From Bdellovibrionales bacterium (GTDB lineage Bacteria > Bdellovibrionota > Bdellovibrionia > Bdellovibrionales > Bdellovibrionaceae), in contig JAFEAQ010000006.1 in assembly GCA_018266295.1 (NCBI GenBank), positions 186,001-250,000 on the forward strand: a stretch of DNA of 64,000 nt, written 5' to 3'. The notes below the pieces were generated by a model. The model worked only from the letters and a program-made list of their open reading frames with translations. It made no database searches and had not been told where the DNA came from. A program made the translations under genes and the position numbers. This document shows, piece after piece, positions 1 through 64,000 of this stretch; position 1 is the stretch's first letter; each line of letters starts with the position of its first letter.

Positions 1-443
1 TGTTCCACTTGCTCGTAGCGCCACTTGCCGGGATTGTTTTGAATCTCTTTAAAACCGCCAGGACGCGAAGCAATCTCGAGGAACTCATCGACGTTTTCTT
101 GCAGATCCTTCGGAAGCTTTTTGATTTCTTTCTCGGCCTTGTGCTGAACATTATAAGTATTCGACACGGCAACTGCTGGCTTATCCGTCGCAGAGGCCGA
201 AAAGGGTTTCGAGGCCGCAGGAGTTTCAGCTTTTGCCGTGGCACCCGGCTTGTACTTTTCAATCAGCGCCTGCATTTGCTTTTCGTCGCCGCCCCCCTTC
301 GCAGACAGCTTTGCATAGTCTTCCCAGAACGCACCGTTGTTAGCAAGCTCCGGGTCTTTGAGAGCCATACTCATCATACAATCCGTAGCCAATACGGACT
401 GCGAGAAAATCAAAACTAAAAAGAAGAAGATTCTAGTAAGCAC
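1..443 (-). CDS. Exported protein with possible RelE/ParE-like C-terminus (partial)
   Basis: The gene runs off the left edge, so only about 147 N-terminal residues are visible. It starts at GTG 443 and overlaps the end of the upstream gene by 11 bases, so the two are translationally coupled. The N-terminus is a clear signal peptide (MLTRIFFFLVLIFSQSVLA) followed by Thr-Asp-Cys. An Ala/Pro/Lys-rich linker leads to a segment from about residue 100 with the spacing KAEKEIKKLPKDLQENV and then PGKWRYEQV. That segment resembles the start of RelE/ParE-fold ribonuclease toxins, as found at the C-terminus of secreted polymorphic toxins. The family call is inference from this short stretch; export and coupling are read directly from the sequence. 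Confidence 0.6.
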   Translation of the reverse strand, partial: MLTRIFFFLVLIFSQSVLATDCMMSMALKDPELANNGAFWEDYAKLSAKGGGDEKQMQALIEKYKPGATAKAETPAASKPFSASATDKPAVAVSNTYNVQHKAEKEIKKLPKDLQENVDEFLEIASRPGGFKEIQNNPGKWRYEQVE

Positions 444-1404
444 AGCTTAAGATCTCCTTCGTCGCTAAATTTAAATCCGGAGTTTTAAAACCCTGCTTCT
501 TAAGATCGCCGAGTTTCGCCAAGAGCGAACCCGCTTTACGCAGCTTTGCAATGGCCATCGGAATAATTTTCGTGAGGGTTCCGGCAAGAATCGCCGCTTG
601 AATAGCACCACCAAGCACTTCACCCGTCATCGTACAGGCAATTTGCAGTTTTTGTTCTGCAGGCATATTTCCAAGAGTGTCAATCATGCTGATCACTTCA
701 GACTTCATATTGAGTGCAAACTCTTTCAACTCACTGAAGGAGTTCTTCATGTCAGTCCAAAGTGCTCCAGGATCCGACACTAGCTTTTTAAAGAAGTTCA
801 TCGTGCCTTCAGCGGATTGCTTCACGCCTTGTAAGGCATCCATTCCACACTTGCCGATCATGCGTAAGATCGCACCGTCTTCAAGACCGGCAGAGCTTTC
901 CGCCAAGGTTTGCTGAGCCGTCGTCTTTGGATTACAATCCGCATCCGCAGCATAGGCAGAGTTCATAAGCAGCGACCATTTCGAAGCCGATAAACGCGGT
1001 TTAAAGGGCGCTAAAATGTGATTCAGTTCCGCCGAGCTAAAACCCAGCGCCATCAAAACGTAACTTGAACCCTCGATTTGAAAATGAAAAATGGATGCTC
1101 CCAGCTTTTCATCGCGCAGGATGACTCCCATTTTTTCGGCGGGCGCGACAAGGCCCTCTTTGACGAGGATCGCCTTGTCCCAGTCTTGGTTCACGTAGAC
1201 AAAGTCAAAAGGCATCCCCACTTGAACGAAACTGGCACTGCGCACAGACCAAAGTCCTTCGCTCTCAAAGGTGCGACTGAGCTGCTGGGCCTTTAAGAGC
1301 GACGGATGCAATAGACTTTTGGCTTCAATTTGATATTGAAAGCCCCAAGACCTCGGTCCGACAAAGATGAAGAAAAGCAAAAGCAGAATTCGCATGGCCT
1401 GCAT
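433..1404 (-). CDS. Exported protein of unknown function, coupled to the RelE-like gene
   Basis: A 323-residue protein with an N-terminal signal peptide (hydrophobic stretch at residues 5-15, ending near SWGFQ). The first half (about residues 20-150) looks globular and beta-rich. After an Ala-Tyr-Ala-Ala-Asp stretch near residue 150 the C-terminal half is helical, with single cysteines near residues 157, 184, 257 and 321. There is a hydrophobic Gly/Ala-rich segment near 263-285. I do not recognise the family. The stop codon lies inside the start of the next gene, so the pair is probably one operon. If the neighbour is a secreted toxin, this protein could be a delivery or immunity partner, but nothing in its sequence proves that. 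Confidence 0.7.
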   Translation of the reverse strand: MQAMRILLLLFFIFVGPRSWGFQYQIEAKSLLHPSLLKAQQLSRTFESEGLWSVRSASFVQVGMPFDFVYVNQDWDKAILVKEGLVAPAEKMGVILRDEKLGASIFHFQIEGSSYVLMALGFSSAELNHILAPFKPRLSASKWSLLMNSAYAADADCNPKTTAQQTLAESSAGLEDGAILRMIGKCGMDALQGVKQSAEGTMNFFKKLVSDPGALWTDMKNSFSELKEFALNMKSEVISMIDTLGNMPAEQKLQIACTMTGEVLGGAIQAAILAGTLTKIIPMAIAKLRKAGSLLAKLGDLKKQGFKTPDLNLATKEILSCAY

Positions 1405-1585
1405 ATCGGCAAGAAATCATCTGTTTTCAACGGAGCCAAGGACCAAAACCTTTGAGTAAATCATCTAATTGCAGCCAAAAAATGCGATAGCACCGCGTAA
1501 TTTCCGCGATCAGGTGCGTTCTTGATTGCAACTCCGAAAAAGCTCGCATGTACTTTGCCCTCAACAACTAATAAGGGGGATTTTA

Positions 1586-2065
1586 ATGAAAACAATCTTT
1601 ATGTCTTTGGTTTCTGTGTTGTTCGCGGCAACAGCTTTCGCTATGCCAACAATGGGTGACAACGCGGTTTACAACGTGACTATTTCTCAAGGTGGCCAAT
1701 CTATGCAAGGCACTTTGGAATCGACAATCACTGCTGCTAACAACGGTTCATACACTGTTGAAAGCAAAATCAACTTGGGTGGCCAATCTCAAGTTCAAAA
1801 TCAACAAAGATCAGAGCAAGAAATGGTTTCTGATGCTTTGGTTGGTCAAATCCTTGGCAACTGCGCTCAGTACGGTGGCAAATTGGAAACTGTAACTGTA
1901 CCAGCTGGTACTTTCAACACATGTGCATTGCCTGCTGATCCACAAGACGGCACTGGCTTCACTTGGGTTGGCCAAGTCGCTTTCGGCGTTGTTAAAGTTG
2001 ATACAACAGATACACAAGGCCAAAAAACTTACGCTGAATTGCAATCTTTCAAATTCGGTAAGTAA
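1586..2065 (+). CDS. Small exported protein, Gln/Gly-rich, unknown function
   Basis: A 159-residue protein. I choose ATG 1586 because a good ribosome binding site (AAGGGGG) lies just before it and a signal peptide follows directly (MKTIFMSLVSVLFAATAFA). The mature part is rich in Gln, Gly, Thr and Ser and has no long hydrophobic stretch. Cysteines sit near residues 93 and 113, suggesting one disulfide. The alternating polar/hydrophobic pattern (YNVTISQGG, YTVESKINLGG) suggests beta strands, so a small periplasmic or surface beta protein is likely. I do not recognise a family. It ends just before a strong terminator and is probably monocistronic. Confidence 0.75.
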   Translation: MKTIFMSLVSVLFAATAFAMPTMGDNAVYNVTISQGGQSMQGTLESTITAANNGSYTVESKINLGGQSQVQNQQRSEQEMVSDALVGQILGNCAQYGGKLETVTVPAGTFNTCALPADPQDGTGFTWVGQVAFGVVKVDTTDTQGQKTYAELQSFKFGK

Positions 2066-2074
2066 TTGACTGAC

Positions 2075-2106
2075 AAAGGCGTCGCAGGAAACTTCGGCGC
2101 CTTTTT
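2075..2106 (+). terminator. Rho-independent terminator
   Basis: The arms AAAGGCG (2075-2081) and CGCCTTT (2098-2104) enclose a 16-base loop and are followed by more T. It ends the small exported gene before it. It also stands immediately before the ribosome binding site of the next gene, so that gene either needs readthrough or starts inside the hairpin region. Confidence 0.75.
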
Positions 2107-2121
2107 CATTTCGGAGGGGAC

Positions 2122-3336
2122 ATGAAACGCAGTCTTGCGCTTCTCTTCGTGACCGTTCTGGGTCTTTCCCCGTTTTTCGCCTCTGCGACTCCTACATATC
2201 AACAAAACCTGAATGGCCTTGAGTCCTCCCTGACGATTTACGTCTATCCGCCTTATATGCCCATCAACTGGCAATCTCCGGCGAAAGCAATTATGAGCTT
2301 TTTCGGAATTGAAATTCATCGCACCCTTGCGTCTGATGATGCCATTGCCTTTGAAAACAGTCTCGGCGAATCCGGAAAAATGTCTTCGCGCTACCGTTCC
2401 ACGATGGGTCACGCGATCAATCACATTCATTGCACGCTCCCCGACGGAAAAATCTATGATCGCTGGAGTAGCTTCTCGGGACAAAATCATCCCGAAGTCG
2501 ATGTGAACAATATTCTTCGCGAAAAAATCGGTCTCGGCGTTTTATCCTACCGCTATCCCGATGGCCGCATTATCGAAGGCGAAGAGAATTTAAAACGGAT
2601 CACTTTTTATAATGGTACAAAGCAAATCAACGAAGCCGGCATCAAAGAACTCATTCGCCCGCGCTATCTGCAAATCGAAGTGACTCCCCGATCTTGTGAA
2701 AAACTGCAAGCGATGGTGACGTTCTATGAAAGCTTCGGTCTCCGTAGCGATCTTCCGCTGAAAGAAATTCTTCAGCGCCCTGAAAACAAAATTCTTTACT
2801 TTGATTCCATTACTGATCCTTACCTGAGCTTTCTGGCTCGCCAAAAGGATCCGAACTCCACGGTCGGCGGAGGCTGCACTCCCTATGCTGTCGGCCTCGT
2901 CAAACAAAGCGGCCGTTATGATGAGCGTTTAGAAAAACTTTGGCGCCATCCGCTCACGGTTTCAGAACGTCTCATTGGCGGCATCCCCGATGAGCACGGC
3001 AAAATCCGCCGGGTTTCATTATCCGCAATTCTCGGCACATCCCTCGGAGAAAATTGGATCTACGAAGGTTATCGCAATCGCGAGATGAGCCTTTATGACC
3101 CAAGCAAGATCTGGAACTTCATCGGCCAAAGCCGACTTTGCCTCGCTGACAGAAATTGCGAACCACAGACCAAAAACTTCGTGGACTCCCACCCCTTTTC
3201 CGTGGGCGCGCTTCAAGTATTTAAAGACCGGATGAAAAATCCCCGTTATCGCACGGTTTATGAGGACGCCGGCAACTTTGAGCCTGAATTCCTTGATGTC
3301 AGCCAACCGGTCGAAGGTGTCGTTTGGAAACTATAG
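2122..3336 (+). CDS. Exported protein, possible permuted papain-like hydrolase
   Basis: A 404-residue protein with a signal peptide (about residues 1-22, ending FFASA) and a strong ribosome binding site (GGAGGGG) before ATG 2122. An early His-rich stretch, GHAINHIHC (about residues 95-103), is followed about 150 residues later by GGGCTPYAVG (about 250-259). A His early and a Cys at the start of a helix later is the order found in permuted NlpC/P60 and DUF4105-type cysteine hydrolases. The match is only to this pattern and I cannot confirm the family. Further cysteines near residues 345-350 could form a disulfide. The remainder gives no recognisable domain. Confidence 0.6.
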   Translation: MKRSLALLFVTVLGLSPFFASATPTYQQNLNGLESSLTIYVYPPYMPINWQSPAKAIMSFFGIEIHRTLASDDAIAFENSLGESGKMSSRYRSTMGHAINHIHCTLPDGKIYDRWSSFSGQNHPEVDVNNILREKIGLGVLSYRYPDGRIIEGEENLKRITFYNGTKQINEAGIKELIRPRYLQIEVTPRSCEKLQAMVTFYESFGLRSDLPLKEILQRPENKILYFDSITDPYLSFLARQKDPNSTVGGGCTPYAVGLVKQSGRYDERLEKLWRHPLTVSERLIGGIPDEHGKIRRVSLSAILGTSLGENWIYEGYRNREMSLYDPSKIWNFIGQSRLCLADRNCEPQTKNFVDSHPFSVGALQVFKDRMKNPRYRTVYEDAGNFEPEFLDVSQPVEGVVWKL

Positions 3337-3523
3337 GCCGAACAACTCCGTGATTTTTTGTTAGTGCGAAAACTTCCAAAGGTCGTTGATGTTTACTCAA
3401 AAAATAAAGACAGAATTGCGAGTTTGTTTCTACGATAGAAAAGAGACCAGGATCAGGACTCGACCTGGACTGGACCAAACCACTCCACATTCAACTGTCA
3501 CGGTCGGAAACCGATAAGGAGCT

Positions 3524-4600
3524 ATGGCGAAGATGGTTTTATTTCTTTCAATGCTTGGCTTGATAGCTCACGCTGCGGATTCGGTCGTAGACCCCTCGGC
3601 GATTTTTACAGTTTCTGATCCGGCAAAAGCCGAACAAGAAGCTAAGCCTGCTGAAGAATCAAAACCGGTTCCGCATCTGTATATCCCAAAATACAAAAGA
3701 TCCACAAAATCTAAAAGCACTTCGGATTTGCCGGCAGCCAATGGACCGACGATGGTTATTCCAGACACGTCAGGTTCGAGTATTTCACCGGAAGATGTCG
3801 TAGAAAAAATCAATGCCGGCAACCAGGCTGTAAAAAAAATGAAAGAGCAAAACGACCGCTGCGCTGTTTGTGAGCTCAATGATCAAACTCAAACCAGTGG
3901 CGGCAGCGAAACGCGTGCGGATGAGCTCGTAAAAATGAAAAAACAATTCGATGCCTTGGATCCGAAAGCCTTGGGTACTTTGGTTGAACCAAAGACGGAT
4001 GTCAATAATACCGGCACACGGACGGCGGTCTGTGGTGAACGGCCCGGCAACTATATGGCTTGTATCTACCATGGCGATGTCGTTCCTGGCCAGTTCCGTC
4101 TAAATAACAAAACGCACTCTCCTCTACCGCGGGAGTGGCAGTTTGATTTTGCAGCTCAGGCCCGGCAGGACTTGGGTATTTCCATTTCTGACTACAACGA
4201 CAATCACTACAGCCAATCAAAGTTCACATATATGATGGTCTTTCCTCGCCGTTACATCCCGGCGATTCGGACAGAGGGCGACAAACAGATCGTGACGCTG
4301 CCGACGGGTGAAACGGTGACTTACGATACGAAAACAAAGAAAGTTCTCGGCGGTGTTCTGACCGACGCAAAAACTTATACCGGCAGCAATGTCATGATTA
4401 AAGTCGATGCGACCGGCAAAGAGCCTCGTCTCGGCAGGGGCCTAGCGACAATTAGTAAAAATGGCAAGAGCTGCAAAGTTCCGCTCAAAAGCCTTTGGCC
4501 GGATCAATCCGACAGCTCTCTGTTGCATTTTAAATTTCCGACCGATCAAGAGTTCGATAACTTCTTAAAATCTCAGAAGTGCGGCTTTAGCGTTTACTAA
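3524..4600 (+). CDS. Exported protein of unknown function with CxxC
   Basis: A 358-residue protein with a short signal peptide (MAKMVLFLSMLGLIAHA) and an AAGGAG ribosome binding site five bases before ATG 3524. Residues 20-100 form a Lys/Pro/Ser-rich low-complexity linker. A CAVC pair lies near residue 113, and a globular C-terminal part from about residue 165 holds four further cysteines. The stretch around residues 210-320 looks like beta strands. The gene stands alone between a 187-base spacer and a terminator. I do not recognise the family; the layout suggests a disulfide-stabilised periplasmic or surface protein. Confidence 0.65.
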   Translation: MAKMVLFLSMLGLIAHAADSVVDPSAIFTVSDPAKAEQEAKPAEESKPVPHLYIPKYKRSTKSKSTSDLPAANGPTMVIPDTSGSSISPEDVVEKINAGNQAVKKMKEQNDRCAVCELNDQTQTSGGSETRADELVKMKKQFDALDPKALGTLVEPKTDVNNTGTRTAVCGERPGNYMACIYHGDVVPGQFRLNNKTHSPLPREWQFDFAAQARQDLGISISDYNDNHYSQSKFTYMMVFPRRYIPAIRTEGDKQIVTLPTGETVTYDTKTKKVLGGVLTDAKTYTGSNVMIKVDATGKEPRLGRGLATISKNGKSCKVPLKSLWPDQSDSSLLHFKFPTDQEFDNFLKSQKCGFSVY

Positions 4601-4624
4601 GCCTGCGCCGAAACGCAGGCCTTC
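4601..4624 (+). terminator. Rho-independent terminator
   Basis: A perfect 7-bp stem (GCCTGCG / CGCAGGC) with a six-base loop begins right after the stop codon of the exported gene. It separates this gene from the convergent basic DUF6496 gene and could serve both strands, although the T-run is short. Confidence 0.7.
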
Positions 4625-4630
4625 TTATAT

Positions 4631-5056
4631 CTAGGCATGCGCATGGCGCGTGCGCGCTGCTTTCAACGAGGCCGCACGTCTTTTCTTGGGCCCGCGGCGT
4701 ACGGCGCTTTCGTGTGCTTGTTTACCCATAGCCGCCGGCGACACCGTCGAGGTCGGTTCGCGACGAAGCGCTTTTAAGCTTGCGCGAGCCCGACGGCGCG
4801 GAGATTCGCTGCTCTTCTTACGAGTCACACCCTTGGCACTTTTCTTTTTTGCGTTGGGATTTTCGGGAATGGCGACTCCCGCTTTTCTGGCTTTAGAAAG
4901 CCCGATGGCAATCGCCTGCTTTGGCGAACGCACACCGTGCTTGCCTTTACGAACATGCTCTACCTCTTCACGGACGAACTCTCCGGCTTGAGTCGAGGGG
5001 GCTTTCCCGGAGCGGCGGTCTTTTTGAGCTCTTTCGAGGGTTCTTTTTTCTGGCAT
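4631..5056 (-). CDS. Small basic DUF6496 protein
   Basis: A 141-residue protein very rich in Lys, Arg and Ala. ATG 5056 is preferred over upstream starts because AAGGAG lies seven bases before it and the familiar DUF6496 beginning follows. The N-terminal conserved core (about residues 1-65) contains STQAGEFVREEVEHV, GKHG and SPKQAIAIGLSKARKAG, which is the signature of this small family. Its function is unknown. The Arg/Lys/Ala-rich tail (about 70-141) with SPRRRAR and KKRR runs looks histone-like and suggests nucleic-acid binding in the cytoplasm. That role is inference; the family assignment is fairly secure. Confidence 0.8.
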   Translation of the reverse strand: MPEKRTLERAQKDRRSGKAPSTQAGEFVREEVEHVRKGKHGVRSPKQAIAIGLSKARKAGVAIPENPNAKKKSAKGVTRKKSSESPRRRARASLKALRREPTSTVSPAAMGKQAHESAVRRGPKKRRAASLKAARTRHAHA

Positions 5057-5262
5057 AAGATTCTCCTTAGGTTTGATCATCGATCTTAGGCTAATGAAGA
5101 AATCCTCGGTACGAAAGGCGCTTTGCAAACTTACAAAGCGATATGCTGAAAACTTCTCATTCCTCGTGTTGGCGGAATGAATTGTCGACTTAATCAATGT
5201 CCGAATGAAGCGATTGCCTGATTAAACTGAAGTAAGAAAATTGCTGCTAAGGACCAGCTCTC

Positions 5263-6870
5263 CTACTTCACGCAACTGGCCTGGAACATCCCCTTTTGCG
5301 TGTTGCGTTTGAACGCATTTGCAGTAAAGCCGTTGATGAAATTGCTCGACGTCGCCGTCAAATTATCGTTCACGTTATTCACGAAGTACGCGTGCTGATT
5401 CCACACAGAGCGCGTTGGCATCCAAGAGTCTTTCACCGTCGGACCAAATACGCGGATCCCCGTGATCAACGCCGCTTGGTCTTTCTCAGCTTGAGTTGTA
5501 TAGAGCGTGCTTGCCCACATATTGTTAGAAACTACCAAGAGTTCCGAGCTGCCATCACCGTCAACGTCAGCAACGACTGGGTATTCGCGCAGAGTGCCGC
5601 TTGGGTTGATTTCAGACCAGATTACTTTCAAGTTGTTACTGCCATCCATTTCATAGATGCGCACGTATTGTTCGTCGGCGTAGATAATCTCAGGTTTGCC
5701 GTCACCGTTAAAGTCAAACGATGTCAGACCTGTTACAAGTGAAGAGCAGTCTTGAGTCACACTGCCTGCGATCTTTTCACCTTTAGCGTTGAAAATGGTC
5801 AACGACTTGCCTGTGGCTACTGCAATTTCAAGCGTCTTTGGATCGCCATCGAAATCACCGATCGTTGCTTGACCACCGCCGACAACACCTTTGCCGGCAG
5901 CATCGTAACGACAAATGAGGTCTGAGTGCTCAGACAATTCCTTCATCGCGATCACTTCGCCCGTCAGGCCGTTATAGATCGAGAAAAATCCGCTGCCAGT
6001 AACCACCACTTCAACGCCTGGAACATCTGGCAAAAGATCTGCCGTGGCAGGCATACCGGCTTTTTGGTATTTCCAAAGATAATTGCCGTTTTTATCCATC
6101 ACGCCGGTTGTACCGATGATTTGCAAATCACTGTTGCTTTGAGTTTTCAAACTCGCTGCATAGGTGTAGCAACCGTTCGTTTGTTCTGCTAAGCGAGTTT
6201 TAATATAACCTTTTTTCGTCGCATCCTCAGAAAGAACCCAGCTGCCCGCAATGATTTCAGCTTTGCCGTCGCCATCTAAGTCAGCCGCTGCAAAACCGCC
6301 ACGGCAGTCATTCATGGATGTGATTGACATGCCAGTGAAATCAAGTGGCAACTCCCAACGGAGAGAACCATCGGAATTCAGTGCAATCACTTTCTGGCCA
6401 AGATAGTGAATATAGATAATCTCTGCTTTGCCATCGCCATCGATGTCGACAAAAAGCGGAGTTGTCGAAGCATACGGCATCAAGTTGTCGGCACTAATTG
6501 AAAACTTCGAAGAGCCGTCTTTACCATTCAGAATACGCAAAACACCTTTTGAGCTATAGGCCGTATTTTCATAAGAGACAAAACCGATTTCAGGAATCTT
6601 ATCGCCATCAAGGTCACCCACCACAGGAGAAGCCATGACTTGCTTATAAGTCGGCATCACATCCAAGGCGTAATCCCATGAATAGCGAAGTTTTGGTTTT
6701 AATTCATCGGCACTCGTCATGCGACACACAGGAACAGAAGCACCTGTGACATCCGTACTAGAGGCCTTGAAATTCATCTCTGCCTGGAAGGCAGTATTTG
6801 AACAATTTTGATACGCTGTAATCGAGATTGCGGAAAAAATGAGGATAACAATAACGGACTGCTTTTTCAT
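5263..6870 (-). CDS. FG-GAP/VCBS-repeat beta-propeller lipoprotein
   Basis: A 535-residue exported protein. ATG 6870 is chosen over the GTG at 6885 because the GGGGG before it sits at the right distance and the Lys-Lys start of a signal sequence follows. The lipobox is unusual (TAYQNC, Cys near residue 22). The body carries at least six FG-GAP-type loops of the form D-x-D-G-D, for example GDLDGDKIPEI, DIDGDGKAEI, DLDGDGKAEI, DFNGDGKPEI and DVDGDGSSEL. Such loops bind calcium and build integrin-like propellers. The C-terminal 80 residues lack the repeats. A surface or periplasmic binding or adhesion role is likely; the ligand cannot be told. Confidence 0.85.
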   Translation of the reverse strand: MKKQSVIVILIFSAISITAYQNCSNTAFQAEMNFKASSTDVTGASVPVCRMTSADELKPKLRYSWDYALDVMPTYKQVMASPVVGDLDGDKIPEIGFVSYENTAYSSKGVLRILNGKDGSSKFSISADNLMPYASTTPLFVDIDGDGKAEIIYIHYLGQKVIALNSDGSLRWELPLDFTGMSITSMNDCRGGFAAADLDGDGKAEIIAGSWVLSEDATKKGYIKTRLAEQTNGCYTYAASLKTQSNSDLQIIGTTGVMDKNGNYLWKYQKAGMPATADLLPDVPGVEVVVTGSGFFSIYNGLTGEVIAMKELSEHSDLICRYDAAGKGVVGGGQATIGDFDGDPKTLEIAVATGKSLTIFNAKGEKIAGSVTQDCSSLVTGLTSFDFNGDGKPEIIYADEQYVRIYEMDGSNNLKVIWSEINPSGTLREYPVVADVDGDGSSELLVVSNNMWASTLYTTQAEKDQAALITGIRVFGPTVKDSWMPTRSVWNQHAYFVNNVNDNLTATSSNFINGFTANAFKRNTQKGMFQASCVK

Positions 6871-7322
6871 ACAACGGACCCCCACTTACTAGCATAAGCA
6901 ACAAGCGGGCCCGCTGAAAACGTCTTATATTTGTCGCCAGGGACTACAGTCTAGACGGTGTCGGGTGTTACTCAGATTTCCGGTATAGCTATGCAAACCC
7001 AAGCACTTACGCTCTTGGGTCGTCACGGAACCGACTAAGAATTATTCAAAACGAGTCGTTATTGTTTACGACTCCAGAAGAGTGCGTCCTAAAAAATGCG
7101 ACAACCATAACCAGCATCGAGAATAAATGGGAGCAAGAAGAGTGTTTTCAGATTGGATAGGCCTCTTACACCCTCATCCAATTTCTATCTAAAATAGGTC
7201 ATACACTGCTCGATCAAAAAAGCCCTGACTTCCAAGCCGGGGCTTTTTACTTTTTGCGACTTTGCTGCCGCATCGCTTCGGCGTAGCCAAGAAGCGCTGC
7301 GATCAGAAACAGGACCTGGCAC
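6871..7322. other. Intergenic region with hairpin, terminator and repeat copy
   Basis: No gene is supported here. It holds the promoter side of the FG-GAP gene, a short hairpin (GAGTCGT 7053-7059 with ACGACTC 7068-7074) and an inverted pair ATTGGAT (7152-7158) / ATCCAAT. At the far end lie a terminator and the 64-bp repeat, both listed separately. Confidence 0.6.
7216..7248 (-). terminator. Bidirectional-type terminator next to the repeat
   Basis: AAAAAAGCCC and GGGGCTTTTT enclose a short loop. With A-runs on one side and T-runs on the other it can work on either strand. It lies 3' of the fibre-like gene on the minus strand. The 64-bp repeat sits between that gene's stop codon and the terminator, the same arrangement as at the end of uvrA. 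Confidence 0.7.
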
Positions 7323-7325
7323 CTA
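7262..7325 (-). repeat. 64-bp REP-like repeat, copy A
   Basis: This segment matches 16159-16222 at 61 of 64 positions. It contains two small inverted repeats, GCTTC...GAAGC and a CAGG/CCTG pair near the end. Its last three bases are the TAG stop codon of the fibre-like gene on the minus strand. The two copies are both immediately followed by a terminator containing AGCCCTGACTTC. Confidence 0.85.
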
Positions 7326-8567
7326 AAGAGCCATCAGCGCGGCATTCGAGAGAATATAATAGTAGTACTGAATTTTGCGAATGTGGCGATTACGAATATT
7401 ACCATCCGGAGCTGAGCCAATATATCCATAGGCCGGCGATGGCAATGTGCCCGAAGAATCTGTCGTCACAGCTCCCCGATTGACCGAGCTTGTAAAATTA
7501 TTCGCTTGATAAGTCATGGCCTGGCGGTTGATGGTGTTCGCCGCATTCAGTGTTCCAGCGGGGCTAAAAACGGCCGAGTTCGCAGTCGTCACTTTCATTG
7601 CGCCTGTCGTTCCGCTATCGGCAATCTCAATCGCGTTTTGCGCAAAAGTCCCAGAGACGTTCGTATTGTAAAGGCCAAAGACCCGGTAGGTCGTGGCACT
7701 CTCGGAACCATCATTCGTGTATTCGGCAAACAAAGTTCCTTGGGTCGGATTAAACCAGCTCATTGTATTAAATGTCGCGGAGTCCGCCGCTCGAGTGACT
7801 GCACCCGTCGTTGTCGGAATAAAACTTGTCGGATAACTTCCTAGTTCCATCTGCATTCCCCAATAGTCGACAATCGTCGTATTGCCAAAACTGGAGGTGT
7901 ACATCGCAATGACTGGTCGCATGGGGTTTGTCGTATTTTTTGCTGCGGTAATTGAAAAACGCTGCCAACTTGATGTGATATTGAAAGTCGACTGCGCATA
8001 GTACCCATAGGAACCACCGACTTCTTGCATGACCACAGTCAGTGTTCCCGGCGAGGGCGACTTCGCATAAAAACTAAAAGTGTAATTCACGCTAATCGTC
8101 GTTGACGGAATTGGAATGGGGTAAAAGTAGTCGTCTCCGCTTGCCGTGACTCGATCTGCGGAAGAGGTCCCGTCGGGCGCAATCACTGTATCCAAACTCA
8201 CAGTAGGACCCGTGCCACCATCATCCCAGTATGTTCCAGAAAGATTTGTACTGCCCGCAATCAAATTGGTTGCCGCTGCCTCCATCAAAAGCCCTTTGGC
8301 TGCATGGGTCGTCATATCGTAGTCAAAGCGAGGTGCATTCGAGGCGGCCGTTTGCATCACACCAGAGCTATTAAAATATGTGGCTGTTGAAGAGCGCGCA
8401 AAAGTCAGCTGCGAAGGAAGACTGGTGAGAGTCGTAAAATCCCAATCCAAATTCGAATACGGACTCGCGGGCTGTTTCATAAAGGCAAAAGGAATCAATT
8501 GCGACATCGCTGAATTCGCAATGAGCACACCCAAAAATGTGACGATGAGAGGCCTTAAAATTCTCAT
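7323..8567 (-). CDS. Exported phage-tail-fibre-like protein
   Basis: A 414-residue protein beginning at ATG 8567, where a signal peptide follows (MRILRPLIVTFLGVLIANSAMS). The GTG/ATG upstream would add a polar leader. The body matches the pattern of phage head-spike or tail-fibre proteins. It has LTFARSSTATYFNSSGVMQ followed by a run ending PRFDYD, then GLLMEAAATNLI, and later WGMQMELGSYPTSFIPT followed by VTRAAD. The C-terminal 130 residues resemble a LamG-type jelly-roll, as in carbohydrate-binding domains. The mixture of a phage-like body with a Sec signal peptide suggests a surface-displayed, sugar-binding protein acquired from a phage-type source. The ribosome binding site is weak. Its stop codon comes from the 64-bp repeat. 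Confidence 0.75.
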   Translation of the reverse strand: MRILRPLIVTFLGVLIANSAMSQLIPFAFMKQPASPYSNLDWDFTTLTSLPSQLTFARSSTATYFNSSGVMQTAASNAPRFDYDMTTHAAKGLLMEAAATNLIAGSTNLSGTYWDDGGTGPTVSLDTVIAPDGTSSADRVTASGDDYFYPIPIPSTTISVNYTFSFYAKSPSPGTLTVVMQEVGGSYGYYAQSTFNITSSWQRFSITAAKNTTNPMRPVIAMYTSSFGNTTIVDYWGMQMELGSYPTSFIPTTTGAVTRAADSATFNTMSWFNPTQGTLFAEYTNDGSESATTYRVFGLYNTNVSGTFAQNAIEIADSGTTGAMKVTTANSAVFSPAGTLNAANTINRQAMTYQANNFTSSVNRGAVTTDSSGTLPSPAYGYIGSAPDGNIRNRHIRKIQYYYYILSNAALMAL

Positions 8568-8924
8568 ACTTACTTTTCGGCATTTAGTGGGTCCACCTGC
8601 ATCCAAAATGTTTATAAAATATTGAATTCACAAAACTCTGCTCGATGTTTTTCTAATTCGCACATCAAACGATCGAAGCCTCTGGCGCAGATGAGACTTA
8701 AAAAACAATATGCACTTTAAGAGTTGAGTCGCTCCCAGAAAATAAAAGTTTTCAATCCGCGCAGATCTAAGTGTTGACCGTTTTTCTGCTGCAAATTTGC
8801 AGCAGCATCTCATTCAGTTGTTCATCACTTTTTGAACTGATGAGTGAATCGAAAACATTTCTTTTCTAGACAAGCGTCAGCCTAAGAGGTAGTTCTGGCG
8901 CCAATTTTAAAGCAAGGTGAGAAA
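8568..8924. other. Divergent intergenic region with perfect palindrome
   Basis: This lies between two divergent exported genes. Apart from the 20-bp palindrome at 8786-8805 and an AAGGTGAG ribosome binding site at its right end, I see no gene or other strong signal. Confidence 0.5.
8786..8805. promoter_or_regulatory. Perfect 20-bp palindrome, candidate operator
   Basis: CTGCTGCAAATTTGCAGCAG is a perfect palindrome located 120 bp before the lipoprotein gene at 8925. A near copy, GTGCTGCACATTTGCAGCAC, occurs at 9727-9746 before the DUF1592-type gene. No T-run follows, so a terminator is unlikely, and the form suits the binding site of a dimeric repressor or activator. No regulator gene lies directly beside it. 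Confidence 0.5.
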
Positions 8925-9548
8925 ATGAAGCAAACTATCACAGCATTTTTATTGATGACGATTTTAACCTTTGTAGGATGCGCTAGTAGAACAGTGAAAA
9001 TGAGCCCTGAAGAGACTCAGGTCTATTTAAATAAAACGCCTGATGTTGCCCAATCGCTACTTTCCGGAAAATCCATGGTTCGGCAATCTGACTATTGTGA
9101 ATCCACTTTTACAGGCCCTTGCTGGAAAGTAGAGTGCATCAGTTCCGCAAAAAACCTGAGCGAAGCACAATGCTGGAAAACTCCGTACGAGGCTTTTGGA
9201 ATCTCAGCCACATCAAATGCACCTAACCAAACGACAGAGCAATTGCTTGCCACATGCAAGGCCGCTCACGAGGACGCTGCTAAAAGAAGAATGAGCTGCT
9301 TTGACTACTTCTCTCGTCTGCAAGGCAACACGGTAGAAAAAGCAGATGTTACGAATACTCAAAAACTCTTGAAACAATTTTGCGATATGAAAGACGTAAC
9401 GTGCACTCGCCAATATACTAAATTTGGAAAAGGCGATCTTAATACGGATGGCATGAGAAGTTCCGCTTATAAAAGAGGAGTATACCAGGTAAGCTCTAAA
9501 GAGAAATCCGGCAATTCTGAGACGTACGAGTATATCATTTTAAAATAG
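8925..9548 (+). CDS. Cysteine-containing lipoprotein, unknown function
   Basis: A 207-residue lipoprotein. The signal sequence ends in a good lipobox (TFVGC, Cys 19) and an AAGGTGAG site precedes ATG 8925. The mature part has a cluster of cysteines between residues 58 and 92 (CESTFTGPCWKVEC, then QCW). More follow at about 117 and 127 and in the C-terminal third, consistent with several disulfides. I do not recognise a family. It is flanked on both sides by the related 20-bp palindromes, so it may be co-regulated with the DUF1592/DUF1552 pair downstream. Confidence 0.75.
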   Translation: MKQTITAFLLMTILTFVGCASRTVKMSPEETQVYLNKTPDVAQSLLSGKSMVRQSDYCESTFTGPCWKVECISSAKNLSEAQCWKTPYEAFGISATSNAPNQTTEQLLATCKAAHEDAAKRRMSCFDYFSRLQGNTVEKADVTNTQKLLKQFCDMKDVTCTRQYTKFGKGDLNTDGMRSSAYKRGVYQVSSKEKSGNSETYEYIILK

Positions 9549-9918
9549 CCATCGAAGCCTGGAGCAGAAGCAGGACATGGTCCTGCTTCAAAACCACTAG
9601 TTTTCAACATAGCCTCACTATCGAAACGCACTGACTTTTAAAATCCGTGGATGAGCCCTCATGTAATTCCCACGTGACCAACTTAGAATGATCTCTCTCC
9701 AAAAAAGTTCGCAAACGGACCTCAAAGTGCTGCACATTTGCAGCACTCTCCAGAGAGAAAAACACTGTCGAACTTTTAGAGGATTTCCATTTGCTCCCAA
9801 CTCATATTTTGTAAAGTAATTCATCACCTGAAAAATTCTGTGTCTACAGAGGAGAATTTCCGGGCGCCCGACTTTACTAAATCGAGAAAGGTTTCGATAA
9901 TTAGGATGGGGGGCACAA
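9549..9918. other. Intergenic region with imperfect palindrome
   Basis: No convincing gene: a minus-strand frame of 112 codons exists but has no ribosome binding site or recognisable product. The palindrome at 9727-9746 is the only strong feature, and a G-rich ribosome binding site stands at the right edge. Confidence 0.5.
9727..9746. promoter_or_regulatory. Imperfect 20-bp palindrome, second candidate operator
   Basis: GTGCTGCACATTTGCAGCAC has one mismatched pair across its axis and shares the core TGCTGCA-x-ATTTGCAGCA with the perfect palindrome at 8786. It lies about 170 bp before the Ig/DUF1592 gene. Together the two sites suggest one regulator acting on both transcription units. Confidence 0.45.
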
Positions 9919-12900
9919 ATGCCACGACCATCCATCAGCGTCCTAAATATCACCAAAGTGATTCTGCTTTTAACGCTCGCAACATTTCCATTTCAAAATT
10001 GCGGCAAAGGATTTCAGGCCAATTCGAACTCCATGGATCTAAATTCAACAAGCTCTGATCCCTCGGATCTCATTGCTCCAACCGTGGCCATCCTTTCTCC
10101 CCTTGAAGGAGCTTTTGTAAAATCGGATTTGACGATTTCAGGCGCTTGCGAATCTGGCTTATCCGTTCAGCTCACTATTAATGGTGGTTCCCCACAAAGT
10201 CTTAATTGTAATATGGGCGCGTTCACTTCAAGTTTGAAATTAAGCCAAGCAGATGGTCCTCTCGAATTAAAAGTTGAACAAATAGACGCCGCCGGAAACA
10301 AAGGATCAAAACAAATCAGCGTGACGAAAGACACCGTGGCTCCGGTCTTGCAATTTTCGGCTCCTGCCGCAAATGCACAACTCACCTCACAAGCCATCAC
10401 CGTTTCAGGAAGTTGTGAAAGCGGCCTCAATGTGATGATCTCGGGCAATGCTTTGACTGCGCCTGCTCAAGTGGCTTGCGCGAATTCAAGTTTCCAAGCC
10501 GCTGTGGGTGGAGTGAGCACCAATGGAACTTATACTCTAAGCTTACAACAAACTGACGCCGCCGGAAATCAAGGAAGTGCGAGCCGCACCATCACCCTGG
10601 CTTTACCAGCAGGAATACCCGTCATTAAATTTTCAGCTCCGGCTGCAAATACTCTCACTAAAACTGGCATTACGATCACAGGGACTTGTGTCACCGGTCT
10701 TCCTATTCAGATTTCAGGAGCCGGCGTGAGCCAAGCTTCGCAAACCACTTGTACTGCGGGCGCTTTCTCTGCAGCGGTGAGCTTCTCTGCGGGTGATGGC
10801 ACTAAAAACATCATCGTGGCTCAAACCAATGCCCAAAACCAAACTGGTCAGGACTCAAGATCCTTTGTCCTGGACACAACAGCTCCTGCGGTGAGCATTT
10901 TAACGCCAGATGCGGGCACCCAAGGCGACACTGCACTGACCATTGGTGGTAGTTGCGAAACTGGACTTAATGTTGTGATTTCAGGAACTGGAGCCGCGGC
11001 CTCTTCGAGTGTGCCCTGCACTGCTGCGACCTTTCAAGCGAGCGTGAATTTTTCCACAGGTGCTGGGGTAAAAACGATCACGGCCTCGCAAACAGATGCT
11101 GTTGGCAATGTCGGAACCAGCTCTCGAAACTTTGAACGGATTGCGCCCATCTTAGATGGAAAAGTTTTATACGCAAACAACTGTTCTTCGTGCCATGGAG
11201 CGCTTGTCAGTAGCACGAAAATCAATCGCACGGCGACGCAAATTACCAATGCGATTGCCACTGTGCCTTCGATGTCGGCCATCAAATTGTCGGCGGATCA
11301 GATCGCAGCCATTGCGCAAGCTTTGTACGTAGATCCGACAACGACGGCGTCAAACTACGCGCTGGATGCCCTTAAGGTGTCTTGCAATGTGGTTGGTGAA
11401 AATCAGGCTTATCACACTTTGAAATTACTCAGCGATTTTGAATTGAAAAATACCTTGAAAGATATTTTTACGCCAACTTACTTTAATGTGTTATTTGAAG
11501 TGGGTACTGATCCTGCGACCCAGCTTGAAACCTCCACTTTAGATGCGGTTCCTAAAAGACGGATCCAGGACTCGTTAACAGCACCGTTTTTATTTAGCAA
11601 AGGCGCAACGACTGTTACGGCAGAGTTTTTAAAAACTTACGATACAACTATTTGGAATGCCGTTCAAAAAATAAAAACTTTAAGCTCGGCACAGCGTACC
11701 CAGATCTTAGGCAGTTACGCCGCTTGCTATAGTGATACCGCATTGACGGATGACTGTCTTACACAATTTATTAATGCATTTGGTTTAAGTGTCTATCGCA
11801 GAAAAATTTTAACGACGGAAGTAACCCAATTTAAAGCGTCCGTGAGTAATGAAAGCACACCTCTTGGTAAACTTTATTACATCATGTATGGAATGCTGAT
11901 GGCACCGGACTTTTTATATCACTACGAAGTCAACGGAACTAACTCGGGTAACATGCTGGTGTTGGACCAATATGCCATTGGTTCTCGAATCTCATATTTG
12001 ATAACGGGCTCGGGCCCTGACAAAAAAATGTTGCAACTTGCAACGGATGGCAAATTAAACACGACCGTCGATATTAATTCAGCAGTCGACTATTTAGTGG
12101 CGACTTATCCAAGCAAGGTGAAAGAGAACATCTGGCAATTCGCTTCTGAATGGTTACGACTCACGAGCTCAAACTTCCCAAGTTCGCCGAGAGCGAATGC
12201 GATTTCAAATAGCTTTGTAAACCTGGCCGCCGGAGAAGGCAGCACTTTCAGAAAAGCCGCTCTTCAAGAGATGAAGGATATGTTTGGCTATTACACGGTC
12301 GACAAGCCGGGTTCATTTACGGATTTACTGACTTCGGATAAATCTTTTGCTTCAAATGCAAAACTGGCCCAGGTCTATAATACGACTGTGTGGACAGCCG
12401 GTCAGACTCCCCCAACTCTACCGACGACCGAAAAAAGAGTGGGGTTTTTAACCAAAGCGGCAATGACAATTCATGGTGGCGATAGAAATAACCCTTTCGT
12501 GACTGGTGGAACTATCTTTAAACATGTCCTTTGCCGACAGTTTGCCGCTCCAGGCGGAATCTTTACGCCTGCGGTGGTGGACCCTAGTATTGTGCGCACA
12601 ACTCGTCAGTATTATGAAGCCCTCGTTCCGCGTGGAAGCTCGTGCATCAGTTGCCATGGTCAACTTGAGCCCTTCGGTATGCCTTTCGAACAATATGACA
12701 TTTTTTCGCGCAACCGAAACAATATTGAAAGAATCTACGCTGATGATGGGACCTACTTAGCTGATAAGGCAACGGATACCACTCAGTCTCCGATCTTTGG
12801 CCCACAGACGATCAGTGTTGATAATGCAGTTACTTTGGTCAGCAGAATTAATGACAGCAAAGAGGCCCATGTTTGCTTTGCGACGCAAATCTATCGCAAT

Positions 12901-13041
12901 CATTTTGGCAAAATGAGTAATGCTGATGATTCCTGCATGCTGAGCCGAATCGCAGAGAAAGCATCTTCGAATAGCACTATTTTAGATATTTTGAAGGCCA
13001 TGGCCATCGATGCAAGCTTTAGACAACGACGTATGAATTAA
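9919..13041 (+). CDS. Ig-repeat, CxxCH, DUF1592/DUF1588/DUF1585-type lipoprotein
   Basis: A 1040-residue exported protein with a GGGGGG ribosome binding site. The signal sequence ends in the unusual lipobox PFQNC (Cys near residue 27). Four Ig-like repeats of about 90 residues start near residues 52, 139, 231 and 320, each with a Pro near the start and a G-x-C-x-x-G motif. A first heme-type motif CSSCH (about 422-426) begins a cytochrome-like region. Then follow DUF1592-like APDFLYHYEV, DUF1588-like RVGFLTKAAMTIHGG and GSSCISCHGQLEPFGMPFE (second CxxCH at about 909-913), and a DUF1585-like end. Families of this type pair with DUF1552 proteins in Planctomycetes, Myxococcota and Bdellovibrionota. 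Their reaction is not established. Confidence 0.85.
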   Translation: MPRPSISVLNITKVILLLTLATFPFQNCGKGFQANSNSMDLNSTSSDPSDLIAPTVAILSPLEGAFVKSDLTISGACESGLSVQLTINGGSPQSLNCNMGAFTSSLKLSQADGPLELKVEQIDAAGNKGSKQISVTKDTVAPVLQFSAPAANAQLTSQAITVSGSCESGLNVMISGNALTAPAQVACANSSFQAAVGGVSTNGTYTLSLQQTDAAGNQGSASRTITLALPAGIPVIKFSAPAANTLTKTGITITGTCVTGLPIQISGAGVSQASQTTCTAGAFSAAVSFSAGDGTKNIIVAQTNAQNQTGQDSRSFVLDTTAPAVSILTPDAGTQGDTALTIGGSCETGLNVVISGTGAAASSSVPCTAATFQASVNFSTGAGVKTITASQTDAVGNVGTSSRNFERIAPILDGKVLYANNCSSCHGALVSSTKINRTATQITNAIATVPSMSAIKLSADQIAAIAQALYVDPTTTASNYALDALKVSCNVVGENQAYHTLKLLSDFELKNTLKDIFTPTYFNVLFEVGTDPATQLETSTLDAVPKRRIQDSLTAPFLFSKGATTVTAEFLKTYDTTIWNAVQKIKTLSSAQRTQILGSYAACYSDTALTDDCLTQFINAFGLSVYRRKILTTEVTQFKASVSNESTPLGKLYYIMYGMLMAPDFLYHYEVNGTNSGNMLVLDQYAIGSRISYLITGSGPDKKMLQLATDGKLNTTVDINSAVDYLVATYPSKVKENIWQFASEWLRLTSSNFPSSPRANAISNSFVNLAAGEGSTFRKAALQEMKDMFGYYTVDKPGSFTDLLTSDKSFASNAKLAQVYNTTVWTAGQTPPTLPTTEKRVGFLTKAAMTIHGGDRNNPFVTGGTIFKHVLCRQFAAPGGIFTPAVVDPSIVRTTRQYYEALVPRGSSCISCHGQLEPFGMPFEQYDIFSRNRNNIERIYADDGTYLADKATDTTQSPIFGPQTISVDNAVTLVSRINDSKEAHVCFATQIYRNHFGKMSNADDSCMLSRIAEKASSNSTILDILKAMAIDASFRQRRMN

Positions 13042-13061
13042 AAGGCAACGGGGGAAGATCA

Positions 13062-14711
13062 ATGAATAAACGAAATAAAATGAGTTCATCAAATGTTGAT
13101 GCGGTTGCCTTCGATACAATAAACCGTCGCATGTTCCTTAAGACCGCCGTCGGATATATGGCAATTCCGTTTTTAACTTCGCTCATTCCCCGTGCGGTCC
13201 TAGCGCAAGTGGCCGCTTCGCCAAGACGTTTTATCGGTATCGCGACCTCGGATCAATTCCCACAACAACTGCTCTTCCCGACAGGCTTTGTGGGCAAAGC
13301 CAATACGGCCCCCTATAGCACTTATACAACGGCGTTTACGGAGAGCGGATTTAATTATAGCGAAACCCTGCTGTCTTCAATTATTAGTGCAAACGGGTCT
13401 ATTTCGGGTGCACTCGATAGTAAATTTAATGCCTATGTTTCAAGAATGGTGATGCTTGGGGGCTTAGACTTTCCAGGCCGTTTGGATCACGGTTCGCAAG
13501 CGTGCATGGGCAATACCGCCAACTCCAATTTAGGTTCAAACTTATCAATGAACAGTAATTACACCGTGGACCGAGTTTTGGCTCGGCAGTCGCAAATTTA
13601 TTCAGGCGCAACGGACGCAGCTCCAGGCATGGCCCTGAGACTGGGTGATAAAAGCTGCTCAGGCGAAAAAACTTTAGCTGGAGGACGTGGTCAAGAAGTT
13701 GGGACCATGGATTTAAGTCTCAATGGCAACTTGAATCAGATATTCGCCACTTACTTTAAGGCAAGCACCGGCACTCCCGGCACGACGACGACAACGGGGG
13801 ATGCGACCAGAAAAGGCATCATTGATCAAATATATAATAGTGCAAATTCAGTCCGAGGCAGTACGAAAACCAGCGCCGAAGATAAATCCCGCTTAGATGA
13901 GTATTTAACAAATCTTTCAGATATTTCCAAGTCGTTGACTCCTACGACAACAACAACCCCTGGAGGCAATGTCTGCCCTGCCGTCGCAAATGATTTTACA
14001 AAGATCACCAGAAACGGCGTGAACGATATTGCCACTGGCACCAGTGCCATTCCTAATACAACGACCTATTTTAAAGATGTTGTTCGTTTGATCACGTTAT
14101 TCATCAAATGTGATTTGTGCCGGGTCTTTAACGTCGGCTTTGCTTCGGCGTTGGCTTCTGCGACGGAATCCATCAATTTTTATACAGAGCCAAGACCATG
14201 GCATTTAGATTATGGCCACGGAAACAACTATCCTAAATTATTAGGCGCGCAGAAATGGGTTTTAGATAACGTCGTCTATGAATTGATGAAAAACTTGAAT
14301 GCAACAGAATCTTCGGAAACCTATCTTGATAATACTTTGATCTACTATTCCCCTGAAATGTCCTTTGGTCATTGTGGCGTTAATATGGGGAGCCTTTTGA
14401 TTGGTGACAAGCGCCTGAATGGTGGAAGAGCCCTTAACTATGCTGACTACAGTAAAGGATTATTGGACGGCACGAGTTCGTACGGTCTTAAAATGGAAAT
14501 CGGCCCCGGCCAACCCATCAATCGCCTTTGGGTCACGATGATGCAAGCCTTTGGTATTCCAACCTCAGCTTATTTCGGCAAGTACGGTTCGCGCACAGAC
14601 ACTTTTGGCAATTGGGTGGACTATTCTAGCTTAGGCGACTACGAAAACCCTTTCAAAACAGTTCAAAGAGCGCAGTTGATTGGGTCCGCGCTGCCAAAAG
14701 TATTGAAATAG
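13062..14711 (+). CDS. DUF1552 protein with Tat-like signal
   Basis: A 549-residue protein 20 bases downstream of the DUF1592-type gene, with a GGGGGAAG ribosome binding site; the two form an operon. A twin-arginine motif NRRMFLK (about residues 21-27) followed by a hydrophobic stretch ending VLAQ suggests Tat export, which implies folding or cofactor binding before transport. The body has the DUF1552 pattern, with RRFIGIATSD near residue 48 and LDHGSQACMG near 145. A C-terminal HxDYGHG-type segment (WHLDYGHG) and SPEMSFGHCG are rich in His and Cys and may bind metal. Low-complexity Thr runs lie near 245 and 297. Function is unknown, but it acts with the preceding CxxCH protein. Confidence 0.85.
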   Translation: MNKRNKMSSSNVDAVAFDTINRRMFLKTAVGYMAIPFLTSLIPRAVLAQVAASPRRFIGIATSDQFPQQLLFPTGFVGKANTAPYSTYTTAFTESGFNYSETLLSSIISANGSISGALDSKFNAYVSRMVMLGGLDFPGRLDHGSQACMGNTANSNLGSNLSMNSNYTVDRVLARQSQIYSGATDAAPGMALRLGDKSCSGEKTLAGGRGQEVGTMDLSLNGNLNQIFATYFKASTGTPGTTTTTGDATRKGIIDQIYNSANSVRGSTKTSAEDKSRLDEYLTNLSDISKSLTPTTTTTPGGNVCPAVANDFTKITRNGVNDIATGTSAIPNTTTYFKDVVRLITLFIKCDLCRVFNVGFASALASATESINFYTEPRPWHLDYGHGNNYPKLLGAQKWVLDNVVYELMKNLNATESSETYLDNTLIYYSPEMSFGHCGVNMGSLLIGDKRLNGGRALNYADYSKGLLDGTSSYGLKMEIGPGQPINRLWVTMMQAFGIPTSAYFGKYGSRTDTFGNWVDYSSLGDYENPFKTVQRAQLIGSALPKVLK

Positions 14712-14744
14712 ATTCGAAGCCCGCTCTGACCTACATCTTGTTTT

Positions 14745-14780
14745 TACCTAAAATAGGTTATAAACATCCTATTTTAGGTA
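14745..14780. terminator. Long AT-rich hairpin after the DUF1552 gene
   Basis: TACCTAAAATAGG and CCTATTTTAGGTA form perfect 13-bp arms around a ten-base loop, starting 34 bases after the DUF1552 stop. It may act as a terminator for that operon, though the T-run after it is weak. It also separates the two in-frame starts of the small downstream gene and so favours the later start. Confidence 0.55.
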
Positions 14781-14827
14781 ATTTTCAACTGTCTCTTGAG
14801 TATTTCCTAAAATCCACCCAATGCGTG

Positions 14828-15007
14828 ATGGATCGCCTCTCGGCTTGGTTTCACTGGGACGACAGAAGAAGCCTCATTCATGCTCTCTGGATCTGCGAAA
14901 AGCATCCCATCAACTTAGATAAAATCAAGCGCTGGGCCGCCAAAGAAAATGCAACCGACAAATTAGAAGAGTTCATCTTTCAATATAGAAAATTAAAAGC
15001 AAAATAG
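14828..15007 (+). CDS. Small cytosolic protein, about 59 residues
   Basis: A short frame beginning MDRLSAWFHWDDRRSLI. An earlier in-frame ATG at 14738 lies before the long hairpin, so I prefer 14828. The residues look coding-like: a charged, helix-forming sequence with Trp-rich N-terminus and Lys-rich end, no signal peptide and no cysteine beyond one. No clear ribosome binding site is visible, which is the main doubt. Family unknown. It could be a small conserved protein of this group or a chance frame. Confidence 0.45.
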   Translation: MDRLSAWFHWDDRRSLIHALWICEKHPINLDKIKRWAAKENATDKLEEFIFQYRKLKAK

Positions 15008-15132
15008 TACTCAACTCCTCTTTGCGAGCGGCGCCTGTAAGCTTTCGACCACAGTTATGAATCAGCGATCACTCTGAATCATGTTCCACCATTACACTCA
15101 ACAACAAGGGATCAAAAGGATTTTGGAGGCTG

Positions 15133-15166
15133 TTGACTTACCTATCTCATCAATAATCTAATTTAG
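15133..15166 (+). promoter_or_regulatory. Possible promoter of the RCC1-repeat gene
   Basis: A TTGACT element with an AT-rich ATAATCTAAT stretch 15-17 bases later resembles a sigma-70 promoter and lies about 25 bases before the RCC1-like gene. The -10 match is partial. Confidence 0.35.
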
Positions 15167-15189
15167 GCGCATAAGTGAGGGAATGTTCT

Positions 15190-16074
15190 ATGTTTAAATT
15201 AATTTTTTCTCTGCTATTAATTTGCCTTCATGGTCATCAAGCAATTGCCAGTTGTGAAACATCTTGGAAAATTTCAAATATAAAGAAAATATCAACAGGC
15301 GATAATTTTGTTTGCGCTATGGGAGACAGCATTGAATGCCGCGGAAAAAAGAATAAATATGGAATTAGTGAAATCCCATATTTGAAACAGCCCAAAGATT
15401 TATCTTCAGATGGGAACGGCGCATGTGCAATTGATGAAGAAGGGTTGAAATGCTGGGGAAGCATGAAATACACCTCTGAAGTTCCTCAATTGAAAAATCC
15501 GTCAGAAGTTTCTTTCAAAACCCCTGATGCTTTGTGCGTAGCAAACAATGAAGAGGTTGAATGCCGCGCTCAGAAAGGTGGAAAAATTGTACTACCTTTT
15601 GGCATTAAACACGTTTCTCAGTTGTCGCTAGGTGGCGATTATGGCTCTTACTTTGGGAGCCCGCGATTTGGCTGCGGAATAGTAAGTGGCCAATTAGAAT
15701 GCTGGGGAGATAATTACTATGGACAAACGGATGCCCCGCAAACTTCAAATCCAATGGCTATAGCTGTTGGCGAGAAACACTCCTGTGTATTAGATGACTC
15801 TAAAGTTAAGTGCTGGGGGGATTGGGGTACTAATGGACAGACAATTGTACCAAAAGGTCTGAACTCAGTTACTCAACTTGTAGCTTATCCATTTGAAACA
15901 TGTGCATTGAAGTCTAATGGAGAGATCAGTTGTTGGGGTATGGGTAGTTATCTTATGCCGCCAAAGAATTTATTTGCGGCAAAGCAAGTGGTCATCGGTC
16001 GTTTCTTTAAATGTGCTTTGGGAAGTGATGAAGTTAGGTGTTGGGGATCAGGAGATAGTTGCCCTCAATTTTGA
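15190..16074 (+). CDS. Exported RCC1-repeat protein
   Basis: A 294-residue exported protein. ATG 15190 is preferred over GTG 15175 because GAGGGA precedes it and the signal peptide starts there (MFKLIFSLLLICLHGHQAIA). The rest is built of RCC1-type repeats seen as Cys-Ala/Val-hydrophobic-x...-x-C-W-G units, for example GCGIVSGQLECWGDN, SCVLDDSKVKCWGDW and TCALKSNGEISCWGMG. The paired cysteines in each blade probably form disulfides. A seven-bladed or partial propeller for protein binding at the surface is likely. Base composition is more AT-rich than its neighbours, which may mark a transferred gene. It ends at a bidirectional terminator facing uvrA. Confidence 0.8.
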   Translation: MFKLIFSLLLICLHGHQAIASCETSWKISNIKKISTGDNFVCAMGDSIECRGKKNKYGISEIPYLKQPKDLSSDGNGACAIDEEGLKCWGSMKYTSEVPQLKNPSEVSFKTPDALCVANNEEVECRAQKGGKIVLPFGIKHVSQLSLGGDYGSYFGSPRFGCGIVSGQLECWGDNYYGQTDAPQTSNPMAIAVGEKHSCVLDDSKVKCWGDWGTNGQTIVPKGLNSVTQLVAYPFETCALKSNGEISCWGMGSYLMPPKNLFAAKQVVIGRFFKCALGSDEVRCWGSGDSCPQF

Positions 16075-16105
16075 TTTAAATCTCTTGTTTTCAAATACAA
16101 GGCTC

Positions 16106-16147
16106 AAATAAAATAGCCCTGACTTCACGATCAGGGCTATTTTATTT
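16106..16147. terminator. Bidirectional terminator between RCC1-like gene and uvrA
   Basis: Perfect 17-bp arms (16106-16122 and 16131-16147) with an eight-base loop. A-rich on the left and T-rich on the right, it serves both convergent genes. Its AGCCCTGACTTC segment is shared with the terminator at 7216-7248. Confidence 0.85.
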
Positions 16148-16158
16148 TACTGCAGGTA

Positions 16159-16222
16159 TTGCTGCCGCATCGCTTCGGCGTAGCCAAGAAGCACTGCGAC
16201 CAGGAACAGGACCTGGCACCTA
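16159..16222 (-). repeat. 64-bp REP-like repeat, copy B
   Basis: This matches 7262-7325 at 61 of 64 positions. Its terminal TAG is the stop codon of uvrA on the minus strand. As in copy A, the repeat sits between the gene and its terminator and contains GCTTC...GAAGC and CAGG/CCTG inverted pairs. Confidence 0.85.
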
Positions 16223-18847
16223 CTTGAGTAACGGCTTCAGGAATTTCCCCGTTTCGCTGTCTTTGACCTTCGCGACTTGCTCAGGCGTGCCGGTGGCAAC
16301 GATGTAGCCGCCGCCCTTACCGCCATCGGGGCCCAAGTCCACGATGTGATCGGCACACTTGATCACTTCCAAGTTATGCTCGATCACAAGAAGCGTATTG
16401 CCTTGGTCGGCAAGATCCTGAATCAACTCCACCAATTTTTTAACGTCGTCAAAGTGTAAGCCCGTTGTTGGCTCGTCCAAAATGTATAACGTCTTCCCGG
16501 TGCCACGACGGGAAAGCTCTTTAGAAAGCTTCACACGTTGCGCTTCACCACCCGACAATGTCGTCGAGCTCTGACCGAGAGTCATGTAATCCAAACCCAC
16601 GCGGTTGAGTGTTTCAAGCTTACGATAGATTTGCGGCAAAGCCTTAAAGAATTCCAAAGCTTCGAGCACCGTCATGTTCAAAACATCGGCGATGGATTTG
16701 TTTTTGTATTTCACATTCAAAGTTTCGCGGTTGTAGCGCGCACCCATGCAGGTCTCGCAACGAACGAACACGTCACTCATAAAGTGCATTTCAACGCGGA
16801 TTTGACCGTGACCCATGCAGGTCTCACAGCGACCACCCTTCACGTTAAAACTAAAACGACCTGGAGCATAGCCACGCAGTTTTGAATCCGGCAGATTCGC
16901 ATACAGATCGCGAATCATCGGGAATAGTCCCACATAAGTTGCCGGAGTCGAACGCGGCGTACGTCCAATCGGTCTTTGATTGATATCAATAACTTTATCG
17001 ATGTGCTCAAGCCCCTCACACTTATCAAAGTGCGAAGGTGAAGCATTGGCTTTATAGAATCTCTGCGCCAGAAGTTTGTACAGGGTATCGATGATGAGCG
17101 TGCTCTTACCGCTGCCGGAAACGCCCGTAACCGCTGTGAAAGTTCCCAAAGGAATTTCCAGCGTCACATTACGAAGATTGTTCCCCGTCGCGCCGATCAG
17201 GCGCAACTTATTGCCATTCCCCTTGCGGCGCTCTTTCGGCATGGTGATTTTCATTTCGCCCGAAAGATACTTACCCGTAAGACTATTCGGATTCGCTTCG
17301 ATCTCAGCCGGAGTTCCCTCCGCCATCTTCGCGCCACCGAGACTTCCCGCACGCGGGCCTAAATCGACAACGTGATCAGCAAAGCGAATCGTATCTTCAT
17401 CGTGCTCTACGAGAACGATGGTATTGCCACGCTCTTTCAGTTCACCGATGATTTCCAGCAATCTGTGATGATCGCGCGGATGCAAACCGATCGACGGTTC
17501 ATCCATCACATACAAAACGCCAATGAGGGAAGAACCCACTTGAGTCGCCAGGCGAATCCGCTGAGCTTCACCACCCGAAAGCGTGCGCGAAGGACGATTC
17601 AGAGACAAATAACCCGTGCCCACGCGGATCAAGTAATCCAAGCGCGCCACGATTTGTTTGTTAATCTTTTCGGCGATCATTTGATCTTTCGGTTTCCACT
17701 TCAGATCCTTGACCCACTCGCGAAGCTCCACAGCACTGAGGCTTGAAAGCTCGGAAATATTCTTCTCGCCGATTTTCACATTGAGAGATTCCTGCTTCAG
17801 TCGCGCCCCGTGACAGGTCGGACATTCAGAAAGAACCATTTCCTCTTGTTCTTCTTCCTCCTCATCGTTGGAAGCAGAAACTTTTTTACCCTTATAGACG
17901 TATTTTACTTTTTCAAGACGGCGCCCACCGACGTCGCCTTCGGAGTACTCTTCTTCTTCAACCAGATCGGCGGTGCCCAAGCCGTTACAGGTTTCACAAG
18001 CACCACGCGGATTATTGAAACTGAAAATGCGCGGCTCGATCTCAGGAAAGCTGTAACCGCACTCAGGACAAGCAGACTTCAAGCTATAAGACACGCGCTC
18101 GCCATTCATCGTCTGAATGATCACGCGGCCGTTCGCCATGCTCAACGCCGTATTAATACTCTCAGCCAAGCGATGCTTGATAGAATCTTTTAAAATAATC
18201 TGATCAACCACGAGATCGATATCGTGGGTTTTGGTTTTCGCAAGCTTCGTTGCATTTTCAAGGTCGATCATTTTGCCATCGACTTGAGCCTTGACGAAAC
18301 CTTTGCGGGCCCAGCGTTGGAATTCCGCAAGGAACTCCCCTTTTTTACCTTGAGCCATCGGCGCAAGCACATAGAACTTCGCCGCCTGCGGGTTCTTCGA
18401 GCCCTTCTTAATGATCTCTTCGAGAATCTGTTGCGGTGTCTGGCTCGTCACCGGCAAGTGGTGAATCGGACACTCCGGAGTTCCCACCTTTGCAAACAAC
18501 AAGCGCATGTAATCGTAAATCTCAGTGACCGTGCCTACGGTTGAGCGTGGATTCGTACTGACAGATTTTTGGTCAATCGCGATCGCCGGCGACAAACCTG
18601 TCACCGAATCGACTTCTGGTTTTTTCAGCTGCTCAAGGAAATTGCGCGCATAGGCCGAGAGACTCTCAACATAGCGACGTTGCCCTTCAGCATAGACTGT
18701 ATCAAATGCGAGGCTGGATTTTCCACTTCCTGAAAGACCGGTGAAAACCGTGATCTTATTACGAGGAATCACAACGCTCACATCTTTGAGGTTATGTTCC
18801 TTCGCGCCTTTTACTACAATGCCGTCGAATTCTTGATTTGAAGCCAT
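16220..18847 (-). CDS. uvrA: UvrA, excinuclease ABC subunit A
   Basis: An 875-residue ABC ATPase that detects bulky DNA lesions and loads UvrB in nucleotide excision repair. Visible are the first Walker A GLSGSGKSS (residues 37-45) and a zinc-binding region CPECGYSFPE...CETCNG. The linker zinc motif CPTCHGARLKQESL, ABC signature LSGGEAQRI and Walker B YVMDEPSIGLHP follow. In the second half come Walker A GVSGSGKST, the zinc finger CETCMGHG...CETCMGARYN and a second signature LSGGEAQRV. It is slightly shorter than the usual 940 residues but has all catalytic parts; an acidic Glu-rich insert lies near residue 325. It follows fur by 36 bases on the same strand, so fur-uvrA is probably one operon. 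Its stop codon belongs to the REP-like repeat. Confidence 0.97.
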   Translation of the reverse strand: MASNQEFDGIVVKGAKEHNLKDVSVVIPRNKITVFTGLSGSGKSSLAFDTVYAEGQRRYVESLSAYARNFLEQLKKPEVDSVTGLSPAIAIDQKSVSTNPRSTVGTVTEIYDYMRLLFAKVGTPECPIHHLPVTSQTPQQILEEIIKKGSKNPQAAKFYVLAPMAQGKKGEFLAEFQRWARKGFVKAQVDGKMIDLENATKLAKTKTHDIDLVVDQIILKDSIKHRLAESINTALSMANGRVIIQTMNGERVSYSLKSACPECGYSFPEIEPRIFSFNNPRGACETCNGLGTADLVEEEEYSEGDVGGRRLEKVKYVYKGKKVSASNDEEEEEQEEMVLSECPTCHGARLKQESLNVKIGEKNISELSSLSAVELREWVKDLKWKPKDQMIAEKINKQIVARLDYLIRVGTGYLSLNRPSRTLSGGEAQRIRLATQVGSSLIGVLYVMDEPSIGLHPRDHHRLLEIIGELKERGNTIVLVEHDEDTIRFADHVVDLGPRAGSLGGAKMAEGTPAEIEANPNSLTGKYLSGEMKITMPKERRKGNGNKLRLIGATGNNLRNVTLEIPLGTFTAVTGVSGSGKSTLIIDTLYKLLAQRFYKANASPSHFDKCEGLEHIDKVIDINQRPIGRTPRSTPATYVGLFPMIRDLYANLPDSKLRGYAPGRFSFNVKGGRCETCMGHGQIRVEMHFMSDVFVRCETCMGARYNRETLNVKYKNKSIADVLNMTVLEALEFFKALPQIYRKLETLNRVGLDYMTLGQSSTTLSGGEAQRVKLSKELSRRGTGKTLYILDEPTTGLHFDDVKKLVELIQDLADQGNTLLVIEHNLEVIKCADHIVDLGPDGGKGGGYIVATGTPEQVAKVKDSETGKFLKPLLK

Positions 18848-18883
18848 CTTGCGATTCTACGCGGGTCTGGCTTGAGGCGCAAT

Positions 18884-19387
18884 TTACTTCGCTGTTTTCG
18901 CTGTCTGGCAAGTAGGGCAAACTCCGTAGAGTTCAAGAACGTGGTGGGTCAATTGGAAGCCGAATTGCTTTGCTACTTTTTCTTGCAACGTTTCAATTGT
19001 TTTGTTTTCGAATTCACAGATCTTGCCGCAGCGGACACAGGTTAAGTGGTCATGGTGACTCTTAGAATTGAGCTCATAACGAGCTGGAAGGCCGCCCATG
19101 CGAACTTCCGAAACGAAATTACCCTCAGTCAACGTGCGCAAAAAGCGATAAACCGTCGCGAAACCGATTTCGGGGTGATCCGTGTTTACTTTTTCAAACA
19201 ACTCTTGCGCGGTGACATGGCGACGGCCTTCATGGAGGGCACCTAAAATCGCCAAGCGTTGGGTGGTCACTTTCAGATTCAGCGCGCGAATGATCTTCTT
19301 CAACTCCACATCGGTAAACTCTTCGCGATGGATAATGATGTCTTCATCTTGTTGGCGCGGCAGCAATGGGACTGAATCTCGGTTCAT
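18884..19387 (-). CDS. fur: Fur-family metal-dependent regulator
   Basis: A 167-residue DNA-binding repressor of the Fur/PerR/Zur family. ATG 19387 is preferred over GTG 19393 because AGAGG stands at the right distance. The N-terminal winged helix (about 30-95) includes TTQRLAILGAL and the recognition-helix region FATVYRFLRTL. The C-terminal dimerisation domain has SHHDHLTCVRCGKICEFEN and CPTCQ, giving the two CxxC pairs of the structural zinc site, plus His residues of the regulatory metal site. Which metal it senses cannot be decided from the sequence. A Fur-box-like site stands upstream, so autoregulation is likely. uvrA follows in the same operon, which would tie repair to metal or oxidative state. 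Confidence 0.9.
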   Translation of the reverse strand: MNRDSVPLLPRQQDEDIIIHREEFTDVELKKIIRALNLKVTTQRLAILGALHEGRRHVTAQELFEKVNTDHPEIGFATVYRFLRTLTEGNFVSEVRMGGLPARYELNSKSHHDHLTCVRCGKICEFENKTIETLQEKVAKQFGFQLTHHVLELYGVCPTCQTAKTAK

Positions 19388-19441
19388 ACTCACCTCTTAC
19401 TGTAAGGATATAGGCATAGCTAAAGCCAAAGTCCAAATAAT

Positions 19442-19456
19442 TAAGAATCATTATCA
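19442..19456. promoter_or_regulatory. Fur-box-like operator
   Basis: Read on the minus strand this is TGATAATGATTCTTA, matching the 7-1-7 Fur consensus TGATAAT-N-ATTATCA at about 12 of 15 positions. It lies 55 bases before fur and between fur and the divergent Pro-rich exported gene, so it could control both. Confidence 0.6.
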
Positions 19457-19584
19457 ATTGTACAAGGTTGTTGAGAACCAACTGACATTTAACAAGCCCC
19501 TGATTTTAAACAAATTTAAGTCTATTTTCTTATCAAAAAGCCCGGCAAACCCTAATCTCAGCCCACAAGTCCAAGGAGAGTTCT

Positions 19585-20259
19585 ATGTTAAAGCTGATGT
19601 CTTTTTTGGTTGTTTTGGCTTTTGCCACTGCGGTTGTTGCCGATGCAGAGGTTCCATTGCCAGGCCCTGGCGCTCCGCCGACGGATCCGGCCCCTCCCCA
19701 ACCGACACCTCCCGTGGTCCCGACTCCAACCCCTCCGCCTTATGATCCAAACCCAACGCCATATCCAACTCCAACTCCGTACGACCCGAATCCGACGCCG
19801 TACCCAACGCCATATCCAACTCCATACCCAGGCAACCCTGGAACGGATACGACTTATCAATTAGGCACTGGCAGCGTTGGCCGCTTTAAAGAGCGTACGT
19901 TCACGTTTACTCCGCCAACAGGTCTACGCAATATCCGCGCACTGAGAGTGACTTGCACAAATGAGAAAATCAAAATCAAGAGCGTCACTGTGAAGTTCAA
20001 GTCTGGTCAGACGCAGACCCAATCCATCTTAGAAGGTCTGTATCGCACCGGCGAGTCCCGCATCAGCTACATGTATAGCAACACGGTGACCTCCGTGACG
20101 GTGGTCGCGAGTTCGTCATCGGTCTTCCGCACGAATGGCACATTCCAATTGGATGCCGCAGCGTCGCGGGTGAATGCTAAGGGTGAAGTTGGTGAAGACG
20201 ACGGGCCTGAGCAGCAGCAACAGTTCCAGTTCTTCGAAGGAGATAATGGGGCTTTCTAA
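19585..20259 (+). CDS. Exported protein with Pro/Tyr-rich repeat linker
   Basis: A 224-residue exported protein with an AAGGAGAG ribosome binding site and signal peptide MLKLMSFLVVLAFATAVVA. Residues 24-85 are low complexity: units of Pro-Thr-Pro and Tyr-Pro-Thr-Pro built from a short DNA tandem repeat. A globular domain follows (about 88-195) with LRNIRALRVTC and KIKIKSVTVKFKSGQ strands, resembling small DUF2541-like beta domains, then a Glu/Gln-rich tail. The extended proline stalk suggests that the domain is held away from the membrane or reaches through the peptidoglycan. It is divergent from fur and shares the Fur-box-like region, so metal-dependent expression is possible. Confidence 0.7.
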   Translation: MLKLMSFLVVLAFATAVVADAEVPLPGPGAPPTDPAPPQPTPPVVPTPTPPPYDPNPTPYPTPTPYDPNPTPYPTPYPTPYPGNPGTDTTYQLGTGSVGRFKERTFTFTPPTGLRNIRALRVTCTNEKIKIKSVTVKFKSGQTQTQSILEGLYRTGESRISYMYSNTVTSVTVVASSSSVFRTNGTFQLDAAASRVNAKGEVGEDDGPEQQQQFQFFEGDNGAF

Positions 20260-20279
20260 ATAAGTAACGCCAAAAATAA

Positions 20280-20318
20280 AAATCCCCGGTCGTTTTTGCG
20301 CCGGGGATTTTTTTTATT
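20280..20318. terminator. Bidirectional terminator
   Basis: AAATCCCCGG and CCGGGGATTT form perfect 10-bp arms around an 11-base loop, followed by a long T-run. It lies between the convergent Pro-rich gene and the SFDS-repeat gene. Confidence 0.85.
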
Positions 20319-20336
20319 TTCAGATTCAGATAACGA

Positions 20337-20825
20337 CTACGGGCAACGTTGCAAGCGGTTGATCAACTCGTTGATCTGGATGCGAGCATCGTTATTTCTG
20401 CCCATGTACACAGAACGATCGATGTTCTGAAGTTGCATGATAGTTTGACCTGCTGAACATGCACCGTAACCTGGAGGTGGTGGCGGAGGTGGAACTGGAG
20501 AAGCTGCACGACCCGCAGTGCTCAAGCACTGAGTTTTCGTCGAATCAAAAGAGGCCTTTCTGCAGTTATCGATCTCGTAAGCTTCGTAAGACTTATTGCC
20601 GATCACTTTCACACACTCGATTTTACCAGAGTCGAAAGACATACCTTTACAAAGATCGATCGCGCCTTGTTCAAAGTAGTCATACTTTGCAAGCTCAGAA
20701 ATACACTGATTGCGAGTGCTATCAAAGCTCATACTCGTGCAGATTTCAGAAGCTTCCTGGCGGCCAGCCGCTTGAGCCATCAAACCAGTCATTGTCATCA
20801 AGGCGATAAGAATCATTTGTTTCAT
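20337..20825 (-). CDS. Exported protein with three Cys-SFDS repeats
   Basis: A 162-residue exported protein with a signal peptide (about residues 1-20) and an AAGGATGGAA ribosome binding site. The mature part has three tandem repeats of about 35 residues with the core C-x-x-M/A-S-F-D-S-x-x-x-x-C: CTSMSFDSTRNQC, CKGMSFDSGKIEC and CRKASFDSTKTQC. The two cysteines of each unit probably form a disulfide on a short helical hairpin. A poly-Pro stretch near residue 113 leads to a helical tail with two more cysteines. I do not know the family. The conserved SFDS core suggests a structural repeat and possibly a ligand or partner site. Confidence 0.75.
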   Translation of the reverse strand: MKQMILIALMTMTGLMAQAAGRQEASEICTSMSFDSTRNQCISELAKYDYFEQGAIDLCKGMSFDSGKIECVKVIGNKSYEAYEIDNCRKASFDSTKTQCLSTAGRAASPVPPPPPPPGYGACSAGQTIMQLQNIDRSVYMGRNNDARIQINELINRLQRCP

Positions 20826-21047
20826 GTTCCATCCTTAAGGTTAGTTGTGTAATTAAGATGGAACGGTTTTAACAAAATTTACGATCAATTTCCGGAGAAA
20901 ACCTCGCAATGGAAGAAACTGCAGACTCGTCTAAACTTTAAACACCCCGCTCAAGGCGCACCAGGTAGCAGTCTTTTCTGCCGAATTACTTCCTAGTCTC
21001 GACTGTTTAGTGTGCTCCTCCTACGCTCAAAAACAGGAGGACAACAA

Positions 21048-21491
21048 ATGACTAAAAAAATTTTCGCAATCGCATTAACAATCGCTTTCTGTTCGGGCGC
21101 ACTGAGCGCTGAGAAGAAACGCGGCACGGCCAGCAAAACAGATCCTATCAAAGGGCTCAATTGCAGCCTTGAGTATAAGGCAAGTAACTCCATGCTTTTT
21201 GCTAAGGCCAGCGGTGACTCCGGCAATTGGATTTTAGGCGATAAATCCAAAGCCACACTCACCGACTCGACGAAGGGATCCGTTGTCACGATTGAAGCTC
21301 TCGAAGCCAAGAAAAAGGATTTCTTCAGACTGAAAATCACTCAAAAGAATCACGATGTCGTGAATGCGATTTCTGAATGGAGTGGCATGCAAATCACGAT
21401 TCCCGTCAACATCAAGGACAACGAAGTAGAAGACCCGGTGACTTTTGATCAAATGCGCGTGACCTGCGAACCGACTTATCTAGCCGGCTAA
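21048..21491 (+). CDS. Small exported protein, unknown function
   Basis: A 147-residue protein. ATG 21048 is chosen because AGGAGG stands seven bases before it and a signal peptide follows (MTKKIFAIALTIAFCSGALSA). The mature part has two cysteines (about residues 37 and 140), a Lys-rich start and a beta-rich remainder, with no recognisable domain. Alone in its transcription unit, it ends at a strong terminator facing the VWA lipoprotein gene. Confidence 0.7.
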   Translation: MTKKIFAIALTIAFCSGALSAEKKRGTASKTDPIKGLNCSLEYKASNSMLFAKASGDSGNWILGDKSKATLTDSTKGSVVTIEALEAKKKDFFRLKITQKNHDVVNAISEWSGMQITIPVNIKDNEVEDPVTFDQMRVTCEPTYLAG

Positions 21492-21500
21492 GCAGAAATA

Positions 21501-21530
21501 AAAAAAGCCTTGGGAGACCAAGGCTTTTTT
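21501..21530. terminator. Bidirectional terminator
   Basis: AAAAAAGCCTTGG and CCAAGGCTTTTTT form perfect arms with a four-base loop between two convergent genes. Confidence 0.9.
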
Positions 21531-21550
21531 GTTCTTTGGTTTTTTAACGA

Positions 21551-22615
21551 CTACTCTACACAATCATAAGTCAGATCGATCTGCGTGCCTTCAATAAGGT
21601 CTGTATTAAATCTGAGAATATTTCTGTCTAACTGATAATCCGTGGTGACCTGATGATCAACCACCACTTTGAGCGTGTGCTCTACCGGCTCGCACTGAAG
21701 GGTCAGCTGGCGAAGAGAGTTCACGATCTTATCCTTAAAGGTATTGAGGTTCGCACTGTAATCGGTATCACAAATGCTGCCAATGCCCCCATCGGTAAGT
21801 GCTGACATCGCGGCATAGACTTTCCCTGGGTGACTTGGTGAGGTGTCCGCATCCTGTTTCTTTTCACAGGCGATATCGCCTGGCTTTACGATGATCGAGT
21901 TAAAGGTAAAACGCACGCTCTTACCGAAAGAATCTTGGGCTTGCAAAAGCAAGTTTGACGGAATGTCTTCTTTCTCGAGGGCCTGATAGCTGCCGGGCGC
22001 ATCGTTATGCTTCAGCAAAGACTTATCGCCGCCCACGGATCTTTCATCTTCGTCAGAAATCGCAATCACCGAGATTGCAGCGCCGGGACGATAACAAGGA
22101 CCCGCGTTTTCAAAACTGACATAAGCAGCTTTAATCGCACGTTCATCGCCAGATTCCCCGCCACCAATCGTGATCGAATTGATCGTTGAAGTGAAAATGC
22201 CAGGAAGACCCGCACTGCCCTTTTTCAAAAGGTACTTAGGAGTTCCCGCGGCTGGGGAATAGTTTTTCCAGTTTAAGTACTTGCCAAAATTTGAAGCCCG
22301 CGTCGTGGTCACGCACATTTGCCAGTCAATTTGGCTGGCCTCAAGGAAGCTCACAAAAGTTGTTAATCTTGCAGAAAGCTTTTTCAACTCCGGCATCATC
22401 GAGTTGGAATCATCCAGCACCAGCAAGAAATCGACTTCTTTGTTGCCCGCAGCAACAGTTTCGCTCGAGTTCACTACTTTGTTGGAGGGGGCCGAGAAGG
22501 TGGAGTCTCCTCCCACAGTGCCGATGCGGTCTAAGCGCGCATTATGGCAGGACATGATATTGATCGCAGAAGCACAAATCACAAGGTTCACGAAAGAACG
22601 GTGGTGTGTTTTCAT
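21551..22615 (-). CDS. VWA-domain lipoprotein
   Basis: A 354-residue lipoprotein with lipobox NIMSC (Cys near residue 23) and a GAGAGGG ribosome binding site. From about residue 60 it carries a von Willebrand factor A domain. VDFLLVLDDSNSM supplies the metal-site Asp-x-Ser-x-Ser, GGGESGDERAIK lies at the second loop, and AISDEDER supplies the later Asp. The C-terminal 60 residues are beta-rich with cysteines near 308 and 352. VWA proteins bind partners through a metal ion; a surface or periplasmic adhesion role is likely. Family recognition is clear, but the ligand is unknown. Confidence 0.85.
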   Translation of the reverse strand: MKTHHRSFVNLVICASAINIMSCHNARLDRIGTVGGDSTFSAPSNKVVNSSETVAAGNKEVDFLLVLDDSNSMMPELKKLSARLTTFVSFLEASQIDWQMCVTTTRASNFGKYLNWKNYSPAAGTPKYLLKKGSAGLPGIFTSTINSITIGGGESGDERAIKAAYVSFENAGPCYRPGAAISVIAISDEDERSVGGDKSLLKHNDAPGSYQALEKEDIPSNLLLQAQDSFGKSVRFTFNSIIVKPGDIACEKKQDADTSPSHPGKVYAAMSALTDGGIGSICDTDYSANLNTFKDKIVNSLRQLTLQCEPVEHTLKVVVDHQVTTDYQLDRNILRFNTDLIEGTQIDLTYDCVE

Positions 22616-22741
22616 AGCCCTCTCTTTTATTTAATTCTAAGAGAGTTCCCCGAATGAAAACAGCGGCAGATGGGCGCCTTCGCGAAGTTTGAACCTAGGT
22701 CTTGAGAAAGTCGAGTCGCACCCGTCCGCACTCAGAAAACG

Positions 22742-22761
22742 ACCTCGGCTTTTACCGAGGT
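22742..22761 (-). terminator. Terminator of the TIGR02147 operon
   Basis: ACCTCGG and CCGAGGT form a perfect 7-bp stem with a six-base loop, followed on the minus strand by CGTTTTCT. The loop contains the TAA stop of the frameshifted small gene. Confidence 0.6.
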
Positions 22762-22944
22762 TCCGAACGGTGCTCCCCAAAATAAAAAAGCCGGCTCGGG
22801 GCTTGATCTAATTCATAGGTATAACTCATGCGGCTCTCTGTTTGGCCATCATCATCGCTATTGGCAATAATCAAAGTGCATAGCGGCCGTCGCCATTGCT
22901 ACTGTTGAAAAGAGACTTAAAATAAGTGTCATAGCGATTTTCAT
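22752..22944 (-). pseudogene. Small exported protein gene interrupted by a frameshift
   Basis: After an excellent ribosome binding site (TAAGGAGA) ATG 22944 opens a signal peptide (MKIAMTLILSLFSTVAMATA). That frame stops after 28 codons at 22858. The +1 frame is open from the same point and reads TLIIANSDDDGQTESRMSY and on to a TAA at 22752-22754 without interruption. The two together make a normal small exported protein of about 63 residues, with one base too many (or two missing) near 22878. This may be a decayed gene, a programmed frameshift or a sequence error. It is the last gene of the operon with the TIGR02147 regulator. Confidence 0.65.
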
Positions 22945-22976
22945 AAATTCTCCTTAAATATTTTTAAAATCTAAAA

Positions 22977-23816
22977 CTATCCAGCCGTGTTCGAGATCGG
23001 GCCTGAAAAGTCCGCATCGTCCGGCATGCTATCTTTTTTCTTACTTTGAAACTCGATTCGGTAGTCACGAATCACGTGTTCGTAGTATTCACTACCGTCC
23101 TCTGTGATTTTCTTTTTACGACCGTTTTTATCCTTCAACGGCTGCAGAATACTCACGTAAATCCCGTTGTCCTCGCCACCGTTATCAGACGCCGCAGACA
23201 TGACGTGTCCTTTTGCTGGCAGCAAAAATATTTTTCTTTGGCCCTTGTATTCAACCACCAAACGAATGCGCTCCTCGTCGGCATTATAATGCCACGACAT
23301 CGGACCATAGTTCTCAATGGTTACATGGGCATCCAAAAGATATTCTTTATCCGTCGCAAAATTCACCGTGTAAGGGCCTTCGACCTCCATCACATTCTTA
23401 CCATATCCAAAGCCTCTTAAGAGATCCGTCGAAAGAGCATAGCTAGAGTCGTCAGCACCAAACACACCGAGATACTCATGTAGAACCAATCTTGGCTTTT
23501 CAGCCTCTTTTGCATTCCCCCAGGCCGTGCGACTAAAGAGGATGCGCTTTTCTGCCGGATAATTAATCGCATCCTTTGGCATCCCCTTCAATGATAACAG
23601 CTGGTTCGTCGACTCGACTTTAGTGGCTTTCACCACTTCTTTCAGCTTGGCTAAGTCGACTTTTCCATCGGCCGTGTACTGTAAGTAGTCCAAAATATCG
23701 CTTGCGACAGACACGAACTCAATGGCGTAAGTGTCGCCACCGTTACCGACGATTTTGACTGCGAATGCAGAACTTGTTGTCATCAAAAAAGTAGCTAAAA
23801 TTAGGAAAGCTCTCAT
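22977..23816 (-). CDS. Exported protein paired with TIGR02147 regulator
   Basis: A 279-residue exported protein. ATG 23816 overlaps the stop of the regulator gene by four bases (ATGA) and GGAGAAAAG precedes it, so the two are translationally coupled. The signal peptide is MRAFLILATFLMTTSSAFA. The mature part begins VKIVGNGGDTYAIEF and contains LVLHEYLGVFGADDSSY (about 110-127). The GNGGD start and LHEYLG segment are what I recall from a group of exported Bdellovibrio proteins found beside TIGR02147 genes. The HE pair is suggestive of a metal site, but no full HExxH is present. Function unknown. Confidence 0.7.
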   Translation of the reverse strand: MRAFLILATFLMTTSSAFAVKIVGNGGDTYAIEFVSVASDILDYLQYTADGKVDLAKLKEVVKATKVESTNQLLSLKGMPKDAINYPAEKRILFSRTAWGNAKEAEKPRLVLHEYLGVFGADDSSYALSTDLLRGFGYGKNVMEVEGPYTVNFATDKEYLLDAHVTIENYGPMSWHYNADEERIRLVVEYKGQRKIFLLPAKGHVMSAASDNGGEDNGIYVSILQPLKDKNGRKKKITEDGSEYYEHVIRDYRIEFQSKKKDSMPDDADFSGPISNTAG

Positions 23817-24616
23817 GGCTTTTCTCCTTCGAAAATTGGCATAAATTGTAAATTAAGGGCGTAAACGGAATCCTTGCTCTGACTGCGTCCAGACAGAGCG
23901 GCGGCTTCCTTCTGGAAACGGCGGATCAGCTGCTTGAACTCAGGTACCAGGTCTTTGTCGACGGCGAAGACCATAGAGCCGAGCTCACGCTTTTCCACGG
24001 GAACTTCTTCAATCCGGCTTTCCACGACACCCATCATCTGACGATGATAATCGCGGATCGCGCGCGAGCTGATATCTTGCGGAGTTTCAAAGTCCTTCTG
24101 AGTTTGCACCCAGCGCTCATTCGAAGAATCCAATAATTCTAGGCGCTCCAGACGTTGCACGGCTTCGGTCACTTGCGTGACTTCCACTCCGAGAGCTTTT
24201 GCAATCCACTCGAGGTTGGATTCAAAGCCCTGCACTTCTGTGAGCTCCAGAATCGCGAGATGATACCAATCGCGAATCAGATTGAATTTTTCCATGTTCA
24301 CTTGCGAGAACACGTTATCCAGTAATTTCTTTAGTTTTGCTTGAGCCATCTCGCGCGACAAAGCATCCCGCGCATGGCTTGCTTCCGCGGAGCAAACAAA
24401 GAGCTCCACCTCGATCGGACTTAAGCGCAGCTTGCGCGCGATCTCGCCGGCTTTCTTGCCCGAGATCCCACAGTCGCCGGTGAGGTATTGCGAAAGCTTG
24501 GAAGACGGCAGCTCCAAGTCGCGAGCGTAAGCCCGCAGACTATAAGATGAATTGCGCTGTTTGCGGCGCTCAAACTCATCTTTGAGGTATTTCTGGTAAA
24601 TCTGCTTTGCTTCCAT
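23813..24616 (-). CDS. TIGR02147-family regulator (DUF4423)
   Basis: A 267-residue cytosolic protein, the usual length of TIGR02147 proteins, which are known mainly from Fibrobacter and Bdellovibrionota. The N-terminus (about 5-70) is helical with YSLRAYARDLELPSSKLSQYL followed by GISGKKAGEIARKL, a helix-turn-helix. The rest is an all-helical DUF4423-type domain with the SRAIRDYHRQMM segment. A role in transcription is accepted from its fold, not shown for this member. No Shine-Dalgarno is visible before ATG 24616. It heads an operon with one exported protein and a frameshifted small exported gene. Confidence 0.8.
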   Translation of the reverse strand: MEAKQIYQKYLKDEFERRKQRNSSYSLRAYARDLELPSSKLSQYLTGDCGISGKKAGEIARKLRLSPIEVELFVCSAEASHARDALSREMAQAKLKKLLDNVFSQVNMEKFNLIRDWYHLAILELTEVQGFESNLEWIAKALGVEVTQVTEAVQRLERLELLDSSNERWVQTQKDFETPQDISSRAIRDYHRQMMGVVESRIEEVPVEKRELGSMVFAVDKDLVPEFKQLIRRFQKEAAALSGRSQSKDSVYALNLQFMPIFEGEKP

Positions 24617-24750
24617 GGAGAGGAGTTATAAGGGCCCCAAAGACGCATTGCAATAGTCTAGGTATCAAAGCGCTACCTGACGCAACCTGAGCTTGTTTTC
24701 AGACCTAAATCTATAAATACACGAAGCTCTCGCGGGCTCCTCAGAACACA

Positions 24751-24756
24751 TATAAA
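24751..24756 (+). promoter_or_regulatory. Possible -10 element of a leaderless transcript
   Basis: TATAAA ends eight bases before ATG 24765. If it is a -10 element, transcription starts within a base or two of the start codon. This agrees with the lack of any Shine-Dalgarno before that gene. Confidence 0.35.
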
Positions 24757-24764
24757 CTACCAGA

Positions 24765-25904
24765 ATGACAAAACTATTCTCAAAATCCTCGATCGCTCTT
24801 GTCGTCCTCACAGCTCTCGCATGCAGTCACCTCACCATGAAACGTTTACCTGCGGCCTCGGAGCCTTTTGCGCCGGTTGAAGCCGGCAATGTGTTCGCAA
24901 GTTACGAACCTTTGCAAGTCGAACTCGAAGCTCCGCTCGCGGATTTGTTCGCGCGAAAATCCATGGGGCTTGTCGAGTTTAAGAAGGGCTCTGTCGAAGG
25001 CACGTTCTCTTACTGGAATGAACAAAAACAAAAAATCTCTCTCCCCGTTTCTGTCAGTGTGAAAGGTTTTACTTCGACCGAGCTTTGCGACTTTCCGAAG
25101 CTAGAAATAAAATTCACTTCAAAAGAACGCGGCGGCACTTTGTTTGAGACGACGAAAACCGTTGATATGAATACTCACTGCGGATCTAAGGCAGGAGGCG
25201 CTGCTGAAGTCTTCCTAAAGGCCGCGGCCTTTAATCACCGCGAAGCTTTATTGTACCGAATGGCCGAAGTCCTAAGAATTCCGACATTCAAAGCACGCCC
25301 CGTGTTTGTGAAATATAACGGTACAAAAATCGCCGAAGTCGATCAAAGTAAAAAACCTTTTCAGGCATTTCTTCTGGAAGATACCAGCAGCTTTACCAAA
25401 CGTCTTGGCGGCCGCGAGATCAAAGGCACCGACGATCCGATGAAACCGCTGACTCTGGCTCTGCAGCCGCAAAAAGCTCCGATGTTTGCGTTTACCAACG
25501 TGAAACAGTCTCCGCAAATCGATCCTGAAGATGCCGCACGCATTGGCTACTTCCAAAAAATGATCGGTAACAGCGACTGGTATATCAAGATGACTCCTGA
25601 AGACACGCGCTCAGGAGATGCAAAAATTAATCTTTGGAATACAAAAATCATCGAACTGCCGAACGGCAAGTGGGTGCTCTTTCCGCAGGATTTTAACTTT
25701 TCAGCGATCATGATTGGTGCGTACAATTCTTCGGCGGACCTTAAGACAATCAACTCTGTGGATCCTGCGACCCAAGTCCGATTGAAGCAGGTGTTCATAG
25801 AGAAAAAGGCCGAGCTATACAAACTCACCGACACCTTGACGAACGATCCTGAGGGACCCGAGTTTTTAAAGCGCGTTCTTGATGCCTTCTATAAAGATCT
25901 TTAA
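24765..25904 (+). CDS. Lipoprotein with CotH-like kinase pattern
   Basis: A 379-residue lipoprotein with lipobox TALAC (Cys 20). From about residue 160 the sequence follows the CotH/HipA-type atypical kinase layout. NHREALLYRMAEVL with a following strand is the middle region. IGNSDWYIK (about 270-278) is at the place of the catalytic loop Asn-x-Asp, and VLFPQDFNFSA (about 302-312) is at the place of the metal-binding Asp. CotH proteins phosphorylate spore-coat proteins, and related folds occur in bacterial exported proteins. The match is to spacing and motifs only, so the function is inference. It lacks a Shine-Dalgarno and may be leaderless. Its TAA overlaps the convergent transglycosylase stop. 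Confidence 0.6.
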   Translation: MTKLFSKSSIALVVLTALACSHLTMKRLPAASEPFAPVEAGNVFASYEPLQVELEAPLADLFARKSMGLVEFKKGSVEGTFSYWNEQKQKISLPVSVSVKGFTSTELCDFPKLEIKFTSKERGGTLFETTKTVDMNTHCGSKAGGAAEVFLKAAAFNHREALLYRMAEVLRIPTFKARPVFVKYNGTKIAEVDQSKKPFQAFLLEDTSSFTKRLGGREIKGTDDPMKPLTLALQPQKAPMFAFTNVKQSPQIDPEDAARIGYFQKMIGNSDWYIKMTPEDTRSGDAKINLWNTKIIELPNGKWVLFPQDFNFSAIMIGAYNSSADLKTINSVDPATQVRLKQVFIEKKAELYKLTDTLTNDPEGPEFLKRVLDAFYKDL

Positions 25905-26680
25905 CGCGCTAACGGCTCCTGCTGCGGCTCAGACTGCTGAGTCGCCACTCTGAGTTGACCTTCTTTACGCTCGATGAGCTGCTCGTAAATGAGCTGGTAA
26001 TTTCTCATGACCCGCGAACCGTAGTTCCCGTTCAGCAGAGTTCTCTCATCTTCGCCGATACTCGCAATACTGCGCGCAACACGGCGGAGATTCTTCGGTC
26101 CCATATTATAAGCCGGCACGTAGTGATGTGCGCGGCTCTCGAATTGCGAGCGGAGATGCGCAAAGTACGTAATGCCGTACTTGATGTTATTGATTGGATC
26201 ATAGAGGGTGTTCGGTCCCCGCCATGGCAGATTGTACTTCTTTGCAAGCCATTCACCCGTCTGAGGGAGGACTTGCATCAAGCCGATTTCGCCTGAGGTG
26301 CCCTTTGCATAGGTATTAAACTGACTCTCAGTTTGAATGATCGCGAGCACAAATATTGGATCCATATCGTGCTTACGGCATTCGCTGATGAGCTCTTGGG
26401 TCATCTGTGGCACCCAAGACTTCCACTCGCCGGAAAGCGATGTTTCGAGTTTCTTATAGATCAGGTAATTAAGATCTCTATGCCCCTCCAGCCGAGCGGC
26501 ATAGCTCCCCCCGTAGACCGAACCGAGCAGCTCGCGGGCTTGATCCCGGCGCGCGCCTTCGTTCACTGGAGGCATATTCAGGGCCGCAAACTCCACCGGC
26601 GTCATGTTCTGATAAAAAGCGCCGAGGAAGACCCCACCTATAATTGTGATAAAAAGTGCCGATCTTTTATTCGCAAACAT
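25901..26680 (-). CDS. Lytic transglycosylase (SLT fold), membrane-anchored
   Basis: A 259-residue enzyme. ATG 26680 is chosen over the TTG at 26722 because AAAGAAG precedes it and the membrane segment follows (SALFITIIGGVFLGAF). The SLT domain (about 115-240) has the catalytic Glu in AIIQTESQFN, then GEIGLMQVLPQTGEW, and the AYNMGPKNL segment typical of MltC/Slt70-type enzymes that cleave peptidoglycan with formation of anhydromuramic ends. A paralogue lies at 47773 and shares the preceding ARELLGS segment. In a predator these may act on self or prey wall. The convergent stops share TTAA with the preceding gene. Confidence 0.9.
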   Translation of the reverse strand: MFANKRSALFITIIGGVFLGAFYQNMTPVEFAALNMPPVNEGARRDQARELLGSVYGGSYAARLEGHRDLNYLIYKKLETSLSGEWKSWVPQMTQELISECRKHDMDPIFVLAIIQTESQFNTYAKGTSGEIGLMQVLPQTGEWLAKKYNLPWRGPNTLYDPINNIKYGITYFAHLRSQFESRAHHYVPAYNMGPKNLRRVARSIASIGEDERTLLNGNYGSRVMRNYQLIYEQLIERKEGQLRVATQQSEPQQEPLAR

Positions 26681-27196
26681 ATGCTTCTTTATCGGCTTTT
26701 GGCGGGGGCTTTTGAGACTCAAGATGAGTCAGATGGCGCCGCCTGCAAATAGGTTGTTTCTAGAGGAAGAAAGCGCTCCGGAGATTCCCAAAACACCCGC
26801 CTCTTTTTGAGGCGTCTTAGAGTGAGCATGTCACCGTGGGACTGTGGAATTTTGGCGGGCGAAGAGCCGGAGCGATATTCGCCGCGGATTCAGCAGGTGC
26901 AAAGTTTAAAATTAGAAAACGGCATTATCCCGAAGCTCTGCGTAATTTTATTTATTTTTATTTTTTCGTTTGCGGGTATTTTTGTGCCCTCTCATTCCCG
27001 TTAAAAGCCCGGACATTTAGTTTTTCAAGAAGCTTCTCGCTGATGCTTTTTTCTCTTCTTATATCTAATTCTCACGTCTTTAAACAGTCTTTCTGACACT
27101 CTTTTCAAACTCCTCTTACAAAATGAAAAGTCCGAAATTTCCGCCTCAAAAACCCGTGGTATACAGAATGTGAAAACTCCCATGCAAAGGAAGACT
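26681..27196. other. Intergenic region, one hairpin
   Basis: About 500 bases without a supported gene. A hairpin at 26798-26814 (CGCCTC / GAGGCG, T5 loop) may be a terminator. Beyond it the sequence is AT-rich with short open frames of no recognisable product. Confidence 0.5.
26798..26814. terminator. Possible hairpin terminator
   Basis: CGCCTC and GAGGCG enclose TTTTT. The stem is GC-rich and six base pairs long, but no T-run follows, so termination is uncertain. Confidence 0.35.
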
Positions 27197-28186
27197 ATGA
27201 ATCTCAAAAATGCAACCGACTCGGAAATTCTCAGTGGCCTCGAGAAGCTCACAAAGTCTGAGAGAAAAATCACTCATTTGATTCTTTGGCATATTCTTGA
27301 AGTCGAGGGGCGAAAACTATTTTTGCAAGCGGGCTATAATTCCGTTTACAAATACCTCACTCGTCATTTGGGATATAGTGAAAGTGCTGCCTATGACCGG
27401 ATGCAGGCGGCTCGCCTCTTAAGACAAGTTCCTACTGTCGCGACCAAGACTGAATCCGGCACCATCACCCTGACACAAATGGTGAAGGTTCAACAGTCGC
27501 TTTATCACGAGAAAAAAGTCGGAAACACCGTGACCAAAGAAGAAGCTCGGGAACTCATCGAAAAGGTGGAAAGCAAAACCACCTTTGAAACCGAAAAAAT
27601 TCTGGCCTGCGAACTTAATCAGGCGCCGAAGACCTATCAAAAAATCAAACCTCAGCAAGATGACAGTGTGAGGCTGGAACTCAATCTCACCGCGCAACAA
27701 TACGAAGACTTGAAAAAAGCCCAGAGTCTTCTTTCTCACATTATAACCGACAATAATTTGGCAGAGGCGATTGCTTATTTGGCTCAGAACTTTATTCAGA
27801 AAAAAGAAGGCCGCCCGAAAGCGGCCGCCGACAAAGAGAGCGCCCCAGCAGAGTTAGCAAAACATAACTCTCGCGAAGAAAAGAAATCCGATTCTTCAAC
27901 GCAGAGCTTCGGGCTAATGCCGCTAAAAGTTCCTGTCTCAAAAGAAAAACGTAAGTACATTGCCGCAAGTGTTCGACGAGCTGTTTATGCTAAAGCAAAG
28001 AACTGTTGTGAGTACATTCATCCGCAAAACGGTCAGCGATGTGGCTCAAAATATCAGCTGCAAGTGGATCATATACGACCGCTAGCCAAAGGCGGGAGTG
28101 AGGATATCTCTAACTTACGAATTCTCTGCGGAGTTCATAACCGGGCCGAGGCCCTCCGGTGGGGCCTTACAAAACCACCGCATTAA
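27197..28186 (+). CDS. HNH endonuclease-family protein
   Basis: A 329-residue cytosolic protein. ATG 27197 is preferred because AAAGGAAG precedes it. The N-terminal half (about 1-120) is helical with a Lys/Glu-rich start and FLQAGYNSVYKYLTRHLGYSESAAYDRMQAAR, which looks like a DNA-binding or DUF222-like segment. A Lys-rich linker follows. The C-terminal HNH domain (about 265-320) has the zinc pair CCEYIHPQNGQRC and the metal-binding QVDHIRPLAKGG, followed by NLRILCGVHNR. Such proteins occur as repeated families in Bdellovibrio; a homing or host-nuclease role is possible. Convergent with the RNase H gene. Confidence 0.85.
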   Translation: MNLKNATDSEILSGLEKLTKSERKITHLILWHILEVEGRKLFLQAGYNSVYKYLTRHLGYSESAAYDRMQAARLLRQVPTVATKTESGTITLTQMVKVQQSLYHEKKVGNTVTKEEARELIEKVESKTTFETEKILACELNQAPKTYQKIKPQQDDSVRLELNLTAQQYEDLKKAQSLLSHIITDNNLAEAIAYLAQNFIQKKEGRPKAAADKESAPAELAKHNSREEKKSDSSTQSFGLMPLKVPVSKEKRKYIAASVRRAVYAKAKNCCEYIHPQNGQRCGSKYQLQVDHIRPLAKGGSEDISNLRILCGVHNRAEALRWGLTKPPH

Positions 28187-28217
28187 TTACCGAGGTATAG
28201 TTAAAACTAACACCGTA

Positions 28218-28655
28218 TTAAATCTGATCCCGTGCTTGGATGCATAGCTGATCGCAACGCTCGTTGAATTCGTGACCGGCATGGGCCTTGATCCATTTCC
28301 AGGTGATGGCATGTTTGGCCGCGAGCCCATCGAGCTCGGCAAGTTCCGCCTCGAGCCCGCGGGGGCGAAGATCGCTTCCCTGCCACACCGTCATGGAATC
28401 AATGAGGATGCGCGAATCGCTGAAAAGAGTCGCGGTAGTTTTTTCAGTAAGGGATTTCAACGCTTCGATCGCCGCGCGGAACTCCATCGGATTGCTCGAA
28501 GCTTTTTTGATGCCCGCGGATTTCTCAGAGACAACAAAACCATCACGGACAATCACAAAAGCCCAGGCGCCACGCCCTTCTTTGGCGCTGCCATCGGTGT
28601 AGATATCCACAACCGGAGCTCGTCGGAAAAAGAATTTCAAAACCGCATTTATCAT
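28218..28655 (-). CDS. rnhA: Ribonuclease H, type 1
   Basis: A 145-residue enzyme that cuts RNA in RNA-DNA hybrids during replication and repair. All four acidic catalytic residues are seen: Asp in IYTDGSAKEG, Glu in NPMEFRAAIEAL, Asp in LFSDSRIL and Asp near the end in NERCDQL. His in KAHAGHEFN is the usual assisting residue. The length is close to that of E. coli RNase HI. Ribosome binding is weak (AGGA ten bases upstream). Confidence 0.93.
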   Translation of the reverse strand: MINAVLKFFFRRAPVVDIYTDGSAKEGRGAWAFVIVRDGFVVSEKSAGIKKASSNPMEFRAAIEALKSLTEKTTATLFSDSRILIDSMTVWQGSDLRPRGLEAELAELDGLAAKHAITWKWIKAHAGHEFNERCDQLCIQARDQI

Positions 28656-28778
28656 TCAGCAAAAGTCCTCAATTGTGGAATCAAGATGCCATGAGTTGGT
28701 TTGACAAAACAATGAAAATCCTCGAACACCCGAAGGCCCCGGGCTTGCACTCTCCCAAGTCAGTCGGAGGCCCTGACC

Positions 28779-30089
28779 ATGAGAGCAAAAATACAGTCCC
28801 CACGCTGTCTAAAGACTATCCAACAGAACGCCTTTTTAGGCCTTACTGCCCTCCTCATGGGAATGATTCTAATAGCGAATACAGCCCAGGCTCAGCTCCT
28901 CTGCTCTGAGTCTTTTAAAGACACAGCGAACACTGTCGGAACATATCCGCACAAGGCCCCAGATGCCGAAATGTCGCTCTTAGCGCAAAAGAACTTCGAT
29001 CTTTTTATTCTCACTCAAAGAGCCACGGGCGATAAAGCTTGGTGGTCGCAAGCAACGCAGGCTTTGCAAGCCTCTGACGTCTCGACATTAAGCTCTCTCT
29101 ACGAACATATCCCTGAGGGCGACTATCGCCGAGCAATACGCCTTTTGATGGTGGGCGAAGAGCAAGGTCTGAAAATCCCTGCACAGCTTAAAAATGAAGT
29201 CGCTTCAACTCGCCAACAGCGCGATCTTTTACGCTCAAAAGATATGGAAGTTGCCGGTGAACTCACGCCACTGAATTTACGTGATCTTACGAATATGTTC
29301 ACGATGCTGGGAATCCGCCGCTCGAAACTGGAGCGCATGTATGAACGTGCTAAAAAGAAATTAGGTTATGAATCTAAAGAGCTCATCCCCGTGATCCAAG
29401 CCGGCAAAGCCGAGGGCATTCTAGGTGATGAAGCCCGCCTGGTCCTTCAAGAATACAACCTGCGAGTGAAAGTATCCCCTGAGTCTACCAAAGCGGCTTA
29501 CGCCAGTATGATGGACAGTCTTTTCGCCCTCTACTCACAACGCATTTACAAAACCCTGGAAGAGCCTTGGTTTAAAGTCGACGGCCAACAGCTGAATCTT
29601 TTAGATTTCGTAAAGAGCGGCGCCTATCGCCAGCCTGAAATTAAATCCACCAACACGTGGATGAACGTTGTGACTTTGGATCCAAGCAAAGTGCAAAATC
29701 CGATTCTGAAAAACTACACTCGCGAAATGTGGTGGAATCGCCTGAATAGCATCAACCCGATTGGCACGGTTCGCATCGCCCGCAATATGGACGTGGACCA
29801 AAACGGCAAGGAAACTCTTCACTCTGTCGAAGTCCTCCGCAAAGGCGAAGATGGTTTTTATGTTCCTTATCTTTTCGAAGCGGACATCACCGGGCAACTG
29901 AAGCCAGTGGAGGGCAAAGACGCTCTTCGCCGTATGGAAGCCTGCTTTCAGTGCCATCTGCGCCTGAATGGGATTCTCTTTGGCGGCATTACCATGAAGG
30001 GCTATAAAGCGGTCGATGACTGGCATATCAACAACATCGACTTCACTCGTCGTAAATTCTACGATAAATTTAAAGAGTTCCGTAAGTAA
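28779..30089 (+). CDS. Exported protein with C-terminal CxxCH motif
   Basis: A 436-residue exported protein with a long positive N-terminus and signal peptide (hydrophobic 20-38, ending NTAQA) and a GGAGG site before ATG 28779. Most of the chain is helical without a known domain. Near residue 390 comes MEACFQCHLRLNG, a CxxCH heme c attachment site, followed by a conserved-looking tail with Trp and His residues. It may be a mono-heme c-type cytochrome with a large helical sensor part. The domain is not one I recognise. It is followed by a small exported gene after an 84-base gap. Confidence 0.7.
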   Translation: MRAKIQSPRCLKTIQQNAFLGLTALLMGMILIANTAQAQLLCSESFKDTANTVGTYPHKAPDAEMSLLAQKNFDLFILTQRATGDKAWWSQATQALQASDVSTLSSLYEHIPEGDYRRAIRLLMVGEEQGLKIPAQLKNEVASTRQQRDLLRSKDMEVAGELTPLNLRDLTNMFTMLGIRRSKLERMYERAKKKLGYESKELIPVIQAGKAEGILGDEARLVLQEYNLRVKVSPESTKAAYASMMDSLFALYSQRIYKTLEEPWFKVDGQQLNLLDFVKSGAYRQPEIKSTNTWMNVVTLDPSKVQNPILKNYTREMWWNRLNSINPIGTVRIARNMDVDQNGKETLHSVEVLRKGEDGFYVPYLFEADITGQLKPVEGKDALRRMEACFQCHLRLNGILFGGITMKGYKAVDDWHINNIDFTRRKFYDKFKEFRK

Positions 30090-30173
30090 GAGGTTCTAAC
30101 CGAATCCTAACTTAAATCGAACACACTTCTCTTGGGTTTTAACTTATAAGGTCTCCACCACACAGGAGATTTT

Positions 30174-30629
30174 ATGAAAAAACTTTTAGCTCTTATCGTT
30201 CTTGTTTTGCCAATGATCGCCTCGGCAGGCCCTGAAGATCACATTCCAGGCGCGGTCTATGCGACCACTGAAAAAGTGCCCTACTACTTGATGCAGTTTC
30301 AGTTCGACTCCATAGCTCTTTCAAACGATGAATCAACCGTGATTTTATACGCTCGTTATGGAAACTTCACCGGTGACTTCAAAGTGATCTCTGCTTCACG
30401 CCACAATGAAGACATCGTGACCTACACAGCTCAGAAAGAGCTTTTCAATCGCACTGAAACAGGCTGCGGCTCTTCAGAAAAAGCCGTTGCAACCATCCGC
30501 GCGCGCAATCACGTTAGCTTCGGCATGAGCCCGAAAGATGTCGAAGTTTCTGTTGAGTACACGACTGTGAACGACATTTGCCATTCACGTCCGCAAACTC
30601 AAACGATTCAATATCAATTGGTAGATTAA
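30174..30629 (+). CDS. Small exported protein, unknown function
   Basis: A 151-residue exported protein with a consensus AGGAG site and signal peptide MKKLLALIVLVLPMIASA. The mature part is beta-rich and has two cysteines (about residues 103 and 141). No family recognised. It is convergent with folE2 and the two stop codons overlap by four bases, without a terminator between them. Confidence 0.7.
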   Translation: MKKLLALIVLVLPMIASAGPEDHIPGAVYATTEKVPYYLMQFQFDSIALSNDESTVILYARYGNFTGDFKVISASRHNEDIVTYTAQKELFNRTETGCGSSEKAVATIRARNHVSFGMSPKDVEVSVEYTTVNDICHSRPQTQTIQYQLVD

Positions 30630-31549
30630 AGTCCGTCCTGAATGCCCTTAGTAATGAGGGCTTCAGCATTATGGGGGTGAAGGCTTTCTAAGTGCTTCAC
30701 CTCAATAAGATAGTCCGCGATATCTGTGACACGATCTAAAGTCGCCTTAATACGGCGAGAAGCATCTTCACAGAACATCAGATTCTGACCATTGCGAAGC
30801 GCGAACTCCTGTTCGTCTTCACGCTTCACCGCTCCTTGCACCGGAGTTTGCAAAGCCTCTTCAACAACATCGATCAGGTCTTCAAAGCCAAATGCCGACT
30901 GAGCATTCGCCAGCTGCACTTTCACGCGGGCCTCACTTCTTTGCGCATGCGGAGTCGCAAGGACACCTTGAGTGCTGCCAAGCCATTGGTGAATGTCTTC
31001 GAAGTTCAGCTCATCCTGACTCAAGAATTCACGCTTAAAGTTTTCTTGGATCAATTGGCGCGACAAGGCTGCCGATGCCGGGCACGTGCTTGAGTAAGTC
31101 ACAATCACTTCAGCAAAGATCTTGGCGCGGCCTTCAGTGTTTTCAACCGACAGGTTCACAGGATATGTGCGCCACGCTTTGTTTTCAGATTTAAGAGCCT
31201 TACGTTGCAAAGGAGCTTCGAACTTCACGGCCAAATAAGCATGACGGCTGAGATCTTTGTGAGTCTTCAAAAACTCTTGAGAGACTTCTTCAAGAAGCGC
31301 GTAACCGAGAGCTTTTGCTGAAAGAAGCTCTTGAACGGACAGGTACAAGCGCGACATGTGGATGCCGCGAGAAGAAGTGCGATCGAGGCTGACCTTCGCA
31401 TCAACACGGGCCGGGACTCTGAATAGCGCCCCCTCGTCACTTGCAAGCAGAACAGGGACTTCAATATTCCCCATCCCCACTTGGTTGATCGGTGGGTAAA
31501 GATCTTTTCTGGTTTCAAGAGCGACGTCCGCGAGTTTATGCTTGTCCAT
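30626..31549 (-). CDS. folE2: GTP cyclohydrolase FolE2 (type IB)
   Basis: A 307-residue enzyme of the GCYH-IB family that makes 7,8-dihydroneopterin triphosphate for folate and queuosine synthesis. I prefer ATG 31549 over the TTG at 31621, since the latter would abut the divergent maf start. Family features are PPINQVGMGNIEVPV, the SSRGIHMSRLY segment near residue 68, and SSTCPASAAL at the place where most members have CPCS. The conserved Cys remains, but the second Cys is Ala. The zinc ligand region TPHAQRS is intact. No Shine-Dalgarno is visible. Confidence 0.88.
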   Translation of the reverse strand: MDKHKLADVALETRKDLYPPINQVGMGNIEVPVLLASDEGALFRVPARVDAKVSLDRTSSRGIHMSRLYLSVQELLSAKALGYALLEEVSQEFLKTHKDLSRHAYLAVKFEAPLQRKALKSENKAWRTYPVNLSVENTEGRAKIFAEVIVTYSSTCPASAALSRQLIQENFKREFLSQDELNFEDIHQWLGSTQGVLATPHAQRSEARVKVQLANAQSAFGFEDLIDVVEEALQTPVQGAVKREDEQEFALRNGQNLMFCEDASRRIKATLDRVTDIADYLIEVKHLESLHPHNAEALITKGIQDGL

Positions 31550-31606
31550 GGCTTGGCTTATACGCCTAAAACTACGTTTTGGCTCGAATTTTTCAAAATT
31601 CTGTCC

Positions 31607-31614
31607 TATAAAAT
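31607..31614 (+). promoter_or_regulatory. Possible -10 element of leaderless maf transcript
   Basis: TATAAAAT ends eight bases before the maf start codon, and no ribosome binding site lies between. Transcription would start at or within two bases of ATG, so maf may be translated without a leader. Confidence 0.4.
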
Positions 31615-31621
31615 AAGCCAA

Positions 31622-32197
31622 ATGAAAAATTTAGTCCTCGCTAGTACATCGAAATACCGACAAGAGCTTTTAAAGCAATTAGGCCTGCCTTTTGAGGCTA
31701 AAAAGCCCCTGATTGACGAAGAGAAAGAAAAAGATCCCACCCTGGCCCCACGTAAATTGGCCGAAAGATTGGCGCAGCTTAAAGCCCAGAGCCTGAAAGC
31801 GGAGGGAACCGTGGTGATCGGCGGCGATCAGCTCGTGGCCCACCGCGGAAAAGTCCTCGGAAAACCCCATACTCGTGAGCGCGCCATCGAGCAGCTGCTG
31901 GAAATGCAGAACTCTAAACACGAACTCATCACGGCAATTTACATCTGCGATGGGAACAACAAAGGCATTCACTACACAGACATAACGAAGCTCCACATGA
32001 AACATCTTTCACGGGAGCAGATTGAGCGCTATGTCGATCTGGATGAGCCTTTGGATTGTGCCGGCGCTTACAAGATTGAAAAACATGGCATGATGCTCTT
32101 TGATAAAATCGAAAGTGAAGACTTCAGCGCCATTCAGGGCTTGCCGCTTTTGATGCTTGGGAAGATACTGAAGGACTCAGGTTTTCGCATTCCATAA
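31622..32197 (+). CDS. Maf/YceF-type nucleotide pyrophosphatase
   Basis: A 191-residue enzyme of the Maf family that hydrolyses modified nucleoside triphosphates. The start ATG 31622 opens with the family N-terminus NLVLASTSKYRQELL. Other conserved segments are APRKLAERLAQLKA, VVIGGDQLV and DCAGAYKIE, with the final SEDFSAIQGLPL. The Gly-Gly-Asp-Gln and Cys-Ala-Gly-Ala forms are nearer to the YceF (7-methyl-GTP) branch than to YhdE. The cytidine deaminase gene follows nine bases after its stop, so the two are co-transcribed. Confidence 0.9.
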   Translation: MKNLVLASTSKYRQELLKQLGLPFEAKKPLIDEEKEKDPTLAPRKLAERLAQLKAQSLKAEGTVVIGGDQLVAHRGKVLGKPHTRERAIEQLLEMQNSKHELITAIYICDGNNKGIHYTDITKLHMKHLSREQIERYVDLDEPLDCAGAYKIEKHGMMLFDKIESEDFSAIQGLPLLMLGKILKDSGFRIP

Positions 32198-32206
32198 GGA
32201 AGATAC

Positions 32207-32602
32207 ATGAACACGGAACTTTTGAAGTGGGCCTTGGATGGCCAAAAAAATTCTTACGCCCCCTACTCCGGTAAGCACATCGGTGCTGCGGTGTTGATGG
32301 ATAACGGCAAAATCTACAGCGGCTGCAACGTCGAGAACGCGTCTTACGGCGGCACTATTTGTGCTGAACGCACAGCCATCGTCAAAGCCGTCAGTGATGG
32401 CGCAAAGAAAATCAAAGAAGTCATGGTGGTGAGTTCAGAACAAAACCCCTGGCCTCCGTGTGGATTCTGCCGTCAAGTGATTGCCGAGTTCGCCAGCCCA
32501 GATACGATGATTCACCTCGCAAACCCGCAAGGCCAATCTCGTTCGCTCAAATTTGTCGATCTTTTCCCTGAGGCTTTCGGCCCGGCTCACTTAAAGCCTT
32601 AA
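32207..32602 (+). CDS. cdd: Cytidine deaminase
   Basis: A 131-residue enzyme converting cytidine and deoxycytidine to uridine forms in nucleotide salvage. The zinc-binding motifs TICAERTA and PPCGFCRQ are complete, with the catalytic Glu in CAE, and NVENASYGG is the substrate loop. The length fits the small tetrameric type. Preceded by AAGGAAG and directly after maf. The stop codon overlaps that of the convergent copper-binding gene (shared TTAA). Confidence 0.95.
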   Translation: MNTELLKWALDGQKNSYAPYSGKHIGAAVLMDNGKIYSGCNVENASYGGTICAERTAIVKAVSDGAKKIKEVMVVSSEQNPWPPCGFCRQVIAEFASPDTMIHLANPQGQSRSLKFVDLFPEAFGPAHLKP

Positions 32603-33015
32603 ACATTCCACATGTTTCTATTTTCCATCGTCCCTTCCTCGCGCGATCGAGGAATGTGGACGGCGGTTCCTGTCATGCCACGGCAAGATTCCGCGCACTG
32701 ACGGCAGATCTCTGCACATTTCACCATCGCGGCATCCTCTTCATATCTTTCGCAGGCTTCTGCACAGGCTTCGCAGAGCTCAAAAGAAACAACACAGGCT
32801 TGGCGATGAAATGGAAGCCCAGAGACCATCATTTTTGCTGAGAGCTCACAGGCCTCTGCACACATCTGAAGAAGAGCGATGTGCTTTCCTTGAAAGTGCG
32901 TGTCTCGTTGCGAGAGACAATGATGGAGAGTTTCCAAGCAGACACGGTGACAACTAAAACAATTCTTTATACAACGAGTGACGTCGCTGTCCTGCATAGG
33001 TTCATTGTTGGCCAT
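32599..33015 (-). CDS. Four-helix copper-binding (Csp/DUF326-like) protein
   Basis: A 138-residue cytosolic protein with an ideal AAGGAGG site. Cysteines occur in helix-spaced pairs: CIKNCFSCHRVC, CAEAC, CVVSFELCEACAEAC and CAEICRQCAESC. This matches the four-helix bundles of the DUF326/copper-storage type, in which cysteines line the core and bind many Cu(I) ions. No signal peptide, so it would store or buffer copper in the cytoplasm. The family is clear; metal binding of this member is inferred. Confidence 0.85.
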   Translation of the reverse strand: MANNEPMQDSDVTRCIKNCFSCHRVCLETLHHCLSQRDTHFQGKHIALLQMCAEACELSAKMMVSGLPFHRQACVVSFELCEACAEACERYEEDAAMVKCAEICRQCAESCRGMTGTAVHIPRSREEGTMENRNMWNV

Positions 33016-33079
33016 AATATCCTCCTTCTTCTCAGGAGAATATTATAGCTCCGTGTTTAGACTATGGGGCGCTGTCTTT

Positions 33080-36001
33080 CTACAGCTCCACCCAGAAATT
33101 GAAACCTTGGTATGTAAGGATCAACCCACGATCTGCGCCCACTTGGCCCATGTTCATGTTGTCGACAAACATACCTCCATCCATGCGGAAGAACTCACCC
33201 GTCATGTACGCACCGGCCTTTGGATTTTTTAACGAAATAAGTTTCAGATTGGAGTCCCCTTGTTTTGAAGAGAAAACCCACTCCGGCGTTTGCTGGTTAC
33301 CGATAAGCATCAGCGGGCCGCCCTCATAAAGCGTTTTCGATCCATCAGCCATACGCAGGCGATATTGACCCTCGGTTTTTAAGCGAGTCACCACCCAAGG
33401 CACACTCCAATCGCGATAGCCTTCTTCATCTGAACGAAGAGGCATCTCGATGAAGTCTTCGCCTTTCATTTGGTAAATTTTCGGCGGAGCCGCCATGCTC
33501 ATGGCGATGACATAATTTCCGTTTGTCACCGTCCACTGACTGAGTTTTTGCGTCGATACGATATTGAACTGCGCATCTAGAGTCGCAATAACCGAGGTAT
33601 TCGCAGCCAGATCCCAAACAACAGCTTTCGTCAGGCCGTCACTCCACAGTGAAACCAGGCCCAACTTTGTCACGTCCGTCGCAGCGCCGGTTGTGCGATC
33701 ATAAAAAATAGATTTCTTATCAGCAGCTACACCGATGTACTTCGCGGTTGTTTTGACAATCTTTGCTTTTGAAAGATCTTCCGCCACTGCAACGATCTTC
33801 GGAACTGGCTGAGTGAAATCCATGATCTGCCATTGGCCGCCGGCGTTCTCGGCAATATAATAGTCGCCGCCTTCCATGTGTCCTTTAGAAACAGCACCAT
33901 GCCATACCGGCACGAGCTGAGCCCCTTGAACTTGCAGACTCCAGAGCTCTCCGGCACTTTCAACCATCAAGTGAGTACTTCCCGCACGCACGACAGTGAC
34001 ATCCGCCATGCCCGAAACTGAATAGATGGTTTGCGTGCCTGCGACAAAATCTTGGCGCAAGAATGAGCCTGCACCATAGGCCCAGCCCACGGAACTTTGA
34101 CGAGCCAGCGTCAACCACGTGAATCCCGCTGGAAGCGCCCTATTTTCAACGCCATTCACACCCATTTTTCCAATGAATGTTTCTTTATCAGTTTTCATGA
34201 AACCAATCCCGTCTTTTGTGACGACGAAGGTCTCTGTATTACCTGGAATTTTTTGATACTTCGAAGTCGCACGCAGCCCACCCCATTGATTGGCTGGTGA
34301 TTGTTGCGGATCCGAATTCAGCCACAAGCTGTATTCGAGCCATTCTTGCAAAGTGCGAGTCTGGCCATTGAGCGAAACAGACTTCGTCAGCTCTTGAGTT
34401 TTAAATTGCAAACACTGAGCATCACTAAAGTTCCAGCAATAAGAATTCGCCAGAACTAAGTTCGCACGAAGCGAGTTATCCGCTTCAGCACTGATTTTAG
34501 TTTTTCTTTCCGCGAAGACTTTTGCAAAATCTCGCTGGATCTTTTGACTTAGATACTGAGGCGCCATTCCCCAGCGCATTCCCGGCTCATCGTTTGGATC
34601 CGACGAAAACATTTTGTTTTTCCAGGCAAAGATCAAAGTTTTTAACTTATAGTCATCGCCATCCAGGCTCAATGCCACGCTATCACGTGCCAGAGCCGCT
34701 GCGGCCTGAACATCTTTACGAATTTTTTCCGGCAGTGGCGAGTAATCAAAAATCTCGAGCTGCTGAATCGTCTCAGTGATGTGCTTATCACGTGAAGGCG
34801 TGCTCCAGTCGTCATAGAGTTGACCATCCGACGCGCAGGAACGGTTTGGGCAGTGCGAGTAGCCCTCTTCAACGATGCCTACACGATTTTTAAACATGTC
34901 TTTCAGATCGTCGTATCCCGATTTTACCAGGGTTACGAAATTCAAGTTTGGTTTTAGGCGCAGCAAAACTTCAAGGAAGTTCGGACGGTCTTTTTCTGTG
35001 ATAAAATCCGGCGCATATTGCTCTAGCGAATAACCCGGCATGTTTTCCGGTTTTTCCAGCGCGTAAGTGCCGTTTTTCACTTTTGGCCAAAGGATTCTTA
35101 AGAAACCGTTCTGACCTTTTTTCGCCTGTTCGCTCCCCCACGACAGAGATTCACTGAGAGTTCTGACTTTGCGAGGAGTTGTTGATTGAATAATCAGATA
35201 TGGCACGAATGCGGTGTCGCTCAAGTCGACTCTGTGTACGAGCTGTGTGTGACCTGAAACTTCGCGTAGATCCAAGTGATGAACGCCCGGCATGAAATTA
35301 TCCGGTGTGATGGCGATCGGATAACTGTCACGCATCAGCACGTGGGTGTAGGTCATATCCAAAAGATAATTCAAAGCCGCACGGAAGCGTTTATCTTCGT
35401 ACCAGTTTTTTGCCGTCGGCAGATTTTGCCACTCAGGGCGCATCGACTGATTGGTCATCAGCACACCGCTCCCCGAAATACGATTTGCTGCCGGAAGTCC
35501 ATTGATGCGGGCAAAAATCCAGCGCGCCGAATACGCCACATCCGCACAGTCCGTTGCGATTTTGTATTTCTGATAGAAATCCGTGTTCATATTCTCAGTC
35601 AGCCACTGAGCATACTTCTTTTCCCAATCCCAGTTCCAAGCTTGAGTCGTCGGCCAGATGCTTCCACCTTGCAAAACCATTTCATTCGACTCAGTTTGCA
35701 GGAGCGGATTCACCGTCTGCACCTGCGAGAAATGAGTTTGCAACTGGTACTGAGCTTTCTCGGCCTCAGAGCGATAGCTATAATACTTGCGTGAAATCAG
35801 ATCTTGCCAGCCATCGGCGTGCTGAACGATTTCTTCGACGCGCCAGAGGCGGTCTTCTTGATAACGAATCAAAAAGACTTTCTCGCCCTGAGCATTGTAT
35901 CCAGAGAGTACTGACTCTGTCGGCTCTGCCATTGGGGCAGCGCTTGCGAAATTAAAAAAAGAGCCCGCAACGAAAGCGGCAGCAAAAAGATGTCGTAGCA
36001 T
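33080..36001 (-). CDS. Large exported protein: transglutaminase-like part plus propeller-like part
   Basis: A 973-residue exported protein with signal peptide MLRHLFAAAFVAGSFFNFASA and an AAGGATGG ribosome site. Near residue 150 comes TDCADVAYSARWIFARINGLP, the form of a transglutaminase/papain-fold active Cys at a helix start. A His in VHHLDLREV (about 243-250) sits where the catalytic His would be. The middle (250-570) is helical. The C-terminal 400 residues consist of short beta repeats with Trp and Gly, like a propeller. Action on prey or self wall proteins is possible but unproven. A hairpin-rich region lies upstream. Confidence 0.65.
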   Translation of the reverse strand: MLRHLFAAAFVAGSFFNFASAAPMAEPTESVLSGYNAQGEKVFLIRYQEDRLWRVEEIVQHADGWQDLISRKYYSYRSEAEKAQYQLQTHFSQVQTVNPLLQTESNEMVLQGGSIWPTTQAWNWDWEKKYAQWLTENMNTDFYQKYKIATDCADVAYSARWIFARINGLPAANRISGSGVLMTNQSMRPEWQNLPTAKNWYEDKRFRAALNYLLDMTYTHVLMRDSYPIAITPDNFMPGVHHLDLREVSGHTQLVHRVDLSDTAFVPYLIIQSTTPRKVRTLSESLSWGSEQAKKGQNGFLRILWPKVKNGTYALEKPENMPGYSLEQYAPDFITEKDRPNFLEVLLRLKPNLNFVTLVKSGYDDLKDMFKNRVGIVEEGYSHCPNRSCASDGQLYDDWSTPSRDKHITETIQQLEIFDYSPLPEKIRKDVQAAAALARDSVALSLDGDDYKLKTLIFAWKNKMFSSDPNDEPGMRWGMAPQYLSQKIQRDFAKVFAERKTKISAEADNSLRANLVLANSYCWNFSDAQCLQFKTQELTKSVSLNGQTRTLQEWLEYSLWLNSDPQQSPANQWGGLRATSKYQKIPGNTETFVVTKDGIGFMKTDKETFIGKMGVNGVENRALPAGFTWLTLARQSSVGWAYGAGSFLRQDFVAGTQTIYSVSGMADVTVVRAGSTHLMVESAGELWSLQVQGAQLVPVWHGAVSKGHMEGGDYYIAENAGGQWQIMDFTQPVPKIVAVAEDLSKAKIVKTTAKYIGVAADKKSIFYDRTTGAATDVTKLGLVSLWSDGLTKAVVWDLAANTSVIATLDAQFNIVSTQKLSQWTVTNGNYVIAMSMAAPPKIYQMKGEDFIEMPLRSDEEGYRDWSVPWVVTRLKTEGQYRLRMADGSKTLYEGGPLMLIGNQQTPEWVFSSKQGDSNLKLISLKNPKAGAYMTGEFFRMDGGMFVDNMNMGQVGADRGLILTYQGFNFWVEL

Positions 36002-36168
36002 TGTCCATCCTTGGGTTGTGACGATCTGGTGAAAATTAGATCACAACATCCGGATAACAATACAGATTTACTTGGTGAATTAAACCCCGCACTAAATTTT
36101 GTGTAGCCCAACAGTCTTCACAAATCCCCAAGACCGCCCGTCACCGACAAACAAGATCCTCCCAGCCA

Positions 36169-36207
36169 AATCGTCTATTATACGACCAGGTCGTCTTATA
36201 GACGATT
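36169..36207. repeat. Imperfect 19-bp inverted repeat
   Basis: Arms 36169-36187 and 36189-36207 match at 17 of 19 positions around a single central base. The inner part contains ACGACC/GGTCGT, related to the hairpin at 36389-36413. Confidence 0.7.
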
Positions 36208-36234
36208 CCTCTTTAAGACTATGATTTGAGACTA

Positions 36235-36331
36235 TGAAATGAAGCGATCCCTTGAAATGGTATAAGGTACGACCCACTCGTATAATATACCATTTGATAA
36301 GAAAGAAACTTTTGAGATGGAGCGATCCCTT
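36235..36331. repeat. Direct repeat pair flanking a nested hairpin
   Basis: Copies at 36235-36253 and 36313-36331 share the core AGCGATCCCTT. Between them, 36255-36264 and 36286-36295 form a perfect 10-bp inverted repeat that encloses a second hairpin TACGA-CCCAC-TCGTA. Confidence 0.7.
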
Positions 36332-36388
36332 ACAAAAAATGGGGCGATAAAAAACACCAACTCAAGTACTTGAACCCAAAGTTCATTC

Positions 36389-36413
36389 CCAGACGACCAC
36401 GATGGTCGTCTGG
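36389..36413. repeat. Perfect 11-bp hairpin with CGA loop
   Basis: CCAGACGACCA and TGGTCGTCTGG surround a three-base CGA. Two hairpins at 48625-48639 and 48706-48720 have the same CCA-CGA-TGG centre (one in reverse), so these may be members of one repeat family. Confidence 0.7.
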
Positions 36414-36514
36414 CCCCGTTCCCACGGATGGACAGCCGTCGCGCAACCGGCGACTGGGCGAACGAAGACGCAAAACACTCATCAACAGATCGTTAACCAA
36501 AACCAGAAAACAAC

Positions 36515-37054
36515 CTAAGCAAAGTAAAGACTCTTCTCCCCACTGCCAAGATTTTCGATCACCAAACTTTGCACCAAAGGATTCAACGCAAAAATCTCCA
36601 CCACCGTCGCCGCAAGATTCAGCTGCTGGTTTTCCACCAAAGACTCTTCAAACGCCCGCTCGCTTTCAAAGCGATACACTCCACCTGCCCACTCGCGGGT
36701 CTCAGCGCAAGCCATGAACAAAGCCCCTGCCTTCCAACCGAAGCTGAAACCGCGTTTTTCGCGGAAGCAGATCTCGTTCAGCACACAACCCTTTGCCTTC
36801 AACTTTGCCGAAATAAAATCGCGGGATTTTTCCAAGAGCGATTGAAAGGAATCCGCAGATGGAAAAGTATTATGTAACTCAGCCAACATCGCATCCGCAT
36901 CCACCAAGTTCAGCAACATGCCCGACATGGGATCGACTGGGGGCTCACTCGGTTTTGCGATGGCTACTTCGAGATCAAAAACAAAAGCCCGGTTTACACC
37001 AGGCTTTGTGATTTTCACTTCAACTGTATGAGATCGATTGAAGGTCAGCTTCAT
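36515..37054 (-). CDS. 6-pyruvoyltetrahydropterin/6-carboxytetrahydropterin synthase-like protein
   Basis: A 179-residue protein whose start overlaps the ppiD stop by one base (TAATG), so it is coupled to ppiD. The central part, VDPMSGMLLNLVDADAML and then a helix, and the later FREKRGFSFGW, fit the layout of QueD-type pterin synthases. In those, the D-P-x-T-G-M and E-T/E-K segments bind pterin. The usual three zinc His residues at the N-terminus are not seen, so the protein may be inactive or do something else. The assignment is tentative. Why it should be coupled to a chaperone gene is unclear. Confidence 0.5.
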   Translation of the reverse strand: MKLTFNRSHTVEVKITKPGVNRAFVFDLEVAIAKPSEPPVDPMSGMLLNLVDADAMLAELHNTFPSADSFQSLLEKSRDFISAKLKAKGCVLNEICFREKRGFSFGWKAGALFMACAETREWAGGVYRFESERAFEESLVENQQLNLAATVVEIFALNPLVQSLVIENLGSGEKSLYFA

Positions 37055-38541
37055 TAAGGTTTCAAAAGCTGGCTGTTCACTTCAACTTTGGAAACTTTTT
37101 TGAACTCGTTCAACCAGTTTCCGAAGAGCATGTTAGAACGGAAAGACTCCGTCATTGTTTTTGTCATTGGGTCCAAAGCAACTGGAGTATCCATTTTTGC
37201 TTCTTTCAATTTCAAAACGTACTTCTCTTCGCCATCGCGAACGATGCGCTTCAAAAGTTTGTTCTCCAATGTCAACTCAGTGATCGCGTTGTTCGCCATC
37301 TGGCTGTTGATTTTAGGAGCCGCATCTTGAGAAAGATCGAACAAGCCAGTCTCTTCCCATTTTGCATTCAAGGCTTTCAAACCGTTATCCAAAGCAGCCT
37401 CGTCGCCCTTTGCCACAGCTTCATCCAATACTTTCATATCTGCTGCGATCTTCTCGTTCGCCAAAAGCTTTTGCGCTACTTGGATTTTTTGCTTATCGAA
37501 GTTTGGCTCAACTGCCGGCTTCTTATCAGTGACCTTAATAAGATGGTAACCGAAAGCCGTTTTCACTGGGCCTGTCACTTTACCAACAGGGGCGCCAAAA
37601 GCAGCGTCGTCAAACTCTTTCACCATTTTGCCACGGCTAAAGAATCCAAGATCCCCGTTCTTCGTTTTTGAACCTGGGTCATCGCTGTTCGCAGCAGCCA
37701 ATTTACCGAAGTCCATCGATGCTGATTTTTTTAGCAAGTCTTGGGCTTTCGCCAAAGCTTTCTTGTCGTCCTCTGGGCTTGCACCTTGCTTCACTTGAAC
37801 CAAGATATGCTGAGCGCGCACTTCTTCATCGGAAGCGTAATCACCTTTGTTCTTTTCAAAATAATCCTGAGCCTTTTTAAGAAACTCTGCGTTACCCAAA
37901 GCCTTCTCAGCTTCAGCCGCGCTGATTGTGAAGTTCTTCGCCAACTGAGTGTTGTCGAGGCGAACGAACTGAACATTCATTTTGTAAGCTTTCAAGTCAG
38001 CCATTTTTGCCGCTTCCACAGCACTCATGCTGGACGCAATGTCAAAAAGATGGCGAACACGCAAGGCTTCTTGTTGTTGACGGATGCTGTTCTCGAAATC
38101 CTTTGGAACTTGGTGAGTCATTTCCAGATAACGGAGGTAGTAATCCTTTTGGAACTGTCCGTTAGACTGAAAAACAGGGATATCTTTAGTTATTGTCTGA
38201 GCAATCTCTTGATCGGCAACGATAATGCCGCTTTTACGTGCAGCTTGTGACATCAATTCACGGTCGACAAGGCCACGAAGGGCTTCCGCGCGGAGTCTGA
38301 ACGCATCGTTTCCAAACATTTCGCCGTAGATTTGCTTCAGATTGTTTTCAGCCGCTTGCATATTTCCGATGGAAATCAGCGTGTCGTTCACCTGTGCAGC
38401 CGCTCCGATACCGCCACCGCCGAGACGGCCCGAAACTCCGAAGAAGACGAACACAAGAATGATCGCTCCGAAGAGAAGCATTGCTGTGAAGTTCTTAGCT
38501 GAAACTTGTTTTCTGAGACGATCTGCCATCGATTGAGACAT
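37054..38541 (-). CDS. ppiD: PpiD-like periplasmic peptidyl-prolyl isomerase
   Basis: A 495-residue membrane-anchored chaperone. A single membrane segment (about residues 18-36, AMLLFGAIILVFVFFGVSG) is followed by a SurA-N-like helical domain (about 50-200). A parvulin domain (about 243-335) has EVRAQHILVQVK, GDLGFFSRGKMV and FGYHLIKV. The C-terminal domain is helical. PpiD assists folding of outer-membrane and periplasmic proteins leaving the Sec translocon. An AGGAG site precedes ATG 38541. It is divergent from the mre operon and followed by the overlapping pterin-synthase-like gene. Confidence 0.9.
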   Translation of the reverse strand: MSQSMADRLRKQVSAKNFTAMLLFGAIILVFVFFGVSGRLGGGGIGAAAQVNDTLISIGNMQAAENNLKQIYGEMFGNDAFRLRAEALRGLVDRELMSQAARKSGIIVADQEIAQTITKDIPVFQSNGQFQKDYYLRYLEMTHQVPKDFENSIRQQQEALRVRHLFDIASSMSAVEAAKMADLKAYKMNVQFVRLDNTQLAKNFTISAAEAEKALGNAEFLKKAQDYFEKNKGDYASDEEVRAQHILVQVKQGASPEDDKKALAKAQDLLKKSASMDFGKLAAANSDDPGSKTKNGDLGFFSRGKMVKEFDDAAFGAPVGKVTGPVKTAFGYHLIKVTDKKPAVEPNFDKQKIQVAQKLLANEKIAADMKVLDEAVAKGDEAALDNGLKALNAKWEETGLFDLSQDAAPKINSQMANNAITELTLENKLLKRIVRDGEEKYVLKLKEAKMDTPVALDPMTKTMTESFRSNMLFGNWLNEFKKVSKVEVNSQLLKP

Positions 38542-38666
38542 ATGTATTCAAACTCCTGTTTTTAAGCGAGTGCCCATTACCTAACGAAAATTTAGTTTTT
38601 TCAAGGAGAAACTGTTGGAATCAGAGAAGGTTTTTGTTACCGTTTCTGTATGTAGCGAGGTGTTCG

Positions 38667-39575
38667 TTGAATTTCTTTAATATCGATCTGAAAAAGATCA
38701 TCATGATAGCCATTGTCCTGGCTTTACCACTTGTGTCTATCAATATGCAGCAAAGACCCCAGGAATCCAATTGGTTGTCCCGTCCTTTCAGTTTCGTGGC
38801 CAGCCTCGCTGAAGAAACTTTCTACGGTTTTTCTGCCGGCGTTCGCGGCACCACAGCGATGTATTTGGATCTTATCAACATCAAAAAAACCAACGCCGAT
38901 CTTGCGACCAAGAACAATGAGCTTTTGACTCGCATGAACGAAATGGCCGAGATGAAGGGCGAAAACGATCGCCTTCGCGCCCTGCTTGATTTCCGCCAAT
39001 CAACAAAAATGGAATTGATCAGCGCGCAAGTCATCGCTTTGGATTTGTTTGCAGACCACCAAACAGTGACGATCAATAAAGGCACACGCCATGGCTTAAA
39101 GGCCGGCCAAGCTGTGATCACTGTGCAAGGTGTTTTAGGTTACATCTATCGCCCGGAAGCTTTCACCGCCAACGTGATGTTGATCACCGACCGTTATTCG
39201 GTTGTTGACGGTGTCGTGCAAAGAACCCGCGCGCACGGAATCGTTGAAGGTAAAAATCCTGGCACTTGTTTGCTTAAGTATGTTGAGAAAACAGAGGACG
39301 TGAAAAAAGGCGACCTTGTTGTTACGGGCGGTCTTGATAACATCTTCCCGAAGGGCTTCCCAGTGGCAGTCGTTGAATCCGTTGAGCGCAAGAACTTCTC
39401 TGTTTCTCTGAAAGTTGATTTGAAACCGGTTGTTGATCCTTACAAAGTCGAAGAAGTCTTCGTTGTTGCCAATGCGATGAACACGGATCTTTCAGACCGT
39501 CTTCCACCCCAGGCTTCTGAGACCAACCCAATTCCAGGCGTTTCTCCAACTCCAGCACCGGAGAAAGCACAGTGA
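38667..39575 (+). CDS. mreC: MreC, rod-shape-determining protein
   Basis: A 302-residue bitopic protein. TTG 38667 is preferred because GCGAGG lies six bases upstream and the protein then begins NFFNIDLKK, directly before the membrane segment IIMIAIVLALPLVSI. The coiled coil (about 75-110, rich in Asn, Glu and Leu, ENDRLRALL) and the MreC beta domain (about 125-275, with TINKGTRHGLKAGQAV and GYIYRP) follow. A Pro-rich tail ends the chain. MreC organises the elongasome with MreD, PBP2 and RodA. The stop overlaps the mreD start by four bases. Confidence 0.93.
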   Translation: MNFFNIDLKKIIMIAIVLALPLVSINMQQRPQESNWLSRPFSFVASLAEETFYGFSAGVRGTTAMYLDLINIKKTNADLATKNNELLTRMNEMAEMKGENDRLRALLDFRQSTKMELISAQVIALDLFADHQTVTINKGTRHGLKAGQAVITVQGVLGYIYRPEAFTANVMLITDRYSVVDGVVQRTRAHGIVEGKNPGTCLLKYVEKTEDVKKGDLVVTGGLDNIFPKGFPVAVVESVERKNFSVSLKVDLKPVVDPYKVEEVFVVANAMNTDLSDRLPPQASETNPIPGVSPTPAPEKAQ

Positions 39576-40108
39576 AGATTCGTTGGAATAAGGTTTTCAA
39601 CTTCCTCCTGCTCTTGATCCTGCTTGTGATCTTGGCGGGATTCCAGAGCACCTTCTGGTATCAGCTTTTCGGAACTGTTCCTGCACCGATGCTATGGCTT
39701 TGCCTGATCGTGTATGTGACTTTGTACCGCAAACTCTACGGCGCACTTTTCACGATCTACATCATGAGTCTTGCCCTGATGGGCTTTACAGTGATGCCGG
39801 TGAAAATGCTGCTCATTACTTTGCTATTGGTGTTCCTGATTCTGTACTCGATCCGCAGCCGCGTTTTCTGGGAAGGCCCTGCGTACTACACTCTGATGTG
39901 CTGTGTGGCGGCTGTGAGCTACCACGTAATTTACTTCTTTGGCTCTTGGGTGATGGAAAGAAACTCTGCACCACTTGAGTTCTGGGACCGCATTATTCAG
40001 CTGATCCTGACTCCGGCCTTCTGCGTGCCGCTGTTCACAATTCTCAATAAGATAGACAAGCTGACTCTCGATGAACTGACGACCGAGACCCGAGGTTATG
40101 ATTTATGA
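39572..40108 (+). CDS. mreD: MreD, rod-shape-determining membrane protein
   Basis: A 178-residue integral membrane protein with about five membrane segments, between mreC and mrdA as expected. GTG 39572 overlaps the mreC stop (GTGA) and its own stop overlaps mrdA (ATGA). Hydrophobic segments include FLLLLILLVILAGF, MLLITLLLVFLILYSI and YYTLMCCVAAVSYHVIYFF. Sequence conservation in MreD is low, so the call relies mostly on location, length and topology. Confidence 0.88.
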   Translation: MKIRWNKVFNFLLLLILLVILAGFQSTFWYQLFGTVPAPMLWLCLIVYVTLYRKLYGALFTIYIMSLALMGFTVMPVKMLLITLLLVFLILYSIRSRVFWEGPAYYTLMCCVAAVSYHVIYFFGSWVMERNSAPLEFWDRIIQLILTPAFCVPLFTILNKIDKLTLDELTTETRGYDL

Positions 40109-42093
40109 GTGATTATGTAAATAACCCCGAAGAAGCCAAGGAGTATCAGCCCCGCTATAGATTGTTCTATATTGCGGTCGCTTGTACCTTTGTCCTCTTC
40201 TCTGCCCGCCTCTGGTATCTGCAAATCATTACCGGTAACGAGCTTCGTGAGTTCTCTGAAAAAAATCGTGTTAAGCAAAATAAAATCACCGCCCCTCGCG
40301 GTTTGTTGCTGGATCGTAACGGCAAAGTTCTAGTTGAAAATCTTCCGGGCTTTGAAGCGGTTCTTTCCCCGCAGTATATCGAGAACATCGACACGATGGC
40401 CAACACCATCGGTCCAATCCTTGGCATGGATGCGGAAAAGATCACTCAGAAAGTTCAAAAGAGCCGCAAACAAAACGGTCCTTTTGCGCAAGTTCGTTTG
40501 AAAGAAAATCTCAGCCGCGAAGAAGTATTCCGACTCAAACGTATCAGACTCGATACTCCAGGGCTTGAGATCCGCGAATCCATCGTTCGTTATTATCCTT
40601 TGAAAGAAGACGGCGCTCAGGTCTTCGGTTACGTGGCCGAGATTTCAAAACGTCAAATTCCTTTGATGAATGACCTTTACAAAGACGTCTTCGCCTTTGA
40701 ACAAGGGGATATCATCGGTAAGAGCGGTCTCGAAGAGACTCTCGAGCGTGACATCCGCGGTAAAGACGGTTTGAGCTTCATTCAAGTGGATGCCCACGGT
40801 CGCGAAACAGTCACAGCAACGCCGAATATTTACGGCGAGCAAATCCGTGACCAAGAACCAATCCACGGTAATAACGCCGTTTTGACCATCGACCGCGATG
40901 TTCAAGAAGCCGCTTACAAGTCGATGACGGACAATCAACGTATTGGTGCGGCCTTTGCGATGAAATCCAACGGCGAAGTTCTGGCTTGGGTCAGCACTCC
41001 GTCTTTTAATCCGAATGACTTCTCGACGGGTTTTGCTCCGAATACTTGGGGAAAACTTATTAACGATCCGTTCAAACCTCTGCGCAATAAAGTGATTCAA
41101 GACTTCCAAGCGCCGGGTTCTACTTTTAAACCACTTGTTGCGGTGGCGGCTTTGAATGAAAAAGTCGTGACGCCGACCACACTCGTGGCAGCCCCAGGCG
41201 TTTTCATGTTCGGCCGCCGTCCTTATCATGACAGCAATCGTAACGGTTACGGCATGATCACGATCTTTGAAGCGATCGAAAGAAGCTCGAACGTATTCTT
41301 CTTTAAAATGGGTATCGCGTTGGGCGTTGATAAGATGTTTGCGTACCTGAATCCTCTCGGTATCGGTCAAAAAACCGGCATCGAGCTTTCGCGCGAAGTG
41401 GCCGGCACCATGCCGAACTCCGAGTGGAAGAAAACAAAGTATGGCGAAGAATGGCAACCGGGTGAAAACTTAAGCACAGCGATCGGTCAAGGTTACGTCG
41501 AGGTGACGCCGATTCAGATGGCCGTTGCTTATAACGCCATCGGCACTGAAGGTAAAGTTGTAAAGCCATTCATCGTTCGTAAAATCATCGACCAAGAAGG
41601 AAAAGTTTTGAAAGAAAACTTCCCACAGGTCGTGCGTGATTTGACCGAAGATCAAAAAACCGGCATTAAAGTAAATCCTGCGAACTTTAAAGTCGTGAAA
41701 GAGGCCATGAGACGCGTGGCCAACGGTGATCATGGTACTGCCCGCTTCTGGAAAATCCCAGGCGTGCCGATGGCCGGTAAAACCGGGACGGCGCAGGTTA
41801 TGAACTTCTCGGCGGATCAAATCTACGCCAGCTGTATGGCGCGCCCTATTCACATGCGCCATCACGGTTGGTTCGTGGCGTGGGCTCCTGCTGAAAATCC
41901 AGAAATCACAGTCGCTGTTCTTGCTGAACACTCGTGCCACGGTAATACGGGGGCGGCTCCGATTGTTCGCGACATCGTACAAGCTTACTTCCAAAAATAT
42001 CATCCAGATGTGATCGAAGCCGGCATGAAAGAGCTTCACATGAAGAAGGCCACGAAGATCAATTTACCGGCAACGACCGTGGAGGACGAATAA
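40105..42093 (+). CDS. mrdA: Penicillin-binding protein 2, elongasome transpeptidase
   Basis: A 662-residue class B PBP that crosslinks peptidoglycan during side-wall growth. One N-terminal membrane segment (about 24-38) is followed by a dimerisation domain with ITAPRGLLLDRNG and a transpeptidase domain. The active Ser lies in GSTFKPL (about residues 344-350), the SxN motif in ERSSN and KTGTAQ near residue 560. An inserted Cys/His pair (YASCMARPIHMRHHGW) is found late in the domain. Overlaps mreD by four bases; rodA follows one base after its stop. Confidence 0.95.
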   Translation: MSDYVNNPEEAKEYQPRYRLFYIAVACTFVLFSARLWYLQIITGNELREFSEKNRVKQNKITAPRGLLLDRNGKVLVENLPGFEAVLSPQYIENIDTMANTIGPILGMDAEKITQKVQKSRKQNGPFAQVRLKENLSREEVFRLKRIRLDTPGLEIRESIVRYYPLKEDGAQVFGYVAEISKRQIPLMNDLYKDVFAFEQGDIIGKSGLEETLERDIRGKDGLSFIQVDAHGRETVTATPNIYGEQIRDQEPIHGNNAVLTIDRDVQEAAYKSMTDNQRIGAAFAMKSNGEVLAWVSTPSFNPNDFSTGFAPNTWGKLINDPFKPLRNKVIQDFQAPGSTFKPLVAVAALNEKVVTPTTLVAAPGVFMFGRRPYHDSNRNGYGMITIFEAIERSSNVFFFKMGIALGVDKMFAYLNPLGIGQKTGIELSREVAGTMPNSEWKKTKYGEEWQPGENLSTAIGQGYVEVTPIQMAVAYNAIGTEGKVVKPFIVRKIIDQEGKVLKENFPQVVRDLTEDQKTGIKVNPANFKVVKEAMRRVANGDHGTARFWKIPGVPMAGKTGTAQVMNFSADQIYASCMARPIHMRHHGWFVAWAPAENPEITVAVLAEHSCHGNTGAAPIVRDIVQAYFQKYHPDVIEAGMKELHMKKATKINLPATTVEDE

Positions 42094-42094
42094 T

Positions 42095-43219
42095 ATGGAT
42101 TTCTCAATACACGTCGAAGAGAGAACGATATTTAAGCGCCTCGATTTGAATTTTATCCTCGTGATTTTTGCGCTGAATGTGATTGGCTTAATCAATCTGT
42201 ACAGCGCAACCCACGGACCTCACTCTCGTGATGTCGAGCCGCTCTTTATTTCTCAGTTCGTATGGCTCGGAATCGGCTGGAGCGTGTTTTTCGTTTGTAC
42301 GCTTCTCGACTATGCCATCGTGGCCCGTTTAGCGATTTGGGTCTTTATCCTGAATTTCGGCGCGCTCCTCTATACCACATTCTTCGGAACCGTCGCTTTG
42401 GGCGCGCAACGTTGGATCGACTTGGGCTTTTTCCGCTATCAGCCGTCTGAAACGATGAAGCTGGCACTGATCATGTTGATGGCAAAAATCCTTGCGACCC
42501 GCAATAGCGCCGGCGCCGGGATGGGTCTTAAGGAACTCGCCGTTCCAATGATCGTCCTGTTGGTGCCGTTTGGTCTCGTTGTTGAGCAGCCGGACTTGGG
42601 AACCGGGATGATGCTGGCGGCAATCGGTGGCTCGATGATCCTTTTCACTAAAGTTAAAAAATGGATCTTGGCTCTTGTGATTACCTTGGTGGTCGTCACC
42701 GTTCCCGTCGCTTGGCAGTTTGGTCTGCGTGACTATCAGAAGAACCGTATCTTGACGTTTATCGATCCGACGAATGACCGCCGCGGTACCGGTTACAACA
42801 GTATTCAATCTAAGATCGCCGTCGGTTCGGGCCGTTTCTTGGGTAAAGGCTTCCGTAAAGGAACTCAGTCGCAGCTCGAGTTCTTGCCGGAACGTCACAC
42901 CGACTTTATTTATTCCGTATTGAGTGAAGAGCATGGTTTTGTCGGCAGCATGATGACCATGGGTCTTTTCTGTATGTTATTTATCCTCGGCTTGCGGATC
43001 GCCATGAATGCCCGGGATAAATTCGGAGCGCTGTTGTCAGTTGGCGTTCTTTGTTACGTCTTCTGGCATATGTTCGTGAATATTGGTATGGTGATAGGAC
43101 TCTTGCCGATCGTAGGGGTTCCGTTACCGCTGCTTTCATATGGTGGTTCGAGCATGCTCACCACCATGGCTGGCTTGGGATTAATCTCGAGTGTGGCCTA
43201 CAGAAGATATCTGTTTTAA
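42095..43219 (+). CDS. rodA: RodA, peptidoglycan polymerase (SEDS)
   Basis: A 374-residue SEDS glycosyltransferase that polymerises lipid II together with PBP2. Ten membrane segments can be traced. Typical motifs are NLYSATHG, GAQRWIDLGFFRYQPSE, the catalytic-region VVEQPDLGTGMM with its Asp, FLPERHTDFIYSVLSEEHGFVG and PLLSYGGSSML. It begins one base after mrdA and ends the four-gene operon before a strong terminator. Confidence 0.95.
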   Translation: MDFSIHVEERTIFKRLDLNFILVIFALNVIGLINLYSATHGPHSRDVEPLFISQFVWLGIGWSVFFVCTLLDYAIVARLAIWVFILNFGALLYTTFFGTVALGAQRWIDLGFFRYQPSETMKLALIMLMAKILATRNSAGAGMGLKELAVPMIVLLVPFGLVVEQPDLGTGMMLAAIGGSMILFTKVKKWILALVITLVVVTVPVAWQFGLRDYQKNRILTFIDPTNDRRGTGYNSIQSKIAVGSGRFLGKGFRKGTQSQLEFLPERHTDFIYSVLSEEHGFVGSMMTMGLFCMLFILGLRIAMNARDKFGALLSVGVLCYVFWHMFVNIGMVIGLLPIVGVPLPLLSYGGSSMLTTMAGLGLISSVAYRRYLF

Positions 43220-43224
43220 AAACT

Positions 43225-43250
43225 AAAGCCGCGGACAACGCGGCTTTTTT
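43225..43250 (+). terminator. Terminator of the mre operon
   Basis: AAAGCCGCG and CGCGGCTTT with a five-base loop followed by a T-run. It closes the rodA end; the MFS gene starts 27 bases later. Confidence 0.9.
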
Positions 43251-43276
43251 TATTTTCGAAATACACTGGAGTTTCT

Positions 43277-44713
43277 ATGGCGACCTCTTCTTCGAAAAAA
43301 ACTTCTGTCTCTTCCAGTTCCCTTTTGTGGCTCGTTGCTGTCGGCTTCTTTATGGAGACCCTGGATTCAACGATCGTCAATACAGCACTCCCCTCGATGG
43401 CCAAAAGCTTAGGCGAAAGCCCTCTGTCGATGCACTCGGTGATCATTGCTTACTCACTGACTTTGGCGGTGCTGATTCCGGCTTCAGGCTGGGTCGCCGA
43501 TCGCTTCGGTATTAGGAAAGCATTTTTTGCCGCGATTTTAATTTTCAGTACGGGCTCGGTCCTTTGCGCGCTATCTCAAACACTGTCGCAGATCGTGGCG
43601 TCGCGGATTCTTCAAGGTGTCGGCGGTTGTATGCTGATGCCGATTGGCCGGCTCGCCGTTTTGCGTGCATTCCCGGGCGCGGGATTTTTACCGGCCATTA
43701 GTTTTGTCACGATCCCAGGGCTCGTCGGGCCACTGATCGGCCCGACTCTAGGAGGCTGGCTCGTTGAGGTTGCTTCATGGCACTGGATTTTTCTGATCAA
43801 TATTCCGATTGGCATCGTTGGCCTGATCGCCACTCATTATGTGATGCGCGGATTTCCGGCGGAGCATCCGAAAGAGAAATTCGATTTTGCGGGATTCTTA
43901 CGCCTGTCCTTTTTCATGGTGGCGATTTCCCTGGCGCTTGACGGCTCCACCGAGCTTCACTTTGCCAACGGCACGATCCTGGTGCTAATTGTCTTTGGCC
44001 TTGCAAGTTTGATCTCTTATGTCTTTCACGCCTATCGCAATAAAGATGCGATTTTCTCGCTGGAACTCTTTAACGTGCGAACCTATAGCATCGGCCTTGC
44101 CGGGAATTTCTTTGCACGCTTAGGCTCGAGCGGGATGCCGTTTTTGATTCCACTGCTTTTACAGATCAACCTAGAATACTCGCCATTTCAGGCGGGTCTA
44201 ATGATGATTCCGATTGCCGCTTCGGGGATTTTTGCCAAACGTTTTGCGACCTATTGGATCACCCTTTGGGGTTACCGCCGCTTCCTGATCGGCAATACGA
44301 TTGCTGTCGGTATTATGATCGCAAGCTTCTTCTGGATCCGCGATGATCAGAACTTCTGGGGACGTTTGATTCAGCTTTCAGTCTTTGGCTTTGTCAACTC
44401 ACTGCAATTCACAGCGATGAATACGGTGACTCTGAAAGACATTGAAAAAGGCCGTACTGCCAGCGGTAATAGTCTGTTTTCTATGGTGCAGATGCTGGCG
44501 ATGAGCTTTGCCGTCGCCTTTGCCGGCTTATTGTTGAATTCCTTCCTGCAATACTATGGCGGCGCTCAAGCCGAGGGGGCCTCTCTGAAGGCCTTCCACG
44601 CCACTTTCGTGTGTATGGGGCTTTTCACCTGCAGTTCAGCATGGATTTTCTGGCAATTGGCTCCGGACCTCAATGCCACACCGAAAGAACCCCGCAGCCT
44701 AGAAGTGGTTTAA
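43277..44713 (+). CDS. MFS transporter, DHA2/EmrB-like
   Basis: A 478-residue exporter with about 14 membrane segments and a CTGGAG ribosome site. The family motif LDSTIVNTALPSMAKSLG in the first segment and the GWVADRFGIRKAF loop between segments 2 and 3 are clear. RILQGVGGCMLMPIGR and GPLIGPTLGGWL further fit the drug:H+ antiporter-2 group. The substrate cannot be predicted. It starts just after the rodA terminator and has a cruciform-like sequence behind it, so it is likely monocistronic. Confidence 0.88.
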   Translation: MATSSSKKTSVSSSSLLWLVAVGFFMETLDSTIVNTALPSMAKSLGESPLSMHSVIIAYSLTLAVLIPASGWVADRFGIRKAFFAAILIFSTGSVLCALSQTLSQIVASRILQGVGGCMLMPIGRLAVLRAFPGAGFLPAISFVTIPGLVGPLIGPTLGGWLVEVASWHWIFLINIPIGIVGLIATHYVMRGFPAEHPKEKFDFAGFLRLSFFMVAISLALDGSTELHFANGTILVLIVFGLASLISYVFHAYRNKDAIFSLELFNVRTYSIGLAGNFFARLGSSGMPFLIPLLLQINLEYSPFQAGLMMIPIAASGIFAKRFATYWITLWGYRRFLIGNTIAVGIMIASFFWIRDDQNFWGRLIQLSVFGFVNSLQFTAMNTVTLKDIEKGRTASGNSLFSMVQMLAMSFAVAFAGLLLNSFLQYYGGAQAEGASLKAFHATFVCMGLFTCSSAWIFWQLAPDLNATPKEPRSLEVV

Positions 44714-44726
44714 TTGTCCCCCACCG

Positions 44727-44770
44727 TCCCGGTTGAAAGAATTGCCTGGCAATGGTTTGGCCAACCGGGA
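44727..44770. repeat. Nested inverted repeat between MFS and protease genes
   Basis: TCCCGGTTG (44727-44735) pairs with CAACCGGGA (44762-44770), and inside it ATTGC-CTG-GCAAT forms a second hairpin. It may be a terminator without T-run, or a regulator site upstream of the protease gene. Confidence 0.5.
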
Positions 44771-44847
44771 AAACATGCCAATGCGAATTTCCCTCTATAA
44801 CAGGTTTTGAAAGCCTTGTGGTAAAGATCCTCCCCACGAGGTGTAAC

Positions 44848-45843
44848 ATGAAATTTTCGCATTTACTTGCGGTGGGGATGACTTTTGCCGCTTTGTCTGC
44901 AAATGCAGGCGATATCATTATTTATGAAGCTGGTAGCTTCAATCCACTCTCTGGGGTGACTAACAACGGTAACTTAGTACTGGTGAACGGCCAAAAAGCC
45001 GGTTCGCTTTTAAAGCGCGTTTTCGTCAGTGACGATGCGAAGCTTGCGAACAAAAACATCACATTGGTTCGCGATTTCTATAATCAAGAATTCGGCCGTA
45101 ACTCTTACGATGGAAAAGGGGCAAGCATCACAGCGGTTGTTAAAGTCGGCCGTGGTCCTGTCAGCCTTTTGCGCGTTCTTGGTCTTGACCAAAATGCTGC
45201 TTGGGACACAAGCGGTAAGAGATTCCTTTTCGGGACTGGTGAAGCCGGGACTTTGAATAACTTCACAGGCGCCGTAGATGTGATTGCTCACGAATACACG
45301 CATGCAGTTATCGAGACGACTTCGAAGCTCGATGCGAACGGCCAGTCTGGTGCTTTGAACGAGCACGTTGCAGACGTTTTCGGTCAATACATCCAAGTCA
45401 AAACTGGGAACGGTGCTAACGACTTCTTGATCGGTGAAACAGTTCTTGGCGACGATTTGAAACAAAAAATTGCTGCGAAATATGGTTTCACGCCAAAAGG
45501 TCTTCGTGACATGTTGAACCCTCAATTGAGCGTTCCACCACAACCAACGGCAATGAAGGACATCCCTTCAGCTTTGGGTCCTAACTGTAAACCAACTGCT
45601 GACAACGATAAGTGCGGCGTTCACTTGCTAAACGGTATTCCAAACCGCGCGATCTCTTTGGCAGTTCAGAAATTGGGCTGGGATAAAGTGGCTCATGTTA
45701 TCTATAAAGTGATGACTGAGAGACTTCCTAAGAATGCTCAGTTCTCTACTTACGCAAGTGAGACGATGAGCGAATGTGGTCGTCAATTGAGCACTTCTGA
45801 CTGTGCTGCTTTTGATGCTTCATTCAAAGCAGTTGGTCTGTAA
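44848..45843 (+). CDS. Exported M4 (thermolysin-type) metalloprotease
   Basis: A 331-residue exported zinc protease. ATG 44848 is chosen because GAGGTG precedes it and a signal peptide follows (MKFSHLLAVGMTFAALSANA). HEYTH (148-152) binds zinc and carries the catalytic Glu. GALNEHVADVFG supplies the third ligand Glu 172, exactly 24 residues after the first His as in thermolysin, and GVHLLNGIPNRA supplies the transition-state His. After the signal the catalytic domain begins at once: the long FTP/PepSY propeptide usual for this family is absent. A terminator follows. Confidence 0.92.
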   Translation: MKFSHLLAVGMTFAALSANAGDIIIYEAGSFNPLSGVTNNGNLVLVNGQKAGSLLKRVFVSDDAKLANKNITLVRDFYNQEFGRNSYDGKGASITAVVKVGRGPVSLLRVLGLDQNAAWDTSGKRFLFGTGEAGTLNNFTGAVDVIAHEYTHAVIETTSKLDANGQSGALNEHVADVFGQYIQVKTGNGANDFLIGETVLGDDLKQKIAAKYGFTPKGLRDMLNPQLSVPPQPTAMKDIPSALGPNCKPTADNDKCGVHLLNGIPNRAISLAVQKLGWDKVAHVIYKVMTERLPKNAQFSTYASETMSECGRQLSTSDCAAFDASFKAVGL

Positions 45844-45862
45844 TATTTCATAGACCGAACTT

Positions 45863-45897
45863 AAAAGGCCTGCATCTTAATGGATGCGGGCCTTTTT
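45863..45897 (+). terminator. Terminator of the M4 protease gene
   Basis: AAAAGGCCTGCATC and GGATGCGGGCCTTTTT pair with one wobble and a five-base loop, followed by T-rich sequence. Confidence 0.88.
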
Positions 45898-46026
45898 ATT
45901 TTGCTCATCCAGCGTTATCTGACAACTCAGTGATTCTCCACATGATCGACTCATTTTCATAAGAGGCTACGCAACTCAGTGCTAATTTCGTATCCAAACT
46001 TCAACTGTAAAGGGAGGATCACGGCG

Positions 46027-46917
46027 ATGAGTTCATTCACAACCAAGAACGACGTTAAAATGTTTTACAAGGACTGGGGTCACGGACAGCCCATGGTATT
46101 TTCTCATGGTTGGCCCCTGACAGCAGATGCCTGGGACAATCAAATGCTTTTTTTCCTCGAAAAAGGTTTTCGTGTGATTGCGCATGACCGTCGCGGCCAC
46201 GGGCGAAGCTCGCAAACTTGGAATGACAATACCATGGATCAGTTTGCCGACGACTTGGCGGAGCTTATCGAAGAGCTGGACTTGCAGGATATCATTCTTG
46301 TCGGGCATTCCACAGGGGGCGGCGAAGTCACGCGCTACATCGGCCGTCATGGCACGGATCGAGTTGCAAAACTTGTTTTGGTCGGCGCCATCCCTCCATT
46401 GATGCTAAAAACAGATAAAAACCCAGGCGGTTTGCCAATAGAGGCCTTCGATGATCTCCGAAAACTGACAGCGGACAACCGCTCGCAATTCTTTTTAGAT
46501 CTCACCCAGAATTTTTACGGCTTCAACCGTCAAGGTGCAAAAATGAATGAAGGTTTAAAAGAATCTTTTTGGTTGCAGAGTATGATGGGCTCCATCAAAG
46601 CCGAATATGATTGCATTAAAGAATTCTCAGAATCTGACTTCAATGAAGATTTAAAGAAAATCGATGTTCCTACTTTAATCATCCACGGCGATGATGATCA
46701 GATCGTACCCATCGGAGCTTCGGCGATGATGTCATCGAAAATCATTCCCGGAGCCCAATTAAAGGTCTATCCAGGAGCCCCTCATGGTCTGGCGCAGACC
46801 CTGCCTGACAAATTCAATGCGGACGTCTTCGAATTTATCGGCGAACCTTCTCGCGTGACTGCAGGCAAAAGCCAGCAGCGGCGTCCTGAAGAAACACGTC
46901 CTTCGCAACGTCACTAA
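46027..46917 (+). CDS. Alpha/beta hydrolase (haloperoxidase/lipase-type)
   Basis: A 296-residue enzyme of the non-heme chloroperoxidase/esterase group. ATG 46027 is chosen because GGGAGG lies upstream; the earlier frame start has none. The full catalytic triad is visible: Ser in VGHSTGGGE (nucleophile elbow), Asp in GDDDQIVP and His in [10 protein letters not shown]. The oxyanion segment [10 protein letters not shown] is near residue 28. The last 25 residues are basic and Gln-rich, probably disordered. No signal peptide; the substrate is unknown. Confidence 0.9.
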
Positions 46918-46922
46918 AAAAC

Positions 46923-46956
46923 AAGACCCACATCCGGTTAAGATGTGGGTCTTCTT
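46923..46956 (+). terminator. Terminator of the hydrolase gene
   Basis: AAGACCCACATC and GATGTGGGTCTT make perfect 12-bp arms with a seven-base loop between two convergent genes. The same CCCACATC/GATGTGGG core appears in the terminator at 54917-54946. Confidence 0.85.
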
Positions 46957-46979
46957 AAATTCCAATTGAGGTCGCTTGG

Positions 46980-47498
46980 TTAGTGCTTAACGACGGCGTT
47001 GCCGACTTCTTTGGCTACTTCGTTCAAGCAGTTAGAGAAAAAGCGCAAGACCATGAAAAGGTGCAACTCTTCATCCTCTTCCAATTCTGGTTCGTCTTCT
47101 TCAGCCGCAAAAAGCTCTTGAGTCACGTAGTTCAAGATCTCTGGCTGACCAGAAAGCATTTCAGATTTTTGAATCTCTTCAAGCATGTCGTCGTTCAGGT
47201 GAAGCAACTTTTCGAGATCTGCTTCTTGCTCTTCGAATTTCTGAACCACTTCGTCTTCAGTCATCGCGCGCATATCGGAATACTTCTCTTCGAAGCTTTT
47301 CCAAAGAATCAATGCCATCATGAAGCCTAAATCTTTTGCTGGTTCACTCATATCTTCGATGAACTCCACGAAGAAACCACCTAGAGCTGGTTGCGCATCA
47401 AAAAGAGCCTGGGAAACGGCATCCAATTCCTCTTCAGTTGTCATATTGCAGATGTTATCGATTGAATTTTGGATGGTTTGAAAGGGAATTGTTTCCAT
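46980..47498 (-). CDS. Acidic helical cytosolic protein, unknown
   Basis: A 172-residue protein with an ATAGGAGC ribosome site. It is strongly acidic, with a Glu/Asp-rich block (about 131-146) and helical throughout. Cysteines lie near residues 17 and 157. No signal peptide or membrane segment is present and no domain is recognised. The acidic character suggests binding to a basic partner or a chaperone-like role, but this is inference only. Confidence 0.7.
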   Translation of the reverse strand: METIPFQTIQNSIDNICNMTTEEELDAVSQALFDAQPALGGFFVEFIEDMSEPAKDLGFMMALILWKSFEEKYSDMRAMTEDEVVQKFEEQEADLEKLLHLNDDMLEEIQKSEMLSGQPEILNYVTQELFAAEEDEPELEEDEELHLFMVLRFFSNCLNEVAKEVGNAVVKH

Positions 47499-47772
47499 TT
47501 TATTGCTCCTATAAAAGCTAATAACTAGCGGATTTCGCTCTAAAGGCCAATCAAATAATGAGACATATCAGCCTGAGAAAGTGCATCGAAATGACTATCT
47601 ACTAAGCAATCCACATGACCAAGTTTTGTTAGACAGCACCGGTATAAGCTCCGCTTTAAATTGTCCTTAGGATGTCCTGAACTGATAACTCTGTCATTCC
47701 CGTTAGTTACATGCACGGCACGCCGCTTGAAGTACTAAGTCAGCAGTAACTGTAAGTAACCGGAGGTCTCAG

Positions 47773-48486
47773 ATGAAAACAAAGCAATTTACAAAATGGA
47801 GTTTTGTCATCATCTCAGCGTTCACGTTGTCTTTCTATGTTGAGAATCTTTTCGCCGCTTACGACGACCATGCTGGTCAAGGCGAAATTTCAAGCGCTAC
47901 TGTCAGCAGACTCGTGCACGCCCGTGAACTCTTGGGTTCTTCCTATGAAGGCAGCCTCGCCGAAAAGAGCGCTTCTATGCCTTCAGTCACGAACTTCGTC
48001 TATACGACTTTCCAAGAAAAGCTCGACGGCAAATGGAAGAAGTACGCTGCAAACTTGAGCGCAACGATCATCTCTGAAAGCGAAAGATTCGGCATCGACC
48101 CCATCTTTGTCATGGCCGTGATCCAAACAGAGAGCCAATTCGATCCAACAATTATTGGCAGCTTCGGCGAAATCGGCCTCATGCAGATTAAACCTGACAC
48201 TGCTAAGTGGATCGCGCAAAAGCAAGGCATCGCTTGGAAGGGCAAAAGCACTCTAAAAAACCCAGTAATGAATGTGCGCATCGGCATTGCCTACATGTCT
48301 TTCTTGAGAAAGAACTTCTCAGGCGCGGCTCGCCACTACGTGGCGGCTTACAACATGGGCCCGGCGAATGTGCGCAAGCTCGCATCGCAGTCGATCCAAC
48401 CGAAGGAATATTCAAGCCGCGTGATGACGAATTATAACCAGATCTATGGCATGCTCGTGAAAGTGGACGCTGTCGCGAAACTCTAG
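47773..48486 (+). CDS. Exported lytic transglycosylase (SLT fold)
   Basis: A 237-residue exported enzyme with a CGGAGG ribosome site and a signal sequence (about residues 8-28). It carries the same domain as the gene at 25901: catalytic Glu in AVIQTESQFD, GEIGLMQIKPDTAKW, and the AYNMGPANVRKL segment. The pre-domain ARELLGSSYEGS segment is shared with the paralogue, so the two arose by duplication. One is membrane-anchored and this one seems cleaved and periplasmic or secreted. It may process self wall or prey wall during invasion and growth. Confidence 0.9.
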   Translation: MKTKQFTKWSFVIISAFTLSFYVENLFAAYDDHAGQGEISSATVSRLVHARELLGSSYEGSLAEKSASMPSVTNFVYTTFQEKLDGKWKKYAANLSATIISESERFGIDPIFVMAVIQTESQFDPTIIGSFGEIGLMQIKPDTAKWIAQKQGIAWKGKSTLKNPVMNVRIGIAYMSFLRKNFSGAARHYVAAYNMGPANVRKLASQSIQPKEYSSRVMTNYNQIYGMLVKVDAVAKL

Positions 48487-48509
48487 GTGCGATAACGAGG
48501 GCCGACCAA

Positions 48510-48547
48510 AATAAAAAAGGGAGCTGAAAAGCTCCCTTTTTTATTTT
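48510..48547 (+). terminator. Terminator of the transglycosylase gene
   Basis: AAAAAAGGGAGCT and AGCTCCCTTTTTT form perfect arms with a GAAA loop, followed by T-rich sequence. Confidence 0.92.
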
Positions 48548-48592
48548 GATTCTTCGGGGTGGCTCCGCCGGGAGTGTGTCCGTCCGTGAGAA

Positions 48593-48751
48593 TCGAGGCC
48601 CCTGCCTCGAGCTCCCGCTACAGCCGGCCATCGTGGCCGTCTGCCCAACGTACGGTGAAGACAAGTACTGATGCCGCAGAATTTTCCCCAGTGACGCTGG
48701 AAGGTCGGCCACGATGGCCGAGCTTTCGGGGGTTCGGGGCGCGAGCCCCGA
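48593..48751. repeat. Cluster of four REP-like hairpins
   Basis: The hairpins are TCGAGGC/GCCTCGA (48593-48610), CGGCCA-TCG-TGGCCG (48625-48639), CGGCCA-CGA-TGGCCG (48706-48720) and TCGGGGC-GCGA-GCCCCGA (48734-48751). The second and third are inverted copies of one another around the same CCA-CGA-TGG core found at 36389-36413. Confidence 0.7.
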
Positions 48752-48886
48752 TTGCAGGATGCAGGAAGAGGTGCGGAGCCAGCACAAGCCCAACAAGCCA
48801 ACCACCACCCCACCAAGCACAAAAAAAAAGAGAGAGCTTTCGCCCTCTCTTCACAATGCATTTCAGTAGTATGTACTAATTCAGAA

Positions 48887-49213
48887 CTACGAATTCTTCG
48901 ACAAGAAATCCACGATCGCGTCTTTCGGGTGGTTCCCTACCAACTGACCGACCTCTTTGCCGTCTTTGAAAAGCAACATCGCTGGAATACCGCGGATGCC
49001 GTATTTGCCAGGCGTGCCTGGGTTTTCATCAACGTTCAATTTTACAACTTTTACTTTCGCGCCGAACTCTTGCGCTACTTCTTCAAGCTTTGGTCCCAAT
49101 GCGCGACAAGGGCCACACCATTCAGCCCAGAAATCCACCAATACAGGTGTGTTAGAATTTAGTACGTCACTTTCGAAAGATCCGTCTGTAACAGGTTTTG
49201 TAAAAGTACCCAT
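48887..49213 (-). CDS. trxA: Thioredoxin
   Basis: A 108-residue redox protein with the active site WAEWCGPCR and the cis-proline GIPAMLLF, both in normal positions. ATG 49213 is preferred since GAGGAGA stands before it. No signal peptide, so it works in the cytoplasm as an electron donor for reductases and for protein disulfide reduction. The length is standard for the family. Confidence 0.95.
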   Translation of the reverse strand: MGTFTKPVTDGSFESDVLNSNTPVLVDFWAEWCGPCRALGPKLEEVAQEFGAKVKVVKLNVDENPGTPGKYGIRGIPAMLLFKDGKEVGQLVGNHPKDAIVDFLSKNS

Positions 49214-49280
49214 GTTAGTCTCCTCTTGGTCGTCCAATATAAAGATTGGGCATCATTGTTGAAAACGCAAGGTCGATCAA

Positions 49281-50357
49281 TTACTTTTTTCTAAATAACG
49301 CCTTGGTGAAATCCTGGCGTAGCTTATCCTGGCTCTCGATTTCCGAGTGATTCCAGCTCTTTGCGATCTCTTTTTGAACCTTCCTGCTAGCGATTTTACT
49401 GAGGCTCTGACGGGGGTCAAAATCGTTAATTTTGGCAGTAAATTTGGCATATTTTGAGACCCGCTCCGCCTCGCCATTGCGGGCGCTTTGCAGGCCTTTG
49501 GCGACCGCTTCAAGCTCTTGCTCGGTGAACTCTTCACTGCGTTCAAGGTCAAAACTGACTTTGCCGACGACTTTCTTTTTCGCCGCCGCATCCTCTTCCG
49601 GAGTGATGCCGAGTTCGCTGCTATCTGTGAGCTCATTCCACAGAGCTTCCAAATCCTGTTCAGATTTTTTTGCAGGCTTCTTCGGTTCGTTTTCAGGCGC
49701 AATATCAAAACCAAAACTCGGCTTCTGCGCAGGCTCTGGTTCTGGCGAGAACGACATTGTCTTCTCAGAGATCATTTCACTGTCGGTTTCTTCTTCACCG
49801 TGACCGGTAACCAACAACAACTCGTCTTTTTCATCCGAAGTGTTGGCAACGCCCACACCCTCTTCCGGATGATTCAAATCAGTCCCGTGCTTCGCCAAGC
49901 GCTCTTGCAAAAGCGCCTCATCATAGCCCAGCATTTTTCCAAGGATCTGCATCAAACGCAGCGACGGCACGGGAGCTTCCAACAACATGTCCGCACGGAT
50001 TTTTGCAAAGTCTTGAGGGTTTGGTTTGTAACCGGCCGGAAGGATCAGAACGACCTTCCCCTGCCATCGAGTCATCTCGCGCAAGCGGCGGCCAGCACCA
50101 ATCGTAGTGACTTTCCCGGCACGGCCAAAGGCCACAACCACATCAGGGTTGAACGATAAAACATTCTCGCTGAGTGTGTACTCAGTGGAAATGCCGAGTA
50201 CATCAAAGCCAACTTTCTGCAATATGGCTTGAGTCGTCATCATTTCGGAATATTCTTCGTATACCAGCAGGATTTTACTGTTCACATCATTATTGTCGGG
50301 GATGTCAGTCGCCGGGTCAAGATTGGTTCCTCTGGACAATGGCCGCGATTCCTGCAA
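49281..50357 (-). CDS. Degenerate receiver-domain protein
   Basis: A 358-residue cytosolic protein. The N-terminal domain (about 27-150) has the receiver fold pattern KILLVYEEYSEMMTTQAILQKVGF, then PDVVVAFGRAG in the position of the phospho-accepting strand. That strand ends in Phe-Gly-Arg rather than Asp, so phosphorylation is unlikely. The middle (160-260) is acidic and Pro-rich and probably disordered; the C-terminus is Lys/Arg-rich. The start is uncertain: TTG 50357 is used, while GTG at about 50282, right before the receiver, is an alternative. Divergent from the lptF-like gene, so it may be a regulator or scaffold. Confidence 0.6.
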   Translation of the reverse strand: MQESRPLSRGTNLDPATDIPDNNDVNSKILLVYEEYSEMMTTQAILQKVGFDVLGISTEYTLSENVLSFNPDVVVAFGRAGKVTTIGAGRRLREMTRWQGKVVLILPAGYKPNPQDFAKIRADMLLEAPVPSLRLMQILGKMLGYDEALLQERLAKHGTDLNHPEEGVGVANTSDEKDELLLVTGHGEEETDSEMISEKTMSFSPEPEPAQKPSFGFDIAPENEPKKPAKKSEQDLEALWNELTDSSELGITPEEDAAAKKKVVGKVSFDLERSEEFTEQELEAVAKGLQSARNGEAERVSKYAKFTAKINDFDPRQSLSKIASRKVQKEIAKSWNHSEIESQDKLRQDFTKALFRKK

Positions 50358-50402
50358 GTAAATAAAGCCTTGGCACAGTCCTTGGATTAAACTAGGAGCT
50401 CT

Positions 50403-51509
50403 ATGTTCAGTATCTTTCGTGGTAAAAAAGCAGCTCAGTACATTTTCTTCGAGATGTTACCTAGTTTTATTCTGGGCCTGGTCGTTTTCGTTTCCATTAT
50501 CTTGATGTTCCAAGTCCTGCGCCTGACTGAATTTGCCCTGATCCATGGCGTGGACATGAAAACAATTGCTGAAATTGTAGGCTACGTCTGCATCTCGATG
50601 CTCCCGGCCCTGCTGCCGATGAGCCTTCTTTTTGCCATCATCCTCACCTATGGACGCCTGAGCAGTGACTCGGAAGTCGTGGCGATGAAAGCTTCGGGTC
50701 TCCACATGGGAATGATTTTGAGTCCCGCCGTGATCCTCGGCCTTTTGGTCGGAGTTCTCTCGGCCCAAACTTCGTTTGAGATTGCGCCTTGGGGAAACCG
50801 TCAGTTCGAGATTCTCTACTCCCGCCTGGGCAGCAGTAAGGCGGCGGTTGCGATCAAAGAAGGAACTTTCTCTGAAGGCTTCTTCGATATGGTCGTGTAC
50901 GCCAACAAAGTCGATTCCGACAAGGGCCTGCTGGAGAATGTTTTCATTTACGATGAGCGCGATCCAACGGCGCCACTGACGATTATCGCCAAGCACGGCG
51001 CCATTATTCCGGACCCAAAATCACCGGGGCACAACGTGTTGCTACGCTTAGACGACGGCGATATTCACCGTAAAACGACGACGCATACTAAAATCAAATT
51101 CGACACCTACGATATCCGCCTCGTCGACCCGATTCAGGAGAATATCCGCGAGAAATCAGCTCAGTCGCTGACTTTGAATGAGTTGCGCGAAATCTTGAAC
51201 AATAAAGAGCTTAAGCCCGAAGACGAGCGCACGTTCCGAACGGAATTTCACAAGCGCTGGGCGATTTCTATCCTCTGCGTTGTGTTTGCCTTGATTGGCG
51301 TGGGCCTTGGCACAACCACCAACAAGCGTGCGGCGAAGACCAGCGGTATGATTTTGTGTATTGGCGTTATTATCGGTTATTGGGTGCTCTACGTGACTCT
51401 CGAGGGCATGGCTCGCAACGGTCAATTGCCACCGGCCCTCGCCGTCTGGACGCCGATAGTGCTGTTTACCGGCATCGGCTTTGAAACTCTCCGCCGAAAT
51501 TGGAATTAA
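50403..51509 (+). CDS. lptF: LptF/LptG-type LPS-export permease
   Basis: A 368-residue permease of the YjgP/YjgQ family, part of the LPS transport complex that moves lipopolysaccharide from the inner membrane toward the outer membrane. Three N-terminal membrane segments (about 15-125) with MKASGLHMGMILSP, a periplasmic beta-jellyroll domain (about 130-270) and three C-terminal segments (about 275-360) can be traced. LptF and LptG resemble each other, so the symbol is tentative; no partner gene lies beside it here. It ends at a terminator. Confidence 0.85.
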   Translation: MFSIFRGKKAAQYIFFEMLPSFILGLVVFVSIILMFQVLRLTEFALIHGVDMKTIAEIVGYVCISMLPALLPMSLLFAIILTYGRLSSDSEVVAMKASGLHMGMILSPAVILGLLVGVLSAQTSFEIAPWGNRQFEILYSRLGSSKAAVAIKEGTFSEGFFDMVVYANKVDSDKGLLENVFIYDERDPTAPLTIIAKHGAIIPDPKSPGHNVLLRLDDGDIHRKTTTHTKIKFDTYDIRLVDPIQENIREKSAQSLTLNELREILNNKELKPEDERTFRTEFHKRWAISILCVVFALIGVGLGTTTNKRAAKTSGMILCIGVIIGYWVLYVTLEGMARNGQLPPALAVWTPIVLFTGIGFETLRRNWN

Positions 51510-51531
51510 ACGCGCTTCAGGCGCGTTTTTC
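51508..51531 (+). terminator. Terminator of the LptF/LptG gene
   Basis: AAACGCGC and GCGCGTTT pair perfectly with a five-base TTCAG loop and a T-run. The left arm begins in the stop codon. Confidence 0.88.
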
Positions 51532-51811
51532 TGTCCCAGAATTTCTTTATCTGGTTTTTCTAAACTTATTCTAGATTTTTTGATTTGGTTGGCAGACTTG
51601 CTTAGTGCGCAGTGCCTTTGATTCAGGGCCCTAAAAAAATGAGCGATGCAGTAGCGTCCTTACCACCACGGTCATCCTTGACCACATCGCCCCTCCCTTG
51701 AATCTAATGTTAAGAGTAAAGGTGAGACTTTTTCAAAGGCTTTTTTCATTTTTTTTCATTTTTTTTCGACAATTTCGGCACAAAGATCGCGCCCCCTATA
51801 TATAGATTGGA
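51510..51811. other. Intergenic region downstream of dprA
   Basis: There is no gene of normal size. On the minus strand a TATATATA run (51799-51806), a GGTCA-AGGA-TGACC hairpin and a GCGATG...CATCGC pair followed by ATTTTTTT could belong to a short RNA. An A-rich tandem repeat ATGAAAAAAA lies between them. An 18-codon frame with a good ribosome site starts inside the same stretch. Confidence 0.5.
51640..51800 (-). ncRNA. Candidate small RNA or dprA 3'UTR
   Basis: On the minus strand TATATATA could be a -10 element. About 90 bases later a self-complementary region begins (GGTCA-AGGA-TGACC) enclosed by GCGATG and CATCGC and ending in ATTTTTTT, like a terminator. No gene follows on this strand before the divergent 50357 gene, so this could be an independent small RNA or the 3' end of the dprA transcript. 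Confidence 0.3.
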
Positions 51812-52729
51812 CTACAGTTCATACTCACTAGCCATAGGACCAACCCTCGGCGACATGTTGAGCTCACTTCGATAATACATGCGCAAATCCTCGGCATCGC
51901 GGATCGGAGTCGCCCCTTCACTCAATAAATCAAGATTTCCTAAGTGGGAATTCTCGCAAGGATGGCCCGGAACGACGAGAACACTCTTTCCGAGTTGCAG
52001 CGTTTTGTGGGCTGTCAGCAAACTCCCGCTGCGGCGTTTGGCTTCAACCAGCAAAGTGACGGCTCCAAGCCCCGCAATCAGCCGGTTGCGATCATGAAAG
52101 AAGTGTTTCTGCATTTTCTCATCATAGGCGTATTCACTGAGCAAGCAGCCGCCACCATCGATGATCGCCTTTTGCCAGGATTCAAACATCTGGGGATAAA
52201 TCCGCCCCAAGCCCGAAGGCAGCACCGCCACCGTCGAGCAGTTGTTACGGATTGCCAGGCGATGCGCCATCTGATCAATTCCCCGCGCCCCGCCGCTGAC
52301 GACCACCGGTTTTTCGTGGCGAAGGAACTCGGCAAAGCTTTCCTCCATCCACAGATGCGAGGCTTGAGTGGTGTCACGGCTGCCAACCACGGCGATCGCC
52401 CCGCCCCACAACCAAGAAGCATGACCGAGAAAGCTCAGAAAAACCGGTGCACCGGGCATTCCCGAAAAACTCAAGGGATACATCGGCTCTCCCATGTAAG
52501 TGAAATTCACGCCGAAGTTTTTCAGTCGCGCAATCTCCTCAGATTCGCGCTTGAGAACTTCGCTTCGCTCGCAAAATTCCTTAAAGAAAAAGGGCTCTTC
52601 GTTCTTCAAGTAATTTCTGAGGTCTGAGGTTTCAACAACTTGAGATGATAAATATTCCCGCAAACGGCGAAAGGCTTGCAGGCAACGAATGTTTTTTTGA
52701 ATAAGGCTCAGATGTATAAGTTTGTCCAT
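51812..52729 (-). CDS. dprA: DprA/Smf, DNA-processing protein
   Basis: A 305-residue cytosolic protein that loads RecA on incoming single-stranded DNA in natural transformation. The Rossmann domain has GAIAVVGSRDTT, VVSGGARGIDQMAHRLA, VAVLPSGLGRIYPQ, HFFHDRNRLIAGLG and VVPGHPCENSHLG. ATG 52729 is preferred because the helical N-domain starts there (MDKLIHLSLIQKNIRC), although only GGGG is seen immediately before it; the longer frame upstream looks non-coding. A split comEC lies 5 kb away, so the window contains at least two transformation genes. Confidence 0.92.
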   Translation of the reverse strand: MDKLIHLSLIQKNIRCLQAFRRLREYLSSQVVETSDLRNYLKNEEPFFFKEFCERSEVLKRESEEIARLKNFGVNFTYMGEPMYPLSFSGMPGAPVFLSFLGHASWLWGGAIAVVGSRDTTQASHLWMEESFAEFLRHEKPVVVSGGARGIDQMAHRLAIRNNCSTVAVLPSGLGRIYPQMFESWQKAIIDGGGCLLSEYAYDEKMQKHFFHDRNRLIAGLGAVTLLVEAKRRSGSLLTAHKTLQLGKSVLVVPGHPCENSHLGNLDLLSEGATPIRDAEDLRMYYRSELNMSPRVGPMASEYEL

Positions 52730-53037
52730 CCCCTGGCATGTTGCAAAGAACGGAGCATCCCGAGCCCCCAATGGATTCTTCAGAAGCTTGGAACACGTCC
52801 AGATTTCGAACGGATTTCCGGCTGTGTCGAAACTTTCATGAAATTTATATGAACAATTTTCGGAATTTCTGCGACAATCAAGTCTAGGTTTGGAAAAGTG
52901 CGAGCCCCACAAAAAGGCGCAAGGGAAGTCTTTTCTTTTTGTGGAGCCCCCAAGAAACAATTTGTTTTGCGGACAAACCGATGTTTCTGAATTCAGGATA
53001 GAAGTAAAACAACCTTTTTTAAATTCGTGTTTAAACT

Positions 53038-53658
53038 ATGAATCAAGGCCGTAAGAAAAAAACTAAAATCCAAGTAAAATCACCGACTCAGGAACGGTCT
53101 AAACAAACTGTTTCCGCCATTCTCGAAGCTTGTGCTCGTATTATTGCACGGGAAGGATACTTCGCGGTGACGACTGACAAGATTGCAGTCGAAGCTGGAG
53201 TGAGCATCGGTTCACTGTATCAATTCTTCGGCAACAAAGAATCGGTTGTTTCCGCTCTGATTAAACAACTTATTGACGATGACCGTCAGTATTTCTTCAC
53301 TCACATGCAACCTTACGACAGCTTGCCACCGAGTGAGAAAATTCCAAAAATGATCGAGATCGGCTTTGAGATCTATCGTCAGCAGCCAGAATTGCGTGCA
53401 GCTCTTCAAGCGGTGCGCCTGTATCTGACAGAGCAGGATTACCTGACTCAATCTCGCCGTATCTTTACTGAGTTTGTTCGCACTCACCTCTGCCACATTC
53501 AGCCACCGCGCGATAAAGAAAAAGTTTCTTACATCGCTGTGACGGCTTTCTTAAGCATTATGAACAGCACGATGCACGACTCTCCGGAGCTCGTGAAGGA
53601 CCAGAGCCTCATCGATGAGCTGATTTTGATGTTTAGAAAATATCTCGAGTTGAACTAA
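53038..53658 (+). CDS. TetR/AcrR-family regulator
   Basis: A 206-residue repressor. The N-terminal helix-turn-helix (about 18-65) has ILEACARIIAREGYFAVTTDKIAVEAGVS and GSLYQFFGNKESV, the classical TetR pattern. The C-terminal ligand domain is helical. No Shine-Dalgarno is seen. Divergent from dprA and convergent with the SDR gene, which is a plausible target, but no operator was identified. Confidence 0.9.
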   Translation: MNQGRKKKTKIQVKSPTQERSKQTVSAILEACARIIAREGYFAVTTDKIAVEAGVSIGSLYQFFGNKESVVSALIKQLIDDDRQYFFTHMQPYDSLPPSEKIPKMIEIGFEIYRQQPELRAALQAVRLYLTEQDYLTQSRRIFTEFVRTHLCHIQPPRDKEKVSYIAVTAFLSIMNSTMHDSPELVKDQSLIDELILMFRKYLELN

Positions 53659-53663
53659 TCATT

Positions 53664-53679
53664 GGGGCCTTTCGGCCCC
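53664..53679. terminator. Bidirectional terminator
   Basis: GGGGCC and GGCCCC with a TTTC loop between the TetR gene and the convergent SDR gene. The stem is strong but the T-run is poor. Confidence 0.6.
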
Positions 53680-53685
53680 GACTCT

Positions 53686-54804
53686 TTAATGCAGAAGTCC
53701 CATGTTCTCTTTGGCACTTTCTTTTGGCTGCTGATTCAAATCTTTTTCTGCGCGCGCAGTCCGGCGTTTCAGTAGACGCCCCAAAATACTGCTATCTAAT
53801 CGGCCACGACTTTCAGCTCCCGTATGATAGGCCGGCGACAACCCCCGCGGCATCAAGCGATTCATGACCGCCATCAAGGCTATTGAGACTTCCGGAAAAA
53901 TCACTCCGAGCCCCAAACGAGCTTTACCTAAAACCGTCGGAATCAACTCGCGCTGACCATCTCGGCACGCACGCAAGATTTTTCTTGCCGCTGTTGTTGC
54001 TGGCTGCGAAAGGCCCGGGAAGTTATCCCCTGCCGCAAACCACTCGTACTCTTTTTCGTAATCCCCTTTAAACACCGCTTGAATCGGTGAACCCGTGTGC
54101 ATGAGTGTTGGATACACCGTCGTCACACAAATATTGTGACGCTCTAACTCCGCACTAAGGCCTTGCGAAAAACCCGCCAGGGCGAATTTTGAAGTATCGT
54201 ACGGCAGCATATGTGGCACAGCCACCTTCCCGCCCATCGAGCAGATATTAATAATTCTTCCGCGTTTATTGCGGAGGAAATGCGGCAAGATCCACTCTGT
54301 TGTCGTCATCGCCGAATACAAATGCAAATCCATCTGAGCTTCGAAGTCTTCTCTCGTCAGAGTTTCGTAAGGTGCTACGACAATGGCACCGGCGTTATTA
54401 ATCAGAACATCGATATCACCAAAGATCCGCATGGCCTCTTCAAGGGCTTTTGCGACCTGCTCGGTCTCTGTGACATCACAAACAACCGTGTGCACGCGAG
54501 CCAAGTTATACTCCGCCACCAGCAAGGCGCGCGCCCGATCGAGTTCTTTTGCATCGCGAGCCAGTAAAGTCACCAGCGCCCCTTCACGCACGAGCTCTTT
54601 TGCCAGCGCCAGTCCTAAACCGCGCGAGCCACCGGTGATAACCACACTCGCGCCGCGAAAACTAAATGGAGGATCGGTCACCAGAACGCTCGTTGCAGCC
54701 GCGAGGCCAAACCCCACCATTGCCCGTGGTCTATTGAGAATGAATGCGCCCAAAGCGCCTAGTCCGCAGATTGTCAGCAACTCATTTCGTAACGCTTTAT
54801 TCAT
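53686..54804 (-). CDS. Membrane-anchored short-chain dehydrogenase
   Basis: A 372-residue oxidoreductase. ATG 54804 is chosen because AAGGGAG lies just before it. An N-terminal membrane segment (about 8-45) precedes the SDR domain. The NAD(P) motif is VITGGSRGLGLAL, NNAGAIV is the second conserved motif, ICSMGGK holds the catalytic Ser and PYDTSKFALAG the Tyr-x-x-x-Lys. The C-terminal 110 residues go beyond the core SDR fold. The substrate is unknown, perhaps a lipid in view of the membrane anchor. Confidence 0.88.
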   Translation of the reverse strand: MNKALRNELLTICGLGALGAFILNRPRAMVGFGLAAATSVLVTDPPFSFRGASVVITGGSRGLGLALAKELVREGALVTLLARDAKELDRARALLVAEYNLARVHTVVCDVTETEQVAKALEEAMRIFGDIDVLINNAGAIVVAPYETLTREDFEAQMDLHLYSAMTTTEWILPHFLRNKRGRIINICSMGGKVAVPHMLPYDTSKFALAGFSQGLSAELERHNICVTTVYPTLMHTGSPIQAVFKGDYEKEYEWFAAGDNFPGLSQPATTAARKILRACRDGQRELIPTVLGKARLGLGVIFPEVSIALMAVMNRLMPRGLSPAYHTGAESRGRLDSSILGRLLKRRTARAEKDLNQQPKESAKENMGLLH

Positions 54805-54916
54805 AGGGGCTCCCTTCCTCTGAAAGTTTAAATTTCGCAGAATGGGATACAATGAATTGGCTATTTAGTTGAAGATTCTCTCCAAAGTGCACAGATATTG
54901 TGAATATGCACAAAAT

Positions 54917-54946
54917 AAAAAACCCACATCTTTTCGGATGTGGGCC
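54917..54946 (-). terminator. Terminator of the TPR-LysM operon
   Basis: On the minus strand CCCACATC and GATGTGGG surround a six-base loop and are followed by TTTTTTATTTT. It closes the LysM gene. Confidence 0.85.
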
Positions 54947-54970
54947 TTCATAAAATCTTGCTGTGCTCTT

Positions 54971-56419
54971 CTAGAGCTGGAAGTCGTCACCACCGGCAGG
55001 CGCTTGACCGCCACCATTGTTACTTGGCGCATCCAGATCGAAATCAGGATCGCCGCCAGAGCCCGTGTCACTGCTCGCAGGAGGTGCCGAATCAAAGGCT
55101 GCGGCATCATCCGAAGAAAGGCCGCTGCTACCGCCGGCATTGCTTTGTGAAGGTGCGGGTTTCACACTGCCGCCTGCGTAATCGCCGGTGTAAATCTCAT
55201 TGGTCGAATCAACCACGTAACCTGTTGCGAAGTGATCGGCCAATTTAATAATCTTCACCTGGCCGATCACACGGTCATTCGTCACAGCTTTCGTGCTGCC
55301 TTTACGAAGGCGCTCGTTTAAGAAGATGTTCAAAGTAGAACCCTCTTGCAAACCTTCTTTCGCGCCCGCATTCAAAAAGATGATATTGTCCGTTCCGAAC
55401 ATTCTCTGTTCGTGGCGCTCAAACTCACCACCGATGATTTTTGCCTGCACAGAGGTTGAAACCGGCGTTGCGCCCGAGTCGAAAGTCTTGACCGTTCCAG
55501 GAATGAGCTTCGCGCCGACATCCAATGGCTGAATCGCTTTTTTCACAATCGCACGGAAGAGATTGTCGCCTTCATTCACACGCTCACGGAGTTCAATCTC
55601 GCCCTGCACTTCAACAACGTAACCTTTGTTACCGAGAAGCTCACTGGGGTCAGAAATCTTCACATCATCCTTAACGACAACAAAGTGCTTATTCGCCGCG
55701 TTCGACACGCGCACGATCACAAGCTCGTGTTCATTGGATGTTCTTTCATCCGGCTGCTCCATCTCAACGATTTCGCCGATACTTTCCACCGGGTTGTCTG
55801 AAACGTAGAAAGAAAGATACTTGGGTGCCGGCGGATATTTCACGCGGGCCCCGCTGACTTCGAAATCGACTGGTGGCTTATTCACAGCTCCCAAACGATA
55901 AAGCGGCAAGCTATTCGGAAGTTTTTTTACCACCGGACGGCTTTTCTTTTTAGGTGGCGGGATCTTGATACTTTCAAGTTCACCGGCTTCATTTTTCTCA
56001 AGAACATGCGTTGGCATTTCCTCAGGCGCCGCTGTCTTTTCGGCTAAGCCCACGGTCGGCGCTTCGGCCAAAGTTCCCGGGTAAAACTTGATCTGCTGAC
56101 TCGGATTGATCTCGTGCGGATTTTGAATATCGTCGGTGTTATAAGACCACACCTTCGGCCAATAGTATGAATCACCAAAAAGAGTATGACTGATATCCCA
56201 CAAAGTGTCTTTGTTCTGAACGGCGTAGCTATTGGCTTTACGGCCCGACAGAACTTTTTCCCAAGCTTCTTCCGAGGTGGGTTGTTCGTTGTATTTCTTA
56301 TAGATACGGTGGAAACGCTCTTCGCGTCTGATATCAGCGTCGTCTTGCGCATGCGCCAACACCGCCGTTGCAATGACGGCGACCGTAATGGTTTTCAGAA
56401 AGACTGTTTTTTGGGGCAC
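54971..56419 (-). CDS. Exported LysM protein
   Basis: A 482-residue exported protein with a GTG start at 56419, GGATGGAG before it, and a signal sequence (about 8-24, ending VLAHA). The LysM domain (about 64-112) has YAVQNKDTLWDISHTLFGD and WPKVW; LysM binds peptidoglycan. A Pro/Lys-rich linker (about 155-170) is followed by a long beta-rich part (190-420) with repeated VV and VKI segments. The tail is Gly/Ser/Asp-rich and disordered. It follows a TPR protein by 34 bases; the pair probably binds and organises the wall or Tol-like machinery. Confidence 0.82.
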   Translation of the reverse strand: MPQKTVFLKTITVAVIATAVLAHAQDDADIRREERFHRIYKKYNEQPTSEEAWEKVLSGRKANSYAVQNKDTLWDISHTLFGDSYYWPKVWSYNTDDIQNPHEINPSQQIKFYPGTLAEAPTVGLAEKTAAPEEMPTHVLEKNEAGELESIKIPPPKKKSRPVVKKLPNSLPLYRLGAVNKPPVDFEVSGARVKYPPAPKYLSFYVSDNPVESIGEIVEMEQPDERTSNEHELVIVRVSNAANKHFVVVKDDVKISDPSELLGNKGYVVEVQGEIELRERVNEGDNLFRAIVKKAIQPLDVGAKLIPGTVKTFDSGATPVSTSVQAKIIGGEFERHEQRMFGTDNIIFLNAGAKEGLQEGSTLNIFLNERLRKGSTKAVTNDRVIGQVKIIKLADHFATGYVVDSTNEIYTGDYAGGSVKPAPSQSNAGGSSGLSSDDAAAFDSAPPASSDTGSGGDPDFDLDAPSNNGGGQAPAGGDDFQL

Positions 56420-56453
56420 AACTCACTCCATCCTTGGAAAGCAGTGTCGAAAA

Positions 56454-56966
56454 CTATCGCATTAACTTAAGATCATTTTCAGCGCGGAAGGCTTCAGGGC
56501 TGCCTGGGTATCTCTTACGCAAATCAGAAAGAACGCTCTTTGCTTGCGGTGCCAAGTTCATTTGCTTGTATGCAATCGCCTTGGCGTATTTCGCAGCAAC
56601 TACTTTATTACTGCGAGGATATTGAGTAATGACTTTTTGATAGTACTTGATGGCTTCAGCGTAGTTCTTGCTGCTAAACGCCATGCGGCCCGCTAAATAG
56701 AGTACATTGTCAGCGTACGAGCTCCCCGGAAAACGAGTCATGAATGTCTGCATGCGACTTTTAAAACCAATCTCATCGTTGGAGCGATAAGCGTTGAAAA
56801 TCTCAGCATAGAGAGTCGTCTCATCCACTTTCGACGGATCTTTACCTGTAAGCTCAATCATGAGCGCGTCTTTACTTGTCGGGTCTTTCACTTTCTTAGC
56901 TGCGAAAGTTTCAACTGCAGAAAGACTTAAAACAAAAGTTACTGTCAAAATAAAATACTGCTTCAT
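56454..56966 (-). CDS. Exported TPR protein (CpoB/YbgF-like)
   Basis: A 170-residue exported protein with signal peptide MKQYFILTVTFVLSLSAVETFA. From about residue 65 it carries TPR-type helices: FMTRFPGSSYADNVLYLAGRMAF, then YAEAIKYYQKVITQYPRSNK, then KRYPGSPEAF. The layout matches the C-terminal domain of CpoB/YbgF and of YfiO-type TPR proteins, which act in periplasmic complexes. The Ser-Ala-Val-Glu-Thr site is probably a signal cleavage, with no lipobox. First gene of an operon with the LysM protein. Confidence 0.82.
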   Translation of the reverse strand: MKQYFILTVTFVLSLSAVETFAAKKVKDPTSKDALMIELTGKDPSKVDETTLYAEIFNAYRSNDEIGFKSRMQTFMTRFPGSSYADNVLYLAGRMAFSSKNYAEAIKYYQKVITQYPRSNKVVAAKYAKAIAYKQMNLAPQAKSVLSDLRKRYPGSPEAFRAENDLKLMR

Positions 56967-57280
56967 CTCTCATCACCTCGGTCTAAAACCAAGTATGACA
57001 CGGCAAGAGAATCCACGACAATAAAGAGTTTTCCACATCTTTTGTTGAGTTACCCGGAACCTAGACCTTGGACTGTAAGCCAGATAAGGCTTTGAGCGTT
57101 TTGCTGAAAATTTGATCAGCAATTAAGTTATTGAATTTACTAGAGTTGTGACGAAATATTGACGAAAAATGGAACTCCGAATTTCAGATCTTAAATTCCG
57201 ATTTTTGGCCGCTTCGCGTTCTAATTTCAGATTATTTTAGATCGAGAGTCTGGCTCAATTTTTGTTAAGTCATTGAAACT
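56967..57280. other. AT-rich intergenic region, divergent promoters
   Basis: This lies between the divergent TPR and comEC genes. I see short repeated ATTTCAGAT and AATTCCG motifs (near 57181-57240) but no gene, hairpin or clear promoter pair. Confidence 0.4.
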
Positions 57281-58195
57281 ATGATTTTAATCGTCCTGCT
57301 TGCCGCAGTTTACAGCATGAGTAGTTTCTTTGATTTGCCTGCAAAATTATCAGAGCACTCGCTGATGATTCATCATTTCTGTTTACAAATGCTTCCAACG
57401 AGGGTGGAAAACCACGGCAGTTTAGAAGCTTTGGTATGCGGAAAAAATATGCAAGAGCTCGAGTTGCAGCAGCTTCTTGTGCAATCTTCACTCATCCATG
57501 TCTTCATTGTCTCAGGCTCTCACTTCCTTTTCTTGCATAAATTGTTAGCACGAGTTCCGATTGTGCGTTTTTGTCCACTGTTAGTGTTGTCGGTGTATTG
57601 CTTGGCAACTCTTTGTCAGCCGCCGGCACTTCGTTCACTTCTGTTTCTGTCACTTGTTAGTTTCACAAAACAGCAAAAAAGGTTTCCGTCGCCGGTGATT
57701 TTGGTTTTCATCAGTTGCGCTTTCAGTGTGTGTATTTTCCCACAGTGGATCACGTCCCGTTCCCTTTTGATGAGCTTGCTCGCGGCACTGACCATCGCGG
57801 TGATGTCAGAATTTTGGGGAAAGAATCGCGGGAGCATTCCGGAAATGTTCGCAACTCAATCCACCATTTACGTGGTGATGGCGTTTTGTCTATGGGGGTT
57901 TTCCAATCTGCATCCGCTCAGCATCTTGATGAACATGATCTTTGCTCCGTTGATTGGAGCAGTCATTTTCCCACTGGCCCTTCTTGTCATTGTTTTGCCG
58001 CCACTCGGTTTTGTTTTTGATGCTGCTATGAATGCATTGATTTGGATTTTACGGAACACCTCGGAAGTCCTCGGTGAAAACGGTGCTGGAGAACTCGTTC
58101 CTGTTGTTTGGCAATGGACTTTGTTTCTAGTGCTGACCGCGGCGTCTTATTCTTACCTCATTCAACAAAAGCGCCGGAAGGTTCGTCGTGCCTAA
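57281..58195 (+). CDS. comEC: ComEC membrane (competence) domain, split gene part 1
   Basis: A 304-residue polytopic membrane protein. The central motif SSLIHVFIVSGSHFLFLHKLL (about 69-89) is the ComEC competence-domain signature (H-x-x-x-V-S-G-x-H). Several hydrophobic segments follow, with FSNLHPLSILMNMIFAPL near residue 215 as in this family. ComEC forms the channel for single-stranded DNA in natural transformation. Normally one protein also has an N-terminal OB domain and a C-terminal metallo-beta-lactamase domain. Here the OB domain seems very short and the nuclease-like domain is a separate overlapping gene. No Shine-Dalgarno is seen. Confidence 0.88.
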   Translation: MILIVLLAAVYSMSSFFDLPAKLSEHSLMIHHFCLQMLPTRVENHGSLEALVCGKNMQELELQQLLVQSSLIHVFIVSGSHFLFLHKLLARVPIVRFCPLLVLSVYCLATLCQPPALRSLLFLSLVSFTKQQKRFPSPVILVFISCAFSVCIFPQWITSRSLLMSLLAALTIAVMSEFWGKNRGSIPEMFATQSTIYVVMAFCLWGFSNLHPLSILMNMIFAPLIGAVIFPLALLVIVLPPLGFVFDAAMNALIWILRNTSEVLGENGAGELVPVVWQWTLFLVLTAASYSYLIQQKRRKVRRA

Positions 58196-58937
58196 AGTGT
58201 GGCTTGCCGTTGTGTTTTTGATTTTGTTTTCACCGGCTTTTCTGAAAGATGAAGGTCGGATGAAACACTATTGGATTGTCTGGAATGTCGGCCAAGGGCA
58301 ATGGGCCACGCTCGTTGATGAAAAATCCTGCCGACACTTCGATATGGGAGGAGAGAAAAATCCCCTTCCCCGCCTCCACCGCCTCTGTGGGGGGAAAGAA
58401 AACTTCATCTCTCTAAGCCACTGGGATCTTGATCACGTCGGCTTTGCGCTGCGGGCGAGAAAGTTTTTACCGAAAGCGTGTCTGGAAACTCCCCCTCTGG
58501 GGAAATCTTCGCCATACAAGATGAAGATTCTCAGTGCGTTTGCAAAGTGCTCTGACAATTATACGAGTCCCGCCAAAGAACTGACACATTTTTCTTCGGC
58601 GGATCTCCGTCAGAAAACCAATGAGCTCAGTCATGTTTTTTTGGTGGCTCAAACGTTTCTAATTCCGGGCGATTCGACGGCAAAACAGGAAAAAATCTGG
58701 AGTGAGAATGCGGAGCTGGGGCGGACGAAGTTTTTACTGCTCGGCCATCACGGCAGCCGCACCAGCACCTCGGAAGAATTACTCAGTCATTTAAGGACTC
58801 TCAAAACCGCCGTGGCTTCGGCGCGATTTGCCAAATACGGTCATCCGCACCAAGAGGTGGTGCGGCGACTGCAGAAATATCATGTTCCACTTTTGAAAAC
58901 AGAAGACTGGGGAAACCTGTGGTTTGAAAACCCTTAA
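58188..58937 (+). CDS. ComEC metallo-beta-lactamase domain, split gene part 2
   Basis: A 249-residue protein starting at GTG 58188, overlapping the stop of part 1 by eight bases. The start codon lies in the last codons of part 1, so translation is coupled. It begins with a hydrophobic segment (about 5-17), then VWNVGQGQWATLV. The metal motif SHWDLDH is at residues 77-83 (His78, Asp80, Asp82, His83). IPGDST and LLGHHGSRTSTSEELL close the ComEC-type MBL domain. The motifs are complete, so DNA strand degradation or handling may be intact. One frame change in the sequence would also create this split; the overlap and the well-placed GTG argue for a real one. Confidence 0.88.
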   Translation: MPKVWLAVVFLILFSPAFLKDEGRMKHYWIVWNVGQGQWATLVDEKSCRHFDMGGEKNPLPRLHRLCGGKENFISLSHWDLDHVGFALRARKFLPKACLETPPLGKSSPYKMKILSAFAKCSDNYTSPAKELTHFSSADLRQKTNELSHVFLVAQTFLIPGDSTAKQEKIWSENAELGRTKFLLLGHHGSRTSTSEELLSHLRTLKTAVASARFAKYGHPHQEVVRRLQKYHVPLLKTEDWGNLWFENP

Positions 58938-58944
58938 GCCCTGT

Positions 58945-60039
58945 CTAATCCATGCTTGCGTTTGCAAGGCCCAAGTAGTCTTTCACGTATTTTTTAATAG
59001 CGTCTTTGAAGCGTTCGGGATCTTTTCCGATCATCTTTAAGAGCTTCGGCCCTTCGGGCTGATGAGCTTGAGTCAAACCGATAATATTTGCGATATAAAT
59101 GCGCGCCTCATCTTCTTCAGCGCGATTTTTATAACTGAGAACTTCGACTTTCTTCTCGCGGATCCAGTACTTGTTGCCACCTGCTTCAACAAGATCGTAG
59201 GCACTTGGATTAATACCGGGCCAATAAATCTCATGTAAATCCTCAACCCGTTCGTAAGCATCTGCCTGACGCGAATATTCGTGCAGGGCTGTGTCTACGT
59301 AGGGTTTTAATTCCGTAATGTGGTAAGAGCCGTCTTTACTCTGAGTCAGAACCCACAAGCGCTCCCCTGCATCTAAGCTGCCACCACGCTCAAGCGGGCG
59401 CTTTGCAACTTCAATCACCCTCACGCCCGGAAAAAGAGATTTCACTTCATTGAGACCAGGATAACCGTCCCACTTTTCAATTTCACCGGCTTTGTATTTA
59501 AAATGTCCGTCGACCATTTTCTTTGCGACGTACGCGGCCCGCTGGGCTTCGTAAGTTTGCATGTCCATGGACATCGCTTTAGCGATGCTCTTTGGCATGG
59601 CCACCTCTTTACCCTGAAGACCTTGGAAATAAGCATTAAAAAGATCTTTTGCACGAATATCTTTGGAAGATGCTTTTGCCACTAGAACAAAGCGTGCATA
59701 TTCCAAAGCAAATGGCCCTTTACCACCGTCATCAAAGTCGACATTCAAAAATCTCATGACGTTTTGACCATTCTTGGTTTGCACGGGAATGACCGACATA
59801 TTACCGAGATGTGGATCCCCGCTGATCGTGCCATAAGGGTCAGTGTAGTTCACTAGATCGCCAAGAACACGCGGATCACGATTGTAAGACCAGATATGGT
59901 CCGCATTACTGCGAAGGAGCTGGGACACATTCTTAGAAAGTTCAACTTGCTTAAAGCCAAAGGCATCCGGGATGCTCCCTTGGGGAACGAGCGGAACGCT
60001 TAAATTAAAAACGAGTGCGCATGCTAAAACTGTGCTCAT
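58945..60039 (-). CDS. DUF2252 kinase-fold protein, likely exported
   Basis: A 364-residue protein of the DUF2252 family, whose fold is that of protein kinases. SGDPHLGNMSV (about 72-82) and LNVDFDDGGKGPFALEYARF (about 98-117) carry the residues that correspond to the catalytic loop and metal-binding Asp. A hydrophobic N-terminus (MSTVLACALVFNLSVPLV) looks like a signal peptide, although it lacks positive charges. It is six bases after the preceding FAM20-like gene and the two are one operon. The role as a kinase is inferred; no DUF2252 substrate is known to me. Confidence 0.8.
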   Translation of the reverse strand: MSTVLACALVFNLSVPLVPQGSIPDAFGFKQVELSKNVSQLLRSNADHIWSYNRDPRVLGDLVNYTDPYGTISGDPHLGNMSVIPVQTKNGQNVMRFLNVDFDDGGKGPFALEYARFVLVAKASSKDIRAKDLFNAYFQGLQGKEVAMPKSIAKAMSMDMQTYEAQRAAYVAKKMVDGHFKYKAGEIEKWDGYPGLNEVKSLFPGVRVIEVAKRPLERGGSLDAGERLWVLTQSKDGSYHITELKPYVDTALHEYSRQADAYERVEDLHEIYWPGINPSAYDLVEAGGNKYWIREKKVEVLSYKNRAEEDEARIYIANIIGLTQAHQPEGPKLLKMIGKDPERFKDAIKKYVKDYLGLANASMD

Positions 60040-60045
60040 GGCTAA

Positions 60046-61350
60046 TTACTCGCAATTCTGAGAAAGTGGTTTGCCGGCAAATTGCACATCCATATCCAAA
60101 TCAAGCTTCAAAGTGCCAGCTTGACAGAACTTCTTCAACATCGCAGCCAGTTGATTCAAGTTTCCTTTAATGGATTTCAAATCGGCGTCTGTCATCAAAG
60201 TTTCATCTTTAAAGAACTTGCGTGTTTCTTCATTCTCCATCGCTGCGTTGAACTTCATTAAGCGGGTGTAAGTGCCTTGATTCATGTGACGAAGGCCCTC
60301 AGCCAGCTTCGCACCCTTCACAACATTGCCTTTAGAAACGCCGCAATCGTTATCTTTCAACATCATCGCTTTCAAAGCGATCGCCCCTGTTTGGCGAACT
60401 TCTTCGGGCTTCATCTTCGAAGTGCTCTTGATGTTTTGCGCATCGTTTGGATCTTTATAGAAGTACTTCATCGTAAAATGCACATTACCGAAGCGGTCAT
60501 GTTGATTCATGATGGTGTCCATCACGATCAGTTCACTCACATCTTTCATTTGCTGAAGCTTTTGTGCGTTCGCAACAGTGAAGCTGTTACCCACTAATTG
60601 ATTCACGCTTCGGCCATCTTTCAATAAAGCATAAATTGGATTGCGAGCCCCGAAGCGAATCGCACGCTCTTGTGTGTCGGCACCGCCGTTGAACATTTCA
60701 GTGTATCTCTCTTCATTGCGCGGATTTTCTTGCAGAGCTGCATAAGACTGTTTGAAGTCCGACGTTAAAACCTCGTCTTTATATTTACCCGCGGAACCCG
60801 CTGCAAGTTTCTTCGCGTAGCTGTCCCATGTCTGCCAAATCAAGCTGCCGCTTTTAGTGATGCTCATTCCTTTTGCCGCAAGCTGCTGATGTTTTTTCAA
60901 GTCCATGGTTCTTAAAACCGCCGGTGGTACTTGCAAGATATCGCCGAGGATTCTTGAAACATGGTAGTAACCAACAAGCGACGGAGTGTAACTGCAGCTG
61001 GTGCTGCCTTTGTATTTTGCGAGCATTTTCGCGCCGTCGAGCTGACAAGTTTTTGCTTCAACCTGAGCTGCCGTCATGCCTTCGGGAACCATATGAAATT
61101 GTACGCCGGGATTTGTGCTTGCGGTCTTTGGGCAAAACGCCACCGGCTCAGTTCCGCCAAAAGAGCAAAGCTCCTGTTCTTTTTCGATATCTCGTTTGGA
61201 GTACTTAGCTTCTGGAAACTTCTTTGGAATCACACAGACTTCAGTGGCCCCGCTTGTTGGGATTTGAACAATTTGTGTCCCACGATTGTAAGTCGTGGTC
61301 ATCCCAGCCATGGTGATCGGCACCAAAAGGGCCATTAAATTCGAAAGCAT
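60046..61350 (-). CDS. Exported FAM20/HipA-like kinase
   Basis: A 434-residue exported protein. ATG 61350 is chosen because AAGGAG lies seven bases upstream; the longer frames have no site. A short hydrophobic start (MLSNLMALLVPITMA) acts as signal. About residue 278 is LIVMDTIMNQHDRFGNVHF, the Asp-x-x-x-x-Asn-x-x-Asp-Arg catalytic loop form of FAM20C and HipA-type kinases, followed near 333 by KDNDCGVS in place of the Asp-Asn-Gly metal site. Cysteines in the N-terminal third suggest disulfides, fitting a periplasmic location. FAM20C phosphorylates secreted proteins in animals. The kinase call rests on the motif, with good spacing. Confidence 0.72.
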   Translation of the reverse strand: MLSNLMALLVPITMAGMTTTYNRGTQIVQIPTSGATEVCVIPKKFPEAKYSKRDIEKEQELCSFGGTEPVAFCPKTASTNPGVQFHMVPEGMTAAQVEAKTCQLDGAKMLAKYKGSTSCSYTPSLVGYYHVSRILGDILQVPPAVLRTMDLKKHQQLAAKGMSITKSGSLIWQTWDSYAKKLAAGSAGKYKDEVLTSDFKQSYAALQENPRNEERYTEMFNGGADTQERAIRFGARNPIYALLKDGRSVNQLVGNSFTVANAQKLQQMKDVSELIVMDTIMNQHDRFGNVHFTMKYFYKDPNDAQNIKSTSKMKPEEVRQTGAIALKAMMLKDNDCGVSKGNVVKGAKLAEGLRHMNQGTYTRLMKFNAAMENEETRKFFKDETLMTDADLKSIKGNLNQLAAMLKKFCQAGTLKLDLDMDVQFAGKPLSQNCE

Positions 61351-61569
61351 AAGGGTCTCCTTCATAACATGAATGACATTCAACTCTTCAAATGGAAGGC
61401 CATGGGATGCTCCCTAAAAACGTTTAAATTCAGGCTGGGTCAGGACTTCGTCAGGATTCAGTTAAAGGGACGCTAAAGGGCCACCTGCTGTCAAAAAGTG
61501 TGACAGACGATGGTCCAGATTCAGGGCCGGACGCTCTCTGTTTGGCGGAACATGCGACACAATTAAGCA

Positions 61570-62388
61570 ATGACGACATTAACAAAATCAGTAATCGTGT
61601 GTGTTCTTTTGTGTGGCTGCGCTGGATCTCTTCAAGCAAAATCTCAGGATTTCGAGCAGGAACAAGCTCCGTTTGCGAGTGCTCCTGAAGCAGAAAAATT
61701 CAACCAAACCGAAAGTGTGATCTACTATCAAAACCGTTATGTTTTGAAAAATGCTTACGACAAGCTGGTTGATAATCAGGGGAATGGTTACGAGAAACTG
61801 TACGGTGTGCGCAACTTCCGTGCGGTTCTAAATGGTGTTGTGTACCGTGGCGGCGCGAATAATGCTTACAATAAGTACGGTAAGCGTGCGAACCAGAATC
61901 CACTGCCGGCGATGGGCTTGACGAATCTGTGTCAAGAGGGCTTCGGCACGGCGATTTACCTTTACCCGACGAATTACAGTACGGCGGCAAAGACCACGAA
62001 CTGTAAGTCTGTGGTGGATGGTTCGGCTCAAAAGCTAAGCTACGCACAGATCAGCCCACTATCAAGCGACACAGAAGCGCGCAAAATCTTGAATATCATT
62101 TACAAGAAATTAACCACGGACACAGATCACTCGCCGATTTACATGCACTGCTGGAACGGCTGGCATGCATCAGGTTTGATTTCGGCATACACGTTGCGCC
62201 AGTTCTGTGACTTTACCGGCGAGCAGGCGGTATCGTACTGGAATCGCAACACAGACGGCGTAAACCAGGGCTCAAGCTACGACCGCATCCGCGCAAAAAT
62301 CCGCGCCTTCACGCCAGACTCGAGCATGAAAATCGACCCTGCACTGAAGGCCCAAATCTGCCCAAGCAACAAAAACTTCACAGAATAA
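61570..62388 (+). CDS. Exported dual-specificity-phosphatase-like lipoprotein, active Arg missing
   Basis: A 272-residue lipoprotein with lipobox VLLCGC (Cys 17). The fold pattern is that of DSP-type phosphatases: FRAVLNGVVYRGG near residue 84, GLTNLCQEGFGTAIYLY near 117, and the P-loop PIYMHCWNGWHASGLISAYTL (about 189-209) with catalytic Cys194. In CX5R phosphatases the sixth residue after Cys is Arg; here it is Ala200. The chain is otherwise intact, including helices after the loop. It may be a pseudophosphatase that binds phosphate groups, or use another residue. It is divergent from the two kinase-like genes. Confidence 0.75.
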   Translation: MTTLTKSVIVCVLLCGCAGSLQAKSQDFEQEQAPFASAPEAEKFNQTESVIYYQNRYVLKNAYDKLVDNQGNGYEKLYGVRNFRAVLNGVVYRGGANNAYNKYGKRANQNPLPAMGLTNLCQEGFGTAIYLYPTNYSTAAKTTNCKSVVDGSAQKLSYAQISPLSSDTEARKILNIIYKKLTTDTDHSPIYMHCWNGWHASGLISAYTLRQFCDFTGEQAVSYWNRNTDGVNQGSSYDRIRAKIRAFTPDSSMKIDPALKAQICPSNKNFTE

Positions 62389-62410
62389 AAGAAGCGAAAT
62401 CTGAAACTCC

Positions 62411-62442
62411 AAAAAGCCGGTGGGTTCAACCGGCTTTTTTTA
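62411..62442 (+). terminator. Terminator of the phosphatase-like gene
   Basis: AAAAAGCCGGT and ACCGGCTTTTT with a seven-base loop and a T-run. Confidence 0.9.
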
Positions 62443-62578
62443 TTTCTGCAAGCGCGTGGATTTAAAAGACCTAAGAAAAAAGCTAAAAGCTCTCAGAAGA
62501 AATCAAAACATACGAATTATAAACCAAAGCCCCTGCGGAAGTGACGGAATAAGTAAGTTCATATGTTCTTAGTACCTC

Positions 62579-62620
62579 CCTCTGAATAGGGTCAACTTAT
62601 AGGTTGACCTTATTCAGAGG
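62579..62620. repeat. 18-bp inverted repeat
   Basis: Arms 62579-62596 and 62603-62620 match at 17 of 18 positions (the other pairs as G-U) around a six-base loop. The stem is much longer than a normal terminator and has no T-run after it. Confidence 0.75.
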
Positions 62621-62776
62621 GGGCCTCTATCTCACGCTAAGACTTACCGCTCGCACAGGTGGGTTTTCGCCGGAAGGCCGGCCCCACTTGGGCGGGTCTC
62701 ATGGATGGAAGCACTCTCACCACCTCTGGCCTCGGAATTGCCATACAGATCAGCGGCTCCGTAAAGAGCTGATTTA

Positions 62777-62811
62777 TTCCCGACGGAGCTCGATTTGGGC
62801 TCCGTCGGGAA
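62777..62811. repeat. Perfect 13-bp inverted repeat
   Basis: TTCCCGACGGAGC and GCTCCGTCGGGAA around a nine-base loop, 58 bases before the CapA-like gene. It may be a remnant terminator or regulator site. Confidence 0.7.
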
Positions 62812-62868
62812 CGCCAATTGGCGGTGTTGTTTAATTTTTCTACACGCTGGACGTGACTGGTGCGCTTT

Positions 62869-63921
62869 ATGGTTAGACATATTTTTATCCTCTTAGCCGC
62901 CCTCGTGCTTTCTCCACAAGTGTTTGCAGCACCCGCCGGAGTTGTCGACGCCATCACCGTGTCCGCCGTCGGCGACGTTATGATGGGCACCACCTATCCC
63001 ACCGACACCCTCCCGTCAGACGGTGGCAAAAAATTATTTAAGTACAGCAAAGAGTATCTCAAAGCCGCCGACATCCGCGTCGGCAACCTCGAAGGGACGT
63101 TGTACGACGGCGCCGTCGCCCTCGACGGTAAAGCCACGGGCCCGAACCGCTATCTCTTTCGCACACCGACCACCTATGCCCCCCTCCTCGTCGATGCGGG
63201 CTTCAACGTCATGAGTCTCGCAAACAATCACGCCATGGACTTCGGTAAAGCCGGCATCGAGTCCACAAAGAAAACCCTTCAAGCCAACGGCATCCAATAC
63301 TCCAGCAAAATGGGCAAAGAGGTCGCACAGTTCAACATTCGCGGCATCAAAGTCGCTCTGATTTCTTGTGACTTCTACTCGGGCCCTCGCAGCATCAGCA
63401 CTCCCGACGCCACTTACGCTGAGATCCGCGAGCTGAAGAAAAATTTCGACATCGTGATTGTCACTGCTCACGCCGGAGGCGAAGGCCGCGGCGCTGAACG
63501 CGTAAAAAACGCGCCTGAAATTTTCCTCGGCGAAAATCGCGGGAACTCCGTCGCCTTCGCCCGCACGGCTATCGACAACGGCGCCAGCCTCATTCTGATG
63601 TCAGGCCCCCACGTCCCCCGCGGCATGGAAGTCTATAAGAACAAACTCATCGCCTACAGCCTCGGAAACTTCGTTACCGGCCGCGGAATCAACATCGAAG
63701 GCTATGCCGGCGTCGCCCCCCTCCTGCGTGTGCAGATGGACCGCAACGGCAACTTCACGCAAGGCCATTTGGCCTCTTTCCGCCAAGCTCGCGACAATGG
63801 CGCTGTCTATGATAAAACAGGCTACGCTTTCAATTTCGTGAGCAAGCTCTCGGAGCTTGATTTTCCCCAAACTATGCCGCAGTTTGATGAGAAGACGGGC
63901 CGCATTTCTCCAGCAAAGTAA
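62869..63921 (+). CDS. Exported CapA-family metallophosphatase-like protein
   Basis: A 350-residue exported protein. ATG 62869 is used because the signal peptide starts there (MVRHIFILLAALVLSPQVFA); GTG 62860 is an alternative and neither has a strong ribosome site. The CapA/PgsA layout is clear: VSAVGDVMMG, VGNLEGTLYDG, MSLANNHAMDFG, VTAHAGGEG, SGPHVPRG and AYSLGNFVTG. These Asp, Asn and His residues form the metal centre of the calcineurin-like fold. CapA in bacilli helps make poly-gamma-glutamate capsule; the role of Gram-negative exported homologues is less clear. No cap operon genes are beside it. Confidence 0.88.
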   Translation: MVRHIFILLAALVLSPQVFAAPAGVVDAITVSAVGDVMMGTTYPTDTLPSDGGKKLFKYSKEYLKAADIRVGNLEGTLYDGAVALDGKATGPNRYLFRTPTTYAPLLVDAGFNVMSLANNHAMDFGKAGIESTKKTLQANGIQYSSKMGKEVAQFNIRGIKVALISCDFYSGPRSISTPDATYAEIRELKKNFDIVIVTAHAGGEGRGAERVKNAPEIFLGENRGNSVAFARTAIDNGASLILMSGPHVPRGMEVYKNKLIAYSLGNFVTGRGINIEGYAGVAPLLRVQMDRNGNFTQGHLASFRQARDNGAVYDKTGYAFNFVSKLSELDFPQTMPQFDEKTGRISPAK

Positions 63922-63949
63922 ACACCCCGTCGGCAAAAGGACAGATTTC

Positions 63950-64000
63950 ATGACAGCTCAACAACATTGCCCTTGTGGTCTCGAAAACACCTATGACGCT
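63950..64000 (+). CDS. YchJ/SEC-C-type protein (partial)
   Basis: Only 17 codons are visible before the right edge: MTAQQHCPCGLENTYDA. The CPCGLENTYDA segment is the start of the SEC-C/YchJ zinc-binding motif (C-x-C-G...Y-x-x-C). A weak AAAGGA ribosome site precedes ATG 63950. The remainder cannot be judged. Confidence 0.55.
   Translation, partial: MTAQQHCPCGLENTYDA

Follow-up and report, generated by a model that had tools for sequence, protein, structure and literature searches.

A three-gene locus in the window, by which we mean the whole 64,000-nucleotide stretch of a Bdellovibrionales genome analyzed here, is predicted to encode an exported phospho-modification (kinase-phosphatase) module, a reading that we favor with modest confidence. 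Structural modeling assigns the middle protein, P0002, to the FAM20 fold. Its gene is followed by one that encodes a DUF2252-like protein (P0001) and lies divergent to one that encodes a lipoprotein predicted to be related to Siw14-type phosphatases (P0003). Across genomes, the conserved core is the FAM20-like gene together with the phosphatase-fold gene, and the DUF2252 partner is restricted to one subclade.

Gene arrangement of the locus

The genes for P0002 and P0001 are separated by 6 bp, with P0001 downstream, and P0003 is transcribed away from them (Table 1). The gap between P0002 and P0003 is 204 bp when measured from the ATG of P0002, or 186 bp from a possible alternative TTG start at 61383, rather than the 220 bases given in the original prediction. 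This region presumably holds the promoters of both genes; a scan of it with the sigma-70 consensus found no promoter match. A terminator-like hairpin lies 3' of P0003, and such sites are no more numerous in the region than in shuffled sequences. The three ORFs occur where they were first reported. Among 141 genomes of the order, 44 keep the family of P0002, 41 that of P0001 and 33 that of P0003, which excludes chance ORFs.

Table 1. Features of the locus, with positions in the window
Feature	Position	Strand	Length or basis
P0001, DUF2252-like kinase, predicted exported	58945-60039	-	364 aa ORF
P0002, FAM20-fold kinase-like protein, predicted exported	60046-61365	-	439 aa from ATG
P0003, DSP/Siw14-like predicted lipoprotein	61570-62388	+	272 aa ORF
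Intergenic region, P0002/P0003 divergent	61366-61569	.	sequence
Terminator-like hairpin, 3' of P0003	62411-62439	+	11-pair stem, then T tract

The flanking genes are on the plus strand. A ComEC-type competence protein is encoded by two overlapping ORFs, the first of which (57281-58195) matches PF03772 and the second of which (58188-58937) resembles the metallo-hydrolase half and has no Pfam match. Downstream of P0003 is a gene for an exported PGA_cap (CapA-type) protein (62860-63921, E 2e-46) that was not seen adjoining family members in other genomes. A search for anti-phage defence genes gave no PADLOC match.

Predicted folds and active sites

The AlphaFold2 model of P0002, made from an alignment of 30 sequences, had a mean pLDDT of 92.4 and a pTM of 0.91. 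Using Foldseek, we found that its top PDB match was DrFam20C1 (E 2e-7, probability 1.00) and that all 22 PDB matches under E 0.001 were FAM20 proteins. A VIA comparison with FAM20C gave Z 18.5 over 286 aligned residues (rmsd 3.9), and one with hydra Fam20, which is a xylosylkinase, gave Z 18. Lower scores were obtained with PI4KII (16), CtkA (11.9), CotH (10.8), HipT (10.7) and HipA (8 to 9). Searches by sequence returned little: neither P0002 nor its relatives had a convincing model in Pfam or NCBIfam, the FAM20 Pfam model matched 0 of 30 family members at E<=1, and nothing meaningful was found in the PDB. An hhalign comparison of P0002 with four FAM20 sequences was weak (probability 50, E 2.5e-5) and in register at the shared motifs. 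This protein had been described as FAM20/HipA-like, and the FAM20 half of that description stands. No HipA or CotH model in Pfam or NCBIfam matched P0002 or its relatives and no HipB-like neighbor was noted in the neighborhoods that were read; with the better match to FAM20, we dropped the idea that P0002 is a HipA toxin. No viral or plasmid relatives were found.

Ten putative active-site residues (K117, K119, D283, Q288, D290, R291, N294, D338, N339 and D340) are identical in 47 of 47 P0002 relatives. The catalytic Asp of the DR motif, the metal-binding Asp of the DN motif and the two lysines match FAM20 sequences from the PDB by motif. The catalytic loop reads D283-T-I-M-N-Q-H-D290-R291, so that the D-x-x-x-x-N-x-x-D-R form first proposed was off by one in its spacing, and N287 varies among relatives. 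Across the 47 relatives, the segment from K119 to the VP motif has no conserved acidic residue. A Glu in the β3-αC loop (E213 in ceFam20) is essential in FAM20C, and FAM20A, which has Gln where FAM20C needs this Glu, is a pseudokinase (PMC5413348). Because the essential Glu has no counterpart in P0002, we call the protein kinase-like and not a proven kinase.

The cysteines of P0002 point to folding outside the cytoplasm. C124 and C341 are both present in 37 relatives, both absent in 10 and never found singly (p 2e-10), and C414 and C438 are likewise present or lost together. Such paired loss is what is expected of disulfides, so P0002 most likely folds outside the cytoplasm. Signal-like N-termini, as predicted for all three proteins, are found across the families, with a hydrophobic 12-mer in 24/28 relatives of P0002, 22/25 of P0001 and 27/28 of P0003. 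The genome of the window holds a second FAM20-like copy (L136 6010-7497; G000:C15, about 176000-177500) that has no phosphatase neighbor.

The proposed DUF2252 kinase fold of P0001 is upheld at the level of the family, since Pfam DUF2252 (PF10009) matches 25/25 members (best E 6e-19); the window protein alone falls below the curated cut-off (E 0.12). The GDPHLGN catalytic loop (residues 74-80) comes first, followed by the DFDD metal motif (101-104), a G-loop at about 218-220, and E243/K245. D75, N80, D101, D103, G219, E243 and K245 are conserved in 25/25 members, and both GDPHLGN and DFDDGG, as first reported, are found within these conserved residues. In the AlphaFold2 model (pLDDT 90.9) the catalytic loop precedes the N-lobe β strands; the segment at about 200-298 gives low-Z alignments to the N-lobes of ordinary kinases, and the early part of the protein aligns with the C-lobe of APH. 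Foldseek found no match under 0.001 and the VIA score did not exceed Z 4.1, as permuted lobes would lead one to expect. When the profile was re-ordered, the hhalign match to APH did not lengthen; the case for permutation is therefore made by topology and the two separate partial matches, not by this re-ordering. We predict from the family matches and the model that P0001 is a divergent, active-looking DUF2252 kinase with its N- and C-lobes in swapped order.

Other DUF2252-like proteins were seen in additional settings. In the genome of the window (L138; G000:C6, about 340914-346026), a gene for an exported canonical phosphatase with an intact HCQKGADRTG (L138 915-1424) lies about 3.4 kb from one for an exported DUF2252 paralogue (L138 4840-6027), and between them are a phosphoesterase gene and a two-component pair. 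Another DUF2252 paralogue in this genome adjoins the gene for an exported protein of 875 aa (L137 7211-9838, G000:C14), which contains PKD domains and shows a weak match of the thrombospondin type. A 732-aa protein from G135 (L140 2620-4818) combines a DUF2252-like domain with a Porin_5 β-barrel domain, so that a kinase-like domain is apparently attached to an outer-membrane porin.

P0003 had been taken for a degenerate DSP-type protein, and this agrees with our results. Y_phosphatase2 (PF03162) weakly matches 17/29 family members (best E 9e-4), and the P0003 profile picks up an exported canonical phosphatase with HCQHGKDRTG (E 5e-9). Siw14 enzymes carry the P-loop HCxRGKHRT (PMC10653929). The P-loop of P0003 is HCWNGWHASG (C-x5-A) and that of its relatives HCWNGWH[AS]SG, the three basic residues of Siw14 being replaced in the family by Asn, Trp and Ala/Ser; they are missing from additional relatives as well. 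Cys194, Gly and His of this loop are retained in 29/29 relatives. Position 200, which corresponds to the arginine of CX5R, is Ala in 19 and Ser in 10 of them, and Ala or Glu in six further relatives. The absence of this arginine from every relative makes ordinary phosphatase chemistry unlikely, and we dropped the idea that P0003 is an ordinary phosphatase; that Cys and His persist throughout although the Arg is missing is puzzling. A lipobox is present in P0003 (LCGC) and in 15/28 relatives. Judged by sequence, P0003 is a degenerate relative of Siw14-type phosphatases and a predicted lipoprotein.

Linkage across genomes and a second exported phosphatase

P0002 and P0003 are found together in 32 of the 141 genomes, P0002 alone in 12, P0003 alone in one and neither in 96 (Fisher 1e-20, a value that treats related genomes as independent). 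About one genome in three of the order carries the P0002 family, and 32/33 genomes with the P0003 family also hold the FAM20-like family. The two genes are adjacent in 20 genomes from eight genera and occur in three arrangements: divergent, P0002 then P0003, and P0003 then P0002. They overlap slightly in two genomes (G099 and G100). The P0001-type genes located beside P0002 form one clade (support 95/89), two members of which were not seen adjacent to it. DUF2252-like genes are mostly found away from P0002, and most P0002 relatives have no P0001 neighbor. One genome (G036) encodes an 823-aa exported protein that fuses P0002-like and DUF2252-like domains, the latter from another branch. For the three-gene set that was originally predicted, the linkage of P0002 with P0003 is therefore supported and P0001 as a fixed member is not. 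The outcomes named beforehand as refuting the prediction, a lack of kinase fold and independent occurrence, were not seen for the FAM20-like/DSP pair.

An exported metallophosphoesterase (PF00149, E 3e-12 to 5e-17) adjoins seven divergent P0002 relatives. We ran a profile built from these seven over 369 genomes of the phylum and compared the matches with the positions of the P0002 family. The metallophosphatase gene adjoins a P0002-family gene in 18 genomes from eight genera (G004, G007, G010, G011, G012, G015, G024, G072, G099, G100, G116, G122, G151, G152, G177, G178, G179 and G190), and the genome of the window (G000) has no match to the profile at E<=1e-20. The nearest solved relatives of this calcineurin-like protein are purple acid phosphatases / TRAP (ACP5; E 6e-7), and from its sequence it is apparently a second, intact eraser. 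In animals, TRAP acts on FAM20C substrates such as osteopontin, which serves here only as an analogy. Overall, a P0002-family gene lies beside a phosphatase-fold gene in 32/57 genomes holding the family, and no such neighbor was found in 25/57.

Other neighbors of FAM20-like genes were also observed. A VTC polyphosphate-polymerase domain gene and a DUF4956 gene are convergent to the FAM20-like gene in four genomes of one genus, g4 (L122, L123, L124 and L127), which we took as local synteny; the window has no VTC gene. Genes in line with FAM20-like genes (L118 9739-13508, L120 10028-13827, L126 6780-7808 and L128 7738-9270) encode exported proteins whose start is Cys-x-x-x-Phe-like and for which Pfam gave no convincing match; they are possible substrates or partners of the FAM20-like proteins.

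Proposed function and comparison with known systems

Folds and families, active sites, export signals and linkage were computed; catalysis, substrate, ATP source and direction of effect we infer. In the proposed mechanism, P0002 would leave the cytoplasm via the Sec route and form its disulfides on folding, in the periplasm or at the cell surface, and would act as a phosphotransferase that uses ATP on a target that is exported or part of the envelope. P0001 would come from the same transcript and be either another writer or the partner of P0002. P0003, anchored in the membrane, would act on the same mark as a reader or regulator or as a phosphatase of altered chemistry. In related genomes the exported purple-acid-type metallophosphatase, encoded next to the FAM20-like gene, would be the eraser. 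We counted for such a module the FAM20 fold as best match, the invariant active site, the paired cysteines, the linkage and the G036 fusion. Counted against it were the missing Glu, the missing CX5R Arg, the genomes in which the family had no phosphatase-fold neighbor and the lone second copy in the host genome. A more specific version is tentative and, in our judgment, possible rather than likely: a Bdellovibrionota counterpart of the animal FAM20-TRAP axis, in which a dedicated FAM20-fold extracytoplasmic protein kinase is genetically coupled to exported erasers of two unrelated folds, perhaps with components of the prey as targets during predation. Given the phylum, the module may plausibly play a part in predation.

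It is somewhat unlikely that P0002 instead phosphorylates an exported glycan or lipid, as FAM20B, which acts on xylose, or PI4KII do, with the phosphatase trimming or recycling the group; this reading falls within the favored one and differs in the substrate. PI4KII is the second-best fold class and the hydra xylosylkinase scores almost as well as FAM20C, and VTC and DUF4956 genes adjoin P0002 in four genomes, but the VTC genes are convergent, confined to one genus and not seen in the window.

P0002 could also be a pseudokinase that activates P0001 as the true kinase, much as FAM20A activates FAM20C, with P0003 a catalytically dead phosphatase limited to binding the phosphorylated product. The lack of an acidic counterpart to the essential Glu (PMC5413348), the complete set of kinase residues in P0001, the close spacing of the two genes, the single fusion of such domains and the loss from P0003 of all three basic residues of the Siw14 P-loop (PMC10653929) are consistent with this. 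However, most P0002 relatives lack a P0001 neighbor, so an activator would need other partners, and conservation of the Lys, catalytic Asp and metal Asp in all relatives, at down to about 30% identity, exceeds what scaffolding needs. We consider this explanation unlikely.

Less probable still is a different transfer by the kinase fold, such as AMPylation or ligation (compare SelO and SidJ), with P0003 removing the group through its conserved Cys and His. The missing Glu, the Asn at D+4 of the catalytic loop and the non-basic P-loop do deviate from standard enzymes, but the linkage of the family to intact metallophosphatases suggests phosphate esters. That these are unrelated exported proteins, neighbors by chance, is very improbable and disfavoured for P0002 and the phosphatase-fold genes: many genomes have the genes at separate places, and most DUF2252-like genes lie elsewhere, yet both phosphatase-type adjacencies recur across eight genera each, with changed gene orders and a fusion.

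For the exported module that we favor, the closest known counterparts are FAM20A/B/C of the animal secretory pathway. P0002 shares with them the fold over nearly the whole chain, paired lysines, predicted disulfides and secretion, and AFHLDRIL..VPP, DR and LDN of FAM20 correspond to YYHVSRIL..VPP (helix motif YYHxSRIL..VPP), DR and KDN of P0002. It differs from them in lacking the essential Glu, in having GN where FAM20 has HHYE after DR, in having different cysteines and in being bacterial. CotH, CtkA and HipA/HipT share the superfamily fold at lower Z, but P0002 has no sequence family match to them, no HipB or toxin-antitoxin context was noted, and it is linked to phosphatases. P0001 has the same motifs as DUF2252 proteins, but is exported, very divergent in the window and, within one subclade, linked to a FAM20-like gene. 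P0003 resembles Siw14/PFA-DSP proteins (PF03162) in keeping Cys and His within its HC..G.H.[ST]G loop and in weak, repeated profile matches, and is unlike them in lacking the three basic P-loop residues and in being a predicted lipoprotein. The purple acid phosphatase-type gene accompanies FAM20-like genes elsewhere but is absent beside the copy in the window.

CotH is also a kinase of exported proteins and, to our knowledge, is the main known case among the few bacterial kinases that act outside the cytoplasm. A study on the evolution of FAM20 traced it within animals and does not mention bacteria (PMC5865150). In the limited set of literature and family libraries consulted, the papers yielded no bacterial FAM20 system, and neither papers nor libraries showed a bacterial FAM20-fold family tied to exported phosphatases. 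Exported kinases and FAM20 proteins are known kinds, and a bacterial system that joins a FAM20 fold to an exported phosphatase appears to be undescribed. Such a family would open extracytoplasmic phosphorylation in Gram-negative bacteria to direct tests and would supply material for comparison in work on how secretory-pathway kinases arose.
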